Assembly: GCF_900013425.1 (NCBI RefSeq) | Contig: NZ_FBXK01000005.1 | Location: 2,604,001 to 2,668,000 of the forward strand | Direction of reading: 5' to 3' | Origin: Sphingobium sp. Z007 | GTDB lineage: Bacteria; Pseudomonadota; Alphaproteobacteria; Sphingomonadales; Sphingomonadaceae | DNA: 64,000 nt | In this document: in pieces, positions 1-64,000 of the stretch | Numbering within the stretch: the stretch's first letter is position 1 | Layout: each line of letters starts with the position of its first letter | Notes under the pieces: generated by a model | Seen by the model: the letters and a program-made list of their open reading frames with translations, nothing else | Told to the model about the DNA's origin: nothing | Databases searched by the model: none | Made by a program: the position numbers and the translations under genes

Positions 1-402
1 GCCCATCGCCGAATTGGGTCGGTTGGGCCGCGCCATGGACAGGGTGGCGTCAAGATGCAGGATGCCGGTCTTGCTCGTAGGCTCATGCACGACCGGCGGC
101 AGCGAGCGGCGGGCGTCGGTATCGATGCCACCCTGGATCAGGCCATATTTAGGGTCGCTCTTGCGCCGCGCCGCGCGGTAGAAGGTGACGCCGTCGAAGC
201 GGCCATCATCGACATAGGTCAGGAAATTGGCCGAGGTGCGCGGCGCGCGCTTCTGATCTACCGCCACGATGATCGTGCCGACCGAGGTTTCGATCGCGAC
301 GCGGGTCAAGCCAGGACTGGGCCGATTGGCTGGCAGAGCGGCGGAAAGGGCGGACCACAGGCCAAGGAGCAGACCAAGGGCGCACAGGACAAGGGGACGC
401 AT
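1..402 (-). CDS. Periplasmic cyclophilin-type peptidyl-prolyl isomerase (3' part lost at window edge)
   Basis: The reverse-strand frame runs open from an ATG at 402 to the window edge, giving 134 residues of an incomplete protein. It starts with a signal-peptide-like segment (MRPLVLCALGLLLGLWSALS) and then shows the cyclophilin core: a beta strand VAIETSVGTIIVAV, the helix and loop APRTSANFLTYVDDGRF, and FDGVTFYRAARR, which matches the family pattern NFxxYVxxGxYdGtxFHR. The next residues (GLIQGGIDTD, then MARPNRPNSA) correspond to the family's QGGD and MAN...S segments, with MARP in place of the usual MANAGP. Cyclophilins catalyse cis-trans isomerisation of prolyl bonds; the signal peptide suggests action in the periplasm. 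The remainder of the domain lies outside the window, so an intact active site cannot be confirmed. Confidence 0.85.
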   Translation of the reverse strand, partial: MRPLVLCALGLLLGLWSALSAALPANRPSPGLTRVAIETSVGTIIVAVDQKRAPRTSANFLTYVDDGRFDGVTFYRAARRKSDPKYGLIQGGIDTDARRSLPPVVHEPTSKTGILHLDATLSMARPNRPNSAMG

Positions 403-530
403 CGGGCAACATATACTCGGCAAGGACGGCAAGCGCCCGACGCTAAAGCGGGCGCACGCTGCCCGCAACCGCCGGGCCATGAATTTGTCGATGAAGAAGC
501 GGTGTAAGGCCCTTCCGCTAAGAGCGGAGG

Positions 531-605
531 TGGTGATCCCAACGGGATTCGAACCCGTATCGCTGCCGTGAAAGGGCAGTGTCCTAACCGTTAGACGATG
601 GGACC
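531..605 (-). tRNA. tRNA-Glu (anticodon TTC)
   Basis: On the reverse strand a full cloverleaf reads from 605 to 531. The acceptor stem GGTCCCA pairs with TGGGATC, with one G-T wobble. The anticodon arm CTGCC-CTTTCAC-GGCAG carries TTC, and the T arm contains GGTTCGAATCC. The CCA end is encoded at 533-531. It lies between the cyclophilin gene and recJ. Confidence 0.97.
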
Positions 606-717
606 TCATCCAGCGACTGACCAGTCAGCGCTGCGAAGCGAAGGCGCAATTAGGCGGGGACGGGAAAAGGGTCAACCCCCTAAAGCCAAGAAAATTGCCT
701 GCCCTTGAGGACATGCC

Positions 718-2484
718 TCAATCCGCCCAGGCTGCGTCCTCCAGATGCAGTTCTGCGGCCGGGCGGCTGCCCCAGTCGTCGATCTTCGCCTTGCCCGCGA
801 CCCACAGCTTGCGGTCGCGTGGCGCGCCCAATATCGCCTGACCCAAATCGGTTTCGGCCTGGCGAAAGGCGATCGTCTTGATCGACCGGCCATCCTCCCC
901 GCTCATGATCGCGCGCAGATGGCCGTTGCCCACGACATCGGCCTTGATGACGCGCATCGGCCCGGCGGCGATCAGCGGGGCGGGCCAGCCCGCGCCGTAG
1001 GGACCGCCCTGTTCGATCGCCGCGACGAAGTCCGGGTTTAAGCCAGCAGGGGCGAGCACCGCGTCGATCATCAGCGCCCGATTGTCGCGCGCCTTGGCGA
1101 CGGCGGCCGACAGCCGGTCGTCCAGAAAGTCCGCCAGCGCATCGATCCGGTCCGCCGCGACCGTCAACCCCGCCGCCATGGCATGGCCGCCGCCCGCGAC
1201 CAGCAGGCCGCTATCCTTGGCCGCCATCACCGCCGCGCCCAGATCCACGCCGGAAATGGAGCGGCCCGACCCCTTCCCAACGCCGTCCTCATCCACCGCG
1301 ATGACGATGGCGGGGCGACCTGCCTTTTCCTTGATCCGGCCCGCGACGATGCCGATGACGCCGGGATGCCAGCCCTGGCCGGATATCACCGCTACGGCGC
1401 GGTTGCCCTGCGCCGACAGCAGCGCTTCCGCCTGTTCCTGCACCGTGGATTCGATCGCGCGCCGCTCTTCATTATACTGGTCGAGTTGCGCAGCGATGCT
1501 GGCGGCTTCAGCCGGGTCTTGCGTCGTGAGCAGCCGCACGCCCAAATCCGCCTGCCCGACCCGTCCGCCGGCGTTGATGCGGGGGCCAAGGGCGAATCCC
1601 AGATCATGGCATAGCGGCGCGCGGGTCAGGCCGCTGGCGTCGATCAGTGCGGCCAGGCCGATATTGTGGCGCTTGGCCATGACTTTCAGCCCCTGCGCCA
1701 CGAAGGCGCGATTGAGGCCCTTCAACTGCGCGACGTCCGCCACCGTGCCGAGCGCGACGATATCGAGCAATTCCATCAACGCGGGTTCGCCGCGACTGGC
1801 GAACCATCCCCGCGCGCGGAGCACTCGCACCAGCGCCGCGCCAAGCAGGAAGGCGACGCCGACCGCGGCGAGATGGCCATGCACCGCCGCGCCGTCATTC
1901 TCGTCCAGCCGGTTGGGGTTCACCAGCGCAAAGGCTTCGGGCAGCGTGGTCGAACATTTATGGTGATCGACCACAACGACATCGACGCCGGTCGCCTTGG
2001 CCATCGACAGGGCTTCGAACGCCTGCGCGCCGCAATCGACGGTCACGATCAGCGTCGCACCCTCCCCCGCCAGGCGCACCAGCGCCTCGCCCGACGGGCC
2101 ATAGCCTTCCATCAACCGGTCGGGGATATAGGGTTTGGCGTGCAGTCCCAAGTCGCGCAGCAGCCGAATCAACAGCGCCGCGCTGGTCGCGCCATCGACG
2201 TCGTAATCGCCGAAGATGCGGACGTCCTCGCCCCGCTGCACTGCGTCGGCCAGCCGATCGGCGGCGGCGTCCATGTCGCGGAACAGGCTGGGGTCGGGCA
2301 TGAAGGCGCGAATGGTGGGATTGCGATGGGCATCGACCGCATCACGCGGACAGCCGCGGGCGAGCAGCAATTGCGTCACCAGATCGTCGGGCAGATAGGT
2401 CGCGTCGCGCCCGTCGGCGCTCCCGCCGCGCCAGCGCCAGGGCTGGCCAGAGATGGATCGGGAAATATTGAGCGCAAATGTCAT
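718..2484 (-). CDS. recJ: Single-stranded-DNA-specific exonuclease RecJ
   Basis: RecJ is a 5'-3' single-strand exonuclease of recombinational repair and mismatch repair. The 588-residue product has the usual length. It carries DHH-family motif I (FGDYDVDGATS, about residue 91), the VDCGAQA motif, the signature VVDHHKC near residue 173, and the DHHA1 glycine-rich segment GVIGIVAGRIKEKAGRPAIVI followed by GSGRSI. Its C-terminal third matches the RecJ OB-type domain. It is read away from tamA, so the 2485-2622 gap holds divergent promoters. Function is assigned with high certainty from the conserved metal-binding motifs. Confidence 0.96.
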   Translation of the reverse strand: MTFALNISRSISGQPWRWRGGSADGRDATYLPDDLVTQLLLARGCPRDAVDAHRNPTIRAFMPDPSLFRDMDAAADRLADAVQRGEDVRIFGDYDVDGATSAALLIRLLRDLGLHAKPYIPDRLMEGYGPSGEALVRLAGEGATLIVTVDCGAQAFEALSMAKATGVDVVVVDHHKCSTTLPEAFALVNPNRLDENDGAAVHGHLAAVGVAFLLGAALVRVLRARGWFASRGEPALMELLDIVALGTVADVAQLKGLNRAFVAQGLKVMAKRHNIGLAALIDASGLTRAPLCHDLGFALGPRINAGGRVGQADLGVRLLTTQDPAEAASIAAQLDQYNEERRAIESTVQEQAEALLSAQGNRAVAVISGQGWHPGVIGIVAGRIKEKAGRPAIVIAVDEDGVGKGSGRSISGVDLGAAVMAAKDSGLLVAGGGHAMAAGLTVAADRIDALADFLDDRLSAAVAKARDNRALMIDAVLAPAGLNPDFVAAIEQGGPYGAGWPAPLIAAGPMRVIKADVVGNGHLRAIMSGEDGRSIKTIAFRQAETDLGQAILGAPRDRKLWVAGKAKIDDWGSRPAAELHLEDAAWAD

Positions 2485-2622
2485 GCGACCGCTCTACCCT
2501 GCCGCGAGTCGCGTGGGAAGCGCAGCAAATCGTGCGGCCGCGGAACCCATGCAACTTGTTGAGCGTATTGCCTCTTTACCGCGCGTGTGGAATGCACGAT
2601 GCGAAGGGGGCATCGCAGGTTC

Positions 2623-4746
2623 ATGACGACACGACAGGCATATCATGTCCGGCGCATCCTGGTTGCGGCGCTGATGACAGCCTCGTCCCTGCCCTTGATG
2701 GCGCAAGCTCAGTCGACGCCCGCACCAAGCCCCAATCTTCCTTATGAGGCGACGCAGGATGAAGAGCCGATCCTGACGGACGACCAGTTCGAGGCCCGCC
2801 TGCCCAAGGTCGAAAGCGCCAATCCCAATGCGCCCCTGCCCTCCATCGATAGCTGGATCGACCAGCAGATGCCGCAGCAATCGACAGCGCCGGCCGAATT
2901 GCCGCCAGCGACCGATCCGGCCGAGGAACAGGAACTGGCCCAGCCGTTGCCGCCGCTAGGCAGCGTCACCGTACCGGCCAATGTCGCATCCAGTGCCGAT
3001 CCCAATGCGAAGCAGCCCGATATACGCTATGCCACCAGCATCGAAGGCTTCGGCAAGACGGGACTGGAAGACGAATTCCGCGCCGCATCCGCATTGATGG
3101 ACGGCAAGGGCAAGGCGGAAACCGCGGCCATGGTGCAGGCGCGCGCGCAGGAGGATGAGAAGCTGGCGACGCGCCTCTTCTATTCCGAAGGCTATTATGA
3201 CGCGACCGCGCTGGCCAGCCTGGACCAGGCGGGCGACGGGACGCTCAAGGCCGTGATTTCCGTGACGCCGGGCAAGCGCTACAAGATCGGCGACATTGTC
3301 ATTACCGCGGGGCCGACCGTGCCCCCCGGTCTGGTGCGCGACAGCCTGCCGCTCAAGACCGGCGATTATATCGTCGCGACCTTGGTGGAAGGCGCGGAGG
3401 CCAATGTCGCGCTGAAGCTGCCGGAAAATGGCTATCCCTTCGCGAACGTGGGCCAGCGCGATATCTTGCTCGATCCCGCGACGGTGACGGGCGACTATAC
3501 ATTGCCGGTCGAAACCGGCCCACGCGGCACGTTCCGCAAGATCACCACCAGCGGCGACAAGCAGGCGTTCGGCGCCGACCATATGGAGGTCATCAAGCGC
3601 TACAAGCCGGGCGAACTTTACGACAGCCGCAAGGTGGACGATCTGCGCAAGGCGCTGGTGGCGACATCCCTGTTTTCCAGCGTATCGGTGGAGCCGGTGC
3701 GGACCGGTGAGGCGGGGCCGGACGGCACCGAATATGTCGATTTGGCCGTGGAGCAGGACGCGGGACCGCCGCGAACGCTGGCGGGCGAAGCGGGCTATGG
3801 CACCGGGCAGGGTTTCCGGGCCGAAGCGACATGGACCCATCGCAACTTCTTCCCGCCCGAGGGCGCATTGATCGGCGGCGTCATCGCCGGCACGCAGGAG
3901 CAAGGCGTTTCGGGCACATTCCGCCGGTCCAATGCGGGCAAGCGGGACAGGACTTTCCAGGCCGGCGCGACGCTCAACCACCAGAAGTACGACGCCTATG
4001 AAGCCTTCACCGCGGGGCTGAACATCGGCTGGGCACGCCAGTCGACGCCGATCTTCCAAAAGCGCTGGACCTACAGCTATGGCGCGGAAATTCTGCTGAC
4101 CAACGAGCAGGTGGTGATCGACCCGGCGACCGCGGACAAGACGCGGCGCACCTATTTCATCGGCGGCCTGCCGGTGCAGATCGGCTATGATCGGTCCAAC
4201 GATCTGCTCAACCCGACCAAGGGATTCCGCGCCAATCTGCGGGCCGAACCGGAAGGGTCGTTGCAGGGCAGTTTTTCCCCCTATCTGCGCGCCAGTTTCG
4301 ACCTGACCGGCTATTATCCCGTGTCGGACAGCCTGGTGATCGCGGGCCGGGCCAAGGTCGGCACCATCACCGGCGTCAGCCGCGCCGATGTCGCGCCTTC
4401 GCGGCGTATCTATGCAGGCGGCGGCGGATCGGTGCGTGGCTTTGGCTATCAGGAACTGGGGCCAAAGGACGCCAATAACGATCCGATCGGCGGCCGGTCC
4501 GTCAATGAATTTGCGGTCGAGGGTCGGTATCGCTTCGGCAATTATGGCGTCGTCGCCTTCGTGGACGCCGGTCAAGTCTATGAAAGCTCCATGCCAGAAT
4601 TTTCCGACATGCGGTACGGCGTCGGCCTGGGCGGCCGCTTTTACACCAATTTCGGTCCCTTCCGCGCGGACATCGCCATGCCGATCAACCGGCAGCCTGG
4701 CGAGTCCAAATTCGCCCTCTATATCGGCATCGGGCAGGCCTTCTGA
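2623..4746 (+). CDS. tamA: Translocation and assembly module outer-membrane protein TamA (Omp85 family)
   Basis: TamA is an Omp85-type outer-membrane protein that works with TamB in moving proteins or phospholipids to the outer membrane. From the ATG at 2623 the product is 707 residues with a signal peptide ending near AQAQS. Upstream in-frame GTG (2587) and ATG (2599) codons would only put charged residues before the signal peptide, so 2623 is preferred. After an unusually long acidic, proline-rich stretch of roughly 100 residues come POTRA-like repeats and a C-terminal beta barrel. The barrel includes the Omp85 L6 segment GGSVRGFGYQELG and ends in an aromatic residue (GIGQAF). The stop codon overlaps the tamB start by one base, which indicates a coupled operon. 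Confidence 0.9.
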   Translation: MTTRQAYHVRRILVAALMTASSLPLMAQAQSTPAPSPNLPYEATQDEEPILTDDQFEARLPKVESANPNAPLPSIDSWIDQQMPQQSTAPAELPPATDPAEEQELAQPLPPLGSVTVPANVASSADPNAKQPDIRYATSIEGFGKTGLEDEFRAASALMDGKGKAETAAMVQARAQEDEKLATRLFYSEGYYDATALASLDQAGDGTLKAVISVTPGKRYKIGDIVITAGPTVPPGLVRDSLPLKTGDYIVATLVEGAEANVALKLPENGYPFANVGQRDILLDPATVTGDYTLPVETGPRGTFRKITTSGDKQAFGADHMEVIKRYKPGELYDSRKVDDLRKALVATSLFSSVSVEPVRTGEAGPDGTEYVDLAVEQDAGPPRTLAGEAGYGTGQGFRAEATWTHRNFFPPEGALIGGVIAGTQEQGVSGTFRRSNAGKRDRTFQAGATLNHQKYDAYEAFTAGLNIGWARQSTPIFQKRWTYSYGAEILLTNEQVVIDPATADKTRRTYFIGGLPVQIGYDRSNDLLNPTKGFRANLRAEPEGSLQGSFSPYLRASFDLTGYYPVSDSLVIAGRAKVGTITGVSRADVAPSRRIYAGGGGSVRGFGYQELGPKDANNDPIGGRSVNEFAVEGRYRFGNYGVVAFVDAGQVYESSMPEFSDMRYGVGLGGRFYTNFGPFRADIAMPINRQPGESKFALYIGIGQAF

Positions 4747-7700
4747 TGGCGCAGGACGACACTATGCCCCCCGCTGACGAAGCAACCCAGACGGTCGTGA
4801 TCCGCGAAAAGCGCCCGCTGTGGCAGAAGATCGCAATCGGGGTCGTCGGCCTGGTCGTCGCCCTTGTGGTGCTGGCGGGCGGGCTGCTGCTGGGCCTCAA
4901 TACCCAACCCGGCAAGAAATTCCTGATCCAGCAGATCGCCGCGCTGCAGATGGAATCGGGCATGAAGATCGAGGTCGGGCGGATCGACGGGTCGATCTAC
5001 AGCGACATGACGATCCACGACCTGGTGCTGCGCGACCCCAAGGGCGTGTTCGCGGTCAGCCCAAAGGTCCATGTGATCTGGCGCCCGTTCCGCTACGTCA
5101 ATAATCATATCGCAGTCAGCCTGCTTGAAACGCCGCTGGTCGTGCTGGCGCGCAGTCCGCAATTCAATCAAACGCCGACCGATCCCAACGCGCCGATTCT
5201 GCCCGACCTCGACATCGACGTCGACCGGATGAAGATCGGCAAGTTCATTCTGGCCAAGCCGGTGATCGGCCAGAAGCGCGAGATCGCGATCGACGGCGTG
5301 ACGCATATCGCCGACGGCCGCGCCATCCTGTCCGCCGACGCGATCGTCGACAGCGGCGACCGGCTGCAGGCGAAGCTGGACGCGGTGCCGGACCAGAACC
5401 GCCTGGCGATGAGCGGCACACTGACCGCGCCCAAGGGCGGCGTGATCGCGGGGATGACCGGCCTGACCGATGGCGTCACCGCGACGCTGGACGGCAAGGG
5501 GACGTGGCAGGCGTGGAACGGCAAGGTCGTCGCGACCTCGCCCAAAGGCGAACTCGCCAACATCGCCCTGTCGGCGCGAGACGGCAATTTTACCGCCAAA
5601 GGCCCGGTCCGCCCCGGCCTGGTCTTCGCCGGCACGGTCGATCGCCTGACCGCGCCGCAACTGGACGTCGATCTGTTCGCCGGCCTCAACGAACGGCGGG
5701 TGAACATCAAGGGCACGCTGCGTTCGCCCGCGATGTCGGCCGATGCGCAGGGGCTGATCGATCTGGGCACGAGCCGGTTCAGCGCGCTCAAGATCAATGC
5801 CGCACTGCTGACGCCCGGCGCGATCATGGAGAAGGTGAAGGGCCGCGATGTGCGTGCGTCCATCATCCTCGACGGGCCGATGGCGACGCCATTTATTGAT
5901 TATGACATCACCGCCAAGACTCTGGCCTTCGACGCGACCGGCATCGAGAATCTGAAGGCCAGCGGCCGGGCGGTGATCGATACGGACCGCATCCGCATAC
6001 CGATCAGCGCCACTGCGACCCGCGTCACCGGCCTTAATGCCGCGGCGGGCGGGTTGCTGCAGAATTTGCGCGTGAAGGGCGACTTCGCCTATGCCGCGGG
6101 CAAGCTGATCAGCGATAATCTGAAGATCGACAGCGACCGGGTGGACGCCACCGCGATCGTACTGGCCGACCTAGACAACGCGCTCTATCGCGGCGCGCTC
6201 AAGGGGCGGGTTAACGACTATAAGATCGACGGCGTCGGTATCGTCAACCTCAACACCGATGTCGAGTTGGTGCCCGGCCCCAGGGGCGGCTTCGGCCTGG
6301 CGGGTCGCTTCGGCGTGCGCACGGCGCGCTGGGAAAATGCGTCGGTCCGCGATTTCCTGGGCGGCAATGCGGTCGCCAGCGGCAGGATCGGCATGACGCC
6401 GGAGGGGAAGTTCACGCTGGCGGGCCTCAAGGGCGCAGCGCCCAATTTCACCATCCACAGCGGCTCCGGCAGCTATGATAGCAATGGGCAGGTCGCGTTC
6501 GACGCGACCGCGTCGTCCAAACAATATGGCCCGCTGGCGCTGACCGTCCGGGGCACGATAGAGCGGCCGCAAGCCGTGCTGCGCGCATCGCGACCCAATG
6601 TCGGCGTGCAGCTGACCGATGTCGTCGCCAAGCTGAATGGCGAGGCGGCGGGATACCGGCTCGAAGCCACCGGCGGGTCGCCCTATGGTCCCTTTTTCGC
6701 CAATGTGCTGATCCGCACCGCCCAAGGCCCGCTGACCATCGACGTGACCAAGGCGCGCTTCGCCGGGGTCGATATGAACGGTCGCATCCAGCAGAGCGCC
6801 GCTGGTCCCTTCACCGGGCAGCTTGCGATGAACGGTTCCGGCATCACTGGCGCGATCCGGCTGGCGGCGGTAGGCAAGGTGCAGGGCGTCGACGTCAACG
6901 CCACCGCCAGCAATGCCAAACTGCCGGGAGACGCCGATGTCGTGATCGGCCGGGCGATCGTAGCGGCATCCATCCTGCTGACCGAGCAGCCGCAGATCAA
7001 GGCCGACGCCCAGATCGCCAATGCCGCCTATGGCGCCTATGTCGTGCGCAAAGCGCGGGCGCGGATCGACTATCAGGGCGGGCGTGGGCGCGCGCAAATG
7101 GTCGCCGATGGCTCGAGCGGCGTGCCCTTCTCCATCGCCGCCAATGCGGCGCTGCGCCCCAACCTCTATGCCGTGGCGTTGCAGGGCAAGGCCGCCAATA
7201 TCGACTTCCGCCTGGCCCAACCTGCGATCATCCGCAGCGAGCCAAGCGGATATCGGCTGGAACCGGCGACGCTGGTCTTGCCGCAGGGCAAGGTCGACCT
7301 GGCCGGCCGTTTTGGCGACACGACCGTAGCGCAGGCGCGGTTCAAGGATTTCGACCTGGCGATCGCCAATATCGCTGCGCCCGGCCTGGGAGTCGGCGGC
7401 AAGATGACCGGGACGCTGGATTATGCGCAGAAGGGTAGCGCTTTTCCGACCGCTACCACCCGTCTGGCGATCAACAATTTCCGCCGGTCCAGCCTGACCG
7501 CCGTATCCGACCCGGTGTCGATGAATGTCGAGGGCAAGTTGTCGTCGGCAGGCGGCGACCTGCGCGGCCTGATCCGCGCGGGTAGCGCGACGTTGGGCCG
7601 CTTCACCGCGACCCTTGCCCCTCCGGGCAGCGGCGCAAGCTGGGCCGAGCAGTTGCAGAATGCGCCTCTGGGCGGTGGCATCCGCTATGCCGGCCCGGCC

Positions 7701-8966
7701 GATGTGCTCTTTTCCTTCGCTGGCCTCGCCGATCAGCAGTTGACCGGCGGCCTCGCCGTCGCGGCGGACTTTAGCGGGCGGCTGAGCGATCCGCGCTTGA
7801 ACGGCGTGGTCCGCGCCAATGCGCTGACTTATGAAAATGAGACGTTCGGCACCCGCGTCACCCAGATGAAGCTGGATGGCCGGTTCACCAACGATCATCT
7901 GGAGATCCGCGACTTTTCCGGTCGGGCGGGTGATGGAACGGTGCAGGCGTCGGGCAATGTCGGTCTGGCGGCGGCCAGCGGCTTCCCGATGGATATCGCG
8001 GTCAAACTGAACCGCGCGCGACTGGCGCGGAGTGAGGCGATCACCAGCGTCGTCAGCGGCACCATCAACATCAGCAACAGCGCGGCCAATGGCGGCCTGA
8101 TAAAGGGCGACCTCAACCTGCCGGAAACCCGGTACAAGGTGGCGTGGCAGGGCGGCACCGAAATTCGCCAGTTGACCGGCGTGCGACGCAAAGGTGAAGG
8201 CGGCGACGCGCTCGACCAGCGTCTGGCCGATCGCAAGGCCGCGGCCAAACCGACCGACTGGAAACTGGATATCCGGGTGAAGGCCGACAATGAAATCTAT
8301 GTGACCGGCATGGGGCTGGATTCCGAATGGAAAACCAACATGCGGGTCACCGGTACGACCGCCAATCCGCGCGTCGTCGGCAAGATCGAATCGATTCGTG
8401 GGCGCTATAGCTTTTCAGGCCATCAGTTCGAGCTGGAACAGGGCGTCATCACCTTCAACGGGCCGATGATGAACCCGATCCTGGCGATCAAGGCGCAGAC
8501 GCGGATCGACACGGTGACCGCGGGCATCCAGGTGACGGGATCGGCGCAGCAGCCCGACATCGCCTTCATCTCCACGCCCACCTTGCCACAGGACGAAATC
8601 CTCTCGCGCATCCTCTTCGGAGACAATGTCGCCAACCTGTCGCCGATGCAGGCAGTGCAGCTGGCGGCAGCGCTGAACGGGCTGCGCGGGGGCAGCGGCG
8701 GGCTCAACCCGATGGGCAAGTTGCAGGGCGCGTCGGGCATCGATCGGATCGGCATCGTCGGCGGCGATGATACGACCGGGCGCGGGACGTCGCTCGCCGT
8801 CGGCCAGCATATCTCCAACAATATCTATGTGGAGGTCATCACCGACTCTAAGGGCTTCACCGCCACCCAGCTGGAAATCGCGCTGTCCAAGACGCTGAGT
8901 CTGTTGTCGAAGACCGGCACCAATGCCGGGTCTTCCGCCAACCTGCGCTATTCGAAGGATTATTGA
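4746..8966 (+). CDS. tamB: Translocation and assembly module protein TamB (AsmA/DUF490 family)
   Basis: TamB is the inner-membrane-anchored partner of TamA and spans the periplasm as a long beta-taco structure. The 1406-residue product has one N-terminal membrane segment (about residues 28-50, IAIGVVGLVVALVVLAGGLL). A very long repetitive beta-rich region follows, then a C-terminal DUF490/TamB domain with conserved elements such as GRYSFSGHQFELEQGVITF and PQDEILSRILFG. The C terminus ends in a typical beta strand (SSANLRYSKDY). Its ATG overlaps the tamA stop (TGATG), so the two are co-translated. The length and the pairing with tamA leave little doubt about the call. Confidence 0.93.
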   Translation: MAQDDTMPPADEATQTVVIREKRPLWQKIAIGVVGLVVALVVLAGGLLLGLNTQPGKKFLIQQIAALQMESGMKIEVGRIDGSIYSDMTIHDLVLRDPKGVFAVSPKVHVIWRPFRYVNNHIAVSLLETPLVVLARSPQFNQTPTDPNAPILPDLDIDVDRMKIGKFILAKPVIGQKREIAIDGVTHIADGRAILSADAIVDSGDRLQAKLDAVPDQNRLAMSGTLTAPKGGVIAGMTGLTDGVTATLDGKGTWQAWNGKVVATSPKGELANIALSARDGNFTAKGPVRPGLVFAGTVDRLTAPQLDVDLFAGLNERRVNIKGTLRSPAMSADAQGLIDLGTSRFSALKINAALLTPGAIMEKVKGRDVRASIILDGPMATPFIDYDITAKTLAFDATGIENLKASGRAVIDTDRIRIPISATATRVTGLNAAAGGLLQNLRVKGDFAYAAGKLISDNLKIDSDRVDATAIVLADLDNALYRGALKGRVNDYKIDGVGIVNLNTDVELVPGPRGGFGLAGRFGVRTARWENASVRDFLGGNAVASGRIGMTPEGKFTLAGLKGAAPNFTIHSGSGSYDSNGQVAFDATASSKQYGPLALTVRGTIERPQAVLRASRPNVGVQLTDVVAKLNGEAAGYRLEATGGSPYGPFFANVLIRTAQGPLTIDVTKARFAGVDMNGRIQQSAAGPFTGQLAMNGSGITGAIRLAAVGKVQGVDVNATASNAKLPGDADVVIGRAIVAASILLTEQPQIKADAQIANAAYGAYVVRKARARIDYQGGRGRAQMVADGSSGVPFSIAANAALRPNLYAVALQGKAANIDFRLAQPAIIRSEPSGYRLEPATLVLPQGKVDLAGRFGDTTVAQARFKDFDLAIANIAAPGLGVGGKMTGTLDYAQKGSAFPTATTRLAINNFRRSSLTAVSDPVSMNVEGKLSSAGGDLRGLIRAGSATLGRFTATLAPPGSGASWAEQLQNAPLGGGIRYAGPADVLFSFAGLADQQLTGGLAVAADFSGRLSDPRLNGVVRANALTYENETFGTRVTQMKLDGRFTNDHLEIRDFSGRAGDGTVQASGNVGLAAASGFPMDIAVKLNRARLARSEAITSVVSGTINISNSAANGGLIKGDLNLPETRYKVAWQGGTEIRQLTGVRRKGEGGDALDQRLADRKAAAKPTDWKLDIRVKADNEIYVTGMGLDSEWKTNMRVTGTTANPRVVGKIESIRGRYSFSGHQFELEQGVITFNGPMMNPILAIKAQTRIDTVTAGIQVTGSAQQPDIAFISTPTLPQDEILSRILFGDNVANLSPMQAVQLAAALNGLRGGSGGLNPMGKLQGASGIDRIGIVGGDDTTGRGTSLAVGQHISNNIYVEVITDSKGFTATQLEIALSKTLSLLSKTGTNAGSSANLRYSKDY

Positions 8967-9072
8967 GGCATAGGCTAAGATGAACCGCTGTGCCGCCAGT
9001 CCGAGTGCCGATCATGCCATGTGGGCGTTAACGGCGCGCGGCCCTGGACGAAGCCTTCTGATGGCGGTTTGG

Positions 9073-9876
9073 CTAGAAAAACTCGTCCAGCATCAGGTGG
9101 AATTGCAACTTGGCATGGTCTAGGTCATGCATGCCATATTGTTCGAGGAACCGGCGCTGCAGCGGTGCATCGAACTCCCCCAGGCAGTTCCATAGGATGG
9201 CGATATCCTGGTAGCGATCGGCAATCCCGACCCGGCCGACGTCAATGCATCCAACCACTGCCCCATCGGCCATCAGCAGGTTATCGAGCGAGAAGTCGCC
9301 GTGCGTGACGACAGGGTCGGGCGCGAAAGGCAGAAGCGCGTTCATGGCGTCCCATACCGCCTGCGCCGTCCAGTCCGCTCGCTCCTCGTCAAAATCATCT
9401 TCGTCCACCAGCCCCGCGTGGATGCGATCATGCGCCTGGGCAAGCCGATATGCATGATCGCTATTGAAAGGGCATGCGCTGGTCGGAATGGCATGTAGCC
9501 GGCGCATGAACGCGGCGAGCGCATCGACGATGGCGATGGATTTGTGCGGATCGTTCGCCAGGCATTGGTAAGCGGTCTGCCCGGCGATGGCGGTCATCAC
9601 CAACCAGGATTCGTCGCGCACGCTGGCAAAATACACTGTGTGCGGCACCGGCATATGGGTCGCGAGCCAGCGAAGCCGGACCGTCTCATCCAGGATATCC
9701 GCCACCACGCCACCCCTGCCATATTTCAGGAACAGGTCGGGCCGATCTGCCCGTTTAAGGCGATACACCGATCCGCCCGATTCCCCAATCGTGTCGCTGT
9801 ACCATCGATAGCCGGACAGCAAAGTCGCCAAACTTTCAGGCATGGCTATGGGTGCGGGCATTTCCTCCAGCGTCAC
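9073..9876 (-). CDS. APH(3')-I-like aminoglycoside 3'-phosphotransferase
   Basis: This 267-residue protein belongs to the APH(3') kinases, which inactivate kanamycin/neomycin-type aminoglycosides by ATP-dependent phosphorylation. Visible motifs are Lys51 (FLKYGRG) for ATP binding, the catalytic loop HGDFSLDNL (His192, Asp194, Asn199) and the metal-binding IDVGR (Asp212). The C-terminal third closely follows what I know of APH(3')-Ia: GCIDVGRVGIADRYQD, AILWNCLGEF and the end KLQFHLMLDEFF. The N-terminal half is more diverged. No transposase, integron or inverted repeat lies nearby, so it looks chromosomal. Whether it confers resistance cannot be told from sequence. Confidence 0.88.
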   Translation of the reverse strand: MTLEEMPAPIAMPESLATLLSGYRWYSDTIGESGGSVYRLKRADRPDLFLKYGRGGVVADILDETVRLRWLATHMPVPHTVYFASVRDESWLVMTAIAGQTAYQCLANDPHKSIAIVDALAAFMRRLHAIPTSACPFNSDHAYRLAQAHDRIHAGLVDEDDFDEERADWTAQAVWDAMNALLPFAPDPVVTHGDFSLDNLLMADGAVVGCIDVGRVGIADRYQDIAILWNCLGEFDAPLQRRFLEQYGMHDLDHAKLQFHLMLDEFF

Positions 9877-9976
9877 GTCGGCTCCCCGTCGATATGCCCG
9901 GCTCTGGCCTCTTTTGATAACGGCTGGACGATCAAGAGGAAAGAGGCGGCCGAAGCGACCTGATGCTCTGTGGGCG

Positions 9977-10765
9977 TCAGGTGTCCTCGACCCGCGTGAC
10001 CGTAATCGACTGCGCGTTCATCATTGCGCCGCCGAAGACGGTCATGAATGCGATGTCGGTGGCGTCGCGACCGACGGCGATGCGGACCATGGTTTCAACC
10101 GGGGCGAGGCCCGTCGAATCGACGATGTGCCAAGCGCCGTCGAGCCAGACTTCGACCACGGCATGGAAGTCCGGCGGGTCTAGGCCCAGCGCATAGACCG
10201 AGACCAGACGCGCAGGGATATCGCGCGATCGAATGAGCGCCGCGGTCAGATGCGCAAAATCGCGGCACACGCCCTGCTGAGCAACGAAGGTGTCGGCCGC
10301 CGTCGTCGTGATGTCCGAACTGCCCGGCACATAGACGAGATTGTCATGCACCCAATCGACCAGCGCCTGCACCAGCGCGCCCCCCTCCAGATCCGGGAAA
10401 TGGCTGCTGACGAAGCTGCCGAAACGGTCGGCCTCGCAATAGCGGCTGGGCCAGATGAAGGGCAGCACCTCTTCGGGCAGGCTGGCCAGCGGGCTTTTGG
10501 CGAGGCTGGCGATGGCGACCGGGGCGCGATCGACGTCCACCGTGGCGCGATAAGTGCTGAGCATGCGGCCGGTGCCGGTGCGGGTCCATGTGCGGCGGCC
10601 AATGCCACTGCCCCCGACCTTGTTGGTCAGCGGCCCGGCATTGTCGATGATATGCGATTGGGTGACAACCCGCTGGTCGGGCAGCGCGGCTGCTTCGACC
10701 GCGAGCAGGACGTCAGTCGGTTCAGCAAAGTCATAGTCGAGGATCGCTTCGATGGCGACGCGCAT
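9977..10765 (-). CDS. Transglutaminase-like (cysteine protease fold) protein
   Basis: The product has 262 residues when started at the ATG at 10765 (MRVAIEAILDYDF). A longer frame extends to 10960 but its extra residues look non-coding. An N-terminal beta-rich region precedes a transglutaminase core with the expected Cys-His-Asp triad: QQGVCRDFAHL, DFHAVVEVW and IVDSTGLAP. Bacterial members of this family with an N-terminal beta domain are usually cytoplasmic putative peptidases or amidases of unknown substrate, and no signal peptide is present here. The specific role is unknown. Confidence 0.85.
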   Translation of the reverse strand: MRVAIEAILDYDFAEPTDVLLAVEAAALPDQRVVTQSHIIDNAGPLTNKVGGSGIGRRTWTRTGTGRMLSTYRATVDVDRAPVAIASLAKSPLASLPEEVLPFIWPSRYCEADRFGSFVSSHFPDLEGGALVQALVDWVHDNLVYVPGSSDITTTAADTFVAQQGVCRDFAHLTAALIRSRDIPARLVSVYALGLDPPDFHAVVEVWLDGAWHIVDSTGLAPVETMVRIAVGRDATDIAFMTVFGGAMMNAQSITVTRVEDT

Positions 10766-11177
10766 GGGATGGATTCCGGTGTGAGAGGGGGACGGGTCGA
10801 ATCGGGGCGTCCAGGACAGCATCGGGAGGCTGCAGGACGTTAGCAAGAGGGCTTGAGCAACCGCCGGATAGGGCGGCTGGAATGGGGCGGGCCTGGTGAA
10901 ACGATATGGCGGTGGACAGATGGCCTGGCCTGAAAAGCCTGCCCGCGCATTATGTTCCACTCGTCTGGATCATGGCGAAAGCTAAGGCAGGCAATGGGGC
11001 GATGGGGCCTTATGAGAAAGAGATGACGACACCATCGCGCGATTGGTGCAGGCATCGCCTATGGCGGGGGGAGCGTGGTCGGTCGCCGGCTTAACTTCGC
11101 ATATTTCCCGCCAATCTTGTTCTTTCGTTACGCGGCTCTGGTCCTATCGAAAAGGGGTGACCCGCGCCGATCACGGT
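10766..11177. other. Intergenic stretch without a supported gene
   Basis: About 410 bases lie between the transglutaminase gene and the recA terminator. The open frames here have no ribosome binding site, no family resemblance and no clear GC3 bias. It presumably carries the promoter of the transglutaminase gene. I see no RNA gene or repeat. Confidence 0.5.
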
Positions 11178-11213
11178 AAAAGGCCCGTCGCGCGGGGACG
11201 CGGCGGGCCTTTT
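11178..11213. terminator. Bidirectional intrinsic terminator downstream of recA
   Basis: A 15-bp stem (AAAAGGCCCGTCGCG against CGCGGCGGGCCTTTT, one G-T wobble) with a 6-base loop ends in T runs on both strands. It lies about 75 bases past the recA stop. Confidence 0.85.
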
Positions 11214-11289
11214 CAGAGCGTGATGCGCAAGGCGAGCGAGGGCCGCTAAACGGCGCCCCGGCTGATCCGGCCGGGTGCCATTGCAGGGC

Positions 11290-12363
11290 TTATTCGCCAT
11301 CATCCTCCGCATCGGGTCCGGTAATCATCTTTTCGGCGACCTCTTCGGTCTTGCCGCGGATGGCCTTTTCCAGCTTGTCCGCCAGTTCGGGATGTTCCTT
11401 GAGGAAGGTCTTGGAATTCTCACGCCCCTGACCGATGCGGATCGAGTCATAGGAGAACCAGGCGCCCGACTTTTCCACGATCCCGGCCTTGACGCCCAGG
11501 TCGAGAATCTCACCGATCTTGGAGATGCCTTCGCCATACATGATGTCGAATTCGACCTGCTTGAAGGGCGGGGCGACCTTGTTCTTCACCACCTTCACGC
11601 GAGTCGCATTGCCGACGATATCGTCGCGATCCTTGATCTGACCGGTGCGACGGATGTCGAGACGGACGGAGGCGTAGAATTTGAGCGCGTTGCCGCCAGT
11701 CGTGGTTTCCGGGTTACCGTACATCACGCCGATCTTCATGCGCACCTGGTTAATGAAAATCACCATGCATTTGGAGCGCGAGATCGAGCCGGTCAGCTTG
11801 CGCAGCGCCTGGCTCATGAGGCGCGCTTGAAGGCCGACATGGCTGTCGCCCATCTCGCCCTCGATTTCCGCGCGCGGCACCAACGCCGCGACCGAGTCGA
11901 TCACGAGAATGTCGATGGCGTTGGAGCGCACCAACGTATCGACGATTTCCAGCGCCTGTTCGCCGGTATCGGGCTGCGACACGATCAGTTCATCGATATC
12001 AACGCCCAGTTTCTTGGCATAGCCCGGATCGAGCGCATGTTCCGCGTCCACGAACGCCGCAGTGCCGCCGGCCTTCTGCGCCTCGGCGATGGCGTGCAGC
12101 GCCAGCGTGGTCTTGCCCGAGCTTTCGGGTCCGTAAATCTCGATAATGCGGCCCTTGGGCAGGCCGCCAATGCCGAGCGCGATGTCCAGGCCGAGCGAGC
12201 CGGTCGAGATCGCTTCGATCTCCAGCTTCTCGCGACTGCCCAGCTTCATGGCCGAACCCTTGCCGAAGGCGCGGTCGATCTGCGCGAGCGCCGCGTCCAA
12301 TGCTTTCTGTCTGTCCATTGTCCCGTTCTTCTTGGAATCGATGAGTGAGAGCATTGCGGTCAT
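11290..12363 (-). CDS. recA: Recombinase RecA
   Basis: RecA forms filaments on single-stranded DNA, drives strand exchange and triggers LexA self-cleavage. The product is 357 residues from the ATG at 12363 (MTAMLSLID), the usual alphaproteobacterial length. The Walker A motif is GPESSGKTT, followed by the [26 protein letters not shown] and [19 protein letters not shown] signatures. The C terminus is acidic (GPDAEDDGE). A LexA box lies 74-88 bases upstream of the start and a strong terminator follows the gene, so it is probably a single-gene SOS transcription unit. Confidence 0.98.
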
Positions 12364-12436
12364 CGGCCAGTCCTCTGTCAAGCGGAACACAAGTTTCCGT
12401 GTGTCTGGACGATGATGTATCCTGTTTGTTCTCAAA

Positions 12437-12451
12437 GAACAAGAGGGGAAC
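12437..12451 (-). promoter_or_regulatory. LexA (SOS) box of recA
   Basis: The forward strand reads GAAC-N7-GAAC, which is GTTC-N7-GTTC towards recA, the known alphaproteobacterial LexA site. An extra GTTC at 12428 makes a second overlapping palindrome, GTTC-TCAAA-GAAC (12428-12440). The site lies 74-88 bases upstream of the recA ATG. Confidence 0.85.
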
Positions 12452-12482
12452 GGAAATTTCCTATCCGGTTTTCCAACCCTCT

Positions 12483-12839
12483 TTATTCGCCCAATATCTT
12501 GCCCAGCGCGCGCTCGACCGCGCCGATGGTGAAGGGCTTGGCCAGGGTCGGCCGATCGGCGTGGCTGGGCGGCAGGTCGTCGGCCATGCCACCGGTCGCA
12601 AAGATGAACGGGATACCCTGTTCCACCAGGATGTCGGCCACCGGCCAGCTTTTCTCGCCCTGGAGGTTACAGTCCACCAGCGCCGCGTCGAACCCGCCCG
12701 CGCGCGCGTGGGCGCAGGCTTCATCGACCGACGCGGCCACGGCGTGCAACCGATAGCCCAGCGCGTCGAGATAATCCTCCAGCATCATGCCGATCATCGC
12801 TTCATCCTCGACGATCAATATGCTCTTGGCGTCCGACAT
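12483..12839 (-). CDS. Single-domain response regulator
   Basis: The 118-residue protein is only a receiver domain. It has the acidic pair in IVEDEAM, a phospho-acceptor aspartate in AALVDCNLQ (about residue 56), a switch threonine in IFATGG and the conserved lysine in TLAKPF. There is no output domain, so it must act by protein contact or as a phosphate relay or sink. Similar stand-alone receivers are common in sphingomonads, some of them in the general stress response. No cognate kinase is adjacent. It is divergent from the orphan gene at 13251. Confidence 0.88.
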
Positions 12840-13250
12840 GCTGCGTAATCCTCGCTAATCCAGCCGACTCGCTAACCGATCACCGCCGACTTGCCCAGCA
12901 TATTCACCTTGACCAAGGTTGCGCCGTTGCGTCCTTCAGGGTCCAGCGTCTTGGAAAAGCCTCTCGATCGCCGTCCCGCTCACGAGGACGATGGCCATTC
13001 TCGACTTGTAGGGAAATGTTGCTGATATGTTCTTACCGCGATAACAGGTCGGGGCGAGAGGATGGAGCCGTCCCGATGTACGCGTAGGTAATATCGCCTA
13101 CGATGTCACGCTGACTTTGAAGACCTTGAAAACGCCGCAAGTGCAAGGTTTTTTCAAAACAGATTTCCAACCAAGCCATGTCGTAATCATTCGTCCCAGC
13201 CATATCGGGCCGGATAGCAGCTATATCATAACCCGACCGGAGACGAAGCG
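12840..13250. other. Intergenic region with an imperfect palindrome
   Basis: No gene is supported in these 411 bases. The right half is visibly richer in A and T than its surroundings. An imperfect 20-base palindrome, CGTAGG-N8-CCTACG, lies at 13083-13102, about 150 bases ahead of the orphan gene, and could be an operator. Confidence 0.4.
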
Positions 13251-13652
13251 ATGAGCGGCTCTTCTACCTATCCCTATCCTAACCCCAATCCTTATATCCC
13301 GGCATCGCTCAGCGAGATTTATGATTTGCTGGGGTCAATGATACTCTGGGCTCCCGCCTTCACGGATGAATCCGGTTATTTTCCAGATAAAAACATAGAC
13401 ACCGAATTTCATGCGCTGACCGAGGGGTTCGGTAAAGTGCGCAAGAAGCTCGGCGAAGAGCGCTATGCCCAACTGATCGCGCTTGCCGCGCAGGCCAAGG
13501 CGCTGTTCGCCGACGATCCTGATGACGATAATGGCAAGACCGATCAGGGCCGCGCCTTATTGTTCGAGATAGAGGCGTTGATCCAGGGGGCACGATCGCG
13601 CCGCGTGGCGGCGAAGCTGACGGACGAGGACGGGGACATCTCCGGCGATTGA
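13251..13652 (+). CDS. Hypothetical protein, no recognised domain
   Basis: This 133-residue acidic protein starts at an ATG preceded by GGAGACGAAGCG, a weak ribosome binding site. A tyrosine/proline/asparagine-rich head (YPYPNPNPY) is followed by predicted helices and a polar tail with DDPDDDNG and DEDGDISGD. I see no signal peptide and no membrane segment, and I recognise no family. Codon use in the first half is less GC-biased than in neighbouring genes. Its position between a response regulator and cckA suggests nothing definite. Confidence 0.6.
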   Translation: MSGSSTYPYPNPNPYIPASLSEIYDLLGSMILWAPAFTDESGYFPDKNIDTEFHALTEGFGKVRKKLGEERYAQLIALAAQAKALFADDPDDDNGKTDQGRALLFEIEALIQGARSRRVAAKLTDEDGDISGD

Positions 13653-13680
13653 CGACGAGGGGTCGTCCTCGCCCTCCCGA

Positions 13681-16065
13681 TCACTTGGCTACTGGCCGCA
13701 TCGCCAGCGCGTCGCGGGCGGCCTCCGCCAGTTGGCTGACCGAGAAGGGCTTGGGCAGGAAAGCGACATTGGCAAGGTCGATCGATTTGCGCAGTTGTTC
13801 CTCGGCATAGCCCGACATGAACAGCACCGGCAGGTCAGGATATGCGCGCCGCGCCTGAGCGACCATGGCGGGGCCATCCATATTGGGCATGACGACGTCG
13901 GAGATCAGCAGGTCGATCTTTTCCGGGCCGCTCAGCACCTCCAGACCCTGCTCGCCGTCATTGGCGGTCAACACTTTATAGCCCTGCCGCGTCAGCGCCC
14001 GTTCGGCGACGGCGCGGACCATATCCTCATCCTCCACCAGCAGCACGGTGCCGGTGCCCCAGGTTTCGGGCCGGGGCGCGGGCGCCTTCACCGGCGCGGG
14101 CTGTTGCGCATCGGCGCCGGCATAGACCGGCAGGTAGATGACGAAACTGGCGCCGCGACCCAGTTCGGATTCGGCGAAGATATAGCCGCCCGACTGTTTG
14201 ACGATGCCATAGACGGTGGAAAGGCCAAGGCCCGTGCCCTTGCCCAATTCCTTGGTGGTGAAGAAGGGTTCGAAAATCTTCGCCAATATGTCGGGCGGTA
14301 TGCCAAGGCCCGTGTCGGACACGCGCAGCGCGGTATAGTCGCCGACCGGCAGGATTTGCTGGCGCATTTCGCGCACTTTGATCGCGGGCACGGCATAGGT
14401 CTGGATATTGACGGTACCGCCTTCGGGCATGGCGTCGCGGGCGTTGACCGCGAGGTTGACGATCACCTGTTCCAGCTGGCCCGGATCGGCGCGGATCGCG
14501 CCCAGATTGCGGCCATGGGTCACGTCCAGCTTCACATTTTCGCCGAGCAGGCGTTTGAGCAGATTGGAGACGTCGGCGACGATGTCGGGCAGCTGCAATA
14601 TCTGCGGCCGCAACGTCTGCTGGCGCGAGAAGGCAAGCAACTGGCGGGTCAGGCCCGCGGCGCGATTGCTGTTCGATTTGATCTGCTGGATATCGTCATA
14701 GTCGCTGTCGCCCGGCGTATGGCGCATCAGCATCAGGTCGCAATGGCCGATGATGGCGGTCAGGATATTGTTGAAATCATGCGCGACGCCGCCGGCCAAC
14801 TGGCCGATCGCCTGCATCTTGGTCGCCTGCGCGACCTGGCGCTTGAGCTTGGATTCCTCGCTATTATCCTTGAGGCTGAGCAGCACCGCCGCTTCGCCCA
14901 GGCCCCGCACGCCCGCCAGGCTGAGCGCGATCGGATCGTCCGGCGTATCGCGCATCCGCACCGCGATGTCGCCCGACATTTGCGGGCCGACGGCGAAGCG
15001 GCGCACCGCGTCGGCGACTGCCGCCTGATCCTCCCGCACCACCAGATCGCCGGGGTAGCTGGGCGTGTCCCCGGACTTGAGGCCCGCAACCCGCGCAAAG
15101 GCGTTGTTGAGGAACAGGACGCGTCCGTCGCGGTCGGCCATGGCGAGGCCGAAGGGCAGCAACGACAGCAGGGTTTCGATATAGGAGAGCGCCGACGTGC
15201 CGCCGCCACCGGCCGGCTCGTCGATCAGCAGCAGCAGCATCGGTCCGTCCTGCATCGACGCCTGCGATCCGTTGGGCTGCGCCGCGCGCTTCAAAGGCAC
15301 CTGGAGCAGGCGCAGCGGCAGGCCGCCCTGCTCCTCGCGCGCCAGGAACAGCCGTCCCTTGTCGTCCACCCGCATATGGGCAGCGAAATCGCGCCCGGCG
15401 ATATTGGCATCGATCCGCCCGGCGGCGCGCAGCAGGAAGGCGCCATTGGCGGCGCGGATGCGCCCTTCCCCGCCGATCAGCACCGCCATGATGCCCGCTT
15501 CGCCAAGCTGGCGGCCTGCTTCACCGGTCAGGAAGCGGTTGACGTCGTCCAGTGCGCTGGGCTGACGCACGGGTGAGAAGCGCCAGAGCAGATAATCTTC
15601 CGACCGGCCGGTGCGGGCGACATCGACGTCGAGGCGCAAGACACCCTGCGCCACGCCCTCATGCCTGGCCTCGCCATCGCGCCAGGCGGCGCGGGCGGCA
15701 GCGGACAGGGTATCGGTCAACGCCGCGTCGCCGGTGATGCCGGGCGGCGTCGGGTAGCCGGGAAACCATTCGCCGAACAGGTCGCTGGCGCACACCAGCC
15801 GTCCGCCCCGGTCGGTGACGGCGATCGCCATGCTCGATGCGTCGGCAGCGGCACGGGCGACCGTCCAGTCGGGCGTGGCTTCACGGTCCGAAACCTGCGC
15901 TGGGTAGAGATGGCGATACCAGCTGAGCAGGGCGGCGGCGATCAGGATGGTCGCAGCGAAACCGGCGGCGAGCGGCCAACTGCCCACGGCATAGAGCACG
16001 AGCGCGGCAGAGGCGAGGGCAGCCAGGATCAGCAGCGGCAGCGCCAAGCGCGAGCGCGGCTGCAT
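13681..16065 (-). CDS. cckA: Hybrid sensor histidine kinase CckA
   Basis: CckA is the membrane hybrid kinase that, through the ChpT phosphotransferase, controls CtrA. From the ATG at 16065 the protein has 794 residues; an earlier in-frame start at 16125 would only add a polar leader before the first membrane helix. In order it shows two N-terminal membrane helices, PAS-like regions, the H box [14 protein letters not shown], an ATPase domain ([37 protein letters not shown]) and a C-terminal receiver with the aspartate in [11 protein letters not shown]. The HDFNN box and the fused receiver are typical of CckA. It is longer than the Caulobacter protein because of its N-terminal sensing part. Confidence 0.9.
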
Positions 16066-16131
16066 CAGCCAGGCCTCTTCACCTCTTTTCAACCCGACAC
16101 CTCTGAGCCTGCTAGCACATGACAACCAGCG

Positions 16132-16722
16132 TCAGACGCCGGCCGCTTTCTCCAATGCGCTGCTTTGATGGACCTTGCCAATCCTCAATTTGCGCGCCTG
16201 CCATTTGCGGCCCATGCGGTGGCGCCAGAACCAGTCGGCGACGACATAGCCGATGACGGCGCTGGCCAGCGAAATCAGGAAGAGGCCGAGCAGCATGGCC
16301 GGCGCGGCTTCGGACAGGAGCCAGGTGGTCCACTGGCTGACCGTGGCATGGCCATCGACCAGCGCCATGAAGCCGGTCGCGTCGGCGCTGCGGCCCAGCA
16401 TCCAGTTGCCCAGCCACACCGACGCCATCAGAATGAGCGGCGTGGTGGCGGGATTGGAGAGGAAAGTCATCGCCGCGGCCACCGGAATATTGGCGCGGAA
16501 CGGTAGCGCCAGCAGGGCCGCACCGGCGATCTGCACGCCGGGGATCAGCAGGAAAATGCCCACGAACAGGCCCAGCGCCACGCCGCGCGGCACCGAGCGG
16601 CGCGTGAAGCGCCAAAGCGAGGGTTCGAGCACACGATGCGCGACGGGGGCCAGGACGCGGCTCTGCTCCAGCGATTCGCGGGTCGGGCAATTGGCGTGCC
16701 ACCAGCGGGTGAGGCGGCTCAT
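16132..16722 (-). CDS. DUF2062 integral membrane protein
   Basis: The 196-residue protein has the DUF2062 layout: a basic N-terminal segment, then hydrophobic stretches (GVALGLFVGIFLLIPGVQIAG, ANIPVAAAMTFLSNPATTPLIL) and C-terminal helices around AMLLGLFLISLASAVIGYVVA. The TFLSNPATTPLI segment is the family's hallmark. Function is unknown. Its start overlaps the smpB stop (TGATG on the reverse strand), so the two are probably translated together. Confidence 0.88.
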   Translation of the reverse strand: MSRLTRWWHANCPTRESLEQSRVLAPVAHRVLEPSLWRFTRRSVPRGVALGLFVGIFLLIPGVQIAGAALLALPFRANIPVAAAMTFLSNPATTPLILMASVWLGNWMLGRSADATGFMALVDGHATVSQWTTWLLSEAAPAMLLGLFLISLASAVIGYVVADWFWRHRMGRKWQARKLRIGKVHQSSALEKAAGV

Positions 16723-17204
16723 CAGCCCTTGTCCCGCATGATGCGCTGCTGGTCGCGTTTCCAGTCGCGATCCTTGATCGTCTCGCGCTTGTCGTGGTTC
16801 TGCTTGCCCTTCGCCAGCGCCAGTTCGATCTTGGCCCGGCCCTGGCTATTGAAATAGACCATGAGCGGGACCAGCGTCATGCCCTTGCGGGACACGGCGC
16901 TATGCATTTTTTCGATCTCGCGTTCGTGCAGCAGCAGCTTGCGGGGCCGCTTGGGTTCGTGATTTTCGCGGTTGCCATGGCTATATTCGGGGATGTTGCT
17001 GTTCACCAGAAACACTTGATTACCCTTCACCTCGGCATAGCTTTCGGCGATATTGCCCTCACCACCACGAAGCGCTTTCACCTCGGTCCCCTGCAGGGCG
17101 ATGCCCGCTTCGAACACGTCTTCGATGAAATAATCGAAGCGCGCGCGCCGGTTCTCGGCGACGATCTTCTTCTTGTCGAAGGTAGCGGGACGGGGACGGG
17201 CCAT
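16722..17204 (-). CDS. smpB: SsrA-binding protein SmpB
   Basis: SmpB binds tmRNA and brings it to stalled ribosomes for trans-translation. The 160-residue product has the full family pattern: [20 protein letters not shown], the EVKALRGG motif, the conserved [19 protein letters not shown] region and a basic C-terminal tail ([15 protein letters not shown]) that occupies the ribosome decoding site. It is the first gene of a probable smpB-DUF2062 pair. A TATAAT-like hexamer lies only about 22 bases upstream, within a 15-base tandem repeat. Confidence 0.97.
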
Positions 17205-17226
17205 GACTGTCTAACTACTCATTTCA

Positions 17227-17256
17227 TTATATGGGGCCACCTTATATGGGCCACCC
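17227..17256 (-). repeat. Tandem 15-base repeat overlapping a possible smpB -10 element
   Basis: TTATATGGGGCCACC and TTATATGGGCCACCC lie head to tail on the forward strand. On the reverse strand the copy nearer smpB provides TATAAT (17231-17226). Confidence 0.5.
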
Positions 17257-17265
17257 GCCGCAACT

Positions 17266-18144
17266 TTACACCAATCCTGCAATCTCCAGCGCGCGGTCGA
17301 CCGCCGCCCGGCTCGATTCCGACGGCCAGGTGATCGGCAGACGGACGTCGCTGGGCATATCGGCGCGGACGCGCGTGAGCGCATATTTAACCGGGCCGGG
17401 TGAAGAATCGCTGAACAGGGCATCGTGCAGGGGATAGAGACGATCCTGCAACACCAAGGCGCCATCCCAATCATGGCGCGCACAGGCGGCCTGGAAATCG
17501 GCGCACAGGCGCGGCGCGACATTGGCGGTGACGCTGATGCACCCTTTCCCGCCCATCGCGTTGAAACCCAGCGCCGTTTCGTCATTGCCCGACAGTTGAC
17601 AGAAATCGGGGCCGCAGGCCAGGCGCTGGGCGGTGACACGCCCCAGATTTCCGGTCGCGTCCTTGATCCCGACGATCGACTGATATTCCTCGGCCAGGCG
17701 ATACATCACCGGCACACCGATGTCGGTGATGGTGCGGCCAGGGACATTGTAGAGGACGATCGGAAGGTCGCAGCGTTCGGCGAGATAGGCGAAATGCTGA
17801 TAGACGCCATCCTGATTGGGCTTGTTGTAATAGGGCGCGACCACCAGCGCGGCGTTCGCCCCGGCCCCTTGCGCCGCATACATATGTTCGAGAGCGATTC
17901 GGGTGTCGTTGGAACCGCACCCCGCGATGACAGGCACGCGCCCGGCGGCCTGATCGACGCAGATGGCGATGACGCGATTATGCTCCTCGACCGTCATCGT
18001 CGCGCTTTCGCCGGTGGTGCCGCAGGGGACGAGCGCGCTCGATCCTTCCGCGATCTGCCAGTCCACCAGGGCGCGAAACGCCGCCTCATCGACCCGCCCG
18101 TCGCGAAACGGGGTCACCAGAGCCGGAATCGAGCCCGAAAACAT
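17266..18144 (-). CDS. dapA: 4-hydroxy-tetrahydrodipicolinate synthase
   Basis: DapA condenses pyruvate with aspartate semialdehyde in lysine and diaminopimelate synthesis. The 292-residue product is of standard length. It shows CGTTGESATMT (pyruvate-binding threonine pair), the tyrosine in LYNVPGRT and the Schiff-base lysine in GIKDATGN. It is transcribed divergently from the lytic transglycosylase; the 99-base gap contains a small palindrome with a central CTATAG. Confidence 0.97.
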   Translation of the reverse strand: MFSGSIPALVTPFRDGRVDEAAFRALVDWQIAEGSSALVPCGTTGESATMTVEEHNRVIAICVDQAAGRVPVIAGCGSNDTRIALEHMYAAQGAGANAALVVAPYYNKPNQDGVYQHFAYLAERCDLPIVLYNVPGRTITDIGVPVMYRLAEEYQSIVGIKDATGNLGRVTAQRLACGPDFCQLSGNDETALGFNAMGGKGCISVTANVAPRLCADFQAACARHDWDGALVLQDRLYPLHDALFSDSSPGPVKYALTRVRADMPSDVRLPITWPSESSRAAVDRALEIAGLV

Positions 18145-18243
18145 GATTAAACTCCTTCAAATCTCCGGGCAGCCGGGGCATGATCGATCAAGCGGCGCGC
18201 TATAGCGCGTCATTCAGGGCCTGATAAGGATGCAATTGCGATT

Positions 18244-20331
18244 ATGTCCAGCATGAGCGCCGCCACCCATGTTGAAAGTTACCTGATCCGTATGCCCCTT
18301 ATCGCCCTGTTGCTCATGACCGCCGGTGCCGGCGCGCAGACCGAAACGGTTCAGCGCATACCGCCCGAATATCCCTCTCAGGGACCGGTCGTCCAACCGC
18401 TGCCCGCGCAAAGCAGCGGACCCAGCCCCTGGCAACAGGCGCAGGGCCGGATCGGTGTGGCGCAGGATGGCAGCATCGCCAGCACGATCAGCCAGTGGCG
18501 CGCGTTGCAATCGAGCGATGGGCTAGGCTTTTCCACCTATGCCAGCTTCTTGGTCGCCAATCCCGGCTGGCCAGGCGAGGATCGGATGCGGCGGCTGGCG
18601 GAGACGGGGATCAATCCCGACAGCTTCGATCCCAGCCAGGTAGCGGGATTCTTCGCCCGTTTCCCGGCGCGTACCGCGACCGGCCATGCCCGCAACGCCG
18701 TGGCGCTGATGCAGCTTGGCCGGATGGACGAAGCGCGAATCGCCGCCCGCAATGCCTGGATCGGCGGACCGCTCAGCCCTACCGATGAAGCGCGGCTGCT
18801 GTCGCTGTTCGGCGCCACCCTGACGCCGGCGGATCATGACCAGCGCACCGACGCGCTGCTATGGGCCAATGACAGCAATGGCGCGGCGCGGATGATCGCC
18901 TATGTCAGCCCCGCCCGTCGGCCTGTGTTCCAGGCGCGGATCGCCTTCCGGCGCAAGGCACCCGATGCCGCGATGCTGATGCAGGCGGCCGAGGCCATGG
19001 GCGCGAGCGATGCGGGCTTCGTTGCCGACAAGGCGGTGTGGCTGCGCGACAGCGGCAATTGGGTCGCGGCACGCCAATATCTGGCGAACCGAAGCGCCGT
19101 CGCCTACCGCCCCAGCAACGCCGAGAAATTCTACGAAGTCCTGCTGGACCAGGCGCGCGGCGCGGCCAATGACAGCCAGTGGAGCTTCGCCTACGGCATC
19201 GCCAGCAAGATCGACGACGCGATCCCGCCCGGCACCGATGTCAGCATCCAGCCGATCGGCGTGCGCGACGATTATACCAGCCTGGCCTGGCTGGCGGGCA
19301 GCACGGCTTTCTACAATCTGGGTCGCCCGACCGACGCGGTGACGATGTTCCGCCGCTATGCCGACGCGGCCAAATCGCCCCAGACCAAGTCGAAGGGCTA
19401 TTATTGGGCGGGGCGCGCCGCGCTCCAGTCCGGCGACGCCGCCACCGCCAACAGCTATTTTGCCCAAGCGGGGGTCTTCCCCGACCAGTTTTACGGACAA
19501 CTGGCGCTGGAACGGCTGGGCCGCCCGATCCCCGCGCCCGCCACGGTCGAGCGGCCGGTGCCGATTTCCGCGGCGGAGCGCGCGGCCTTCGACAATCGGT
19601 CGGTCGTGCGCGCGGTCCAGGCGCTGGGGCAGATGGGCTATTGGGAGGAGCAGAGCAAATTCGCCCGCGCCATCGCCAATAATGCCGACAGCGACACCGA
19701 TCATTTCCTTGCGGCCGAACTGGCGCAGCGGATCGGCCGTCCCGACATGGGCGTGATGGTCGGCCGCCGCGCCGTGTCGAGTGGCCTGACCGGCTATGGC
19801 ACCAGCGCCTTCCCGCGCGTACCGGTGCCATCCGAAGCCCAATATAGCTGGACCATGATCCACGCCATCGCACGGCAGGAAAGCCAGTTCGACAAGCAGA
19901 TCGTATCCCATGCCGGCGCGCGCGGCCTGATGCAGCTGATGCCCGGCACCGCGCGCGAACAGGCGGGCAAGATGGGCATGGGCTACGCCCCCGCCTCGCT
20001 CAATGATCCCAGCTACAATATCATGCTGGGATCAGGCTATTTCCAGCGGATGCTGGACTATTATGGCGGCAGCTATCCGCTGGCGGTGGCGGCCTATAAT
20101 GCCGGGCCGGGCAATGTAAACAAATGGCTTCGCGCCAATGGCGACCCGCGCGTGCCGGGTGCCGACATGCTGCGCTGGATCGAGCAGATCCCGATCTTCG
20201 AAACGCGCAACTATGTGCAACGGGTGCTGGAAAACGCCGTGGTCTATGAGGCGATGAACCCGGAGCGGGCGAAGTTCCGGGGGACGAACGCGGTGCTGAG
20301 CCGCTATCTGGGCAAGCAGACGCCGGGGTGA
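18244..20331 (+). CDS. Soluble lytic murein transglycosylase (Slt family)
   Basis: This 695-residue exported enzyme cleaves peptidoglycan glycan strands, forming anhydromuramic ends. A signal-like segment (MPLIALLLMTAGAGAQ) follows a 16-residue lead; a later in-frame ATG at 18292 could be the true start. A long alpha-helical superhelical region occupies most of the protein. The C-terminal goose-lysozyme-like catalytic domain has the glutamate in AIARQESQFD, then HAGARGLMQLMPGTA and AVAAYNAGPGNVNKWL. The stop is followed at once by a hairpin repeat. Confidence 0.93.
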   Translation: MSSMSAATHVESYLIRMPLIALLLMTAGAGAQTETVQRIPPEYPSQGPVVQPLPAQSSGPSPWQQAQGRIGVAQDGSIASTISQWRALQSSDGLGFSTYASFLVANPGWPGEDRMRRLAETGINPDSFDPSQVAGFFARFPARTATGHARNAVALMQLGRMDEARIAARNAWIGGPLSPTDEARLLSLFGATLTPADHDQRTDALLWANDSNGAARMIAYVSPARRPVFQARIAFRRKAPDAAMLMQAAEAMGASDAGFVADKAVWLRDSGNWVAARQYLANRSAVAYRPSNAEKFYEVLLDQARGAANDSQWSFAYGIASKIDDAIPPGTDVSIQPIGVRDDYTSLAWLAGSTAFYNLGRPTDAVTMFRRYADAAKSPQTKSKGYYWAGRAALQSGDAATANSYFAQAGVFPDQFYGQLALERLGRPIPAPATVERPVPISAAERAAFDNRSVVRAVQALGQMGYWEEQSKFARAIANNADSDTDHFLAAELAQRIGRPDMGVMVGRRAVSSGLTGYGTSAFPRVPVPSEAQYSWTMIHAIARQESQFDKQIVSHAGARGLMQLMPGTAREQAGKMGMGYAPASLNDPSYNIMLGSGYFQRMLDYYGGSYPLAVAAYNAGPGNVNKWLRANGDPRVPGADMLRWIEQIPIFETRNYVQRVLENAVVYEAMNPERAKFRGTNAVLSRYLGKQTPG

Positions 20332-20337
20332 TTTTGG

Positions 20338-20452
20338 TTCGCGCGGAGGCGCAGAGGGCGCAGAGGTTTTTGAGGCCGCTGCGCGGCGGTGTCTTTGGCC
20401 GAACGCCGCTCCCCACAGTCTCCGCGCCTCCGCGTCTCTGCGCGCATCCCTT
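20338..20452. repeat. Hairpin-forming intergenic repeat, copy A
   Basis: The unit begins GCGCGGAGGCGCAGAGGGCG and ends CTCCGCGCCTCCGCGTCTCTG, so its ends are inverted repeats. A second full copy lies on the other side of greB at 21067-21173 in the same orientation. Confidence 0.7.
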
Positions 20453-20522
20453 CTTCTGCGATCTCTGCGCCGCTGCGCGAACAAAATTGCGCAACCACCC
20501 CGGTAATGGATAAGGCTGCGCC

Positions 20523-21008
20523 ATGACCGTCCCCTATCCCAACTATATCTCGCCGGAAGGCTTCGCCAGGCTGCGCGCCGAATATGACCATCTGCTGGGC
20601 ACCGAGCGGCCGCGCATCGTCGAGGTGGTGAGTTGGGCCGCGGGCAATGGCGATCGCAGCGAGAATGGCGACTATCTCTATGGCCGCAAGCGGATGCGGG
20701 AGATCGATTTCCAGCTCAAGCGCCTGTCCAAGAAGATGAAGGACGCCAAGGTGGTCGATGCCCGGCAGCAGCCCGACAAGGACCGCGTCTATTTCGGTGC
20801 GACGGTGACCATCGCGGACGAGGATGACAATCACCGCATCCTCACCATCGTGGGCAATGACGAGACGGATGTGGATGCGGGCCGGATCGGCTGGGGATCG
20901 CCGATCGCGCGCGCGTTGCGCGGGGCGGCGGTGGGGGATCTGCGCCGGGTGGTACTGCCCGGCGGCGAGAAAGAATATGAAGTGATGGCGATCACTTACC
21001 CGGTGTGA
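20523..21008 (+). CDS. greB: Transcription elongation factor GreB
   Basis: Gre factors stimulate the RNA cleavage activity of backtracked RNA polymerase. The 161-residue product has the N-terminal coiled coil with the tip acidic motif (NGDRSENGDYLYGRKRMREID) and the C-terminal FKBP-like domain (FGATVTIADEDDN ... WGSPIARALRGAAVGD). The segment GDRSENGDYLYGRKRMREID fits GreB rather than GreA. The ATG at 20523 has AAGG upstream. Copies of the same hairpin repeat flank the gene. Confidence 0.93.
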   Translation: MTVPYPNYISPEGFARLRAEYDHLLGTERPRIVEVVSWAAGNGDRSENGDYLYGRKRMREIDFQLKRLSKKMKDAKVVDARQQPDKDRVYFGATVTIADEDDNHRILTIVGNDETDVDAGRIGWGSPIARALRGAAVGDLRRVVLPGGEKEYEVMAITYPV

Positions 21009-21066
21009 TTCTGGCTCACGCGACGGCGCAGAGGGATTGCCGATGGGTCGGTTCTTCCGGTTTTTA

Positions 21067-21173
21067 TTCGCGCAGAGGCGCAGAGGACGCCGAGATTTTT
21101 GAGGGCCGCTACGCGGTGACATCACGGCCAAAGGCCCGTTTCCACAATCTCCGGGCCTCCGCGTCTCCGCGTA
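21067..21173. repeat. Hairpin-forming intergenic repeat, copy B
   Basis: This copy aligns along its length with the repeat at 20338-20452 (CGCAGAGGCGCAGAGGACG at the start, GGGCCTCCGCGTCTCCGCG at the end). A partial extra copy of the left end lies directly after the greB stop at 21009-21033. Confidence 0.7.
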
Positions 21174-21336
21174 ACCATCATGGTGCAGCACGCGGATGGG
21201 TTGGCCGTCTGAGACGGCAAGTTAGACAGTTGTGGCGACTTTGCGTTTTTCATGAGCACATAGAAGCAATTGGCTGTTTCGTGATTTTAAGGCACGAATA
21301 GAGCATGGCGGGCTCTCTACGATCTCTCGCGAACGA

Positions 21337-21519
21337 TCAGTCCCCGACAGCGGCGATCAGCCACTGTCGAAAATTCGCCATCGCCGGGCTGTCCGGGCGC
21401 GACATCGGGCGGGTGAGCCAGTAGCCGCCCAGATCGACGGTGGTGGCGAAGGGCCGGACCGGCCGGCCCGCGCGCAGGTCGGCGTCGAACAGTCGCGGCA
21501 GTACGCCCGCCACAGCGAA
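21337..21519 (-). pseudogene. C-terminal remnant of a LysR-type (GcvA-like) regulator
   Basis: Reverse translation gives 60 residues that resemble the end of a GcvA-type LysR regulator: FAVAGVLPRLFDADLRAG, then VRPFATTVDLGGYWLTRP and FRQWLIAAVGD before a stop. The codon before this stretch is an in-frame TAG and no DNA-binding domain is present upstream. It is a decayed gene end. The surrounding 21.2-21.6 kb segment has unusual composition and no other gene. Confidence 0.7.
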
Positions 21520-21593
21520 CTAGCGTGGCCATTCGTCGGCGCCTTCGCAGGAACACGGCGTTTTAAAAAATCCGCGCCGCGCCGCCTGATCCT

Positions 21594-23372
21594 TCACCCC
21601 TTATACAGCGCGTCCAGCCGATCGGCATAACGCTTGCGGATCACATGGCGCCTGATCTTCATCGACGGCGTCATTTCCTCATTCTCGATGGCGAAGGCTT
21701 CGTCGGCAAGGATGAAGCGACGGACGCGCTCCAGCACCGACAGATCGTCATTCACCCGGTCCACCGCCGCGCGCAGCACCGCCATATAGGCAGGGTTCGT
21801 CTCCACGCCTTCGACCGCCACGCCCTGCGCCGCCGCCCATTCGCGGGTCCATTCGGCGTCAGGCACGATCAGGCCGACCAGATAGGGTCGCCGGTCGCCA
21901 TGGACCATCGCCTGGCCGATCTCGCTCTGGAGCGTCAGCATCCCTTCGACCTTCTGCGGCGAGACGTTGTCGCCCTTGTCGTTGACGATCAAATCCTTTT
22001 TGCGGTCGGTGATGCGGATGCGGCCTTTGGCGTCGAACTCGCCAATGTCGCCGGTATGCAGCCAGCCGCCCTGGAGCGCCTTTTCGGTTTCCGCCGGGTT
22101 GCGCCAATAGCCGTGCATGACCAGTTCGCCGCGCACCAATATTTCGCCATCCTCGGCGATCCGCACTTCCACGCCGTCGAGCGGCGGGCCGACCGTGTCC
22201 ATCGCGATGCCGGCGCGCGGGCGGTTGCAACTGACGACCGGGCCGGCTTCGGTCTGGCCATAGCCCTGCAGCAGGGTCAGGCCCATCGCATCGAAGAACA
22301 GGCCGACCTCAGGATTGAGTGGCGCGCCGCCCGACACCAGCGCCTTGAGCCGACCGCCAAAACGGGCGCGAATCTTGGGGATGAGGGTGCGCGAAAGCAC
22401 CAGCTTCATCGGCAGGTCGAGCACCGATGTCTTGCCCCCCTGCTCCCTGGACGCGATGCGCAACGCCTGGCCCAACAGATAGGTCGGGAATTTGCCTTGT
22501 TTCTCGATCGACTTGATGATGCGGGTGCGCAGCACTTCGAACAGCCGGGGGACGACGACCATGATGGTCGGGCGCGCTTCCTCGATATTGGAGGCGAGCT
22601 TCTCCAGCCCTTCGGCGTAGTAGATCTGCCCGCCCAGCAGCATCGGCAGGAATTGCCCGCCGCTATGTTCATAGGCGTGGGACAGCGGCAGGAAGGAGAG
22701 GAATATCTCCTCGCCCCAGCCGAAATCCTCCGCCACGATCGCGCCCGCGCCCTCCGCATTGGCAAGGATCGCGCCATGATGCTGCATCACGCCGCGCGGG
22801 GCGCCGCCAGTGCCGCTGGTGTAGATGATGCAGGCCTGGTCGTTGCGGGTCGCGCTCTGGGCGGCGGCGGTGACGTCCACGTCGGCCGGATGCGCCGCGA
22901 TCAGGTCGCTCCACAGATGGCAGGCACATGTCCCCTGTGCGCCACGCAGCGGCTCCATGCCGATGATGAAGCTGGCCTGCGAGCGCACCACGGCGGGCAT
23001 CAACGCCTGCGCCAGTTTCGCGGTCGAGACGATGACCGCGCGCGCGCCACTGTCGGTCAATATATGCTGGTGATCGCGCGTCGTATTGGTGGTGTAGGTC
23101 GGCACGGTGATGCAGCCCGCCGCCATGATGGCGAGGTCGGCGATGCAGAATTCGGGCCGGTTTTCGCTGACCAGCATCACCGGGTCGCCGGGTTTCAATC
23201 CCTGCGCCTTGAGCGCGGCGGCAAGCGACGCGACCTGCTGCGCGACCTCCGCCCAGCTCTGGCTGTGCCATGCCCCGCCGCTCTTGCGCCACAGGAAAGG
23301 CGCGTCGCCCTTTTCCGCCGCGCGGGCGAAGAACATGGTGACGAGGTTGGGAAATTTCTCGATGGCCCTCAA
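21594..23372 (-). CDS. Long-chain acyl-CoA synthetase (AMP-forming)
   Basis: The enzyme activates fatty acids to acyl-CoA through an acyl-adenylate. I place the start at a TTG (23372) because AGGAG lies 7 bases upstream and the protein then opens RAIEKFPNLVTMFFARAAEKG, as in related synthetases; the upstream residues look non-coding. The 592-residue product shows the adenylation motifs IIYTSGTGGAPRGV, GYGQTEAGP, WLHTGDIGEFD and ITDRKKDLIV. It stands alone between the LysR remnant and ruvB. Confidence 0.9.
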   Translation of the reverse strand: MRAIEKFPNLVTMFFARAAEKGDAPFLWRKSGGAWHSQSWAEVAQQVASLAAALKAQGLKPGDPVMLVSENRPEFCIADLAIMAAGCITVPTYTTNTTRDHQHILTDSGARAVIVSTAKLAQALMPAVVRSQASFIIGMEPLRGAQGTCACHLWSDLIAAHPADVDVTAAAQSATRNDQACIIYTSGTGGAPRGVMQHHGAILANAEGAGAIVAEDFGWGEEIFLSFLPLSHAYEHSGGQFLPMLLGGQIYYAEGLEKLASNIEEARPTIMVVVPRLFEVLRTRIIKSIEKQGKFPTYLLGQALRIASREQGGKTSVLDLPMKLVLSRTLIPKIRARFGGRLKALVSGGAPLNPEVGLFFDAMGLTLLQGYGQTEAGPVVSCNRPRAGIAMDTVGPPLDGVEVRIAEDGEILVRGELVMHGYWRNPAETEKALQGGWLHTGDIGEFDAKGRIRITDRKKDLIVNDKGDNVSPQKVEGMLTLQSEIGQAMVHGDRRPYLVGLIVPDAEWTREWAAAQGVAVEGVETNPAYMAVLRAAVDRVNDDLSVLERVRRFILADEAFAIENEEMTPSMKIRRHVIRKRYADRLDALYKG

Positions 23373-23530
23373 GGCTCGACTCCTGCGGTTTCCGGCGCGT
23401 CTGATGCGCGCCTGAATGTCTTTGTTCGCCGCATTTCCCAAGGCGCCCGGCGAAGCGCCCGGCTCGGAAATGCTCTTGGCAAGGCTATAGCGTCGCCCTG
23501 CCGTAACGGCCAAGGACTTTGACGGACTTT

Positions 23531-24553
23531 TCAGTCGAAAAGCCCGTTCTGCACATCCTGCGGCGGATTGAGGCCGAGATGCTTCCAGCCCGGCCCGTTG
23601 AGGCAGCGGCCGCGCGCGGTGCGGGCGATAAGGCCCAACTGGATCAGATAGGGTTCGACCACTTCCTCGATCGTGTCGCGCGCCTCGGAAAGGCCGGCGG
23701 CCAGCGTTTCGACGCCCACCGGCCCGCCGCGATAAATGTCGGCGATCATCATGAGGTAACGCCGGTCCATCAGGTCGAGGCCGAGATGATCGACCTCCAG
23801 CCGCATGAGCGAGGCGTCGGCGATCTTCGCGTCGACGGCAGCCACGCCCGCGACATTGGCGAAATCGCGGACCCGGCGCAGCAACCGCCCGGCGATGCGC
23901 GGCGTGCCGCGCGATCGGCGGGCGATCTCGACCGCGCCATCGGGGGTGATGGCGAGGTCCAGCAGCCGCGCGGCGCGGCGTACGACCAGTTCCAGTTCGT
24001 CCACCGTGTAGAATTGCAGCCGCACCGGAATGCCGAAGCGGTCGCGCAGCGGCGTGGTGAGCAGCCCCTGCCGCGTGGTCGCGCCGACCAGGGTGAAGCG
24101 CGGCAGGTCGATGCGCACGGAGCGGGCCGACGGCCCCTCCCCGATCATCAGGTCGAGCGCGCGGTCCTCCATCGCGGGATAGAGAACTTCCTCGACCGCC
24201 GGACTAAGCCTGTGGATTTCGTCCACGAACAGGACGTCGCCCTCGTCCAGATTGGTGAGCAAGGCGGCCAGGTCGCCCGACTTGGCGATGACCGGCCCGG
24301 ACGTGGCGCGGAAACCCACGCCCATTTCCTTGGCGACGATCTGCGCCAGCGTGGTCTTGCCCAGGCCCGGTGGGCCGAAGAAGAGCACATGGTCGAGGGC
24401 ATCGCCGCGCGATTTCGCCGCCTGGATGAAGATGCGCAGATTTTCGCGCGCGGCTTTCTGGCCGATAAATTCGTCGAGCGATTTCGGACGCAACGCAGCA
24501 TCGACATCTTCGGGACGCCGCGCGGGGGTGAGGAGGCGATCGTCGTCGGTCAA
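23531..24553 (-). CDS. ruvB: Holliday junction branch-migration ATPase RuvB
   Basis: RuvB is the AAA+ motor that, with RuvA, moves Holliday junctions. The 340-residue product shows Walker [12 protein letters not shown], Walker [14 protein letters not shown], the sensor motif [18 protein letters not shown] and a C-terminal winged helix ending near RGRCLN. The start is a TTG whose last two bases belong to the TGA stop of the toxin gene upstream (TTGA overlap). No good ribosome binding site is visible, so translation probably depends on the toxin gene before it. Confidence 0.97.
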
Positions 24554-24852
24554 TTCGTATGTCCCAAGGCGGCTATAGCATCCATCGCGGAATGAATGAC
24601 GCGCACGATCAAGATTTCAGTTTCGCCAACATGATACAGCACGCGATGTGGCCGATGCGAAAACACGCGGATGCCGTCCCCATAATCGGGTCTGGCTTCA
24701 CCTGCTGCCGGATGAGCGCGAAGGAGCGTGAAAATATGTTCAAAGCCTTGCATATGTAACCGAACCGCATCCAGGCCGAATATATCAAGTCCCCGATCCT
24801 GAATGGCGATGAGATCCTGTTGCGCGGCGACCGTCAGCCTGATCTTAGGCAT
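24550..24852 (-). CDS. parE: RelE/ParE-type toxin
   Basis: This 100-residue protein has the ParE/RelE fold pattern: an N-terminal strand ([12 protein letters not shown]), two helices with a conserved basic segment, then a strand-turn-strand ([28 protein letters not shown]). Family members poison gyrase (ParE) or cut ribosome-bound mRNA (RelE). The HRVLYHV and ILIVRVIHS segments fit ParE best. It overlaps the antitoxin gene by 8 bases and ruvB by 4 bases, so it sits inside the ruvA-ruvB transcription unit. The target is not known. Confidence 0.85.
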
Positions 24853-25090
24853 CCGGCAGTCGCGCCATGATCTCTCTCAAGACATCTTCGGGTTCTGCAT
24901 CGATCACGCCGGAGGCAAACCCTTCCAGAATCTTCCCGCGCACCCAATGCGTGTCATCATCCGCCGCTTCTTGATCGCGCCGGATTAAGTCGCGAACATA
25001 GTCCGCTGCATCCGCATATCGACCTTGAGCGAGCCGGGTATCGACCCATTGTGCAAGCGCCGGCGGCATGGAAATGTTCAGATTGGCCAT
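24845..25090 (-). CDS. parD: ParD-type ribbon-helix-helix antitoxin
   Basis: The 81-residue protein starts MANLNISMPPALAQWVD, a ribbon-helix-helix strand and first helix, followed by GRYADAADYVRDLIRRDQ, the family's second helix. The acidic C terminus ([18 protein letters not shown]) would wrap the toxin. Antitoxins of this class also bind their own promoter. The start is the ATG at 25090, since residues further upstream in that frame shadow ruvA. It lies 44 bases after the ruvA stop. Confidence 0.87.
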   Translation of the reverse strand: MANLNISMPPALAQWVDTRLAQGRYADAADYVRDLIRRDQEAADDDTHWVRGKILEGFASGVIDAEPEDVLREIMARLPDA

Positions 25091-25133
25091 GGTCAGATCA
25101 TAAGCCTTTTGCTGTCGCAAGCCAATGTGCCCA

Positions 25134-25742
25134 TCACTTCGCCGCCTTCCGCAACGCCAGCCTGACCAGCGCGTCGAGGCTGGCATTGTCGCCCAGTTCC
25201 TCTTCGGCGGCCGCGACGGCGACGCTGGCTTCATGCGGCTTGAAGCCCAGATTCTGGAGCGCGGACAAGGCGTCGGCGGCGAAGCTGCCGGTCGGGAGCG
25301 CCACCACACCGCCCACGCCGATCGGGCCGCCGGCAGGGGCGGTGCCGATCTTGTCCTTCAATTCGTTGACGATGCGCTGGGCGAGTTTCGGACCGACACC
25401 GTTGGCCCGCGCGATCATCGCCTTGTCGCCCATCGCCACGGCGCGGTGCAGTTCCAACGGCTCCAGCGCGGAGAGGATCGCCAGCGCGACGCGCGAACCC
25501 ACGCCCTGGACATGGGTGAGCAGCCGATACCAGTCGCGTTCCTCGGCACGGGCGAAGCCGACCAGGCGGATCGAATCCGCCGCGACCAGCATTTCGGTGT
25601 GGATCGTCACCGCTTCGCCGACCGACCCCAACGCCGCGAGCGTGCGCGACGAAGCGCCGACCAGATAGCCGACCCCGCCCACGTCGATGATGGCGTGATC
25701 GATGCCGGTACTGTCCAGCAAGCCCTTGAGTTTCGCGATCAT
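25134..25742 (-). CDS. ruvA: Holliday junction DNA-binding protein RuvA
   Basis: RuvA tetramers bind four-way junctions and load RuvB. The 202-residue product starts [20 protein letters not shown] and shows the N-terminal OB fold, helix-hairpin-helix motifs ([33 protein letters not shown]) and the C-terminal RuvB-binding three-helix domain ([19 protein letters not shown]). It is the first gene of ruvA-parD-parE-ruvB. I find no GTTC-N7-GTTC box ahead of it. Confidence 0.97.
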
Positions 25743-25882
25743 CTGCCCTGCCCTTCGGCGTCCCGCCCTTTGGTCATGATCTGTTCTTTACAGCCTGTCG
25801 CGCCGCGCGCCAGTCAAAAGCGCGGCACCTTTTGCCGCCCCATGCGTAGTGCTGCGCGACTTTCCCTCTCAAGGACTTCCTG

Positions 25883-26458
25883 ATGCTGATGACCGCCCCG
25901 ATACTTTCCCCCAAGGATTTCGAATTTCCAGCGATCATGCTGTCGGGCGTGGTCGACCATGGCATGTATCTGCATTTCAAAAACTGCCTGTCCACCGCGC
26001 CGCAGCAGGGACTGGTGGTGGTGGAAATCTCCACCTTGGGCGGCGACCCGGAGATCGCCCGGTTGATGGGCGAGGATATCCGGTTCCATTCCGAACTCTA
26101 TCCCGACCGGCGGCTGGTGTTCATGGGCCGCACCGCGGTTTATTCGGCCGGTGCGACCTTCATGAGCTTCTTCGCGGCGGAGAATCGCTATCTGACGCGC
26201 GGCACGCGGCTGATGATCCACGAGCGGATCATCACCAAGAATATCCATCTCGCCGGGCCGCTTTCCACCTGCATCGCGACGCTGAAGGCGACGCTGAACG
26301 AGATCGAATCCTCGATCGCGATCCAGAATGAGGGCTTTGCGAACCTGATCCTGGGGTCGCAGGTGACCATGGAGCAGCTGTTGGAGCGAGCGCCGGAAAA
26401 CTGGTATCTGGAGGCGAACGAGGCGCAGGCGCTGGGGCTGATCGCAGGCGTGTTATAA
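25883..26458 (+). CDS. ClpP-like (peptidase S14) protein with a Ser-His-Asn triad
   Basis: The 191-residue protein has the ClpP fold pattern, with the nucleophile in AVYSAGATFM (Ser88), the histidine in RLMIHERI (His113) and a C-terminal stretch ERAPENWYLEANEAQALGLI that aligns with the ClpP segment [21 protein letters not shown]. In that alignment the catalytic Asp becomes Asn173. A few ClpP paralogues work with Asn there; others are regulatory. The ATG at 25883 is preceded by AAGGA at a 7-base distance. No ClpX or ClpA is adjacent, and it is probably not the main housekeeping ClpP. Confidence 0.82.
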   Translation: MLMTAPILSPKDFEFPAIMLSGVVDHGMYLHFKNCLSTAPQQGLVVVEISTLGGDPEIARLMGEDIRFHSELYPDRRLVFMGRTAVYSAGATFMSFFAAENRYLTRGTRLMIHERIITKNIHLAGPLSTCIATLKATLNEIESSIAIQNEGFANLILGSQVTMEQLLERAPENWYLEANEAQALGLIAGVL

Positions 26459-26489
26459 GCGCTTGCCAGATGGCGAGACTACGCCTTTG

Positions 26490-27140
26490 ATGCGCGGCAT
26501 GCGCTCCGCTCCCGTCTTCCCGTGGCGATACGGCATGTTTCTGGCGCTGCTGGCGTTGGTCGCACCGCTGGTGCTGTGGATGCCCTGGCATCAGGCGGTG
26601 ATGGCGGGGTTCGATATCGCCGCCATCGCCTTCATGATCTCGGTCGTGCCGCTGATCGACGCCGATGCCGCATCGATGCGGCGCAAGGCGGCCGCCAACG
26701 ACGCCAATCGCGAGTTGATGCTGCTGCTGACGGCGATCGTCAGTCTGGTGATCCTGGTCGCGGTGGGGGTGGCGATCAGCCAGCATGGCGGGCCGCACGG
26801 GGCGATGATTGCCCTGTTGCTGGCGACATTGCTGATCGCATGGCTGTTTTCCAACCTCGTCTATGCGATGCATTATGCCCATATCTTCTATCTGCCCGAC
26901 AAGAGCGGGAAGGACCGGGCCGGTAAGGATAGGGGTGGCCTGGATTTCCCGGACGAGGATGAGCCGGGCTATTGGGATTTCCTCTATTTCGCCTTCACGC
27001 TGGGCATGACCTTCCAGACGTCTGACGTGTCCGTGACGGCGACCGCAATGCGTCGCACGGTGTTGTTCCAGTGCCTGGCCGCTTTCCTGTTCAACCTTGG
27101 CATACTAGCCTTCACCATCAATGTACTGGGCGGCGGCTAG
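26490..27140 (+). CDS. DUF1345 integral membrane protein
   Basis: From the ATG at 26490 the product has 216 residues with about five hydrophobic segments. The family signature is visible in the middle and end: LFSNLVYAMHYAHIFY, then EPGYWDFLYFAFTLGMTFQTSDVSVT and RRTVLFQCLAAFLFN. The function is unknown. It follows the ClpP-like gene closely and converges on thiL. Confidence 0.87.
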   Translation: MRGMRSAPVFPWRYGMFLALLALVAPLVLWMPWHQAVMAGFDIAAIAFMISVVPLIDADAASMRRKAAANDANRELMLLLTAIVSLVILVAVGVAISQHGGPHGAMIALLLATLLIAWLFSNLVYAMHYAHIFYLPDKSGKDRAGKDRGGLDFPDEDEPGYWDFLYFAFTLGMTFQTSDVSVTATAMRRTVLFQCLAAFLFNLGILAFTINVLGGG

Positions 27141-27143
27141 GGC

Positions 27144-28058
27144 TTAGCCATGTTCCCAGCCCAGCGAATCGGGCAGCGGCATGACGGCGCCGTCTATCAT
27201 CAGCGTCAGGCCAGATCCTTCCGCTACATAGCCGATGGGAATGGCGCGCATCGGCGGCGTCATGCCGCGCGGCAGGGCAAAAAGCAGCTCATAATCGTCA
27301 CCCGCCCGCGCCGCCGCGATCTGGACCGCGGTGCTGGCGCCGCGCACCCGTTCCAGCGCCGGGGACAGCGGAATATGGTCGATGACGATCGCGACGCCGC
27401 TGGCCTGGCCCATGCGTAATGCGTCGATCAGTAGGCCGTCCGACACATCCATCATCGCGCTGACATGGGGGGCGAGCAGCGCGCCTTCGGCCAGGCGCGG
27501 GCGCGGGCGGCGATAGGCCTCCACCAGCGGGCCGGTCGCCGCCGGATCGGTCCTGGCGAGCGCGAGGCCGATACCGGCATCGCCGACCGGGCCGCTGACG
27601 TAGAGTCGGTCGCCCGGCCGCGCCCCGCTGCGGATAGGGACCGCGCCGGTCGCTTCGCCGATCGCGGTCAGGCTGTAGCTGCGGGCGGCCCCCGTGGGCA
27701 TCTTGACCGTGTCCCCACCCAGCAGCGGCATGGCGTAGCGGTCGAGCGCCTCGCCCAGACCAGCGATAAAGGCTTCGTCCCACGCATCCTCGCCCGATAG
27801 GGCATAGTTGAGCAGGCAGCCGACCGGCTTTGCGCCCTTGGCGGCCAGATCGGACAGGTTCACCGCCGCCAGTTTCCAGCCGATATCTGGCGGCGGATCG
27901 TTGGGAAGATAATGGACGCCCTCGACCATCGTGTCGCTGGTCAGGATCAGCCGGGTGTCGCCGACGGGAAGGACCGCGACATCATCAGCCAGCCCCTGCG
28001 CCGCGGGATCGTTCGCCAGCAGGCGCAGCAGGGTGAGGAAACGGGATTCCTGGCTCAC
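27144..28058 (-). CDS. thiL: Thiamine-monophosphate kinase
   Basis: ThiL phosphorylates thiamine monophosphate to thiamine pyrophosphate. The 304-residue product has the PurM-like ATPase motifs DDVAVLPVGDTRLILTSDTM, EGVHY, the NLSDLAAKGAKPVG helix, LLGGDT and DVSDGLLIDA. The start is GTG at 28058. It is the last gene of hisG-hisD-nusB-thiL on the reverse strand, and a palindromic repeat lies just before it. Confidence 0.95.
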   Translation of the reverse strand: MSQESRFLTLLRLLANDPAAQGLADDVAVLPVGDTRLILTSDTMVEGVHYLPNDPPPDIGWKLAAVNLSDLAAKGAKPVGCLLNYALSGEDAWDEAFIAGLGEALDRYAMPLLGGDTVKMPTGAARSYSLTAIGEATGAVPIRSGARPGDRLYVSGPVGDAGIGLALARTDPAATGPLVEAYRRPRPRLAEGALLAPHVSAMMDVSDGLLIDALRMGQASGVAIVIDHIPLSPALERVRGASTAVQIAAARAGDDYELLFALPRGMTPPMRAIPIGYVAEGSGLTLMIDGAVMPLPDSLGWEHG

Positions 28059-28070
28059 ATTCCCATCCTC

Positions 28071-28146
28071 CGTTCGCCCTGAGCTTGTCGAAGGGCCATG
28101 CTTCTATAAAGAAAGTGCAGGGCTTCGACAGGCTCAGCCCGAACGG
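28071..28146. repeat. Palindromic intergenic element (sphingomonad GTTCG...CGAAG type)
   Basis: Arms CGTTCGCCCTGAGCTTGTCG and CGACAGGCTCAGCCCGAACG form an imperfect hairpin around a spacer. Related elements occur at 28620, 43139 and 54206. Confidence 0.75.
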
Positions 28147-28158
28147 AAAATTTGATGC

Positions 28159-28605
28159 TTACTTCCGCACATCCTTCGACACGCCGTCGAGCAGGCCATT
28201 GACGAAGCCGGATTCACGCTTGTCGTAGAAGGCGTGGGCGACATCGACATATTCGCTGATGACGGTGCCGGTGCCGATGTCGGCGCGGGCGAGCAGTTCA
28301 TAGGTGCCCGCGCGCAGGATCTGGCGCATCGGCTTGTCGAGCCGGTCGAGGCTCCAACCGCTCGACAGGCGGGCGGCGATCAGCGCGTCAATCTCGTCGC
28401 GGCGCTTGTCCACGCCGGTCACGACATCGTCGAAGAACGACTCCTCCGCCGGGGCGTAGGTCACATCCTCGATCGTGGCGCCCAGCCGATGCTGGTGGAA
28501 CTCATGCAGCAGAACATGGACGGGCGTGCCCTCCATTTCGAGCTGATACAGCGCCTGGACCGCGGCGAGGCGCGCGGCGGAGCGAGATTTGGAGCGGTCG
28601 TTCAT
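28159..28605 (-). CDS. nusB: Transcription antitermination factor NusB
   Basis: NusB with NusE binds boxA RNA in rRNA antitermination. The 148-residue all-helical product shows SAARLAAVQALYQLEMEG at the start, then DFFDDVVTG-type FFDDVVTGVDKRRDEID, the hinge LDRLDKPMRQILRAGTYELL and a final VISEYVDVAHAFYDKRESGFVNGLLD. All are family hallmarks. It is flanked on both sides by palindromic elements. Confidence 0.96.
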   Translation of the reverse strand: MNDRSKSRSAARLAAVQALYQLEMEGTPVHVLLHEFHQHRLGATIEDVTYAPAEESFFDDVVTGVDKRRDEIDALIAARLSSGWSLDRLDKPMRQILRAGTYELLARADIGTGTVISEYVDVAHAFYDKRESGFVNGLLDGVSKDVRK

Positions 28606-28619
28606 CGATAATCCAATAG

Positions 28620-28696
28620 CCGTTCGGGCTGAGCTTGTCGAAGCCCTGCCCGTCTTAAAGAAAAATATGGCCCTTCGACAGGCTCAGGGCGAACGG
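28620..28696. repeat. Palindromic intergenic element, second copy
   Basis: CGTTCGGGCTGAGCTTGTCG faces CGACAGGCTCAGGGCGAACG around an AT-richer spacer. It lies between hisD and nusB. Confidence 0.75.
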
Positions 28697-28699
28697 TGC

Positions 28700-29989
28700 C
28701 TATTTCAACCTTAGCGCCACGGACGCTGCGTGGGCGGGCAAGCCTTCCGCCCGCGCCAGCGCGACGGCGGCGGGGCCGATCGCGCCGATCGCCGCGGCGT
28801 CGAGGCTGAGGAAACTGGTGCGCTTCATGAAATCGAGCACCGACAGGCCCGACGAGAAGCGGGCGCGGCGGCCGGTCGGCAGGACGTGATTCGGCCCGGC
28901 GACATAATCGCCGACGGCTTCGGGCGTCATCCGGCCGAGGAACACGGACCCCGCATGGCGCACCTGCGCGAAATAGCGGTCGGGGTCGTCCACCGCGAGT
29001 TCGAGATGTTCGGGCGCGAGCCGATCGACCAGCGGCATGGCCTCGTCCAGGTCACGGACCAGGATGATCGCGCCATTGGCGTCCCAGCTGGTGCGGGCGA
29101 CCGCGCTGGTGGACAGCGTCGGGATCTGGCGATCGACCGCTTGCGCGACCGCATCGGCAAAGGCCGCATCGTCGGTGAAGAGGATCGACTGGCTGGTCGG
29201 GTCATGTTCCGACTGGCTGAGCAGGTCAGCGGCGGTCCATTCCGGGTCGTTCCGGCCATCGGCGACGACGACGATCTCGGACGGGCCGGCGACCATGTCG
29301 ATGCCGACCACGCCGTAAAGCTGCCGCTTGGCTTCGGCGACCCAGGCGTTGCCGGGACCGGTGATGACGTCCACCGGTGCGATCCGGTCAGTGCCATAGG
29401 CGAGCGCGGCGACGGCCTGCGCACCGCCGACCCGCCATATCTCCTCGATCCCCGCAATCTGCGCGGCGGCCAGGACGAGCGGGTTGATCTCGCCCCCCGG
29501 CGTTGGCGTCACCATGGCGATGCGGCGGACGCCCGCAACCTTGGCGGGGATGACGTTCATCAGCAGCGAGCTGGGATAGGCGGCGCGGCCGCCCGGCACA
29601 TAGAGGCCGGCGGCGTCCACCGCGCTCCAACGCGCGCCGAGGCGAACGCCCGCGCTGTCCACGCCGTCGCTGTCCTGCGGGCGCTGCTTTTCGTGATAGG
29701 CGGTGATGCGCGCGGCGGCGAGTTCGAGCGCGTCGCGCAGTTCGGTCGAGATGCCGTCGAGCGCGGCGCGGGTTTCCGCTACCGTTACCGACCAACCGCT
29801 GATGTTGAGGTCATGGCGATCGAAACGCTGGGTATAGTCGGCCAGCGCCGCGTCGCCACCGGCGCGCACGGCTTTGAGGATCGCGGTGACATCGCGCGAG
29901 ACGTCTTCGTCCGCTTCACGGCGGTCGTTGACCAGCGTGGTGAAGGCGGCCGCGAAATCGGCGTCGGTGGTGGAAAGGCGGAAGGTCAT
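28700..29989 (-). CDS. hisD: Histidinol dehydrogenase
   Basis: HisD oxidises L-histidinol to histidine in two NAD-dependent steps. The 429-residue product has the usual length. It contains PGGRAAYPSSLLMNVIPAKVAGV, GGAQAVAALAYGT, TGPGNAWVAEAKRQLYG, the SEHDPTSQSILFT zinc and substrate region, APEHLELAVDD, GPNHVLPTGRRARFSSGLSV and a typical end. It follows hisG with a 72-base gap that holds a short hairpin. Confidence 0.97.
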   Translation of the reverse strand: MTFRLSTTDADFAAAFTTLVNDRREADEDVSRDVTAILKAVRAGGDAALADYTQRFDRHDLNISGWSVTVAETRAALDGISTELRDALELAAARITAYHEKQRPQDSDGVDSAGVRLGARWSAVDAAGLYVPGGRAAYPSSLLMNVIPAKVAGVRRIAMVTPTPGGEINPLVLAAAQIAGIEEIWRVGGAQAVAALAYGTDRIAPVDVITGPGNAWVAEAKRQLYGVVGIDMVAGPSEIVVVADGRNDPEWTAADLLSQSEHDPTSQSILFTDDAAFADAVAQAVDRQIPTLSTSAVARTSWDANGAIILVRDLDEAMPLVDRLAPEHLELAVDDPDRYFAQVRHAGSVFLGRMTPEAVGDYVAGPNHVLPTGRRARFSSGLSVLDFMKRTSFLSLDAAAIGAIGPAAVALARAEGLPAHAASVALRLK

Positions 29990-30061
29990 CGCGCTATACC
30001 TTGCGTCAAAGGACGGCGTATCGACTGGGCTCCCGCCTGCGCAGGAGCAGGTGGCATTATA

Positions 30062-30724
30062 TCACGCGGCATCCTTCATCCCCACAGCGGCGCGGAACGC
30101 CTCCACCAGCGGCGAGAGTTCGGCCGAGCGCATCTTGTAGGCGGCGCGGTTGACGATCAGGCGGGCGCTGATCTGCATGATGATGTCGGTTTCAATGAGG
30201 CCATTTGCTTTGAGCGTCGCGCCCGATGACACGAGATCAACGATCCGGCGCGACAGGCCGAGCGAGGGGGCCAGTTCCATCGCGCCGTTCAATTTCACAC
30301 ATTCGGCCTGCAACCCGCGCGCTTCATAATAGCGGCGGGTGAGGTGCGGATATTTGGTCGCGACGCGGACATGGCTCATCGCGGCCTGATCCTCGTCCCC
30401 CGCATCGACCGGCTCGGCGACCGACAGGCGGCAATGGCCGATGTCGAGATCGACCGGCGCGTAGAGTTCAGAATAGCTGAACTCCTCCACCACGTCGGAG
30501 CCGACGATGCCGATCTGCGCCGCGCCATGGGCGACGAAGGTGGCGACGTCGAAGGCGCGCACGCGGATGATCGACACGTCGGGGCGGTTCGTGGCGAAGC
30601 GCAGCGCGCGGCTTTTCTTGTCATGAAATTCCGCCTCCGGCGCGATACCGGCTTTGGCAAGCAGGGGCAGCGCTTCATCGAGGATGCGGCCCTTGGGGAT
30701 GGCGAAGGTGAGCGGGCGAGTCAT
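30062..30724 (-). CDS. hisG: ATP phosphoribosyltransferase, short form
   Basis: HisG joins ATP and phosphoribosyl pyrophosphate in the first histidine step. At 220 residues it is the short form without the C-terminal regulatory domain, which in known cases needs HisZ for activity and feedback control. Motifs are [16 protein letters not shown] at the start, [15 protein letters not shown] and [15 protein letters not shown] near the PRPP site, and [16 protein letters not shown]. It starts the hisG-hisD-nusB-thiL run. Confidence 0.95.
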
Positions 30725-30786
30725 GACGCGCGGGCCTTACGCGCGGGGGCGCGAAAGGGCAAGGTTTGGGGGGGCATTACGGCCAT

Positions 30787-31080
30787 CTACCGGTCCACGT
30801 GGGCATTCCCGTGGTCGTGACCGCAATGCCCGCAAATCCTTCGCGGCCAAACGGTCTGCCAAGCCATGAACTTTTTGCTGCTGATAAAAGGCGATAACCC
30901 GCAGTCGGGACATTTGAGCAGGAACATCGGAACGAAAGCATGGCCCAGCCAGAATGCGGCGATAAGCCAGAACCCATCGGGGCCGACAGTCTGCTCTATA
31001 GGAGCCGACCACAAGGGAAAGGTGAAGAACACCAGCAGCACCCAGCCGCTAAACAGCCAGGAGCGAGCGTATAGTGACAT
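30787..31080 (-). CDS. Small membrane protein with a C-terminal zinc-ribbon-like region
   Basis: The 97-residue protein starts at an ATG (31080) only two bases past the mnmA stop. It has two hydrophobic segments (SWLFSGWVLLVFFTFPLW and DGFWLIAAFWLGHAFVPMFLL). Two cysteine pairs, CPDCG and CGHCGH, follow in a tail that ends HDHGNAHVDR. The paired CxxC spacing suggests a zinc ribbon. I do not recognise a named family. Close spacing suggests co-translation with mnmA. Confidence 0.65.
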   Translation of the reverse strand: MSLYARSWLFSGWVLLVFFTFPLWSAPIEQTVGPDGFWLIAAFWLGHAFVPMFLLKCPDCGLSPFISSKKFMAWQTVWPRRICGHCGHDHGNAHVDR

Positions 31081-31082
31081 GC

Positions 31083-32192
31083 CTAGAGGGCTGCTTCCGC
31101 CATCGCCGCCTGGGTGCTGGCGATCCAGCCGCCGCCCAGGATGCGCTCGCCTGCGTAGAGAACCGCAGCCTGTCCCGGTGCGACGCCATATTCGGGCGCG
31201 TCGAACAGCAGACGATCGCCGTCCAGCCTTGCGGGCACAGGCTTGGCCATCGATCGCACCTTCGCGGTCAGCGGTCCGGTAAAATCGCCGCCCAGCCAGT
31301 TGATGTCGCTCAGCACCGCGCCCGACACCGCGAGCGCCGCGCGTGGCCCCACGATCACGCGCTTGGCCGCTGCATCCAGCCGCACGACATAGAACGGGTC
31401 GGGCTGCCCGCCAATGTCCAGCCCCTTGCGCTGGCCGACGGTGAAGTGGATCATGCCCTTGTGCCGGCCCAGCACCCGGCCGTCGATATGGACGATGTCG
31501 CCGCCTTCGTCCGCGTCGGGGCGCAGCTTGCGCACAATCTTGGCATAGTCGCCGTCGGGCACGAAGCAGATGTCCTGGCTGTCGGGCTTGAGCGCGACCG
31601 AAAGACCCAATTCGGCGGCAATCTCGCGCACCTGCGGCTTGGGCAACCCGCCCAGCGGAAAACGCAGATAGTCGAGCTGCGCCTGAGTCGTGGCGAAGAG
31701 GAAATAGCTCTGGTCGCGCGCCGGATCGGCGGCGCGGTGCAGTTCCGCGCCTTGATCGCCCTCGACCCGCTGCACATAATGGCCGGTGGCGAGGCAGTCG
31801 GCACCCAGGTCGCGGGCGATCTGGAACAGGTCGGTGAACTTCACCCCCATATTGCACTTCACGCAGGGGATCGGCGTGCGCCCGGCCATATATTCGTCGG
31901 CGAAGTCGGCGATCACCGAATCGCGAAAGGCGGTTTCATAATCAAAGACATAGTGCGCGATGCCGATGCGGTCGGCGACCGCGCGCGCATCGCGTATGTC
32001 CTGCCCCGCGCAGCAGCTGCCGGTGCGACCCACCGCCGCGCCATGATCGTAAAGCTGGAGCGTGACGCCGATCACTTCCGCACCGGTTTTGGCCGCGAGC
32101 GCGGCGACGACGCTGGAGTCCACGCCGCCCGACATGGCGACGACGATGCGCCGCGCACTGAGCGGCTGGGGAAGCTGAAACTGAGGCTGCAT
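31083..32192 (-). CDS. mnmA: tRNA-specific 2-thiouridylase MnmA
   Basis: MnmA places sulfur on U34 of the Glu, Gln and Lys tRNAs. From the ATG at 32192 the product has 369 residues, the usual size. It shows the PP-loop [14 protein letters not shown], the first catalytic cysteine in [17 protein letters not shown], the second in [18 protein letters not shown], and [15 protein letters not shown]. Earlier in-frame starts (32201, 32237) exist without clear ribosome binding sites. Confidence 0.96.
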
Positions 32193-32354
32193 GGCGCGCA
32201 TATAGTGCAGCATCGCCCGGCGCGCAAAAGTTAACAAAAGGTAGCGGCGCTTTGCCCATAATCGGGACGGATCGACGCGAAAGGCGGCTCGGACGAGTCA
32301 GGAATGCGGTGTCGAGTTTACCGACCCTTATTCATTGCCCGCTACACAGGGGTC

Positions 32355-32651
32355 ATGGATCTGAGTTTCCTTCGGGGTGGCGGGTTAAAGCCTGGCTCCC
32401 CCAGACCCTTCAGTCGGCCGCGCGTGCCGGCCTGGCCATTCCTGCGGGCTGCGACAGCGGCGGCGCAGGCGGCCAGTCCGACCGCGCAGGCGGTGGCGGG
32501 CGTCCTGCGGGGGCAGGGCGGAAGCGAAGACTGGGTCCAGGAACTGGCGGGCCTTTTCGCGCCACGTTCCGGCGGCAAGATCGAAGCCGTGCGTCTCGCG
32601 GGAAGTTTCCACCCGTTGATCGCGAGCCGTTTAGCCAGGGGGCAGAAATGA
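32355..32651 (+). CDS. Hypothetical protein, doubtful
   Basis: A 98-residue frame from an ATG preceded by AGGGG shows the GC-rich third positions expected of real genes here, especially in its middle. It is rich in Arg, Ala and Pro and ends LAGSFHPLIASRLARGQK. I recognise no domain, signal peptide or membrane segment. It lies between mnmA and sciP on the sciP strand. A non-coding leader remains possible. Confidence 0.35.
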   Translation: MDLSFLRGGGLKPGSPRPFSRPRVPAWPFLRAATAAAQAASPTAQAVAGVLRGQGGSEDWVQELAGLFAPRSGGKIEAVRLAGSFHPLIASRLARGQK

Positions 32652-32757
32652 TGAAGGCCGTGTTTACCGTGGCGCTTTAGCCGTTCTTCAGGGCTGATGC
32701 AGATAAGGGTTTCACGACTGAATTCGGTAACGCCAGTGCCGCACTTTGAGGGTTAGA

Positions 32758-33057
32758 ATGATCGAGAACCAGAAAATCAAGCCGGCTCAGGTCGTCGGGC
32801 CATTGGGGGAACCCCTTACCCTCGACAGCCTGCCGCCGGCCGACACCACACGCTGGGTGGTACGGCGCAAGGCGGAGGTCGTCGCTGCCGTGAATGGCGG
32901 ATTGCTGAGCGTCGATGAGGCGTGCGCGCGTTATAATCTGACGCTGGAGGAATTTGCGAGCTGGCAGCGGGCGGTCGATCGCTCTGGCATGCACGGTCTG
33001 CGCGTGACCCGCATCCAATATTATAAATCGCTTTACGAACGGCAGCAAAAATACTGA
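32758..33057 (+). CDS. sciP: CtrA inhibitor SciP (DUF1153)
   Basis: SciP is a small helix-turn-helix protein that in Caulobacter binds CtrA at promoters and blocks transcription of CtrA-activated genes. The 99-residue product has the conserved block LPPADTTRWVVRRKAEVVAAVNGG, then LSVDEACARYNLTLEEFASWQ and GLRVTRIQYY. The ATG at 32758 is preceded by GAGGG at about 6 bases. A strong terminator follows, so it forms its own transcript end. Together with cckA it supports a CtrA pathway in this organism. Confidence 0.94.
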   Translation: MIENQKIKPAQVVGPLGEPLTLDSLPPADTTRWVVRRKAEVVAAVNGGLLSVDEACARYNLTLEEFASWQRAVDRSGMHGLRVTRIQYYKSLYERQQKY

Positions 33058-33087
33058 CCGGCCGTCAGGTCGCCTGCCCATGAACGA

Positions 33088-33123
33088 AAAAGGGCCGCCG
33101 GATGCCGATCCGGCGGCCCTTTT
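33088..33123 (+). terminator. Intrinsic terminator after sciP
   Basis: A perfect 16-bp stem (AAAAGGGCCGCCGGAT against its complement) with a GCCG loop ends in a T run, 30 bases past the sciP stop. Confidence 0.92.
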
Positions 33124-33211
33124 GCTTGCCCCACCGGGCAACCGACGCGAGGGCGCGCAAAACGGCGCAAAGCCAAGATAGTTTCCAGCCCGGAATCATT
33201 TTTTACCCCAT

Positions 33212-33236
33212 GGAACGGGACGCCTTCTTCTCCGTT
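33212..33236 (+). promoter_or_regulatory. EcfG-type general stress promoter of the GlsB gene
   Basis: GGAAC (33212-33216), 16 bases, then CGTT (33233-33236) matches the GGAAC-N16-CGTT pattern of the alphaproteobacterial general-stress sigma factor EcfG. It ends 44 bases upstream of the ATG at 33281. Confidence 0.7.
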
Positions 33237-33280
33237 GAGACAGCACCCAACCCGCTGGGGGCGTGGTCAAGGAGAGTAAC

Positions 33281-33538
33281 ATGGGCATTATCTTGTGGCT
33301 TATCGTCGGCGGCGTCATTGGCTGGCTCGCCAGCATGGTGATGCGGACCGACGCGCAGCAGGGCATCCTGCTGAACATCGTGGTTGGTATCGTCGGCGCG
33401 TTCATCGGCGGCCTGATCTTTAGCGGCGGCTCGATCAACAATGCGGGCCTGACGCTTTACAGCTTCCTGGTGTCGCTGGTCGGCGCGATCATTCTGCTCG
33501 CGATCGTCAATCTGGTTCGTCGAGGTTCGGTGCGCTAA
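33281..33538 (+). CDS. GlsB/YeaQ/YmgE family stress membrane protein
   Basis: The 85-residue protein is a typical transglycosylase-associated (Tag/YeaQ) membrane protein. It has three hydrophobic segments with glycine patterns (ILWLIVGGVIGWLASMVM, GILLNIVVGIVGAFIGGLIF, YSFLVSLVGAIILLAIVN). The ATG has a good AAGGAG site 7 bases upstream. Family members are small stress-induced inner-membrane proteins of unknown mechanism. An EcfG-type promoter upstream and a terminator downstream make it a one-gene stress unit. Confidence 0.9.
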   Translation: MGIILWLIVGGVIGWLASMVMRTDAQQGILLNIVVGIVGAFIGGLIFSGGSINNAGLTLYSFLVSLVGAIILLAIVNLVRRGSVR

Positions 33539-33559
33539 ACGCCCATCCCGCAGACACAC

Positions 33560-33594
33560 AAAAGGGACCGCGCCATGGCGCGGTCCCTTTTTTT
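33560..33594. terminator. Intrinsic terminator between the two GlsB genes
   Basis: GGGACCGCGCC faces GGCGCGGTCCC around a two-base loop, with A and T runs on the two sides, so it can stop the forward GlsB gene and perhaps the convergent one. Confidence 0.9.
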
Positions 33595-33621
33595 CGTCCG
33601 GGGTTCGCTTTTATGTGGGGT

Positions 33622-33870
33622 TCAGCGCCGCGCCGCGAAAAAGCGGTACAGCGCCAGCACGGCGACCGCGCCCAATATGGCGGCGATGAAACCGGCGCGC
33701 TCGCCGGGCGCATAGACGCCCGCCAGCCGACCGACAAAGCCGGCCAGCAACGCCCCGGCTATGCCCAGCAATATGGTCACGATACACCCGCCCGGGTCAC
33801 GACCGGGCATGATGAGTTTGGCCAATGCGCCGGCCAGCAGGCCGATGACGATCCACCCCAGCAAATCCAC
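33622..33870 (-). CDS. GlsB/YeaQ/YmgE family membrane protein, second paralogue
   Basis: The 82-residue protein begins at a GTG (33870) with GGAGAGGAG closely upstream, giving VDLLGWIVIGLLAGALAKLI. It then shows MPGRDPGGCIVTILLGIAGALLAGFVG, the PGRDPGG variant of the family, and a third hydrophobic segment before a basic end (YRFFAARR). A frame extending to 34071 exists, but its N-terminal part looks non-coding. It converges on its paralogue at 33281. I see no EcfG-type promoter ahead of it. Confidence 0.87.
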   Translation of the reverse strand: MDLLGWIVIGLLAGALAKLIMPGRDPGGCIVTILLGIAGALLAGFVGRLAGVYAPGERAGFIAAILGAVAVLALYRFFAARR

Positions 33871-34100
33871 GGCGCGCTCCTCTCCGCATGGCAACGCCGC
33901 TGCGCCACGACCGGGGCATGGGCGAGTCCATATGTTTCCATCTGTATAGACGAACGGCGCACCGCACTCCACCCTCCACCCGTCCCGCAATATCGCTTTG
34001 CCGTCCCCCTTTGAACCATGATATTGGGGGTTGAGAGCGGTGCTATATTCATATAACACAGTTGCCGACATGGCGATGCGCCGGAGAGACGAGAAGCGGC

Positions 34101-35273
34101 ATGAATTACGAAACCCAGCTGGTGGGCGACTCGATGGTCGTCATCGACGATTATGAGGCGCGCCGTCGGCGCAAACGCCTGTTGCTGATCGGCGGCGGCG
34201 CGGCCGTGGTGCTGGTCGCCGCAGCCGCCTGGATATCGATGCGTGGCGACACGGCGGCCACCCCCGCCGCGCCTGCCGCCCAAGTGCCGGTCGTCACCGT
34301 CATCCGGCCCGGCCAGTCGGTCGTCGCCCGCACTGTGACGGCCACCGGATCGCTGGCCGCGCGGATCGACATGCCGGTCGGCGTCGTGGGCGAAGGCGGC
34401 ATGGTGAGCCGCGTGCTGGTGCAGCCGGGCGACTGGGTGCGCGCTGGCCAGCCGCTGGCGATCATCGAACGCTCGGTCCAGGTCGAACAGGTGCGATCGC
34501 TCGCCGCCCAGGTGGACGTCGCCCGCGCCGACGCCAAGCTCGCCCAGGCCCAGCTCGACCGCGCGAAGGCGCTGGTCGGCCGCGGCTTCATCAGCGCCGC
34601 CGATATCGATCAGCGCACCGCGACACGCGACGCAGCCGCAGCCCGCGTCAGCGTGGCCGCCGCGCAGCTTGCCGAACAGCGCGCCCGCACCGGGCGGCTG
34701 GACATTCGCGCGCCCGCATCCGGCCTGGTCCTGACCCGCGCGGTCGAACCGGGCCAGATCGTCCAGGCGGGCGGCGGCGTGCTGTTCCGCCTGGCCAAGG
34801 ATGGCGAGATGGAATTGCAGGCCCAGGTGGCCGAGGGCGACCTGGCGACGCTGCGTCCGGGCAATAGCGCCATGGTGACGCCGATCGGCCATAGCGAGCA
34901 GTTCGCCGGCCGCATCTGGCAGGTGTCGCCCGTGGTCGACCCCCAGACGCGGCAGGGCATTGCGCGCATCGCCGTCCCCTATAATCCCGCGATCCGCCCC
35001 GGCGGTTTTGCCGCCGCCACCATCACCAGCGGATCGGGCAGCGCGCCATTACTCCCCGAATCGGCGGTGCAGAGCGATCCCAAGGGCAGCTATGTCTATA
35101 TCGTCAACGCCAAGAACCAGGTTGAGCGCCGCAACGTGACGGTGGGCCAGGTGTCCGATGCCGGGGTCGCCGTGACCAGCGGGATCGACGGCGCGGAAAG
35201 CATCGTCACCTCCGCCGGCGCCTTCCTGACGCCGGGGCAGAAGGTGAAACCGGAATTGTTGAAAGTCCGCTAG
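34101..35273 (+). CDS. RND efflux system periplasmic adaptor subunit
   Basis: This 390-residue membrane-fusion protein links the inner-membrane RND pump to an outer-membrane channel. It has a cytoplasmic basic head (EARRRRKRLLL), one membrane segment (IGGGAAVVLVAAAAWI), the lipoyl-like half motifs (VLVQPGDWVRAGQPLAII ... RLDIRAPASGLVLTRAVEPG), a helical hairpin between them (QVRSLAAQVDVARADAKLAQ region) and a beta-barrel domain. The ATG at 34101 has GAGAAG upstream. It is followed 146 bases later by the pump gene. No outer-membrane factor is in the window. Confidence 0.93.
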   Translation: MNYETQLVGDSMVVIDDYEARRRRKRLLLIGGGAAVVLVAAAAWISMRGDTAATPAAPAAQVPVVTVIRPGQSVVARTVTATGSLAARIDMPVGVVGEGGMVSRVLVQPGDWVRAGQPLAIIERSVQVEQVRSLAAQVDVARADAKLAQAQLDRAKALVGRGFISAADIDQRTATRDAAAARVSVAAAQLAEQRARTGRLDIRAPASGLVLTRAVEPGQIVQAGGGVLFRLAKDGEMELQAQVAEGDLATLRPGNSAMVTPIGHSEQFAGRIWQVSPVVDPQTRQGIARIAVPYNPAIRPGGFAAATITSGSGSAPLLPESAVQSDPKGSYVYIVNAKNQVERRNVTVGQVSDAGVAVTSGIDGAESIVTSAGAFLTPGQKVKPELLKVR

Positions 35274-35419
35274 GCATGTCGCGCGGTCGATGCAGGCCGC
35301 GTGCGCCAGACGGCAGGATACGCGCCATCGGGCGCGGCGAACAGGTTTAATGGGACGCGGACCTGCGTCCGGCACAGGTTGGACGGACGCGCCAGCGCGT
35401 CCGGTGAAGGAAGCCCGTC

Positions 35420-38400
35420 ATGAATTTTCGCAATATTTCCGCATGGGCCATCCGCAACCCGGTGACGCCGCTCGTCCTGTTCGCCGCGCTGATGCTGGCG
35501 GGCATCGTCAGTTTCATGCGGATGGACGTCAACAACAACCCCGACATCAGCTTCCCGGCGGTCAGTGTGGTCGTCAGCCAGCCCGGCGCAGCCCCGACGG
35601 AGCTGGAGACGCAGGTTACGCAGCGGATCGAAGCGGCGGTGCGCGGGATCAGCGGCGTCGATGAAATCACCTCCTTCGCGTCCGAAGGCCGGTCGCTGAC
35701 CAATGTCCAGTTCCAGATCGGCACGCCGGTCGACCGCGCAGTCAACGACGTCAAGAACGCCGTCGATCAGATTCGCAGCGACCTGCCCGATGGCATATTG
35801 GAGCCGCAGGTCACCCGGATCGACATTGATGGCGGGCCGATCGCCTATTTCAGCGCCGAAGCGACCGATATGACGCTGGAGGAACTGTCTTGGTATGTCG
35901 ACAATACCGTGGCAAAGCGGCTGCTGTCGGTGAGCGGCATGGCGGCGGTCAATCGTGGCGGCGGCGTCAGCCGCGAAATCCGCGTCATCCTGGACCCGGC
36001 CAAGTTGCAGGCGTTTGGCATCACCGCCGCGCAAGTGAACGCCCAGCTACAACAGGTAAACCTGAACGCCGCGGGCGGCCGCACCGAAATCGCCGGCGCC
36101 GAACAGTCGATCCGCGTGCTGGGCAATGCGCGCAACGCCCGCGATCTGGGTGCCACCCAAATCGCGATCAGCGGCGCGCGCACGGTGAAGCTGGCCGATA
36201 TCGCGCAAGTGCGTGACATGTATGCCGAACAGCGCAACCTGTCGTTGATGAACGGGCGGCAGGTCACCAGTTTCAGCATGGAAAAGGCCAAGGGCACGTC
36301 CGACGTCACCGTTTATGACGAATCGATGAAGGTGCTGGAGCAGCTGAAGAAGGAAAATCCCAAGGTCCAGTTCAAGCAGCTCTACACCAGCGTCGAATAT
36401 ACCAAAGAACAATATCATTCTGCCATGGCCGCGATGATCGAGGGCGCGGTGCTGGCGGTCGTCATCGTCTTCCTGTTCCTGCGCGACTGGCGCGCGACGA
36501 TGATTTCGGCGCTGGCGATCCCGCTGTCGGCAATCCCCACCTTCTGGTTCATGGAAATGATGGGCTTTACGCTGAACAGCATTTCGCTGCTGGCGCTCAG
36601 CCTGGTCGCGGGCGTGCTGGTCGATGACGCCATCGTGGAGATCGAGAATATCGTGCGCCATATGCGCATGGGCAAATCCGCCTATCAGGCGTCGATCGAC
36701 GCGGCGGACGAAATCGGCCTGGCCGTGCTGGCCACCACCATGGCGATCGTCGCCGTATTCCTGCCGGTCGCCCTGATGCCCGGCATATCGGGCCAGTTCT
36801 TTATCCAGTTCGGCATGACCGTGGTGGTGTCTGTGCTGATGAGCCTGGGCGTCGCGCGCCTCATCACGCCGATGATCGCGGCCTATTTCCTCAAAGCTCA
36901 TGGCGAGGAAAGCCATGGCGAAGGCTGGATGATGGACCGCTATATGAGCGTGCTGCGCTGGTCCCTGGACGAGCGCCGGGCGATCGCCCATCGCGCGCGC
37001 GGCGGCTGGCGGCGCTTCACCGCCCTGTTCCTGGACCATCGCGTCTGGACCGTGGGCATCGGCGCGTTGGCGTTCATCGCGACGATCATCGCCTTCGCGA
37101 CGCTGCCGATGACGTTCCAGCCGGTCACCAACACAGATTTCAGCCAGGTGAAGATCGAAACCGTGCCGGGCAGCACCCTGGCGCAGACGACCGCCATCAC
37201 CCGCAAGGTCGCCGACATGCTGACCGCCGATACCGACGTGGTGGAGGCCGCCTTCGCCGATATCGAGCCGACCACGGCCGATATCTTCCTGACGCTCAAG
37301 AAGACGCGCCCGATCAGCTCGGTCGATTGGGAGCGCAAGATCGCGCCGCAATTCCAGACCGTCGCCGACGCGCGGGTCAATTTCCAATCGCAGTCGGGCG
37401 GCGGCTTTGGCCGCGACATCATCATGATGTTCGGGTCGGACGACCCGGAAAAGCTGGAACGCACCGCCAACCAGCTGGTCGCGGAAATGGCGCGCATCCC
37501 CGAACTGCGCGCGCCGCGCGTGCAGGGCGATATGCAGCGCCCGGAAATCATCATCACCCCGCGCCTTGACCTGGCCGCCAGCCTGGGCGTGACCACCGCA
37601 GCGCTCAGCCAGTCGATCCGCATCGCGACGATCGGCGACATCGACCAGAACAGCGCCAAATTCTCGCTGTCCGACCGCCAGATCCCGATCCGCGTGTCGA
37701 TCGCCGAGGATAGCCGCAAGGATATCGGCACGATCCAGAACATGCCGGTGCCGACCGTCAACGGCGGATCGGTGCCGCTCAAGGTCGTGGCCGACATCCA
37801 TTTCGGCGCAGGGCCGACGCAGATCCGCCGGTACAACCAGATCCGCCGCATCGTCGTGGGCGCGGATCTCGCCCCTGGCATCGTCACCAGCCAGGCGACC
37901 GCCAAAATCAACGCGCTGCCACTGATGAAGGCGATCAATGACGGCAAGGTCCAGGGCATCCAGAAGATCAACGCGGGCGACAGCAAGTTCCAGGCGGAAA
38001 TGCTGACCAATTTCATGATCGCGGTCGCATCGGGCATCCTGCTGGTGCTGGCGGTGCTGGTGCTGCTCTACAAGCGGATCATGCCGCCCTTCGTCAATCT
38101 GGGGTCGCTGCTGCTCGCCCCGCTGGGCGGTGCGCTGGCGCTGCATATCGCCGGCGAGCCCATTTCCATGCCGGTGCTGATCGGCCTGCTGATGCTGCTG
38201 GGCATCGTCGCCAAAAACTCGATCCTCGTCATCGACTTCGCGCTGGAGGAGATGGAGAAGGGCGTGCCCAAGTTCGAGGCGATCGTGGACGCAGGGCATA
38301 AGCGCGCCCAGCCGATCGTCATGACCACGGTCGCGATGGTCGCGGGTATGGTGCCGACTGCGCTGGCGCTGTCGGGCGACGGTGCCTGGCGCGCCCCCAT

Positions 38401-38584
38401 GGGCATCACCGTGATCGGCGGCCTTCTGCTCTCGACGGTGCTGACGCTGGTCATCGTGCCGGCGACCTTCAGCCTGGCGGTGGCGATAGAAAGCTGGGTC
38501 GGGCCGCGACTGGGCCGGGGCCTGCTGACCTACAAGGCGGGCGATGACAAGGATCGGCCGGTGCATCCGCATCCCGCCGAATGA
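35420..38584 (+). CDS. RND multidrug efflux permease (HAE-1 type)
   Basis: The 1054-residue inner-membrane pump exports hydrophobic or amphiphilic compounds using the proton gradient. It has the internal duplication of the AcrB family: TM1 near residues 12-30, a large periplasmic loop, TM2-6 after residue 330, then the repeated half. The proton relay Asp pair lies in [14 protein letters not shown] in TM4. The segment [18 protein letters not shown] marks the family motif after it. An ATG with GAAGGAAG upstream starts the gene. Substrates are unknown. Confidence 0.94.
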
Positions 38585-38640
38585 GGTCGGTAAAAGAAGG
38601 CTTTGCCTGAACGAAACGGCGGCGTAACCGTTGGACGGCC

Positions 38641-39906
38641 ATGACGTTGCTACGCATCCCCCGGCCCAGGGCCGTGCCCGCCCCGCACCCTGCGCGAGGC
38701 ATGCGGCTGGTGGCGACCGGGATGCTGGTGGCGATGGCGGTGCTGTTCGTCACCGCGCGCGCCACCGTCCACCTCCACCCCGCCATCGGCTTCGTCCAGG
38801 CCTTTGCCGAGGCGGCGATGGTCGGCGGCCTGGCCGACTGGTTCGCGGTCACCGCGCTGTTCCGCCATCCGATGGGCCTGCCCATCCCGCACACCGCGAT
38901 CATCCCGCGCAATAAAGACCGGATCGGCGATACGCTCGCCCTGTTCCTGCGCGACAATTTCCTGACTCCTGCCGTGGTTGCGCGACGGATGCGGGGCATG
39001 GACGTCGCCGCGGCGGCGGGGCGTTTTCTGGCCAGTCCGTCGGAAGGCGACGGGCGGCTGCGCGAGGGCGCGTCGCGGCTGGTGGCCGACATATTGGAGG
39101 CGCTGGACCAGGAACCGCTGGGCGGCATGGTGAAGGGCGCGATCGGCCAGCGGCTGCGCGCGATCAATATCGGCCCGCTGGCGGGGCAGGCTATCGAGGC
39201 GGCGATGCGGGACGGCCGCCATGCGCCGGTGATGGACGGCATCATCCACTGGGCGGACCGCACGCTGGAGGCGAACGAGCATCTGATCCGCCAGATGGTG
39301 CAGGAACGGGCGGGCAAGGTGCTGCGGTGGACCGGGCTGGACGAAAATCTGGCCAATGCCATCCTGTCGGGGCTGCGCAAGATGCTGGCGGACATGGCCG
39401 CCGATCCCGGCCACAGCCTGCGCCTGAAGGCGGAGGAAGGCATGGCGAAGCTCGCCTTCGACCTGCAGTTCGACCTGGAGATGCAGGCCAAGGTCGCCAA
39501 GGTCCGCGACGAAATCGTCGATAATCCGGCGATGCAGCGCTGGATCGAGGGCATGTGGGAACAGGCGCGCGCCGGCCTGCTGCGCGCGGTGCGCGATCCG
39601 GGCAAGGCGATGGCCGGGCGACTGGGCGAAGCGCTGCGCCAACTGGGCGGCACGTTGCAGCAGGAAGCGCGGTTGCGGCTGGTCATCAACCGCTTCGTGC
39701 GCCGCGCCGCGGTGGGCGCAACCGCCAGCTATGGCGATGCGATCGTCCGGCTGGTCAGCGACACGGTGCGCGGCTGGGACGCGGGCACGGTCACCAGTCG
39801 GCTGGAAAATGCGGTCGGGCGCGACCTGCAATATATCCGGGTCAACGGCACTTTGGTCGGCGGGCTGGTCGGCCTTGCCATTCACACGGTCGATACGTTT
39901 TTCTAA
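38641..39906 (+). CDS. DUF445 family membrane-anchored protein
   Basis: The 421-residue protein carries the DUF445 pattern. Near the N terminus are two hydrophobic segments and EAAMVGGLADWFAVTALFRHPMGLPIPHTAIIP followed by NKDRIGDTLALFLRDNFL. A long helical region follows, and a final segment (NGTLVGGLVGLAIHTVDTFF) forms the C-terminal membrane anchor. The role is unknown. It starts 57 bases after the RND pump gene and may share its transcript. Confidence 0.87.
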   Translation: MTLLRIPRPRAVPAPHPARGMRLVATGMLVAMAVLFVTARATVHLHPAIGFVQAFAEAAMVGGLADWFAVTALFRHPMGLPIPHTAIIPRNKDRIGDTLALFLRDNFLTPAVVARRMRGMDVAAAAGRFLASPSEGDGRLREGASRLVADILEALDQEPLGGMVKGAIGQRLRAINIGPLAGQAIEAAMRDGRHAPVMDGIIHWADRTLEANEHLIRQMVQERAGKVLRWTGLDENLANAILSGLRKMLADMAADPGHSLRLKAEEGMAKLAFDLQFDLEMQAKVAKVRDEIVDNPAMQRWIEGMWEQARAGLLRAVRDPGKAMAGRLGEALRQLGGTLQQEARLRLVINRFVRRAAVGATASYGDAIVRLVSDTVRGWDAGTVTSRLENAVGRDLQYIRVNGTLVGGLVGLAIHTVDTFF

Positions 39907-39963
39907 GGGGTAGAGCCGCACCAGCCGTCCTGACACGCGCGTCAGCGCATCGCCCGAAAAGAT

Positions 39964-39998
39964 GCTGGGGCGCGTCGGGCCAAACGACGCGCCCCAGC
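39964..39998. terminator. Hairpin between convergent DUF445 and EF-hand genes
   Basis: A perfect 14-bp stem (GCTGGGGCGCGTCG and its complement) with a 7-base loop lies between two convergent genes. It lacks a T run, so its terminator activity is uncertain. Confidence 0.6.
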
Positions 39999-40050
39999 GG
40001 AACCGGCCGCGCAGAGGAGAGGAGAGGCGGCCGATTCCTGGCTGGGAAAC

Positions 40051-40629
40051 TTAGTCTTCGCGATGCCCCTCGCCACCATGCGGCGGCGGCAGTTCATCGG
40101 CGGTCAGCACGGCGTCGCCATTGCGGTCCTGATCGGCGAACAGGGCGAGCGCGGGGGCGAGAAATTCGGCGCGGTCGATCTGACCATCGTCATTGCTGTC
40201 TTCGGGATAAGGCATGGCGCGGCCGGGCGGCGGCGGAGGAGCGGCGTCGTCGCGGTCGTCCCCATGCGGACGGTCACCGGGCGGCGGACCGCCTGCACCG
40301 CCGGGGCGAGGACCACCGGGACCGCCACGACCCTTGCCGGGGCCACCGCCCTTCCCCTCACCCTGCGCCGGTGCCCGCGCCTGCCGTTCATGGCCCAGCA
40401 TGCGCTGCATCGTCTTAACCGGCACCAACCCGTCGCTGTCCGGGTCCATCAGACCGAAGCGGCGCTCCATATAGGCGCGCATCTCGTCCCGCGTGATCGC
40501 GCCGTCGCCATCGGCATCGGCCGCCCAGGGACCGGTTTCGGGGCCGGCGGGCGGCTGCGCCAGAAGCGGCGCCGAGGCCAGCAACGCGACAGCGAGTGAG
40601 ACAGCAGAAAGGCAGTGACGAAAATGCAT
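40051..40629 (-). CDS. Secreted EF-hand calcium-binding protein
   Basis: From the ATG at 40629 (AGGAG 6 bases upstream) the product has 192 residues with a signal peptide (HCLSAVSLAVALLASAPLLA). EF-hand loops are visible as DADGDGAITRDE, DPDSDGLVPV, DSNDDGQIDRAE and DQDRNGDAVLTADE. The second is followed by no standard helix and the fourth has an extra residue, so only some may bind calcium. A Gly/Pro/Arg-rich linker of about 60 residues separates the two pairs. It is divergent from the tonB-like gene and shares its intergenic repeats. Confidence 0.85.
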   Translation of the reverse strand: MHFRHCLSAVSLAVALLASAPLLAQPPAGPETGPWAADADGDGAITRDEMRAYMERRFGLMDPDSDGLVPVKTMQRMLGHERQARAPAQGEGKGGGPGKGRGGPGGPRPGGAGGPPPGDRPHGDDRDDAAPPPPPGRAMPYPEDSNDDGQIDRAEFLAPALALFADQDRNGDAVLTADELPPPHGGEGHRED

Positions 40630-40703
40630 GGAGGCTCCTGAAAGCGGGATCGCCCCTCCCCTCGCATCCCATCTTTGCCGCCATATGTCGCGATGCAGCG
40701 GCA

Positions 40704-40759
40704 ATGTTGCAGACCTCATAATTTATGTTGCAACATATCATTAAATAATGTTGTATCAT
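40704..40759. promoter_or_regulatory. Three spaced ATGTTG motifs with a perfect palindrome
   Basis: ATGTTGCA (40704), the 14-base palindrome TATGTTGCAACATA (40724-40737) and ATGTTGTATCAT (40748) are spaced 21 and 23 bases apart in an AT-rich gap between divergent genes. The spacing is near two helical turns, as expected for a regulator binding one face of DNA. Confidence 0.45.
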
Positions 40760-40831
40760 TTCATCGACGGTCAAGGTTCGGACAACAAGAACCGACATCG
40801 GTGAGAGGATGCGACAGAGAGGAGCCAGACG

Positions 40832-41557
40832 ATGCGACTCATGACCCTATCGGCAATCGGACACAGCACAACGAATCGGGTGACGGAAACAGGCGGGCCA
40901 GCGCGCTATGGCACGGGTCGCAAATCGCCGCTGGGCCTGGGCGGCACGGTGGCCGTCCATGCGGTGGTGATCGGCGCCTTCCTGCTGATCCCCAAGGAGG
41001 TGATCCAGTTCGTCACGCCGACGCCGCCGATCATCGGCACCAACATACCGCTCGATCCGCCACCCCCGCCCGAACCGACGGAAAATATTCGGACCGACCC
41101 CAAGGTGCAGACCCGGCCGCAGCAACGCGAACGGCCGACCGTCACAGATCCGCTGATCGATTTGCCCAAAGGCGATCCGCCGCTGACCGGAACCGCGGGC
41201 AGCAGCACCGGCACGGGTCCGGTCCAACCCTATATTGCTCCATCGCCCCCGCCCCTGGCCGATCCAGTGCTGACCGAACCGGCGATCGATCCGCGCGCCC
41301 TGTCCGCCTTCCAGCCCGACTATCCAGGCGCGATGATCCGGCAAGGGTTGGAAGGGACAGTGACCGTGCGCGTGACGATCAGCCCGGAAGGCCGTGTCAC
41401 CGATATCGAGAAAATATCCGCGACGGACGCGAGTTTCTGGGTAGCGACGCAGCGCCACGCCCTGCGCAAATGGCGCTTCCGCCCCGCGACTCGCGACGGC
41501 GTGGCGGTGGCTTCGTCCAAGATATTGACGGTGCGCTTCACCCTGACGGAACGATAG
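40832..41557 (+). CDS. TonB-like energy transducer
   Basis: TonB proteins pass proton-gradient energy from ExbB/ExbD to outer-membrane receptors. The 241-residue product has one membrane helix (GLGGTVAVHAVVIGAFLLI), a proline-rich spacer (DPPPPPEPTEN, APSPPPLADP) and a C-terminal TonB domain (PDYPGAMIRQGLEGTVTVRVTI ... HALRKWRFRPATRDG). No exbBD or receptor gene is adjacent, so the partner is unclear. Confidence 0.92.
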   Translation: MRLMTLSAIGHSTTNRVTETGGPARYGTGRKSPLGLGGTVAVHAVVIGAFLLIPKEVIQFVTPTPPIIGTNIPLDPPPPPEPTENIRTDPKVQTRPQQRERPTVTDPLIDLPKGDPPLTGTAGSSTGTGPVQPYIAPSPPPLADPVLTEPAIDPRALSAFQPDYPGAMIRQGLEGTVTVRVTISPEGRVTDIEKISATDASFWVATQRHALRKWRFRPATRDGVAVASSKILTVRFTLTER

Positions 41558-41605
41558 GGCAAGGGCCGCCGGAGCCGTCGAAGGGGCATTTAGGGGAAAG
41601 CCGCC

Positions 41606-42118
41606 ATGGACCATTTTGCATCTGCGCCCGCCCTGGCCTATAAGGGCGGCATGGCGATCTTTCCCCGTCCCGTTTCCCCCAAAAATGCGCTTGGCGATTT
41701 CTGGGGCTATTTCAAGCAGCAGCGGCGGCATAAATGGCCGCTGCTGGGCGTTTCGGTCGCGCTGACCTATGTCGTCATCTGGGCGTTCATCGTGGACGCC
41801 AACACCAACACGATGCCGACGCGCAACAAGATCATCTATGTGCAGAGCTGGGACGCGAACCGGTCCGACGCGGCGATCATCTTGCAGCAGAAGATCGACT
41901 TCGCCAAGCGCGAGGCGGCGTTGCAGAAGAATCAGAAGAAGATGCAGGGTTTCGCCGACGCCTTCGGCATCGAATGGCGTGAGGAGGAAGCCCGCAACAC
42001 CGCCCGCCGCAAGGAAGCGGTAAAGCAGATCGACGCGCTGCTGGACGAGCGGCTGGCCAAGGCGGAAGCGACCGGCAAGACGCCCGGCGCGACCCCTGCG
42101 GGAGCAGCCCGGCCCTGA
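41606..42118 (+). CDS. Hypothetical single-pass membrane protein with a coiled coil
   Basis: The 170-residue protein starts at an ATG with AGGGGAAAG upstream. It has a basic cytoplasmic head (FKQQRRHKW), one membrane segment (LLGVSVALTYVVIWAFIV) and a long charged helix (KIDFAKREAALQKNQKKMQG ... ARRKEAVKQIDALLDERL) likely to form a coiled coil outside the cytoplasmic membrane. I recognise no named family. It lies directly ahead of ribD and may be co-transcribed with it. Confidence 0.7.
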   Translation: MDHFASAPALAYKGGMAIFPRPVSPKNALGDFWGYFKQQRRHKWPLLGVSVALTYVVIWAFIVDANTNTMPTRNKIIYVQSWDANRSDAAIILQQKIDFAKREAALQKNQKKMQGFADAFGIEWREEEARNTARRKEAVKQIDALLDERLAKAEATGKTPGATPAGAARP

Positions 42119-42168
42119 GCGACGCGGCTTCGCCCAAGCGGGAGACGTCCGCGCAGGACCGGCGCTAT

Positions 42169-43122
42169 ATGGCCGCCGCCATCGCCCTGTCGGCGCGCGG
42201 GCGCGGCCTTTCCACCCCCAATCCCAATGTCGGCTGCCTGATCGTTCGCGACGGCCGGATCGTCGGACGCGGCTGGACCCAGAAGGGCGGCCGTCCCCAT
42301 GCCGAGGCGCAGGCGCTGGACCAGGCGATGGACCGGGCGGCGGGGGCGACGGCCTATGTCACGCTGGAGCCTTGCTTCCATCTGTCGCCACGCGGGCCGC
42401 GCTGCGCCGACCTGATGGCGCGCGCCGGCATCGGCCGTATGGTAATCGCGCTGCGCGATCCCGATCCGCGCACGAACGGACAGGGCGCAGCCTGGCTGCG
42501 CGACCGCGGCGTGGCGGTCGAGATGGGTCTGATGGCGGATGAGGCCGCGCGCGCCATGGCCGGGTTCGTGCTGCGCCAGACGTTGGGGCGGCCGCATGTG
42601 ACATTGAAGCTCGGCCTCTCGCTCGACGGACGAATCGCGTTGGCGGACGGATCGAGCCGCTGGATCACCGGCCCGGATGCGCGCGCCCATGCCCATATGG
42701 AGCGGGCGCGGCATGACGCCATTCTGGTGGGCGGCGGGACGCTCAGGGCGGATGCCCCGACGCTGGACGTGCGGCTGGCGGGGCTGGCGGATCGTTCCCC
42801 ACGCCGGGTGTTGCTGAGCCGGGGCGACGCGCCGGAAGGCTGGACGCGGATCGGCGCGCCGGAGGAGATTGCGACGCTGGAGCGGGTTGACCATCTGCTG
42901 GTCGAAGGCGGGGCGGAAACCGCGGCGGCTTTCCTGCGCGCGGGACTGGTCGATCGGCTGCTGCTCTATCGCGCGCCGATCATCATCGGGTCCGGCCTTG
43001 CCGGGATCGGCGACATCGGGCTGTTCGATCTGGCCGATGCCCATGGCCGCTGGCGGATGACCGACGGCCGCACGCTGGGCGACGACAGGCTGGAGGTTTA
43101 CGAGCGGGTCGCGAGCGCTTAG
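42169..43122 (+). CDS. ribD: Bifunctional riboflavin deaminase/reductase RibD
   Basis: RibD deaminates and then reduces the pyrimidine intermediate of riboflavin synthesis. The 317 residues after the ATG at 42169 include the zinc site PHAEAQAL and EPCFHLSPRGPRCADL, then the reductase domain (VTLKLGLSLDGRIA, HDAILVGGGTLRADAP, VEGGAETAAAFL). The reading frame stays open upstream, and 18 more codons including QDRRY just before the ATG resemble the start of other RibD proteins. The true start may be a CTG at 42115 overlapping the previous stop, with GGGAG ahead of it. Confidence 0.93.
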   Translation: MAAAIALSARGRGLSTPNPNVGCLIVRDGRIVGRGWTQKGGRPHAEAQALDQAMDRAAGATAYVTLEPCFHLSPRGPRCADLMARAGIGRMVIALRDPDPRTNGQGAAWLRDRGVAVEMGLMADEAARAMAGFVLRQTLGRPHVTLKLGLSLDGRIALADGSSRWITGPDARAHAHMERARHDAILVGGGTLRADAPTLDVRLAGLADRSPRRVLLSRGDAPEGWTRIGAPEEIATLERVDHLLVEGGAETAAAFLRAGLVDRLLLYRAPIIIGSGLAGIGDIGLFDLADAHGRWRMTDGRTLGDDRLEVYERVASA

Positions 43123-43138
43123 GGCTTATTTCCAACTT

Positions 43139-43200
43139 CCGTTCGGTTCGAGCTTGTCGAGAACAGAGCGCTTCGTTCTCGACAAGCTCGAACCGAACGG
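43139..43200. repeat. Perfect 26-bp palindromic element between ribD and ribE
   Basis: CCGTTCGGTTCGAGCTTGTC (first 20 of 26 arm bases) is mirrored exactly at 43175-43200 around a 10-base loop. It belongs to the sphingomonad intergenic element family also seen at 28071, 28620 and 54206. No T run follows. Confidence 0.85.
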
Positions 43201-43228
43201 ATGTGGTTTGAAAGGGCCTTTACGTTTC

Positions 43229-43843
43229 ATGTTCACCGGCATCATCACTGACATTGGCACCATCCGCAGCCATGAGCAGCGCGGCGACCTGCGGCTGGTC
43301 ATCGGCAGCGCCTATGATATGGACGGCGTCGCCATCGGCGCGTCGATCGCCTGTTCGGGCGCCTGCCTGACGGTGGTGGAAAAGGGCGATGACTGGTTCG
43401 CGGTGGACCTGTCGGCGGAAACCGTGGCGCGCACAGCGCCGGGCCTATGGGATGAAGGCGGCCGGCTGAATCTGGAACGGGCGCTCAAGGTCGGCGACGA
43501 ACTGGGCGGGCATATCGTGACGGGCCATGTCGATGGCATCGGCCATCTGGTGTCGGCGGTGCGCGAAGGCGATTCGACCCGGCTGACGATCAGCGCGCCC
43601 GCCGACCTTGCCGCCGCGCTGGCGGCCAAAGGGTCGATCACGCTCGACGGCATATCGCTGACGGTCAACAGCGTCGATGATCAGGCCGACGGCAGCGTAT
43701 ATTTCGGGCTGAACATCATCCCGCATACCGCCGCCGCGACGACGCTGGACAGCCTGCCCGACGGGCGCGCCTTCAACCTGGAGATCGATGTGCTGGCCCG
43801 CTATCTCGACCGGATGCAGAGCCTTCGCAACCGCAGCATGTGA
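43229..43843 (+). CDS. ribE: Riboflavin synthase alpha chain
   Basis: The enzyme dismutates two 6,7-dimethyl-8-ribityllumazine molecules to riboflavin. The 204-residue product starts MFTGIITDIGTI and shows the two-repeat structure: GASIACSGACLTVVE in the first barrel and GSITLDGISLTVN in the second, with GGHIVTGHVDG between. Length is standard. It lies between ribD and the HTH-ribBX gene on the same strand. Confidence 0.97.
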   Translation: MFTGIITDIGTIRSHEQRGDLRLVIGSAYDMDGVAIGASIACSGACLTVVEKGDDWFAVDLSAETVARTAPGLWDEGGRLNLERALKVGDELGGHIVTGHVDGIGHLVSAVREGDSTRLTISAPADLAAALAAKGSITLDGISLTVNSVDDQADGSVYFGLNIIPHTAAATTLDSLPDGRAFNLEIDVLARYLDRMQSLRNRSM

Positions 43844-43858
43844 TTGCCTCTTGAATTA

Positions 43859-43876
43859 ATCACATTGTAATGTGAT
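43859..43876. promoter_or_regulatory. 18-base perfect palindrome upstream of the HTH-ribBX gene
   Basis: ATCACATT-GT-AATGTGAT lies 38 bases upstream of the ATG at 43915 in an AT-rich gap. Two 8-base arms around two bases fit a dimeric helix-turn-helix protein. A second hairpin, TCCCAC-TG-GTGGGA (43888-43901), touches the AAGGAG ribosome binding site. Confidence 0.55.
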
Positions 43877-43914
43877 ATCCGGCTCAATCCCACTGGTGGG
43901 AAGGAGTCGTTTCC

Positions 43915-45195
43915 ATGTCGTCTGCCCTGATCGATACCGTCCGCAGCCTCGTTACTGACGGCGGCATGTCCCGTTCCGGCCTGGCCCGCGCCGCTGGCCT
44001 GCACGCCAATTCGCTGCGCAAACTGGGCGAAGGCGACTGGAACCCGACCGCCGACACGCTGGGCAAGCTGGAATCCTATCTGCTCAGGCGCGAAGGCGGC
44101 ACCGCGCTCGCCAGCCCCGAAGAGATCATCAACGAAGCCCGCAACGGCCGCATGTTCATCCTGGTCGATGACGAGGATCGCGAGAATGAGGGCGACCTAG
44201 TCATCCCGGCGCAGATGGCGACCCCCGACGCGATCAATTTCATGGCGACCCACGGCCGCGGCCTCATCTGCCTGGCGCTGACCAAGAGTCGGACTGAAGA
44301 ACTGGGCCTGGACCTGATGAGCCGCAACAACGGCACGCGGCATGAAACCGCTTTCACCGTGTCGATCGAAGCGCGCGAAGGCGTGACCACCGGCATCAGC
44401 GCCGCCGACCGCGCCCGCACCATCTCCGTCGCGATCGACGGGTCGAAGGGCAAGGGCGATATCGTGACGCCCGGCCATGTCTTCCCCCTGATCGCCAAGG
44501 ATGGCGGCGTGCTGGTGCGCACCGGTCATACCGAAGCGGCGGTCGATGTCGCACGGCTGGCGGGTCTCAACCCGTCGGGCGTGATCTGCGAAGTGATGAA
44601 GGATGATGGCACGATGGCGCGCCTGGACGACCTCATCCCCTTCGCCAGCAAGCATAAGATGAAAATCGGCACGATCCGCGACCTGATCGCCTATCGCCGC
44701 CGCCACGACCATATGATCGAGCGCCGCGCCGAGACCACGTTCGACAGCCGCTGGGGCGGCGATTGGAAGGCGATCAGCTTCTACAACAAGGCGACCCAGA
44801 CCGAGCAGCTGGTGCTGCAAAAGGGTCATGTCGATCCCGACAAGCCGACTTTGGTGCGCATGCACCAGATGTCGCCGCTGAGCGATACATTCGGCAAGCT
44901 GGGCGCGCGCACCGGCCTGCTGCCGCGCTGCATGGAGATTATCGGCGAGGAAGGCGCAGGGATCATCGTCATCCTGCGCGGCGACGAGCCCGATATGCTG
45001 ACACGGATGCTGCAGCATAATGCCGGCATCGTCCAGGGCGACATGGACGAATTGCGCAATTATGGCGCGGGCGCGCAGATCCTGGCGGACCTGGGCGTGC
45101 ATGACATGATCCTGCTGACCAACAGCCACCACAGCCTGATCGCGCTTGACGGCTATGACCTGGCCGTGGTTGGGCAGCGGCCGATCGAGCTGTAA
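43915..45195 (+). CDS. ribBX: HTH-RibBX: helix-turn-helix fused to DHBP synthase and a degenerate GTP cyclohydrolase II domain
   Basis: The 426-residue protein has three parts. Residues 1-58 look like a helix-turn-helix (SRSGLARAAGLHANSLRKLG, then DWNPTADTLGKLESYL). Residues 66-265 are 3,4-dihydroxy-2-butanone 4-phosphate synthase with DDEDRENEGD, GVTTGISAADR, RPGH-type TPGHVFPL and RTGHTEAAVD intact. Residues 270-426 align with GTP cyclohydrolase II but lack the Cys-X-Cys zinc site and the QEGRNIGL motif, as in the RibBX form known from other Proteobacteria. The DHBP synthase is probably active and the last domain is not. AAGGAG precedes the ATG by 8 bases. Confidence 0.9.
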   Translation: MSSALIDTVRSLVTDGGMSRSGLARAAGLHANSLRKLGEGDWNPTADTLGKLESYLLRREGGTALASPEEIINEARNGRMFILVDDEDRENEGDLVIPAQMATPDAINFMATHGRGLICLALTKSRTEELGLDLMSRNNGTRHETAFTVSIEAREGVTTGISAADRARTISVAIDGSKGKGDIVTPGHVFPLIAKDGGVLVRTGHTEAAVDVARLAGLNPSGVICEVMKDDGTMARLDDLIPFASKHKMKIGTIRDLIAYRRRHDHMIERRAETTFDSRWGGDWKAISFYNKATQTEQLVLQKGHVDPDKPTLVRMHQMSPLSDTFGKLGARTGLLPRCMEIIGEEGAGIIVILRGDEPDMLTRMLQHNAGIVQGDMDELRNYGAGAQILADLGVHDMILLTNSHHSLIALDGYDLAVVGQRPIEL

Positions 45196-45207
45196 GGACA
45201 TATCATC

Positions 45208-45630
45208 ATGGCAAAATTCCTGATCGTCGAAGCGCGCTTCTACGACCATCTGAACGACCTGCTGATCGAAGGCGCCAAAGCGGCGCTGGACGAGGCCGGT
45301 CACAAATATGAGGTGGTAGCAGTGCCGGGCGCGCTGGAAATCCCCGGCGCCATCGCGCTGGCGGCGGAAAGCGGCCGCTATGACGGCTTCGTCGCGATCG
45401 GCGTGGTCATTCGCGGCGAAACCTATCATTTCGAAGTGGTGTCGAACGAAAGCGCCCGCGGCCTGATGGCGCTGAGCATGGATGCGATCGCGATCGGCAA
45501 CGGCATATTGACCGTCGAAAACGAAGCGCAGGCGCTGACCCGCGCGAAGCCGACCGAAAAGGACAAGGGCGGCGAGGCGGCCAAGGCGGCCATCGCCATG
45601 CTGGCGCTGCGCGAACGCTTCGGCATGTAA
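45208..45630 (+). CDS. ribH: 6,7-dimethyl-8-ribityllumazine synthase
   Basis: RibH joins the RibB product to the RibD product to make the riboflavin precursor. The 140-residue subunit has [52 protein letters not shown] and [12 protein letters not shown]. This is the family pattern. It starts 12 bases after ribBX and ends the cluster at a strong terminator. Confidence 0.97.
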
Positions 45631-45656
45631 AAAAGGGCTCCTTACGGAGCCCTTTT
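45631..45656 (+). terminator. Intrinsic terminator after ribH
   Basis: AAAAGGGCTCC and GGAGCCCTTTT form an 11-bp stem with a TTAC loop and T run directly after the ribH stop. Confidence 0.92.
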
Positions 45657-45675
45657 CATTCGACCATAGCAGGGT

Positions 45676-46770
45676 TCAGGCGTCCGTCTTTGCCTGCGCC
45701 AGCGTCGGATAGTCGGTATAGCCCTTCTCGCCCTGTCCGTACCAGGTCGCCATCTCCTGCGTTGGATTGAGCGGCGCGCCGATGCGGAACCGTTCGACCA
45801 GATCGGGATTGGCCATCAGCGGGCGGCCGAAGCTGATCGCGTCGGCCAGGCCGCTGGCCAGGTCCGCCTGCGCGCGATCCTGATCATAATCGCTGTTCAG
45901 GATCAGCGGCCCCTTGAAATGCTGGCGAATCAGCGGCGACTGGCGCGGCACATCGGTCGCGCCGAACGTGCCGTCCGGCCCGGGTTCGCGTAATTCGAGC
46001 GAGGCGATGCCGATCGCGTCCAGCACGTCGGCGGCGTGGGCGAAGAGGCTGGCGGGATCGCTGTCGTCCACGCCCTGCGAATCGCCATTGGGGGACAGGC
46101 GCACCGATACGCGGTCCGCGCCGATCGCATCCACCACCGCCTGCGTCACTTCGCGCAGCAGCCGCACCCGATTTTCCACGTTGCCGCCATATTGATCGGT
46201 ACGGAAATTGGCGTTGTCGCGCAGGAACTGGTCGATCAGATAGCCGTTGGCGGCGTGGATCTGCACCCCGTCGAACCCGGCCGCGATCGCATTATGCGCG
46301 GCACGGACATAGGTGGCGATCAGGCCGGGAATTTCGTCCACGCCCAGCGGGCGGGCGGTTTCGTAAGGCTGTTTGCCTTCATAGGTATGCACCTCGTCCG
46401 GCGCGGCGGTGGCGCTGGACGATACGGGTTGCTCGCCGGTGACGCTCGAATGGACCGCGCGCCCCATATGCCAGAGCTGGACGATGATCCGGCCGCCTGC
46501 GTCATGGACCGCTTGCGTCACCGGCCGCCATGCGGCGACCTGCTCATCGGACCAGATGCCCGGCGCATAGGGCCAGCCCAGTCCCTGGCGCGAAATGCCG
46601 GTCGCTTCGCTGATGATGAGGCCGACCGACGCGCGCTGGCGATAATAGTCCACCATGATCGGGGTGGGCACATGGTCGCGCGTGGCGCGACCGCGGGTCA
46701 GGGGGGCCATCAGGATACGGTTGGGCACGGCAATCGCGCCGATCTGGATGGGGTCGAACAGGGTCGTCAT
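45676..46770 (-). CDS. Old Yellow Enzyme family FMN oxidoreductase (alkene reductase)
   Basis: The 364-residue flavoprotein reduces activated double bonds or nitro compounds with NAD(P)H. Motifs are PNRILMAPLTRGRAT, VQLWHMGRAVHS, the substrate pair in VQIHAANGYLIDQFLRD, RTDQYGGNVENR and ISFGRPLMANPDL. The ATG at 46770 has GGGAGA upstream. A 15-base palindrome lies 20 bases upstream of its start. It is divergent from an EamA transporter. Confidence 0.93.
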   Translation of the reverse strand: MTTLFDPIQIGAIAVPNRILMAPLTRGRATRDHVPTPIMVDYYRQRASVGLIISEATGISRQGLGWPYAPGIWSDEQVAAWRPVTQAVHDAGGRIIVQLWHMGRAVHSSVTGEQPVSSSATAAPDEVHTYEGKQPYETARPLGVDEIPGLIATYVRAAHNAIAAGFDGVQIHAANGYLIDQFLRDNANFRTDQYGGNVENRVRLLREVTQAVVDAIGADRVSVRLSPNGDSQGVDDSDPASLFAHAADVLDAIGIASLELREPGPDGTFGATDVPRQSPLIRQHFKGPLILNSDYDQDRAQADLASGLADAISFGRPLMANPDLVERFRIGAPLNPTQEMATWYGQGEKGYTDYPTLAQAKTDA

Positions 46771-46789
46771 GGAATCTCCCGCAATCATA

Positions 46790-46804
46790 GTTGCAATTTG
46801 CAAC
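46790..46804. promoter_or_regulatory. 15-base palindrome between the OYE and EamA genes
   Basis: GTTGCAA-T-TTGCAAC is a perfect palindrome placed 20 bases upstream of the OYE start codon and 36 bases upstream of the EamA start. Such placement fits an operator that would block both genes. Confidence 0.5.
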
Positions 46805-46839
46805 GGGACTTGATGCGTAAAGCCAGCTAGGGAGCCGGC

Positions 46840-47721
46840 ATGTCAAGTTCAACCCCCGTCGGGCGGATCGATATGCCGCGCTTCGCCTTTCCCGCGCTGC
46901 TGCTGGCGAATCTGATCCTGCCGCTGGGGCCGGTGCTGGTGCGCCTGTCCGATGTCGGGCCGGTGGCGGCGGCCTTCTGGCGGCTGGCGCTCGCCCTGCC
47001 CTTCCTGCTGCTGCTGGCGCGGCCGGGCATAAGGCGCACGCCGCCCACGCGGGGCGAATGGATGGCGCTGGCGCTGGCGGGCCTCGTCTTCGCCGCCGAC
47101 CTCGCCGCCTGGCATGTCGGCATCCTCTATACCAAGGTCGCCAACGCCACGATATTCGGCAATATGAGCGGGCTGTTCCTGCCCGCCTGGGGGATGCTGG
47201 TGCTGCGCCAGAAGCCCCGCGGATTGCAGACGGCCGCGCTCGCACTGGCGGGCGCAGGCGCGCTGGTGATGATGGGCGGCAGCTACGAGCTGTCGATCGG
47301 CAACCTCAAGGGCGACCTGCTCTGCCTGGTCGCGGGCATCCTCTACACCGTTTATCTGCTGATCGTGCAACAGGTGCGCGGGCGGCTGGACAGCTGGTCG
47401 GTGCTCACGGTGTCGAGCGTGGTCAGTGCGCCGGCGCTGCTGCTGTGCGCGCTGGCGCTGGGCGAGCGGGTGATACCGGGGAATTGGACTCCACTGATCG
47501 TCCTGGCGCTGTCGAGTCAGCTGATCGGCCAGGGGCTGCTGACCTATGCGATCGGCTGGTTCTCGCCGCTGGTGCTGGGGGTCAGCCTGCTGCTGCAACC
47601 GGCGGTGGCGGCGCTGCTTGGCTGGCTGCTGTTTGGCGAATGGCTCAGTCCGGTCGACATGGTCGGCACCGCGGCGGTTGCGGCGGCGCTGGTCCTTGTG
47701 CGCCTGCCCTCGCGCGCCTAA
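46840..47721 (+). CDS. EamA/DMT family transporter
   Basis: The 293-residue protein has about ten hydrophobic segments in two EamA repeats, starting LLLANLILPLGPVLVRLSDVG with FWRLALALPFLLLLA next, and ending QPAVAALLGWLLFGEWLSPVDM. The substrate is unknown; EamA members move amino acids, nucleotides or drugs. It is divergent from the OYE gene. Confidence 0.88.
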   Translation: MSSSTPVGRIDMPRFAFPALLLANLILPLGPVLVRLSDVGPVAAAFWRLALALPFLLLLARPGIRRTPPTRGEWMALALAGLVFAADLAAWHVGILYTKVANATIFGNMSGLFLPAWGMLVLRQKPRGLQTAALALAGAGALVMMGGSYELSIGNLKGDLLCLVAGILYTVYLLIVQQVRGRLDSWSVLTVSSVVSAPALLLCALALGERVIPGNWTPLIVLALSSQLIGQGLLTYAIGWFSPLVLGVSLLLQPAVAALLGWLLFGEWLSPVDMVGTAAVAAALVLVRLPSRA

Positions 47722-47730
47722 ATACGATTT

Positions 47731-48393
47731 ATGAGCGAAACATCGGACCGCACCCTCGACGAAATCCGCGCGCTGCTGGCCCCTGCGCTGGCGCGCCATG
47801 CCGCCTTTGACGGGTGGCGCCCACAGGCCGTGGCGATGGCTGCGGCGGAAGAGGGCGTGGATGCGGACATCGCCGCTCTGGCTTTTGCCGATGGCGCGAT
47901 CGACATGATCGACGCCTGGTTCGCCAGCATCGACGCCCGCATGATCGAAGCGCTGCCGGCGGACGAACTGGCGGCGCTGTCGATCCGCAAGAAAATCACC
48001 GTCCTGATCGAGGCGCGGCTGGCGCTGCTGGCGCCCGATCGCGAAGCGCTGCGCCGCGCGATCGCCATCCTCGCGCTGCCGACCAACGCCCTGCGCGCCG
48101 CCCGGCTGGGCTGGCGCGCGGCGGACGTGATGTGGCGTGCAGCGGGCGACACGACGACGGACCTCGCCCATTACAGCAAGCGCACGACGTTGACCGCGCT
48201 CTACACCGCCACGCTGTTGGTGTTCGTGGATGACGACAGCGAGGGCCATGCCGACAGCCGCGCCTTCCTGGCGCGCCGGATCGACAATGTGATGCAATTC
48301 GAAAAGCTCAAGGCGAAGGTCAAGGGCGCAGGCAGCGGCGAGCGGCTGAGCCTGTCGCGCTTCATCGGCCGCTTACGCTACCCCGCTATCTGA
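47731..48393 (+). CDS. COQ9-family ubiquinone biosynthesis protein
   Basis: COQ9 proteins bind lipids and help COQ7-type hydroxylation in ubiquinone synthesis. The 220-residue product shows a TetR-like first part (FDGWRPQAVAMAAAEEGVD), IRKKITVLIEARL, then ADVMWRAAGDTTTDLAHYSKRTTLTALYTATLLVFVDD, the family signature around the WRAAGD-T-D-NxYTKR site. It begins 9 bases after the EamA gene. The call is secure; direct activity is not expected. Confidence 0.92.
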   Translation: MSETSDRTLDEIRALLAPALARHAAFDGWRPQAVAMAAAEEGVDADIAALAFADGAIDMIDAWFASIDARMIEALPADELAALSIRKKITVLIEARLALLAPDREALRRAIAILALPTNALRAARLGWRAADVMWRAAGDTTTDLAHYSKRTTLTALYTATLLVFVDDDSEGHADSRAFLARRIDNVMQFEKLKAKVKGAGSGERLSLSRFIGRLRYPAI

Positions 48394-48445
48394 CGGCGTA
48401 TCGATCCTGGCAGCGCGCGATTCGCGCTGGTCTTTCCCAATCGGT

Positions 48446-48463
48446 ATTGATAGTCACTCGCAG
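48446..48463 (-). promoter_or_regulatory. Candidate Fur box upstream of feoA
   Basis: The reverse strand reads CTGCGAGTGACTATCAAT, close to Fur boxes of the form TGCGAATGATTATCAAT. It ends 24 bases before the feoA GTG. Confidence 0.45.
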
Positions 48464-48487
48464 AAATAGCCCGCGAGTATCTTTCCT

Positions 48488-48742
48488 GTGCGTCTTACCG
48501 ACCTGCCGTTGCGCCAACCTGCTTATGTCGACCTGATCGATTGGTCTGTCCTGTCGCCGTCGGAAGGCCAGCGGCTGCGCGAATTCGGCCTGTGTGAGGG
48601 CGCGAGCGTTGAAGCGCTGCACCATGGCGGGATTTTCGGCAAGGGGCCGATCGCTTGCCGTATTGGCCGCATGACCATCGCGATGCGGCGCAGTCATGCC
48701 GCCGCGGTCACGGTGCGCACGGGACCGGAGCAGGACATATGA
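48488..48742 (+). CDS. feoA: Ferrous iron transport protein A
   Basis: FeoA is a small SH3-like protein needed for FeoB function. The 84-residue product begins at a GTG and shows LSPSEGQRLREFGLCEGASVEALHHGG followed by GPIACRIGRMTIAMRRSHA, the family core. Its stop overlaps the feoB start (ATGA). Confidence 0.93.
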   Translation: MRLTDLPLRQPAYVDLIDWSVLSPSEGQRLREFGLCEGASVEALHHGGIFGKGPIACRIGRMTIAMRRSHAAAVTVRTGPEQDI

Positions 48743-50598
48743 GCGCGCTGCCGCTGGTCGCGCTGGTCGGCAATCCCAATGCGGGCAAAAGCGCGCTGTT
48801 CAATGCGCTGACCGGCGCGCGGCAGAAGCTGGGCAATTATCCGGGCGTCACGGTGGAGCGCAAGGCGGGGCGATTGGCCCTGTCCGACGGCCGCCCGGTG
48901 GAGCTTGTCGATCTGCCCGGCACCTACAGCCTGGACCCCGGCAGCCCCGACGAACAGGTGACGCGCGACGTCGTGATGGGCAAGCAGACCGGCGAAAAGC
49001 GGCCCGACGCGCTGGTGATCGTCGTCGACGCCGCCAATCTGGACAATCATCTGCGCTTCGCGCTTGAACTTCTCGCACTTGGCCTGCCGACCATCGTCGC
49101 GCTCAACATGGTTGATCTGGCAACGCGCGACGGGCTTGAACTGGACGCAGCGGTGCTGGCGCGCGAACTGGGCGTGCCGGTGATATCGACCGTTGCGGTG
49201 CGCAAGCGCGGCTTAGATCATCTGCGCGAAGAACTGGAAGGGTTGCTGAACGGCGCGCCGCGCGCCTATCTCGGCGGTTCCGCGCAGGATTTCGATACGG
49301 TGCGCAGGGAAGCGGGCCGCATCGCGCGCGCCGCGATCGTGCGCGAGACCCCCTCCCGCCGACTGACCGCCGCGGTTGACCGGGTTGCGCTGCATCCTGT
49401 TTTTGGTCTTCTCCTGTTGCTCGCCCTCCTTTTTGTCATGTTCCAGGGGGTCTATACCTGGTCAGAAGCGCCGATGGCGTTGATCGAAGGACTGGCCGAG
49501 GCCGCCGCCAATGCGGTGCGCGGCGCCCTGCCCGACGGCATCGTCCGCTCCTTCCTGGTCGATGGCGTCATCAATGGTGTCGGATCGGTGGTCGTGTTCC
49601 TGCCGCAGATCCTGATCCTCTTCTTCTTCATCCTGATGCTGGAGGCGACCGGCTACATGGTCCGCGCCGCCTTCCTGATGGACGGGTTGATGGCGAAGGT
49701 CGGCCTGTCGGGTCGCGCCTTCATCCCGCTCCTGTCCTCCTTTGCCTGCGCCATTCCCGGCATCATGGCGACGCGGACCATCGCTGATCCCAGGGACCGG
49801 CTGACCACCATATTGATTGCGCCGCTGATGACCTGTTCGGCGCGGCTGCCGGTCTATGCCGTCATCATCGGTGCCTTCATTCCCGCGCGCGACGTGTTGC
49901 CGGGCGTGGGCCTTCAGGGCCTCGTCCTTTTCTGCCTCTATCTCGCCGGCATCGTCGGCGCGATGCTGGTCGCGATGCTGCTGCGCATGACCGTGACCAA
50001 GGGCGCGAGCGGCGGCTTCCTGATGGAAATGCCCAAATATCAGTGGCCCCGCCCGCAGGACATCCTGCTAGGCCTGTGGCAGCGTGCGGTCATCTTCTTG
50101 AAGCGCGCCGGCACGATCATCTTCACATCGACCGTGATCCTGTGGCTGCTCTTGAGCTTCCCGCGCGTGCCCGATGGCGATCCCACAAGCCAAGTCGATC
50201 ATTCGATCGCCGGGCGGATTGCGAGCGGCCTCAACGTCGTGCTGGAACCGATCGGCTTCAACCGCGACATTTCGCTGGCACTGATCCCGGCGATGGCGGC
50301 GCGCGAAGTCGCGGTGTCGGCGCTCGCCACCGTCTATTCGATCGACGCGGGCGACGATGAAGCGCTGCTGGAACGGAGCCTGGGCGATCGGCTGAAGGAC
50401 CAATGGCCGCTGCCCACCGCCCTTGCCTTCCTCGCCTGGTTCGTGTTCGCGCCGCAGTGCATTTCCACTATCGCGGTCACCCGGCGCGAGACGAACGGGT
50501 GGAAATGGCCGATGTTCATGGTCGGATACCTGTTTGCACTGGCTTATGTCGCGGCGGGCATCACCTACTGGACCGCGACGGCCTTGGGTTTGGGGTAG
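48739..50598 (+). CDS. feoB: Ferrous iron transporter FeoB
   Basis: FeoB is the GTPase-linked Fe(II) importer. The 619-residue product has the G protein motifs GNPNAGKSALFNALTG, the G3 motif in DLPGTYSLDPGSPDEQV, NMVD and a switch region, followed by two Gate-type membrane halves (SFACAIPGIMATRTI, MTCSARLPVYAVIIGAF) and C-terminal helices. It is shorter than the E. coli protein of about 770 residues, mostly through a shorter C-terminal region. It is translated together with feoA. Confidence 0.95.
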   Translation: MSALPLVALVGNPNAGKSALFNALTGARQKLGNYPGVTVERKAGRLALSDGRPVELVDLPGTYSLDPGSPDEQVTRDVVMGKQTGEKRPDALVIVVDAANLDNHLRFALELLALGLPTIVALNMVDLATRDGLELDAAVLARELGVPVISTVAVRKRGLDHLREELEGLLNGAPRAYLGGSAQDFDTVRREAGRIARAAIVRETPSRRLTAAVDRVALHPVFGLLLLLALLFVMFQGVYTWSEAPMALIEGLAEAAANAVRGALPDGIVRSFLVDGVINGVGSVVVFLPQILILFFFILMLEATGYMVRAAFLMDGLMAKVGLSGRAFIPLLSSFACAIPGIMATRTIADPRDRLTTILIAPLMTCSARLPVYAVIIGAFIPARDVLPGVGLQGLVLFCLYLAGIVGAMLVAMLLRMTVTKGASGGFLMEMPKYQWPRPQDILLGLWQRAVIFLKRAGTIIFTSTVILWLLLSFPRVPDGDPTSQVDHSIAGRIASGLNVVLEPIGFNRDISLALIPAMAAREVAVSALATVYSIDAGDDEALLERSLGDRLKDQWPLPTALAFLAWFVFAPQCISTIAVTRRETNGWKWPMFMVGYLFALAYVAAGITYWTATALGLG

Positions 50599-50615
50599 CT
50601 TCCGCCTAGACGGCG

Positions 50616-50644
50616 AAAGCGGCAGGACTATAAGGGGCCGCTTT
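50616..50644 (+). terminator. Hairpin between feoB and ssb
   Basis: AAAGCGGC pairs with GCCGCTTT around a 13-base loop, 18 bases after the feoB stop and 18 bases before ssb. It has no real T run, so it may be a weak terminator or part of the ssb leader. Confidence 0.3.
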
Positions 50645-50661
50645 AGAGCTTCGGAGGAATC

Positions 50662-51237
50662 ATGGCAGGGTCTGTCAACAAGGTCATTCTGGTCGGCAAT
50701 CTGGGCGCCGACCCGGAGGTCAAGAGCTTCCAGAATGGCGGCAAGATTTGCAATCTGCGCATCGCGACGTCCGAAAGCTGGAAGGACCGGATGACCGGCG
50801 AGAAAAAAGAGCGCACCGAATGGCATAATGTCGTCATCAATGGCGAAGGCCTGGTCGGCGTGGCTGAACGCTTCCTGCGCAAGGGCAGCAAAATCTATGT
50901 CGAGGGCCAGCTGCGCACCCGCAAATGGCAGGACCAGTCAGGCAATGACCGCTACACGACCGAAGTCGCGCTGTCGGGGCCGGGCGCGGTGCTGACCATG
51001 CTGGACGGCGCGCCGGGTGGTGGCCAGGGCGGCGGCGGCGGTGGCCGGTCGCAGCAGGGCGTGAGCGACTGGGGCGCATCGTCGGACGGCTATGATGATT
51101 TCGGCGGTGGTTCGGGCGGCGGCCAGGGCGGCGGCGGCTTTGGCGGCGGACGCTCGCAGGGCGGCGGCGCGTCTGGCGGCGGCCGGGCGGGCAGCCCCAA
51201 TTTCGACAATGATCTGGACGATGAAGTGCCGTTCTGA
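50662..51237 (+). CDS. ssb: Single-stranded DNA-binding protein
   Basis: SSB coats single-stranded DNA in replication and repair. The 191-residue product has an OB fold (residues 1 to about 110, with [30 protein letters not shown] and [18 protein letters not shown]), a long glycine-rich flexible linker and the acidic tip [10 protein letters not shown] that docks partner proteins. GGAGGAATC precedes the ATG. I see no LexA box upstream. Confidence 0.97.
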
Positions 51238-51258
51238 GCGCTTAGGTTCAGGGACATG

Positions 51259-51293
51259 AAAAAGGCGGCTTCCCATGCGGAGCCGCCTTTTTC
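51259..51293 (+). terminator. Intrinsic terminator after ssb
   Basis: AAAAAGGCGGCT pairs with AGCCGCCTTTTT around a 10-base loop, followed by a T run, shortly past the ssb stop. Confidence 0.88.
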
Positions 51294-51301
51294 ATTCGTT
51301 C

Positions 51302-51327
51302 CGTGCTCCCGCGCAGGCGGGAGCACG
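51302..51327. repeat. CTCCCGC-GCAG-GCGGGAG hairpin element
   Basis: An 11-bp perfect stem CGTGCTCCCGC with a GCAG loop lies between convergent ssb and galU. A related, imperfect hairpin (GCTCCCGCCTGCGCAGGAGC) occurs at 30038, between hisD and hisG. Confidence 0.6.
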
Positions 51328-51339
51328 TCATGCCGCAGT

Positions 51340-52215
51340 TCAGCGCGCCAGTTCTGCCGTCGCGAAGGCGCGAATATGGTCGCCCAGATCCGCGCGCTCC
51401 AGCGCCAGCGCCAGGTTCGCCTCGATATAGCCGGCCTTCGACCCGCAATCGAAACGGCGGCCGTCGAAGGTGACGCCGTGGAAAGGCTGCTTGCCGATCA
51501 GCGAGGCCATCGCGTCGGTCAGCTGGATTTCCCCGCCCGCGCCCTTTTCCTGGGTTTCCAGGATCTTCATGACGTCGGGCTGAAGGATATAGCGGCCGGG
51601 CAAGATCAAGTTGCTGGGCGCGGTGCCAAGCTTGGGCTTTTCGACCAGCCCCTTCACCTCCGTCAGCACGCCGTCGCGCGCGCCCGGATCAATCACGCCA
51701 TAGCTGGGCGTCTGGTCCATCGGAATTTCCAGCGCGCAGACCAGATTGCCGCCGACCTTCTCATAGGCGTCGACCATCTGCTTCATGCAGCCATTGCCCT
51801 TTTCGCCCTTCATGAACTCGTCAGGCAGCAGGATGGCGAAGGGTTCGTCGCCGATGATGTCGCGCGCGACCCAGATGGCGTGGCCCAGGCCCAGCGATTC
51901 CTGCTGGCGCAGGAAGACGGCATTGCCCGGATCGAGCCGCGTCCCCTCCAGCGCCGACAAATCCTTGCCACGTTCGCGCTGCAACGTCTCACATTCGAAG
52001 GCGATGTCGAAATAATCCTCGATCGCGCCCTTGCCGCGGCCGGTCACGAAGATGAACTGTTCGATCCCCGCTTCGCGCGCTTCGTCCACCGCATATTGGA
52101 TCAGCGGGCGATCGACCACCGGCAGCAATTCCTTGGGCACCGCCTTGGTCGCGGGCAGGAAGCGCGTGCCGAGGCCAGCGACGGGAAATACGGCTTTACG
52201 AATCGGCTTGGTCAA
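51340..52215 (-). CDS. galU: UTP-glucose-1-phosphate uridylyltransferase
   Basis: GalU makes UDP-glucose for surface polysaccharides. The start is a TTG at 52215 (GAAGGGGATT upstream), which gives the usual start TKPIRKAVFPVAGLG and 291 residues. Motifs are GLGTRFLPATKAVPKELLPV (sugar-nucleotide binding), ALEIPMDQTPSYGVID, GRYILQPDVM and the end DFDCGSK-type RRFDCGSKAGYIEA. The call is secure. Confidence 0.95.
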   Translation of the reverse strand: MTKPIRKAVFPVAGLGTRFLPATKAVPKELLPVVDRPLIQYAVDEAREAGIEQFIFVTGRGKGAIEDYFDIAFECETLQRERGKDLSALEGTRLDPGNAVFLRQQESLGLGHAIWVARDIIGDEPFAILLPDEFMKGEKGNGCMKQMVDAYEKVGGNLVCALEIPMDQTPSYGVIDPGARDGVLTEVKGLVEKPKLGTAPSNLILPGRYILQPDVMKILETQEKGAGGEIQLTDAMASLIGKQPFHGVTFDGRRFDCGSKAGYIEANLALALERADLGDHIRAFATAELAR

Positions 52216-52349
52216 GTTGGAATCCCCTTCACGCGGACGCGATCGGGCCTTGGATTGCCGCCCGTGCAAAAAAGGTCAAGCGCCGCGCGTGCGTTCGAAA
52301 AACAAAGACATAAGCGGCCATGACCGATCAATGCCGATCAATCACCGCC

Positions 52350-52817
52350 CTATACGGCGAGCAGACGGCTCGCGACGGCTTCGAGCGCCGCGATTTCGCC
52401 ATCGAGATGGTCAAACGCAACATGCTGGATAGTGTTGCGGCTGTCGCGGCAGGTAAAGCCGCCTGGTTCGGGCTGGTGAAAGCCCTGGATGATGAGCGCG
52501 CGGAAGCGGTCGATTCGCTGAATGTCGCGCTCGATCGCGGAGATTTCGGTCAGCGCGCTGGCGTTGCGTCGGTCGCGCATCGCGACCATCGTCCGCAATT
52601 CGGTCATCAGCTTGGCCATGCTCGGCCGGGTCCGGGCGCCCACGGTGCGCACATCGCCCATGGCGTCACGCAATTGGCCGATCTTGGCTTCCAGACTCTG
52701 TTCCAGCATCGTCCACGCGCAGACGAGCCGCCCGACCGCGCAGAGCAGCGCCGCATCTTCCGGCGCATAATCCGAGACCGCCTTGCCGCTCACGTCAGAA
52801 ACCAATTGCACGCCCAC
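52350..52817 (-). CDS. Hypothetical protein, mostly helical
   Basis: This 155-residue protein is predicted to be almost all helix: CAVGRLVCAWTMLEQSLEAK, then LMTELRTMVAMRDRRNASALTEI and RFRALIIQGF. The pattern (a helical bundle followed by a conserved RDSRN-like site) resembles small uncharacterised bacterial proteins, but I recognise no family. No signal peptide is visible. It stands alone between galU and the small SDHAF4-like gene. Confidence 0.6.
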   Translation of the reverse strand: MGVQLVSDVSGKAVSDYAPEDAALLCAVGRLVCAWTMLEQSLEAKIGQLRDAMGDVRTVGARTRPSMAKLMTELRTMVAMRDRRNASALTEISAIERDIQRIDRFRALIIQGFHQPEPGGFTCRDSRNTIQHVAFDHLDGEIAALEAVASRLLAV

Positions 52818-52991
52818 GCCCCATTATCTCCTCTTGGCCGCCAGCCTTCCGAGTTCCCGCAGCAAAAGGCCAGAGTGGGGCGCTTGGCTCCCCGCAATGG
52901 CGGCACGGGCCATCGGCAGCCGTGCAAAATCGGCGGCGAGTCGAAAGAGACAAAAGCGTCAGACAAACACAATCAATGGCTTAACGCCTTT

Positions 52992-53165
52992 TCAGAAATC
53001 GATCGCGATGCCTTTGCGCTCCCAATCGCCGTAACGCACCGGGCTCATCGCCTCGTCATGAGGCGTAGGGCGGTCCAGCGGATCGGGCTGCGGCACCGGC
53101 GGGCTTTTGGACAGATGCGCGGGCGGCTTCACATGCGCGGGGCGCTTGCCGTTGAAGGTTCCCAT
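52992..53165 (-). CDS. SDHAF4-like protein (DUF1674), succinate dehydrogenase assembly
   Basis: This 57-residue gene reads MGTFNGKRPAHVKPPAHLSK at its start and ends RYGDWERKGIAIDF before the stop. The final block, with DRPTPHDEAMSPVRYGDWE before it, is the DUF1674/SDHAF4 signature (usually RYGDWExxGRxxDF). In eukaryotes such proteins help insert FAD-loaded succinate dehydrogenase subunit A; a like role is expected here. It is divergent from htpX. At 57 residues it is easily missed by length filters. Confidence 0.85.
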   Translation of the reverse strand: MGTFNGKRPAHVKPPAHLSKSPPVPQPDPLDRPTPHDEAMSPVRYGDWERKGIAIDF

Positions 53166-53261
53166 GAAGAGCGGCCTTTCGATTGCGGCGGGGCATCATC
53201 CACCCCATGTTCAGAACGATTGGATTAGCCGCTATCTGGGCCGACAAGGAGGCAAGTGCAA

Positions 53262-54194
53262 GTGAATGGCATGAAGACGACCATGCTGCTGGCGGCGCTG
53301 ACCGCGCTGTTCATGGCGCTGGGCTATACGCTGGGCGGCAGCGGCGGGGCGGTGATCGCGCTGCTGGTGGCGGCCGGCATGAACCTCTTCACCTACTGGA
53401 ACGCCGACAAGATCGTGCTGCGCATGCATGATGCGCGGGAGGTCGATGCCCAGAGCGCGCCCGAGTTCTACAATCTGGTCCGCGACCTGGCCCAGCGAGC
53501 GCAGCTTCCCATGCCGCGCGTCTATATCATCGACCAGGACGCACCCAACGCCTTCGCCACTGGGCGCAACCCGCAAAACGCCGCGGTCGCCGCCACCAGC
53601 GGCCTGCTGGCGATGCTGAGCCGCGACGAGGTGGCGGGCGTGATGGCGCATGAATTGGGCCATGTGAAGAACCGCGACACGCTGATCATGACCATGGTCG
53701 CGACGATCGCGGGCGCGATTTCCATGCTGGCCAATTTCGGCCTCTTTTTTCGCGGCGGCGACCGGGAGGGCGGCCATGGTACCATGATCGCCAGCCTGAT
53801 GGCGGTGATCGTCGCCCCCTTCGCGGCGATGATCGTGCAGATGGCGATCAGCCGCACCCGCGAATATGGCGCCGACCGGGCCGGGGCGGCGATCAGCGGC
53901 AATCCCCATGCGCTCGCTTCCGGCCTCGCCAAGATCGCGGGACAGGCAGAGCGAATCCCCAATCCGGTGGCGCAGCGCAATCCGGCGGCGGCGCAGCTTT
54001 ATATCGTGCCGACGCAAGTCAGCGAACTCTTCTCCACACATCCCGCGACAGAAAAGCGCATCGCCGCGTTGCAGGATATGGCGGCGGACATGGGCGCACC
54101 CAGGATGACGGCAGCGCCCCGCGCATCGGCCCTTGCGCCCGTCGGTACGCCGAAACGCCCCCGCAGCGCGCTCGACCCGCACGGCCGCCGCTAA
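53262..54194 (+). CDS. htpX: Membrane zinc protease HtpX
   Basis: HtpX degrades misfolded membrane proteins. I choose the GTG at 53262 because AAGGAGG lies 9 bases upstream and the product then begins [18 protein letters not shown], as in other HtpX proteins; an ATG lies at 53271. The 310-residue enzyme has four membrane segments and the zinc motif HELGH in [14 protein letters not shown]. The third zinc-ligand region [10 protein letters not shown] is present. Confidence 0.95.
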
Positions 54195-54205
54195 AAAGCC
54201 TAACC

Positions 54206-54288
54206 CCGTTCGTTTCGAGCGAAGTCGAGAAATGCGGCTAAAGGCAGACGTCGCGCCATCCGCTTCTCGACACGCTCGCAGCGAACGG
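54206..54288. repeat. Palindromic intergenic element between htpX and the RsmB-type gene
   Basis: CCGTTCGTTTCGAGCGAAGTCGAG at the left (first 20 bases CCGTTCGTTTCGAGCGAAGT) faces TTCTCGACACGCTCGCAGCG at the right. This is a related variant of the elements at 28071, 28620 and 43139. Confidence 0.65.
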
Positions 54289-54325
54289 AGGTTTCTTTTT
54301 GGCCATTTTCTCCTAGGGACCGGGG

Positions 54326-55618
54326 ATGGTCCATAAATCAGCCACCCGCCCCGAAGATGTCCCCGGCCTGCCCGCCCGCCGCGCCGCGCTCAAACTGCTC
54401 GATGCGGTGCTGCGCCGGGGCGATCCGCTGGAGCTGGCGCTGCATGGCGCGGCGCAGGGATTGCCGCCCGCCGACCGCGCGCTGGTCCATGCGATCGCCG
54501 CCGAAACGCTGCGCCACCTGCCTGATCTCGATGCGCTGATCGACGGCGCGACCCAGCAGATCCTGCCCCCCGACGCCAAGGCGCGGATGGTGCTGCGCAT
54601 CGCGCTCGTCCAGACATTGGTGCTCGACACCCCGGCCCATGCGGCCATTGCGACGGCCCTGCCGCTGGTCGACGGTGGGCCGCGCAAGCTGGTCCATGGC
54701 GTGTTCGGCACGGTGACGCGCGGGGAACCCACCCTGCCCGTCCCCCCGACCCTGCCTGCCGAGGTCGCCGAGCGCTGGGGCGCCCAATGGGGCGAGGCGA
54801 TGCCGCAGGCCGCCGCCCATGCCTATGCGATCCGGCCACCGGTCGATGTGAGCCTGCGTGACGCGGCTGAGACAGCGAAGTGGACAGTTGAATTGAACGG
54901 CGCGTCCTTCGCGCCCGGCCATGTCCGTTTGCCTGAAAGCGTCGCTATCCCGACCCTGCCGGGCTTTGCGGAAGGCGCCTGGTGGGTGCAGGATGTCGCT
55001 GCCGCCTGCGCCGCGCGGCTACTGGGTCCGGGCGATGACCGAGTCGTTCTAGACCTGTGCGCCGCGCCGGGCGGCAAGACGATGCAGCTGGCGGCGGCCG
55101 GCTGGCGCGTCACCGCAATCGACCAATCGAAGAAACGGCTCGAGCGGCTGACCGAGAATCTGACGCGCACCGGCCTGACCGCCGAGGTGGTGGCAACGGA
55201 CCTGCGGGCATGGCTGCCGGACGCACCGGTGGACGCGATCCTGCTCGACGCGCCCTGCACCGCGACCGGCATTTACCGCCGCCATCCCGACGTGCTGCAC
55301 CGCATCGGCCCGCGCCAGATCGCGGAGCTGGCCGAACTGCAAAGCGCCCTGCTGGCCCGCGCCGCCGACTGGCTGAAGCCGGGCGGCCGGATGATCTACG
55401 CCACCTGTTCGCTGGAACGGGCGGAGGGCGAAGAGCAGGTCGAGCGCTTCCTTGCCGACCGCCCGGACTTCGCGCTGGTGCCAATCGAACCCGACGAAAC
55501 GCCCGACGGCATCGCACCCACGGCGCAGGGCTGGCTGCGCACCCTGCCCGACACGCTGGCGGCGCAGGGCGGCACAGATGGATTTTTCATTGCCAGGCTT
55601 GCCAAGACGGCGAACTAA
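54326..55618 (+). CDS. RsmB/NOP-family RNA m5C methyltransferase
   Basis: The 430-residue enzyme has an N-terminal NusB-like helical domain (RRAALKLLDAVLRRGDPLEL, RALVHAIAAETLRHLPDLDAL) and a C-terminal methyltransferase domain. The latter shows the SAM motif DLCAAPGGKTMQLAA, the catalytic region DAPCTATGIYRRHPDV and the nucleophile in YATCSLERAEGEEQV. This arrangement fits 16S rRNA methyltransferase RsmB. Length agrees with the family. Target position not verified. Confidence 0.93.
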   Translation: MVHKSATRPEDVPGLPARRAALKLLDAVLRRGDPLELALHGAAQGLPPADRALVHAIAAETLRHLPDLDALIDGATQQILPPDAKARMVLRIALVQTLVLDTPAHAAIATALPLVDGGPRKLVHGVFGTVTRGEPTLPVPPTLPAEVAERWGAQWGEAMPQAAAHAYAIRPPVDVSLRDAAETAKWTVELNGASFAPGHVRLPESVAIPTLPGFAEGAWWVQDVAAACAARLLGPGDDRVVLDLCAAPGGKTMQLAAAGWRVTAIDQSKKRLERLTENLTRTGLTAEVVATDLRAWLPDAPVDAILLDAPCTATGIYRRHPDVLHRIGPRQIAELAELQSALLARAADWLKPGGRMIYATCSLERAEGEEQVERFLADRPDFALVPIEPDETPDGIAPTAQGWLRTLPDTLAAQGGTDGFFIARLAKTAN

Positions 55619-55670
55619 GCCTTAACCTTGATCAGCTTATAGAGGATTTCCCCGCTTAGAAGGTGTCCCC

Positions 55671-56162
55671 TTGCGTCCGACCGAGCCTCTTCCCCTCCAT
55701 CATAGCTGGCCGCTCTATGACCTGCGTGAGCATCTTGCCCCGGTGCTGCTCGACGCCAGCATTGCGCGCAACGATGCCGCGTTGGCGGAACGGGGCCTGG
55801 GCCTGTGGCATTGCAACCTGGCCGACAATGCGCTGAGCTGGACCGCCGGGGTTTATGACATATTCGGGCTGGAACGGGACCGCGCGGTATCGCGTCCGCT
55901 TTCGGTATCGCTCTATACACCGGACTCGCGCGAAGCGATGGAGCGGCTGCGCGCCTATGCCATCCGCCACAAGCGCGGTTTCACCCTGGACGTCGATATC
56001 AACCAGATCGATGGCGCGGGCCAGTGCGCGATGCGGCTGATCGCTGCGCCTGTCATGGACGACGAAGGGATCGTGGTCGGGCTGCATGGCGTGAAGCAAT
56101 TACTGCCCCGCGGCGCGCCCGCGTCGCAGCGGCTGGACCCCACGATCTTCGTGATGCTGTAA
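55671..56162 (+). CDS. PAS-domain protein
   Basis: The 163-residue protein starts at a TTG (AGAAGGTG upstream). A single PAS-like domain follows a short N-terminal helix: ARNDAALAERGLGLWHCNLADNALSWTAGVYDIFGL, then LDVDINQIDGAGQCAMRLIAAPVMDDEGIVVGLHGV, a PAC-type strand set. No kinase or output domain follows. It probably acts as a stand-alone sensor or partner. It lies between the methyltransferase and rpe. Confidence 0.8.
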   Translation: MRPTEPLPLHHSWPLYDLREHLAPVLLDASIARNDAALAERGLGLWHCNLADNALSWTAGVYDIFGLERDRAVSRPLSVSLYTPDSREAMERLRAYAIRHKRGFTLDVDINQIDGAGQCAMRLIAAPVMDDEGIVVGLHGVKQLLPRGAPASQRLDPTIFVML

Positions 56163-56251
56163 CGGCCCGCAGGCGGGGGGCGGAAACAATCGCGACTCGC
56201 CTGCAAATGTGCGTTGCCCTCGCCCCCGGCGGTGATTAAGGCAAACGGTTA

Positions 56252-56914
56252 ATGACCCGTCCCATTCTCATCTCGCCCTCCATTCTCTCCGCCGATTTCG
56301 CCCGCTTGGGCGATGAGGTCCGCGCCATCGACGCAGCAGGCTGCGACTGGGTGCATATCGACGTCATGGACGGGCATTTCGTGCCGAACATCACGATCGG
56401 CCCGAACGTGGTGAAGGCGCTGCGCCCGCATACGACCAAGACGTTCGACGTCCATTTGATGATCTCGCCGGTCGATCAATATCTCGAAGCCTTCGTGGCG
56501 GCGGGGTCCGACATCATCACCGTCCATCCCGAAGCGGGTCCGCACATCCACCGCACCGTCCAGCATATCAAGTCGCTGGGCGTGAAGGCGGGCGTCGTGC
56601 TCAATCCCGGCACACCGGCCAAGATGCTGGATTATCTGATCGATGACGTCGACCTGATCCTGGTGATGAGCGTCAACCCCGGTTTCGGCGGGCAGAGCTT
56701 TATCGAAAATCAGCTACGCAAGATCGAAGCGATCCGCAAGATGATCGACAAATCGGGCCGGGACATCCGCCTTCAGGTCGATGGCGGCATCGATTTCACC
56801 ACCGCGCCCAAGGCGATCGATGCAGGTGCCGATGTGCTGGTCGCGGGCACCGCCACCTTCCGCGGCGGCCCATCCGCCTATGCCGACAATATTCGGAAGC
56901 TGCGGGGCGGGTGA
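56252..56914 (+). CDS. rpe: Ribulose-phosphate 3-epimerase
   Basis: Rpe converts ribulose 5-phosphate and xylulose 5-phosphate. The 220-residue barrel shows [54 protein letters not shown] and [13 protein letters not shown]. These contain the His/Asp metal ligands and the catalytic Asp pair. Its stop overlaps the GTG start of the heparinase-like gene (GTGA). Confidence 0.97.
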
Positions 56915-58677
56915 ACGACCACCGGCGCATCGCCAGCCGCTCCACGCCCGACGCCGCGCCAGAGGCCGGCGACGACGGCATAGAGCAGGGCAAGCGCCTC
57001 ATCCGCGTCGCGGATGACAAGGGATTGTCGCTGGCGCAGAAGATCGCCAATCAATTCTATCTGCTGAGCTGGAAGACGCCGATCCACGGCCGCAAGCTGC
57101 GCGGCAAATATCCCTTGAAGCTGCTTGCGGTGCCCGACGACGTCATCCCCGGCGACAGCCGGGCGGGCGCGGCGATGCGAGCGGGCTATCTGCTGTTTCG
57201 CGGCCACAAGCTGCCGGTCGATGCGCTCGACTTCGCCAAGCTGGCGGTCGGCCCGGCCTTTGCCGACTATCTGCACGGCTTCCGCTGGCTGCGCGACCTG
57301 GCCAGCAGCGCGACCCGCGAACAGGGCGCGCCGATCGCCGAAGCGATCATGCGCAAATGGCTGTCGACGCATCATGAAACGCCCAGCGAACCGGCCTGGC
57401 GCGCGGACAATGCGGGCTGGCGGCTGCTATTCTGGACCGCGCACGCGCCGCTGATCCTCTCATCCAGCGACCTGGTCTATCGCTCGCTGGTCTTGAACTG
57501 CATCGCCCGCACCGCCCGCCATCTGGATCGCAGCGCCGACAAGGCGCCGATGGGCCTGCCCCGGCTGGTCGCTTGGTGCGGCATCGTCGCCGCCGCGCTG
57601 CTGATCCCCGGCGGGGGCCCGCGCAAGCTGTTCGGCGAAGCGGGCCTCAAGCGCGCGATCGACAGCGGTTTCCATGCCGATGGCGGCATCGTGTCGCGAT
57701 CGCCGCTGGCGCAGCTGGAGGCGGTGATGCTGCTGTCCATGCTGCGCGCCGTTTATGACGTGCGCCGGGAAGCGCCGCCCGCCTGCCTGATCGAAGGATT
57801 GAACCGCGCGGTCCCGGCGCTGCTGGGCCTCACCCATGGCGATGGGGGGCTGGGCAGCTGGCAGGGGTCCGGCGCGATCGATCCCGACCTGGTGTCCGCC
57901 GTGATCGCGGCCAGCCGGGTGCGCGCCCGGCCGCTGCGCCAGGCGCGCGACTGGGGCTATCAACGGATCGCCGCGGGATCGACCGTGCTGCAGATCGACG
58001 CCGCCCCGCCCCCGGTGTCGCGCCTCGCCGAAGCGGGCTGCGCATCGACCGGCGCGATCGAGATCAGCGACGGGCCGCTGCGGCTGGTCGTCAATTGCGG
58101 CGGCGCGGCGTTGGAGGGGGCGTGGATTCCCGCCGATCTGGCGCAAGGGCTGCGCACCACCGCGGCGCACAGCACGCTGGTTCTCAACGACAGCAATTCC
58201 ACTGCGCTGCTGCCCGACGGGACGCTGGGCAAGGGCGTGACCGAAGTAGAGCTGAACCGGCAGGAGCTGGACAATGGCAGCCGGCTGGACCTGTCCCATG
58301 ACGGCTATGTCCGCCGCTTGGGCTATGTCCATCGCCGCCTGCTGATGATGAGCGGCGACGGCAAGGAAATCCGGGGCGAGGATATGCTGACCCCGGCCGA
58401 ACGCCGCCGCAAGCCCGGCAAACAGCCGGTGCAGTTGCGCTTCCATCTGGCGCCAGGGGTCGAACCCACGCTGACGGCGGACAATATGGGCGCGGTGCTG
58501 CGCATCGACCATGGCGCGCTGTGGCAATATCGCACCGGCGCGGGCGTGCTGAGCATCGAGGACAGCCTGTGGGTCGACGGCGACGGCCGCCCCCATCCGA
58601 CCAAACAACTGGTCGTGACCAGCGAAGCGCTGCCCGGCGGATCGAGCATCGGCTGGTTGTTCAAGCGGGTCGGGTGA
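56911..58677 (+). CDS. Heparinase II/III family protein
   Basis: The 588-residue protein has an N-terminal helical region ([26 protein letters not shown]) and a C-terminal beta-sandwich typical of heparinase II/III proteins: [38 protein letters not shown] and [15 protein letters not shown]. The start GTG overlaps the rpe stop. No signal peptide is visible, so the substrate and location are unclear. In many alphaproteobacteria such a gene lies near the RsmB-type gene and purH. Confidence 0.87.
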
Positions 58678-58766
58678 GGCCGGTTAGGGCGTGGGCTGCC
58701 TGGAAACGGCCATTTGTGGGCATCCGTGTCGAATACAAACACAACCAAAACTTGCCTTAGCTGTGG

Positions 58767-59231
58767 CTACTCCCAAGAGAAGAAGGTGCGTAGTTTGCAA
58801 TTGGATGGGGATTGCCCCTCCTCAAATAGCTCCACCCGATCAATTGCGTCCAATTGAGGTTGTGTGAACGGATTCGGCGATTTGAAATAGGCCGCTGCGT
58901 GTTCGCCATTCCAGATTGCTATCTGGTAGACGCCTTCCACTCGCGTTTGTGAAAATCGTGCGGGCCTGTCGGACGAGCGAGCCTTAACGATCTGACCTTT
59001 CGGACGACTGGCCCAGCCTATTCCATTCACTTCCAGAGTCCCGAAAGCTCCTTCCCAGCGGAAGCTGCCCCCATGTATCCCACCTTCCAAAGTCGTGACC
59101 TTCTCACCATCTCGCAGGTCGATAATCGGCGAATAGCCACAGAAACGTTCCGGCCCCATAATCTCGCTAGCTTTCGCCGGAATGGGGGCTACCGCTGACA
59201 GCATCAATGCTGCTGCAATCAATATCCTCAT
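58767..59231 (-). CDS. Hypothetical secreted protein, low GC
   Basis: The 154-residue protein has a signal peptide (MRILIAAALMLSAVAPIPAK) ending near ASE. Beta-rich segments follow, with a possible disulfide pair (FCGYS and NCKLR). I recognise no family. The gene and its flanks (about 58700-59340) are clearly less GC-rich than the neighbouring operons and show more A/T third positions, so recent acquisition is possible. Confidence 0.65.
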   Translation of the reverse strand: MRILIAAALMLSAVAPIPAKASEIMGPERFCGYSPIIDLRDGEKVTTLEGGIHGGSFRWEGAFGTLEVNGIGWASRPKGQIVKARSSDRPARFSQTRVEGVYQIAIWNGEHAAAYFKSPNPFTQPQLDAIDRVELFEEGQSPSNCKLRTFFSWE

Positions 59232-59368
59232 GCTTGCCTCGTTAGTATACTCGGATGGCTAATATAGCTGTTTTCAATACGAAAGCGTGAGGGCCGAAAT
59301 CCATCCAAATCGGCCAATCTCTGCAGGTTCATAATCGAGAGCCGGGCACCTTGCCTTGACGCACCCCA

Positions 59369-61315
59369 TCACTGCCCCGCTGCCGGCTTTAAATATTTGT
59401 CGAACCACGCCACCGTCCGCGTGAGCGAATCGAGCTGGTTCTCGCGCTTCTGAAAGCCATGGCCCTCGGCGGGGTAGAAAATGGTTTCGACGACATTCCC
59501 CTTGGCTTTCAATATGTCATGCACTTCCTGCGCCTGCCCGCGCGGCACGCGGATGTCGTTTTCGCCCTGGATCGTCAGCAGCGGGGCCTTGGCCGCGCGG
59601 ATATAGGTGAGCGGCGAGGCGGCATCATAGACTTTGGGATCGCTCTCCGGCGTGCCGAGCAGCCCGCGCTGATAGGCTTTCAGTTCCTCGTCCTGGTCGC
59701 GATACATGGTGCGCCAGTTGATGATGCCGAACCATTGGACCGCGGCGGCGAACGCGTCGGGCGCGCGGCCGATTGCCATCAGCGTCATGAAGCCGCCATA
59801 GCTGCCGCCGAAGATGCCGACCCGCTTGGCATCGACATAGCCGCTCTTCACCAGAAAATCCTTGGCCGCGATCGTGTCCTTCAGGTCGCCGCCGCCCAGA
59901 TCCTTGTAATTGCCGTCCTGGAACGCCTTGCCATAGCCGGTTGAGCCGCGGAAATTGGGCTGGATCACCACATAGCCGCGGCTGGCGAAGGCGGTGGCGT
60001 AGCGGCTGTAGCCGTCCTGCGCCTGACCGGTGGGGCCGCCATGGGGCAGGACGATCGCGGGATTGCCGCCGTCGCGTTTCAGGTTTGCAGGCATGGTGAC
60101 GATCGCGCTGACCAGCGTGCCGTCGAAACTCTTGTACGTCACGACGGTCGATTTGGGCAGCACGTCGGGCTGGAGGCTGGCGATGGCAAGCTGGGTCGCG
60201 GGCCGCGACGCGCCGGTCGCCAGATCGTAGAGATAGAGGTTGGCCGGCGAATCCGCGCCCGAATGATTGACCATCAGCGTGCGGCCATCGGGCGATCGCG
60301 GTTCGCGGCCGACGGGATAATTGACGCCCGGCGGGATCGGCAGGGCGGTTTCCGCGCCGGTCGCCACGTCATAGGCGTAGAGCGTGCTGCGCGTATCGGC
60401 GTTGGTCGCGAAGATCAGCGTCTTGCCGTCGCGGGTGAAGAGGCTGGCGGTCTGCTCCCAGGGCGTGGGTTTCAGCCATTTCCAGCGCTTGGCGGCGACA
60501 TCGTAGAGGCCAGCGTGAATCTGTCCCGTGCCGACATCGGTGTTGACCGCGATCCATTGGCCGTCGGCGGTCGCGTCCGCCGCGGCATAGACGGTGTCGG
60601 CCTTGGCGATCAGCCTGGTCGCCGCGCCGCTCGCGAGGTCGATCCGCCACACTTCGCCGACCTTGGAATCGATGCGGTCGCGATTGGCGATCAGCGCTTT
60701 GCCTCCGTCGATCCAGGCGATCGGCGTCCAGCCATATTGCGGGTCGGCCTCCTTGGTCAGCACGCGCACCGTCCCGCTGGCGTCCATCACCGCGACATTG
60801 GTCTGGCCCTGCGACTTGAGTTTGGTCGACAGCGCGACCAGCCCGCCGACCCGGCCAGGCAGCATCCCGCTCTCCCGCCGGTCGGGCGTGTTGGTGAGGT
60901 TCTCGACCGCGCCGCCATCCACCGACACCCGATAGATGTCGCTATATTCGTTGCCGCCGACATCCTGCTGGAAATAGAGATATTGGCCGTCCGCCGACGG
61001 GGTGAGGCCGGTCTGCGCGTCGTCGGACTGGGTCAGCTGCACCGGCCAGCTGCCCGCCGTGTCGGTCCGCCAGATATTAGTGCGGCCAGTGAGGTTGGTC
61101 GCGACGAAAATCTGCTTGCCATCGATGCTCCACGCCGCGCTGCCCAGCGTGCGCGACGCGCCGATATCCGCGACCGGCACGGCGCGCGCCTTGGGATTGA
61201 CCGGCGATTGCAGGCTGGCGGGATCGGTGATGGGCCGGTCGGGGGTCGCGATCTGCGCCTCTGCCGGCAAGGCCAGAAGCAGCGGCAAGGCAGTGGCGAC
61301 AAGCAGACGGCGCAT
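59369..61315 (-). CDS. S9-family prolyl oligopeptidase-type serine peptidase, exported
   Basis: The 648-residue enzyme starts at the ATG at 61315 with a signal peptide ([20 protein letters not shown]). An N-terminal beta-propeller ([31 protein letters not shown] and similar blades) precedes the alpha/beta hydrolase domain. The serine is in [11 protein letters not shown], the aspartate region is QGENDIRVP and the histidine is in AEGHGFQ. It cuts short peptides in the periplasm. It is divergent from purH. Confidence 0.94.
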
Positions 61316-61468
61316 AGGGACTCCCCCAATAGTCATGATGGCGGACACTATCGAAGCCGCGTTCCACGCCAAGCGGAATCGCGCTTTGCCCCTGTATTTT
61401 TGCGCTGCCGGGGCTTATGGGGCTGGCGCAAAGCCGTCCTGCCCTTCGCCTGTAGAAAGCCCCTGTCC

Positions 61469-63058
61469 ATGACCGATGTTCCTATCAAGCGCGCCCTGTT
61501 GTCCGTGTCCGACAAGGCCGGCCTCATTGAACTGGGACGGGCATTGGGCCAGCATGGCGTGGAACTGGTGTCGACCGGCGGCACCGCCAAGGCGCTGCGT
61601 GAGGCGGGGCTGGAGGTGAAGGACATTTCCGACCTCACCGGCTTCCCGGAAATGATGGACGGCCGCGTGAAGACGCTGCACCCCAAGGTGCATGGCGGCC
61701 TGCTCGCGGTGCGGGGCAACCCGGAGCATGTCGCGTCGATGAACGAACATGCCATCGGCGCGATCGATCTGGTCGTCGTCAACCTCTACCCCTTCGCCGC
61801 CACAGTCGCCAAGGGCGCCGAGCGCGAAGAGATCATCGAGAATATCGACATTGGCGGCCCGTCGATGGTCCGTTCCGCCGCGAAGAATCATGAGAGCGTG
61901 GCGATTGTCACCGATCCGGCCGACTACGCCAGGCTGATCGCGGAAATGGCGGAGAAGGGCGGGGCGACCAGCTATGATTTCCGCCGGATGCTGGCCGCGA
62001 AAGCCTATGCCGCCACCGCCGCCTATGATTCGATGATCGCCAGCTGGTTCGCCTTCGCCGATCAGGGCGTGATGTTCCCGCAGACGCTGGCGGTGGCGAG
62101 CACGCTCTCCACCACGCTGCGCTACGGCGAAAACCCGCACCAGTCCGCCGCGCTCTACCTGCCCACCGGTCCGTCCGCCAAGGGCATCGCTCAGGCGCAA
62201 CAGATCCAGGGCAAGGAACTGAGCTACAATAATTATAATGACGCCGACGCCGCGCTGGAACTGGTCAGCGAATTTCGCGACGGCCCGCCGACCGTCGTCA
62301 TCGTCAAGCACGCCAACCCCTGCGGCGTCGCCACCGGCGAAACCCTGATCGAAGCCTATGAGGCTGCGCTCGCCTGCGACAGCGTATCGGCCTTCGGCGG
62401 CATCATCGCCGTCAACCGCCCGCTCGACGGCCCCACCGCCGAGGCGATCAGCGGTATCTTCACCGAAGTCGTCGCCGCGCCCAACGCGAATGACGAAGCT
62501 AGGGCGATCTTCGCCAAGAAGAAGAATCTCCGCCTGCTGCTGACCGGCGACCTGCCCGATCCCGCGCGGACCGGCCTCCAGATCAAGAGCATCGCGGGCG
62601 GCCTCCTGGTGCAAAGCCGCGACAATGGCCAGGTGACTCAGGACGCGCTCAAGCTCGTCACCAAGCGCGCACCGACCGATCAGGAGTTGAAGGACTGCCT
62701 GTTCGCCTGGACCGTCGCCAAGCATGTGAAGTCGAACGCCATCGTCTATGCCAAGGACGGCAGCACCGCGGGCGTCGGCGCGGGCCAGATGAACCGCCTC
62801 GAATCCGCCCGCATCGCCGCGTGGAAGGCGAAGGACGCCGCCGAAAAGGCCGGCTGGTCCACCCCGCGCACGATCGGTTCGGCGGTCGCCTCCGACGCCT
62901 TCTTCCCCTTCGCCGACGGCCTGCTGGCGGCGGTGGAGGCCGGCGCGACGGCGGTGATCCAGCCGGGCGGCTCTATCCGCGACGATGAAGTCATCGCCGC
63001 GGCGGACGAAGCCGGGCTGGCGATGGTCTTTACGGGCATGCGCCACTTCCGCCACTGA
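61469..63058 (+). CDS. purH: Bifunctional AICAR formyltransferase/IMP cyclohydrolase
   Basis: PurH performs the last two steps to IMP. The 529-residue product shows the N-terminal cyclohydrolase domain ([51 protein letters not shown]) and the C-terminal transformylase with the Lys-His pair in [11 protein letters not shown] and the end [13 protein letters not shown]. The ATG at 61469 is chosen; the frame upstream is the antisense of the peptidase gene. Confidence 0.97.
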
Positions 63059-63125
63059 TGGATTGTGTCAGCGCGGCCTTGCCCCGAGTGAGGTCGCGCA
63101 GGCATTATCCCCGGTACCCATGCCG

Positions 63126-63821
63126 TCAGGGCGCGCTCGGGTCGGCATTGCTGTGCCAGTCATAGGATTGCGGGAAGAAACCAGTCGGCCCATAAGCCAA
63201 GGCCAGTCGCTGGGCATCACGCGCAAGCTGTGACAGGGGATTGTCGGAAGGACTTTCTCCGGCATTCGCGGTCATCGAACCGATCTTGCCTTTGTAAAAT
63301 TGCTCCAGTCCAACCCATGTGCCATCCAGCATGCCCGCTCTTCGCCCGCGCCAATCCTTCAGGCAGCGATTGAACGATTGCACGACATCGCGATAATCTT
63401 CTTCCGGCACGGAGAATGCGCGGCTTTCCGCCGGTCCCTGGCTGCCCCCATTTTCTGATGCACTGCGCCAAACACGCACGGCGATAATGCGGCATTTTCG
63501 TTTGACCTCGGCGTCATCGACGTCTCGGTCCCGCCACATCATCAGGCAATTGGCCGGCCGCGGCGTGAAATCCAGCACATAATCGTAGCGGCCGAAAGTA
63601 GGCGCGATCTGCAAGCGCATCGCGCCATCGTGCGTTAACGGTGGCAGCTTTAATTTGCCTCTTTCAATGACATAGCCGTCTTTGAGCGGCCCATCGGCAT
63701 AGCCCCCCGTCCGCTCCGTCCCGCTCAGAATTTCCACCAGCCAGTCCGGCATCACATTATTGGAGCAGCCGCCGACCTGCGGGAGCACGAGCATGAGGGG
63801 CAAAAGGCGGTGCAGGCGCAT
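63126..63821 (-). CDS. Hypothetical lipoprotein
   Basis: From the ATG at 63821 (GGGAGGAAAGGCC upstream) the 231-residue protein opens with a lipoprotein signal ([18 protein letters not shown] before the Cys), a reasonable lipobox. The rest is beta and mixed ([32 protein letters not shown]). I recognise no family. Function is unknown. It converges on purH. Confidence 0.65.
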
Positions 63822-64000
63822 GGCCTTTCCTCCCGCGAAGCGCGCAACACCGTCAAGCACCAATCCCTTCGCACCCGCAAAATCGCGGAAATCAGCCACT
63901 TTTTATCAAGTGGCCTCTTTTCATCAACGGCCTGTGCGCTTATTTAGAGCATGACCCTGTTTCCACGTCAGACGCGGGGCAGACAATCAGAACAATGTTC
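63822..64000. other. Window end, no gene supported
   Basis: This stretch is relatively AT-rich. An 11-base palindrome GAAC-AAT-GTTC lies at the last bases. It may hold the promoter of the lipoprotein gene and of a gene beyond the window. I see nothing else. Confidence 0.4.

What the first reader, a model, noticed from the sequence alone, without database searches (positions are those of the whole stretch)
43915..45195. Helix-turn-helix fused to a riboflavin biosynthesis enzyme (HTH-RibBX)
Residues 1-58 look like a DNA-binding helix-turn-helix fused ahead of a complete DHBP synthase. RibBX without such a head is known in Proteobacteria; I know of no described HTH-RibBX protein. If the head binds DNA, the enzyme would control its own supply.
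Basis: partly seen in the sequence, partly recalled or inferred. Interest (0 to 1): 0.75.

Follow-up and report, generated by a model that had tools for sequence, protein, structure and literature searches.

The report
Vitamin B2 enzyme with phage-type repressor head
In the Sphingomonadaceae bacteria a vitamin B2 enzyme carries a small virus-type DNA-binding head, and a matching DNA site lies just before its gene, so the enzyme probably switches its own gene off when there is enough of it.

Summary
Confirmed and extended. Window 43915-45195 encodes a 426-aa protein: a Cro/XRE-type HTH head (residues ~1-59), a complete DHBP synthase (RibB), and a RibA-like RibX domain without zinc cysteines. 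A palindrome, ATCACATTGTAATGTGAT (43859-43876), lies 38 nt before its ATG; its 12-letter pattern occurs once in the 4.94-Mb genome at up to one mismatch. Head and palindrome go together: 131 of 131 head-bearing ribBX loci have it, 0 of 55 head-less ones do; a partly independent named set gives 12 of 12 and 0 of 68. On a RibBX tree the head changed state at least 6-8 times and the operator never changed the opposite way. No FMN riboswitch was detected in 149 genomes of the family. Three free-standing relatives with the head's WNP motif each lie divergent from a CI-type (HTH plus S24) repressor, the place of phage Cro; one has the same half-sites and layout, two have other half-sites and other recognition helices. 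Best reading: a captured phage Cro head, with its operator, makes RibBX an autorepressor. DNA binding, repression and any flavin effect are inferred. Ten searches of an open-paper library listed no description of it.

The parts
43915..45195 (+). HTH-ribBX gene, 426 aa (stop included)
43915..44091 (+). Cro/XRE-type helix-turn-helix head, residues 1-59; recognition helix about residues 29-37 (LHANSLRKL; the helix assignment is by analogy with XRE domains, not predicted here)
44119..44694 (+). DHBP synthase (RibB) domain, residues 69-260
44722..45183 (+). RibX domain, residues 270-423: RibA-like, without the three cysteines of the zinc motif
43859..43876 (.). Operator-like palindrome ATCACATTGTAATGTGAT (half-sites B and C)
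43838..43845 (.). Upstream third half-site ATGTGATT (half-site A), overlapping the ribE stop codon
43851..43856 (+). TTGAAT, presumed -35 element between half-sites A and B (inferred; the consensus promoter scan found no site)
43873..43878 (+). TGATAT, presumed -10 element overlapping half-site C (inferred)
43901..43906 (+). AAGGAG, presumed ribosome-binding site of ribBX (read from sequence)
42169..43122 (+). ribD
43229..43843 (+). ribE, riboflavin synthase (start taken at the internal ATG)
45208..45630 (+). ribH, lumazine synthase, 12 nt after ribBX and so probably under the same promoter

Best explanation
The head is a phage Cro-type DNA-binding domain fused to RibBX. As a dimer (RibB enzymes are dimers, recalled) the protein binds the palindrome at 43859-43876, between the presumed -35 and -10 elements of its own promoter, helped by a further half-site or site about three helical turns upstream, and represses ribBX and, in this genome, the following ribH. 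The enzyme thus sets its own level, and its RibX domain may feed a flavin signal into the loop. Status of steps: shown, the fusion, the operator-like site, and their co-occurrence and co-change; strongly inferred, that the head binds this site; inferred, repression rather than activation, the promoter elements and the phage origin; speculative, modulation by flavin or substrate through RibX or RibB.
For: (1) Head domain; conserved over 68 genera. (2) Palindrome at 43859-43876: (two strand readings of one site; none in 100 shuffles of the window), the 12 fixed letters at <=1 mismatch occur only here in the 4.94-Mb genome. (3) Co-occurrence: a PWM trained on 19 distinct Sphingobium sites gives >=12 bits in 124 of 131 head loci and 0 of 55 head-less loci (25 same family, 18 other families, 12 paralogues), although 300 nt were scanned for head-less and 130 nt for head loci; outside the training loci 94 of 101 reach 12 bits and 99 of 101 beat all 100 letter shuffles. 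A PWM refined on all head loci gives 131 of 131 >=10.9 bits and 0 of 55 >=10 (circular for the head loci). Named genomes: 12 of 12 head-bearing and 0 of 68 head-less. (4) Co-change: on a 125-row tree of the enzyme part alone, head needs 8 changes (6 forced by well-supported branches); of 6 independent pairs the operator goes the same way in 5.8 on average and never the other way, median sign-test p 0.031. (5) Cro relationship: three free-standing relatives that share the WNP motif lie opposite CI-like HTH+S24 genes; the nearest, in a prophage also held in IMG/VR, has ATGTGATTGATGGCTTGAAAATCACATTCAGATGTG before its start, the same layout and nearly the same letters as ribBX. Phage Pan3 and L109 have other half-sites (AGCATA, GCGCAT) and other recognition-helix letters (HRNTLN, HDTTLR). 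(6) Half-site A (>=6 of 8 letters) is found within 40 nt upstream of B in 92 of 131 loci against 29 of 131 shuffles; a full second site at >=5 bits in 24 of 131 against 0 of 131 shuffles, 20 of the 24 ending 11-15 nt before the first. (7) No FMN riboswitch detected in 149 family genomes, with filters that may lose weak matches; the control rang in 7 of 14 named genomes.
Against: No binding or expression data. The Pfam head scores of the window protein are below the curated cut-offs. The consensus promoter scan finds no sigma-70-like site, so -35/-10 are inferred. With the Sphingobium PWM, L143 and L163 do not beat all shuffles, though both show degenerate sites by eye. Under a strict 13-letter pattern with <=1 mismatch, 104 of 298 family genomes have no match, and some genomes have extra sites (G261 has a second perfect one), so single-target control is not universal. 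Palindromy alone is not rare in shuffles: window 71 of 2000, prophage region 47, Pan3 393, L109 318 of 2000; the case rests on conservation and co-occurrence. Free-standing WNP-type relatives number only three. Three further phage matches to the window head (CASP1 at E 6e-4, as good as Pan3's 1e-3; 1N2-2; Pan5) lack the WNP motif and show no such site layout by eye, so the head's place among phage regulators is not tightly fixed, and the direction phage to host is inferred. The HTH-CoaBC fusions show no operator. No structure could be predicted.
Confidence: 0.82

Rival explanations
1. The palindrome is the site of another regulator (for example a CRP/FNR-type or MarR-type protein), and the head is a passenger or serves in folding or oligomerisation.
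For: TGTGA/TCACA resembles CRP half-sites (recalled); no binding data exist.
Against: The half-sites point the opposite way (TCACA-N6-TGTGA, not the recalled TGTGA-N6-TCACA). The site is absent from all 55 head-less ribBX loci examined, including 12 head-less paralogues, 11 of them from head-bearing genomes, and present before the nearest phage Cro gene. Its pattern occurs once in the genome, unlike a CRP regulon.
Confidence: 0.07
2. The head binds the site but activates transcription, or acts as an on/off switch tuned by flavin, rather than as a plain autorepressor.
For: The upstream half-site A lies 5' of the presumed -35, where activators can sit; XRE-type factors of Wolbachia are reported to act positively on a ribA promoter fusion (PMC3518464: abstract, section headings and four passages seen).
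Against: Site B-C lies between the presumed -35 and -10, typical of a repressor; phage Cro at the same place represses (recalled).
Confidence: 0.18
3. The head has lost DNA binding and the fusion is a neutral relic; the operator is only historical.
For: HTH scores of the window protein are below the Pfam cut-offs.
Against: H30, N32, L34 and R35 are invariant in the 128 heads counted, the operator letters CACA/TGTG are kept at 96-100% over 131 loci, and the operator is missing wherever the head is missing, which a relic would not show.
Confidence: 0.03

Closest known systems
RibBX of Shewanella oneidensis and other Proteobacteria
   Same: RibB domain followed by a RibA-like domain without zinc ligands; in S. 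[quoted passage not shown]
   Different: No HTH head is mentioned in those passages; head-less RibBX loci examined here have no operator
RbkR, archaeal HTH-riboflavin kinase
   Same: HTH fused to a flavin-pathway enzyme, described as both gene regulator and enzyme (PMC8305020, table passage seen)
   Different: Another enzyme, archaea; no phage Cro relationship known to me (recalled)
BirA, NadR, PutA (trigger enzymes; recalled)
   Same: Enzyme that is also its own pathway's repressor
   Different: Unrelated enzyme and HTH families (recalled)
Lambda-type Cro/CI immunity switch
   Same: Small XRE-type HTH and tandem operators; free-standing relatives of the head lie in such switches; TATCAC-type half-sites as in lambda are recalled
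   Different: Here the head is joined to a vitamin enzyme and the neighbours are rib genes, not CI
Wolbachia wBmxR1/wBmxR2
   Same: XRE-type transcription factors that bind a riboflavin gene (ribA) promoter (PMC3518464, abstract, section list and four passages seen)
   Different: Separate proteins, not fused; reported to act positively

Membership tests
RibBX (DHBP synthase with inactive RibA-like domain) | Complete DHBP synthase domain | tested here: met
   PF00926 full length, E 1.8e-83; aligned over its length to E. coli 1iez
RibBX (DHBP synthase with inactive RibA-like domain) | RibA-like domain without the zinc cysteines, true RibA elsewhere | tested here: met
   Cysteines of 4i14 not conserved; TIGR00505 46.8 bits against cut-off 205.85, while another locus in the genome scores 230.1
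RibBX (DHBP synthase with inactive RibA-like domain) | RibX modulates RibB activity | not testable with these tools
   Needs enzyme assay
XRE / Cro-CI type HTH | Match to an HTH profile above its cut-off | tested here: inconclusive
   Window head below cut-off; two database fragments listed carry precomputed PF01381 together with PF00926; 16 of 30 relatives E <= 0.01; profile match to CI HTHs 93%
XRE / Cro-CI type HTH | HTH three-dimensional fold | not testable with these tools
   Structure prediction switched off
Phage Cro | Gene lies divergent from a CI-type repressor with shared operators | tested here: not met
   In the window the neighbours are ribE and ribH; only the three free-standing relatives meet it
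Autoregulatory trigger enzyme | Conserved operator-like site at own promoter tied to the DNA-binding domain | tested here: met
   131 of 131 against 0 of 55; 12 of 12 against 0 of 68
Autoregulatory trigger enzyme | Shown DNA binding and change of expression | not testable with these tools
   Needs bench work
FMN-riboswitch control | RF00050 upstream of ribB | tested here: not met
   None in the window, none detected in 149 family genomes

The most novel reading that the evidence does not exclude
An entire half of a phage lysis-lysogeny switch, the Cro repressor together with its promoter and operators, was captured in front of a vitamin B2 gene and fused to it in an ancestor of the Sphingomonadaceae; it took the place that an FMN riboswitch has elsewhere and now serves as a self-limiting enzyme-repressor, perhaps with the RibX domain as its flavin sensor. 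The same type of head was separately fused to the coenzyme A enzyme CoaBC in another family of the order, so phage repressor capture may be a repeatable way to build self-regulated cofactor enzymes.
Probability: 0.5. Interest if true: 0.88.

Novelty: new variant of a known kind. Interest (0 to 1): 0.78.

Why it matters
It gives a family of common environmental bacteria a riboflavin control mechanism where no FMN riboswitch was detected, names the exact 18-bp site to test, and suggests that phage immunity parts can be domesticated as metabolic control. The precomputed Pfam annotation of the 120 proteins listed shows no HTH domain, only the enzyme domains, so many proteins named only as enzymes may also be regulators. 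It also offers a role for RibX, whose mechanism is reported as unknown: a possible sensor for the fused repressor.

Tried and rejected
Chance or mis-called start: rejected, because the head is conserved at protein level across the family. CRP-type site: rejected on orientation and single occurrence. FMN riboswitch: none detected. Head-like matches in odd-length frames (G334, G067, G173) turned out to be head-bearing ribBX with broken frames. Short head-like database proteins (497 at E <= 0.001, 120 listed): most of the 16 that I read look like cut or frame-broken pieces of ribBX; P0226 (76 aa, on a 55-kb contig, named a phage DNA-binding protein by its source) was not resolved. Weaker head matches at E about 1e-4 to 1e-6: those that I read are general XRE proteins, two fused to a kinase-like domain, and were not used. 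Viral-contig searches with Pan3 Cro, P0122, the window head and the L062 head found no relative. Three further phage matches (CASP1, Pan5, 1N2-2) were read and set aside as more distant XRE proteins without the WNP motif. An operator before HTH-CoaBC was sought and not seen. Literature searches listed no paper whose title or abstract describes an HTH-RibBX; Brutinel 2013 was not held, and most subscription papers are not in the library.

Full report
What is there. The reported ORF is real: 43915..45195 (+), 426 aa. It holds a head of about 59 residues, a full DHBP synthase (PF00926, residues 69-260) and a RibA-like domain (PF00925, residues 270-423). It lies in ribD-ribE-HTH-ribBX-ribH, with 71 nt between ribE and ribBX and 12 nt between ribBX and ribH. 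The genome has one match to this protein and a separate true RibA: 230.1 bits against 46.8 for the RibX part, cut-off 205.85. Aligned to the M. tuberculosis RibBA structure 4i14, the three cysteines of the zinc motif are not kept (the organism name and the zinc role are recalled). So this is RibBX with a head. The close relatives that carry an organism name are mostly Sphingobium.

The head. On the window protein the HTH profiles score below their curated cut-offs (HTH_3 18.2 of 23 bits, E 0.0026). In a scan of 30 relatives, 16 hit HTH_3 and 11 hit HTH_26 at E <= 0.01. PHROGs hits are weak, the best being transcription regulators (E 5.4e-4). A profile comparison with the HTH domains of three phage CI repressors gives 93% probability. 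A comparison with solved structures by sequence gave nothing significant (best E 0.059).

How widespread. Of the window's genome and 36 of its genus, 36 of 37 have the head: one (60% complete) had no match at all and in one the gene is split over two contigs; in other families of the order the RibBX matches start at about residue 58 or later in nearly all cases, that is, without head. In 298 genomes of the family, 290 have a match to the query and most of the listed places include the head (the list was cut, and 49 genomes with weaker matches were searched again). A search scored on the head found 4447 proteins at E <= 0.001 (120 seen). Named carriers include Sphingobium and Novosphingobium, Sphingopyxis, Blastomonas, Porphyrobacter, Allopontixanthobacter and one Sphingomonas; named non-carriers are Sphingomonas lenta, S. 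leidyi and S. jeddahensis and the other 65 head-less records of the 80, from other or unresolved groups. So the genus Sphingomonas is mixed.

The operator. Upstream of the gene lies ATCACATTGTAATGTGAT (43859-43876), with a third half-site ATGTGATT at 43838-43845. With up to one mismatch in its 12 fixed letters it occurs once in the genome. By eye the same arrangement precedes the 58 head-bearing loci printed. I then took 186 loci: 131 with head, 25 head-less from the family, 18 head-less from other families and 12 head-less paralogues, 11 of these 12 from head-bearing genomes. These are not a random draw: head-bearing loci beyond the best hits were picked by me as roughly one per genus, and not every match was fetched. 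A PWM from Sphingobium sites only finds the site at >=12 bits in 124 of 131 and in 0 of 55. A PWM refined on all head loci finds it in 131 of 131 (lowest 10.9 bits), against a best of 6.7 bits in the 55. CACA and TGTG are kept at 96-100%.

Co-change. On a tree of 125 rows (of 186; head rows limited to one per genus, up to three in two genera, and short rows dropped) built from the enzyme part only, the head needs 8 changes, at least 6 forced by starred branches, and the operator follows: 6 independent pairs, same way 5.8 on average, opposite never, median p 0.031 (operator scored by the stricter rule, which codes L143 and L163 as lacking it; a quick tree without bootstrap). In 9 of the 10 head-less family loci read the gene follows ribE with no promoter-sized gap, so losing (or lacking) the head goes with lacking the separate promoter.

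Origin. Three free-standing relatives that share the head's WNP motif were found: L108, whose protein is named Tardibacter chloracetimidivorans and which is also in IMG/VR provirus IMGVR_UViG_2718218194_000008; Pseudanabaena phage Pan3; and L109. All three lie divergent from a gene with HTH and S24 domains that matches the phage repressor family phrog_4, the place of Cro. The L108 promoter has the same half-sites in the same layout as ribBX; the other two share the layout with other letters and have other recognition-helix residues. With only three cases the covariation is suggestive. Three further phage matches were read: CASP1 (E 6e-4 to the window head, as good as Pan3's 1e-3), 1N2-2 and Pan5 lack the WNP motif and show no such layout by eye. 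The direction phage to host is inferred from the diversity of the phage forms and from finding the RibBX fusion in only one family among the genomes searched.

Mechanism. Site B-C between presumed -35 and -10 argues for repression. The commonest distance from site to start codon is 11 nt (30 of 131), so many of these mRNAs would have almost no leader; in the window the distance is 38 nt with a presumed ribosome-binding site. Half-site A is found in 92 of 131 loci against 29 of 131 shuffles, and a full second site, mostly about 31 bp upstream centre to centre, in 24 of 131 at >=5 bits against 0 of 131 shuffles, which fits cooperative binding. In S. oneidensis RibX is reported to regulate RibB (PMC10012899, passages), so a flavin input through RibX is a plausible but untested addition. 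No FMN riboswitch was detected in 149 genomes of the family.

Against. No experiment; HTH scores are weak in the window protein; no consensus promoter; palindromy alone is not rare in shuffles; 104 of 298 genomes lack a match to a strict pattern because their sites are degenerate or because they lack the head, and I did not separate the two for all; some genomes have further sites that could be other targets (G261).

Known or new. Enzymes that double as repressors are known, including the archaeal HTH-riboflavin kinase RbkR (PMC8305020, passage). A RibB or RibBX with a phage Cro-type head and its own operator was not listed by ten searches of the open library. I rate it a new variant of a known kind.

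Noticed in passing
L241 (202-1674, -) and L242 (199-1680, -): In two genomes of another family of the order a head of the same type (E 2.9e-15 and 1.5e-13 to the head profile) is fused to CoaBC (DFP and Flavoprotein domains), another cofactor enzyme; no matching operator seen upstream.
   Followed up: partly
L221 about 3001-3186, +: Pseudanabaena phage Pan3 (ON968454) has a Cro-like ORF that is not annotated on its own strand and overlaps genes annotated on the other strand, with its own half-site type before it.
   Followed up: partly
L109 2704-2784: The apparent prophage region of G047 shows two exact CGCAT/ATGCG palindromes and a third weaker one in tandem before its Cro-like gene, reminiscent of a lambda right operator.
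   Followed up: no
G261:C2:298290-298309: A second perfect copy of the operator pattern away from ribBX in one genome; possible second target.
   Followed up: no
L244 and L246: XRE-type HTH fused to a kinase-like domain (looks like shikimate kinase), another HTH-enzyme fusion, perhaps of the known benzoate regulator type (read by eye).
   Followed up: no
L222 (G334): One genome of genus g102, whose other two fetched members are head-less, has a head and operator before a frame-broken ribBX; possible re-gain or a second copy.
   Followed up: no
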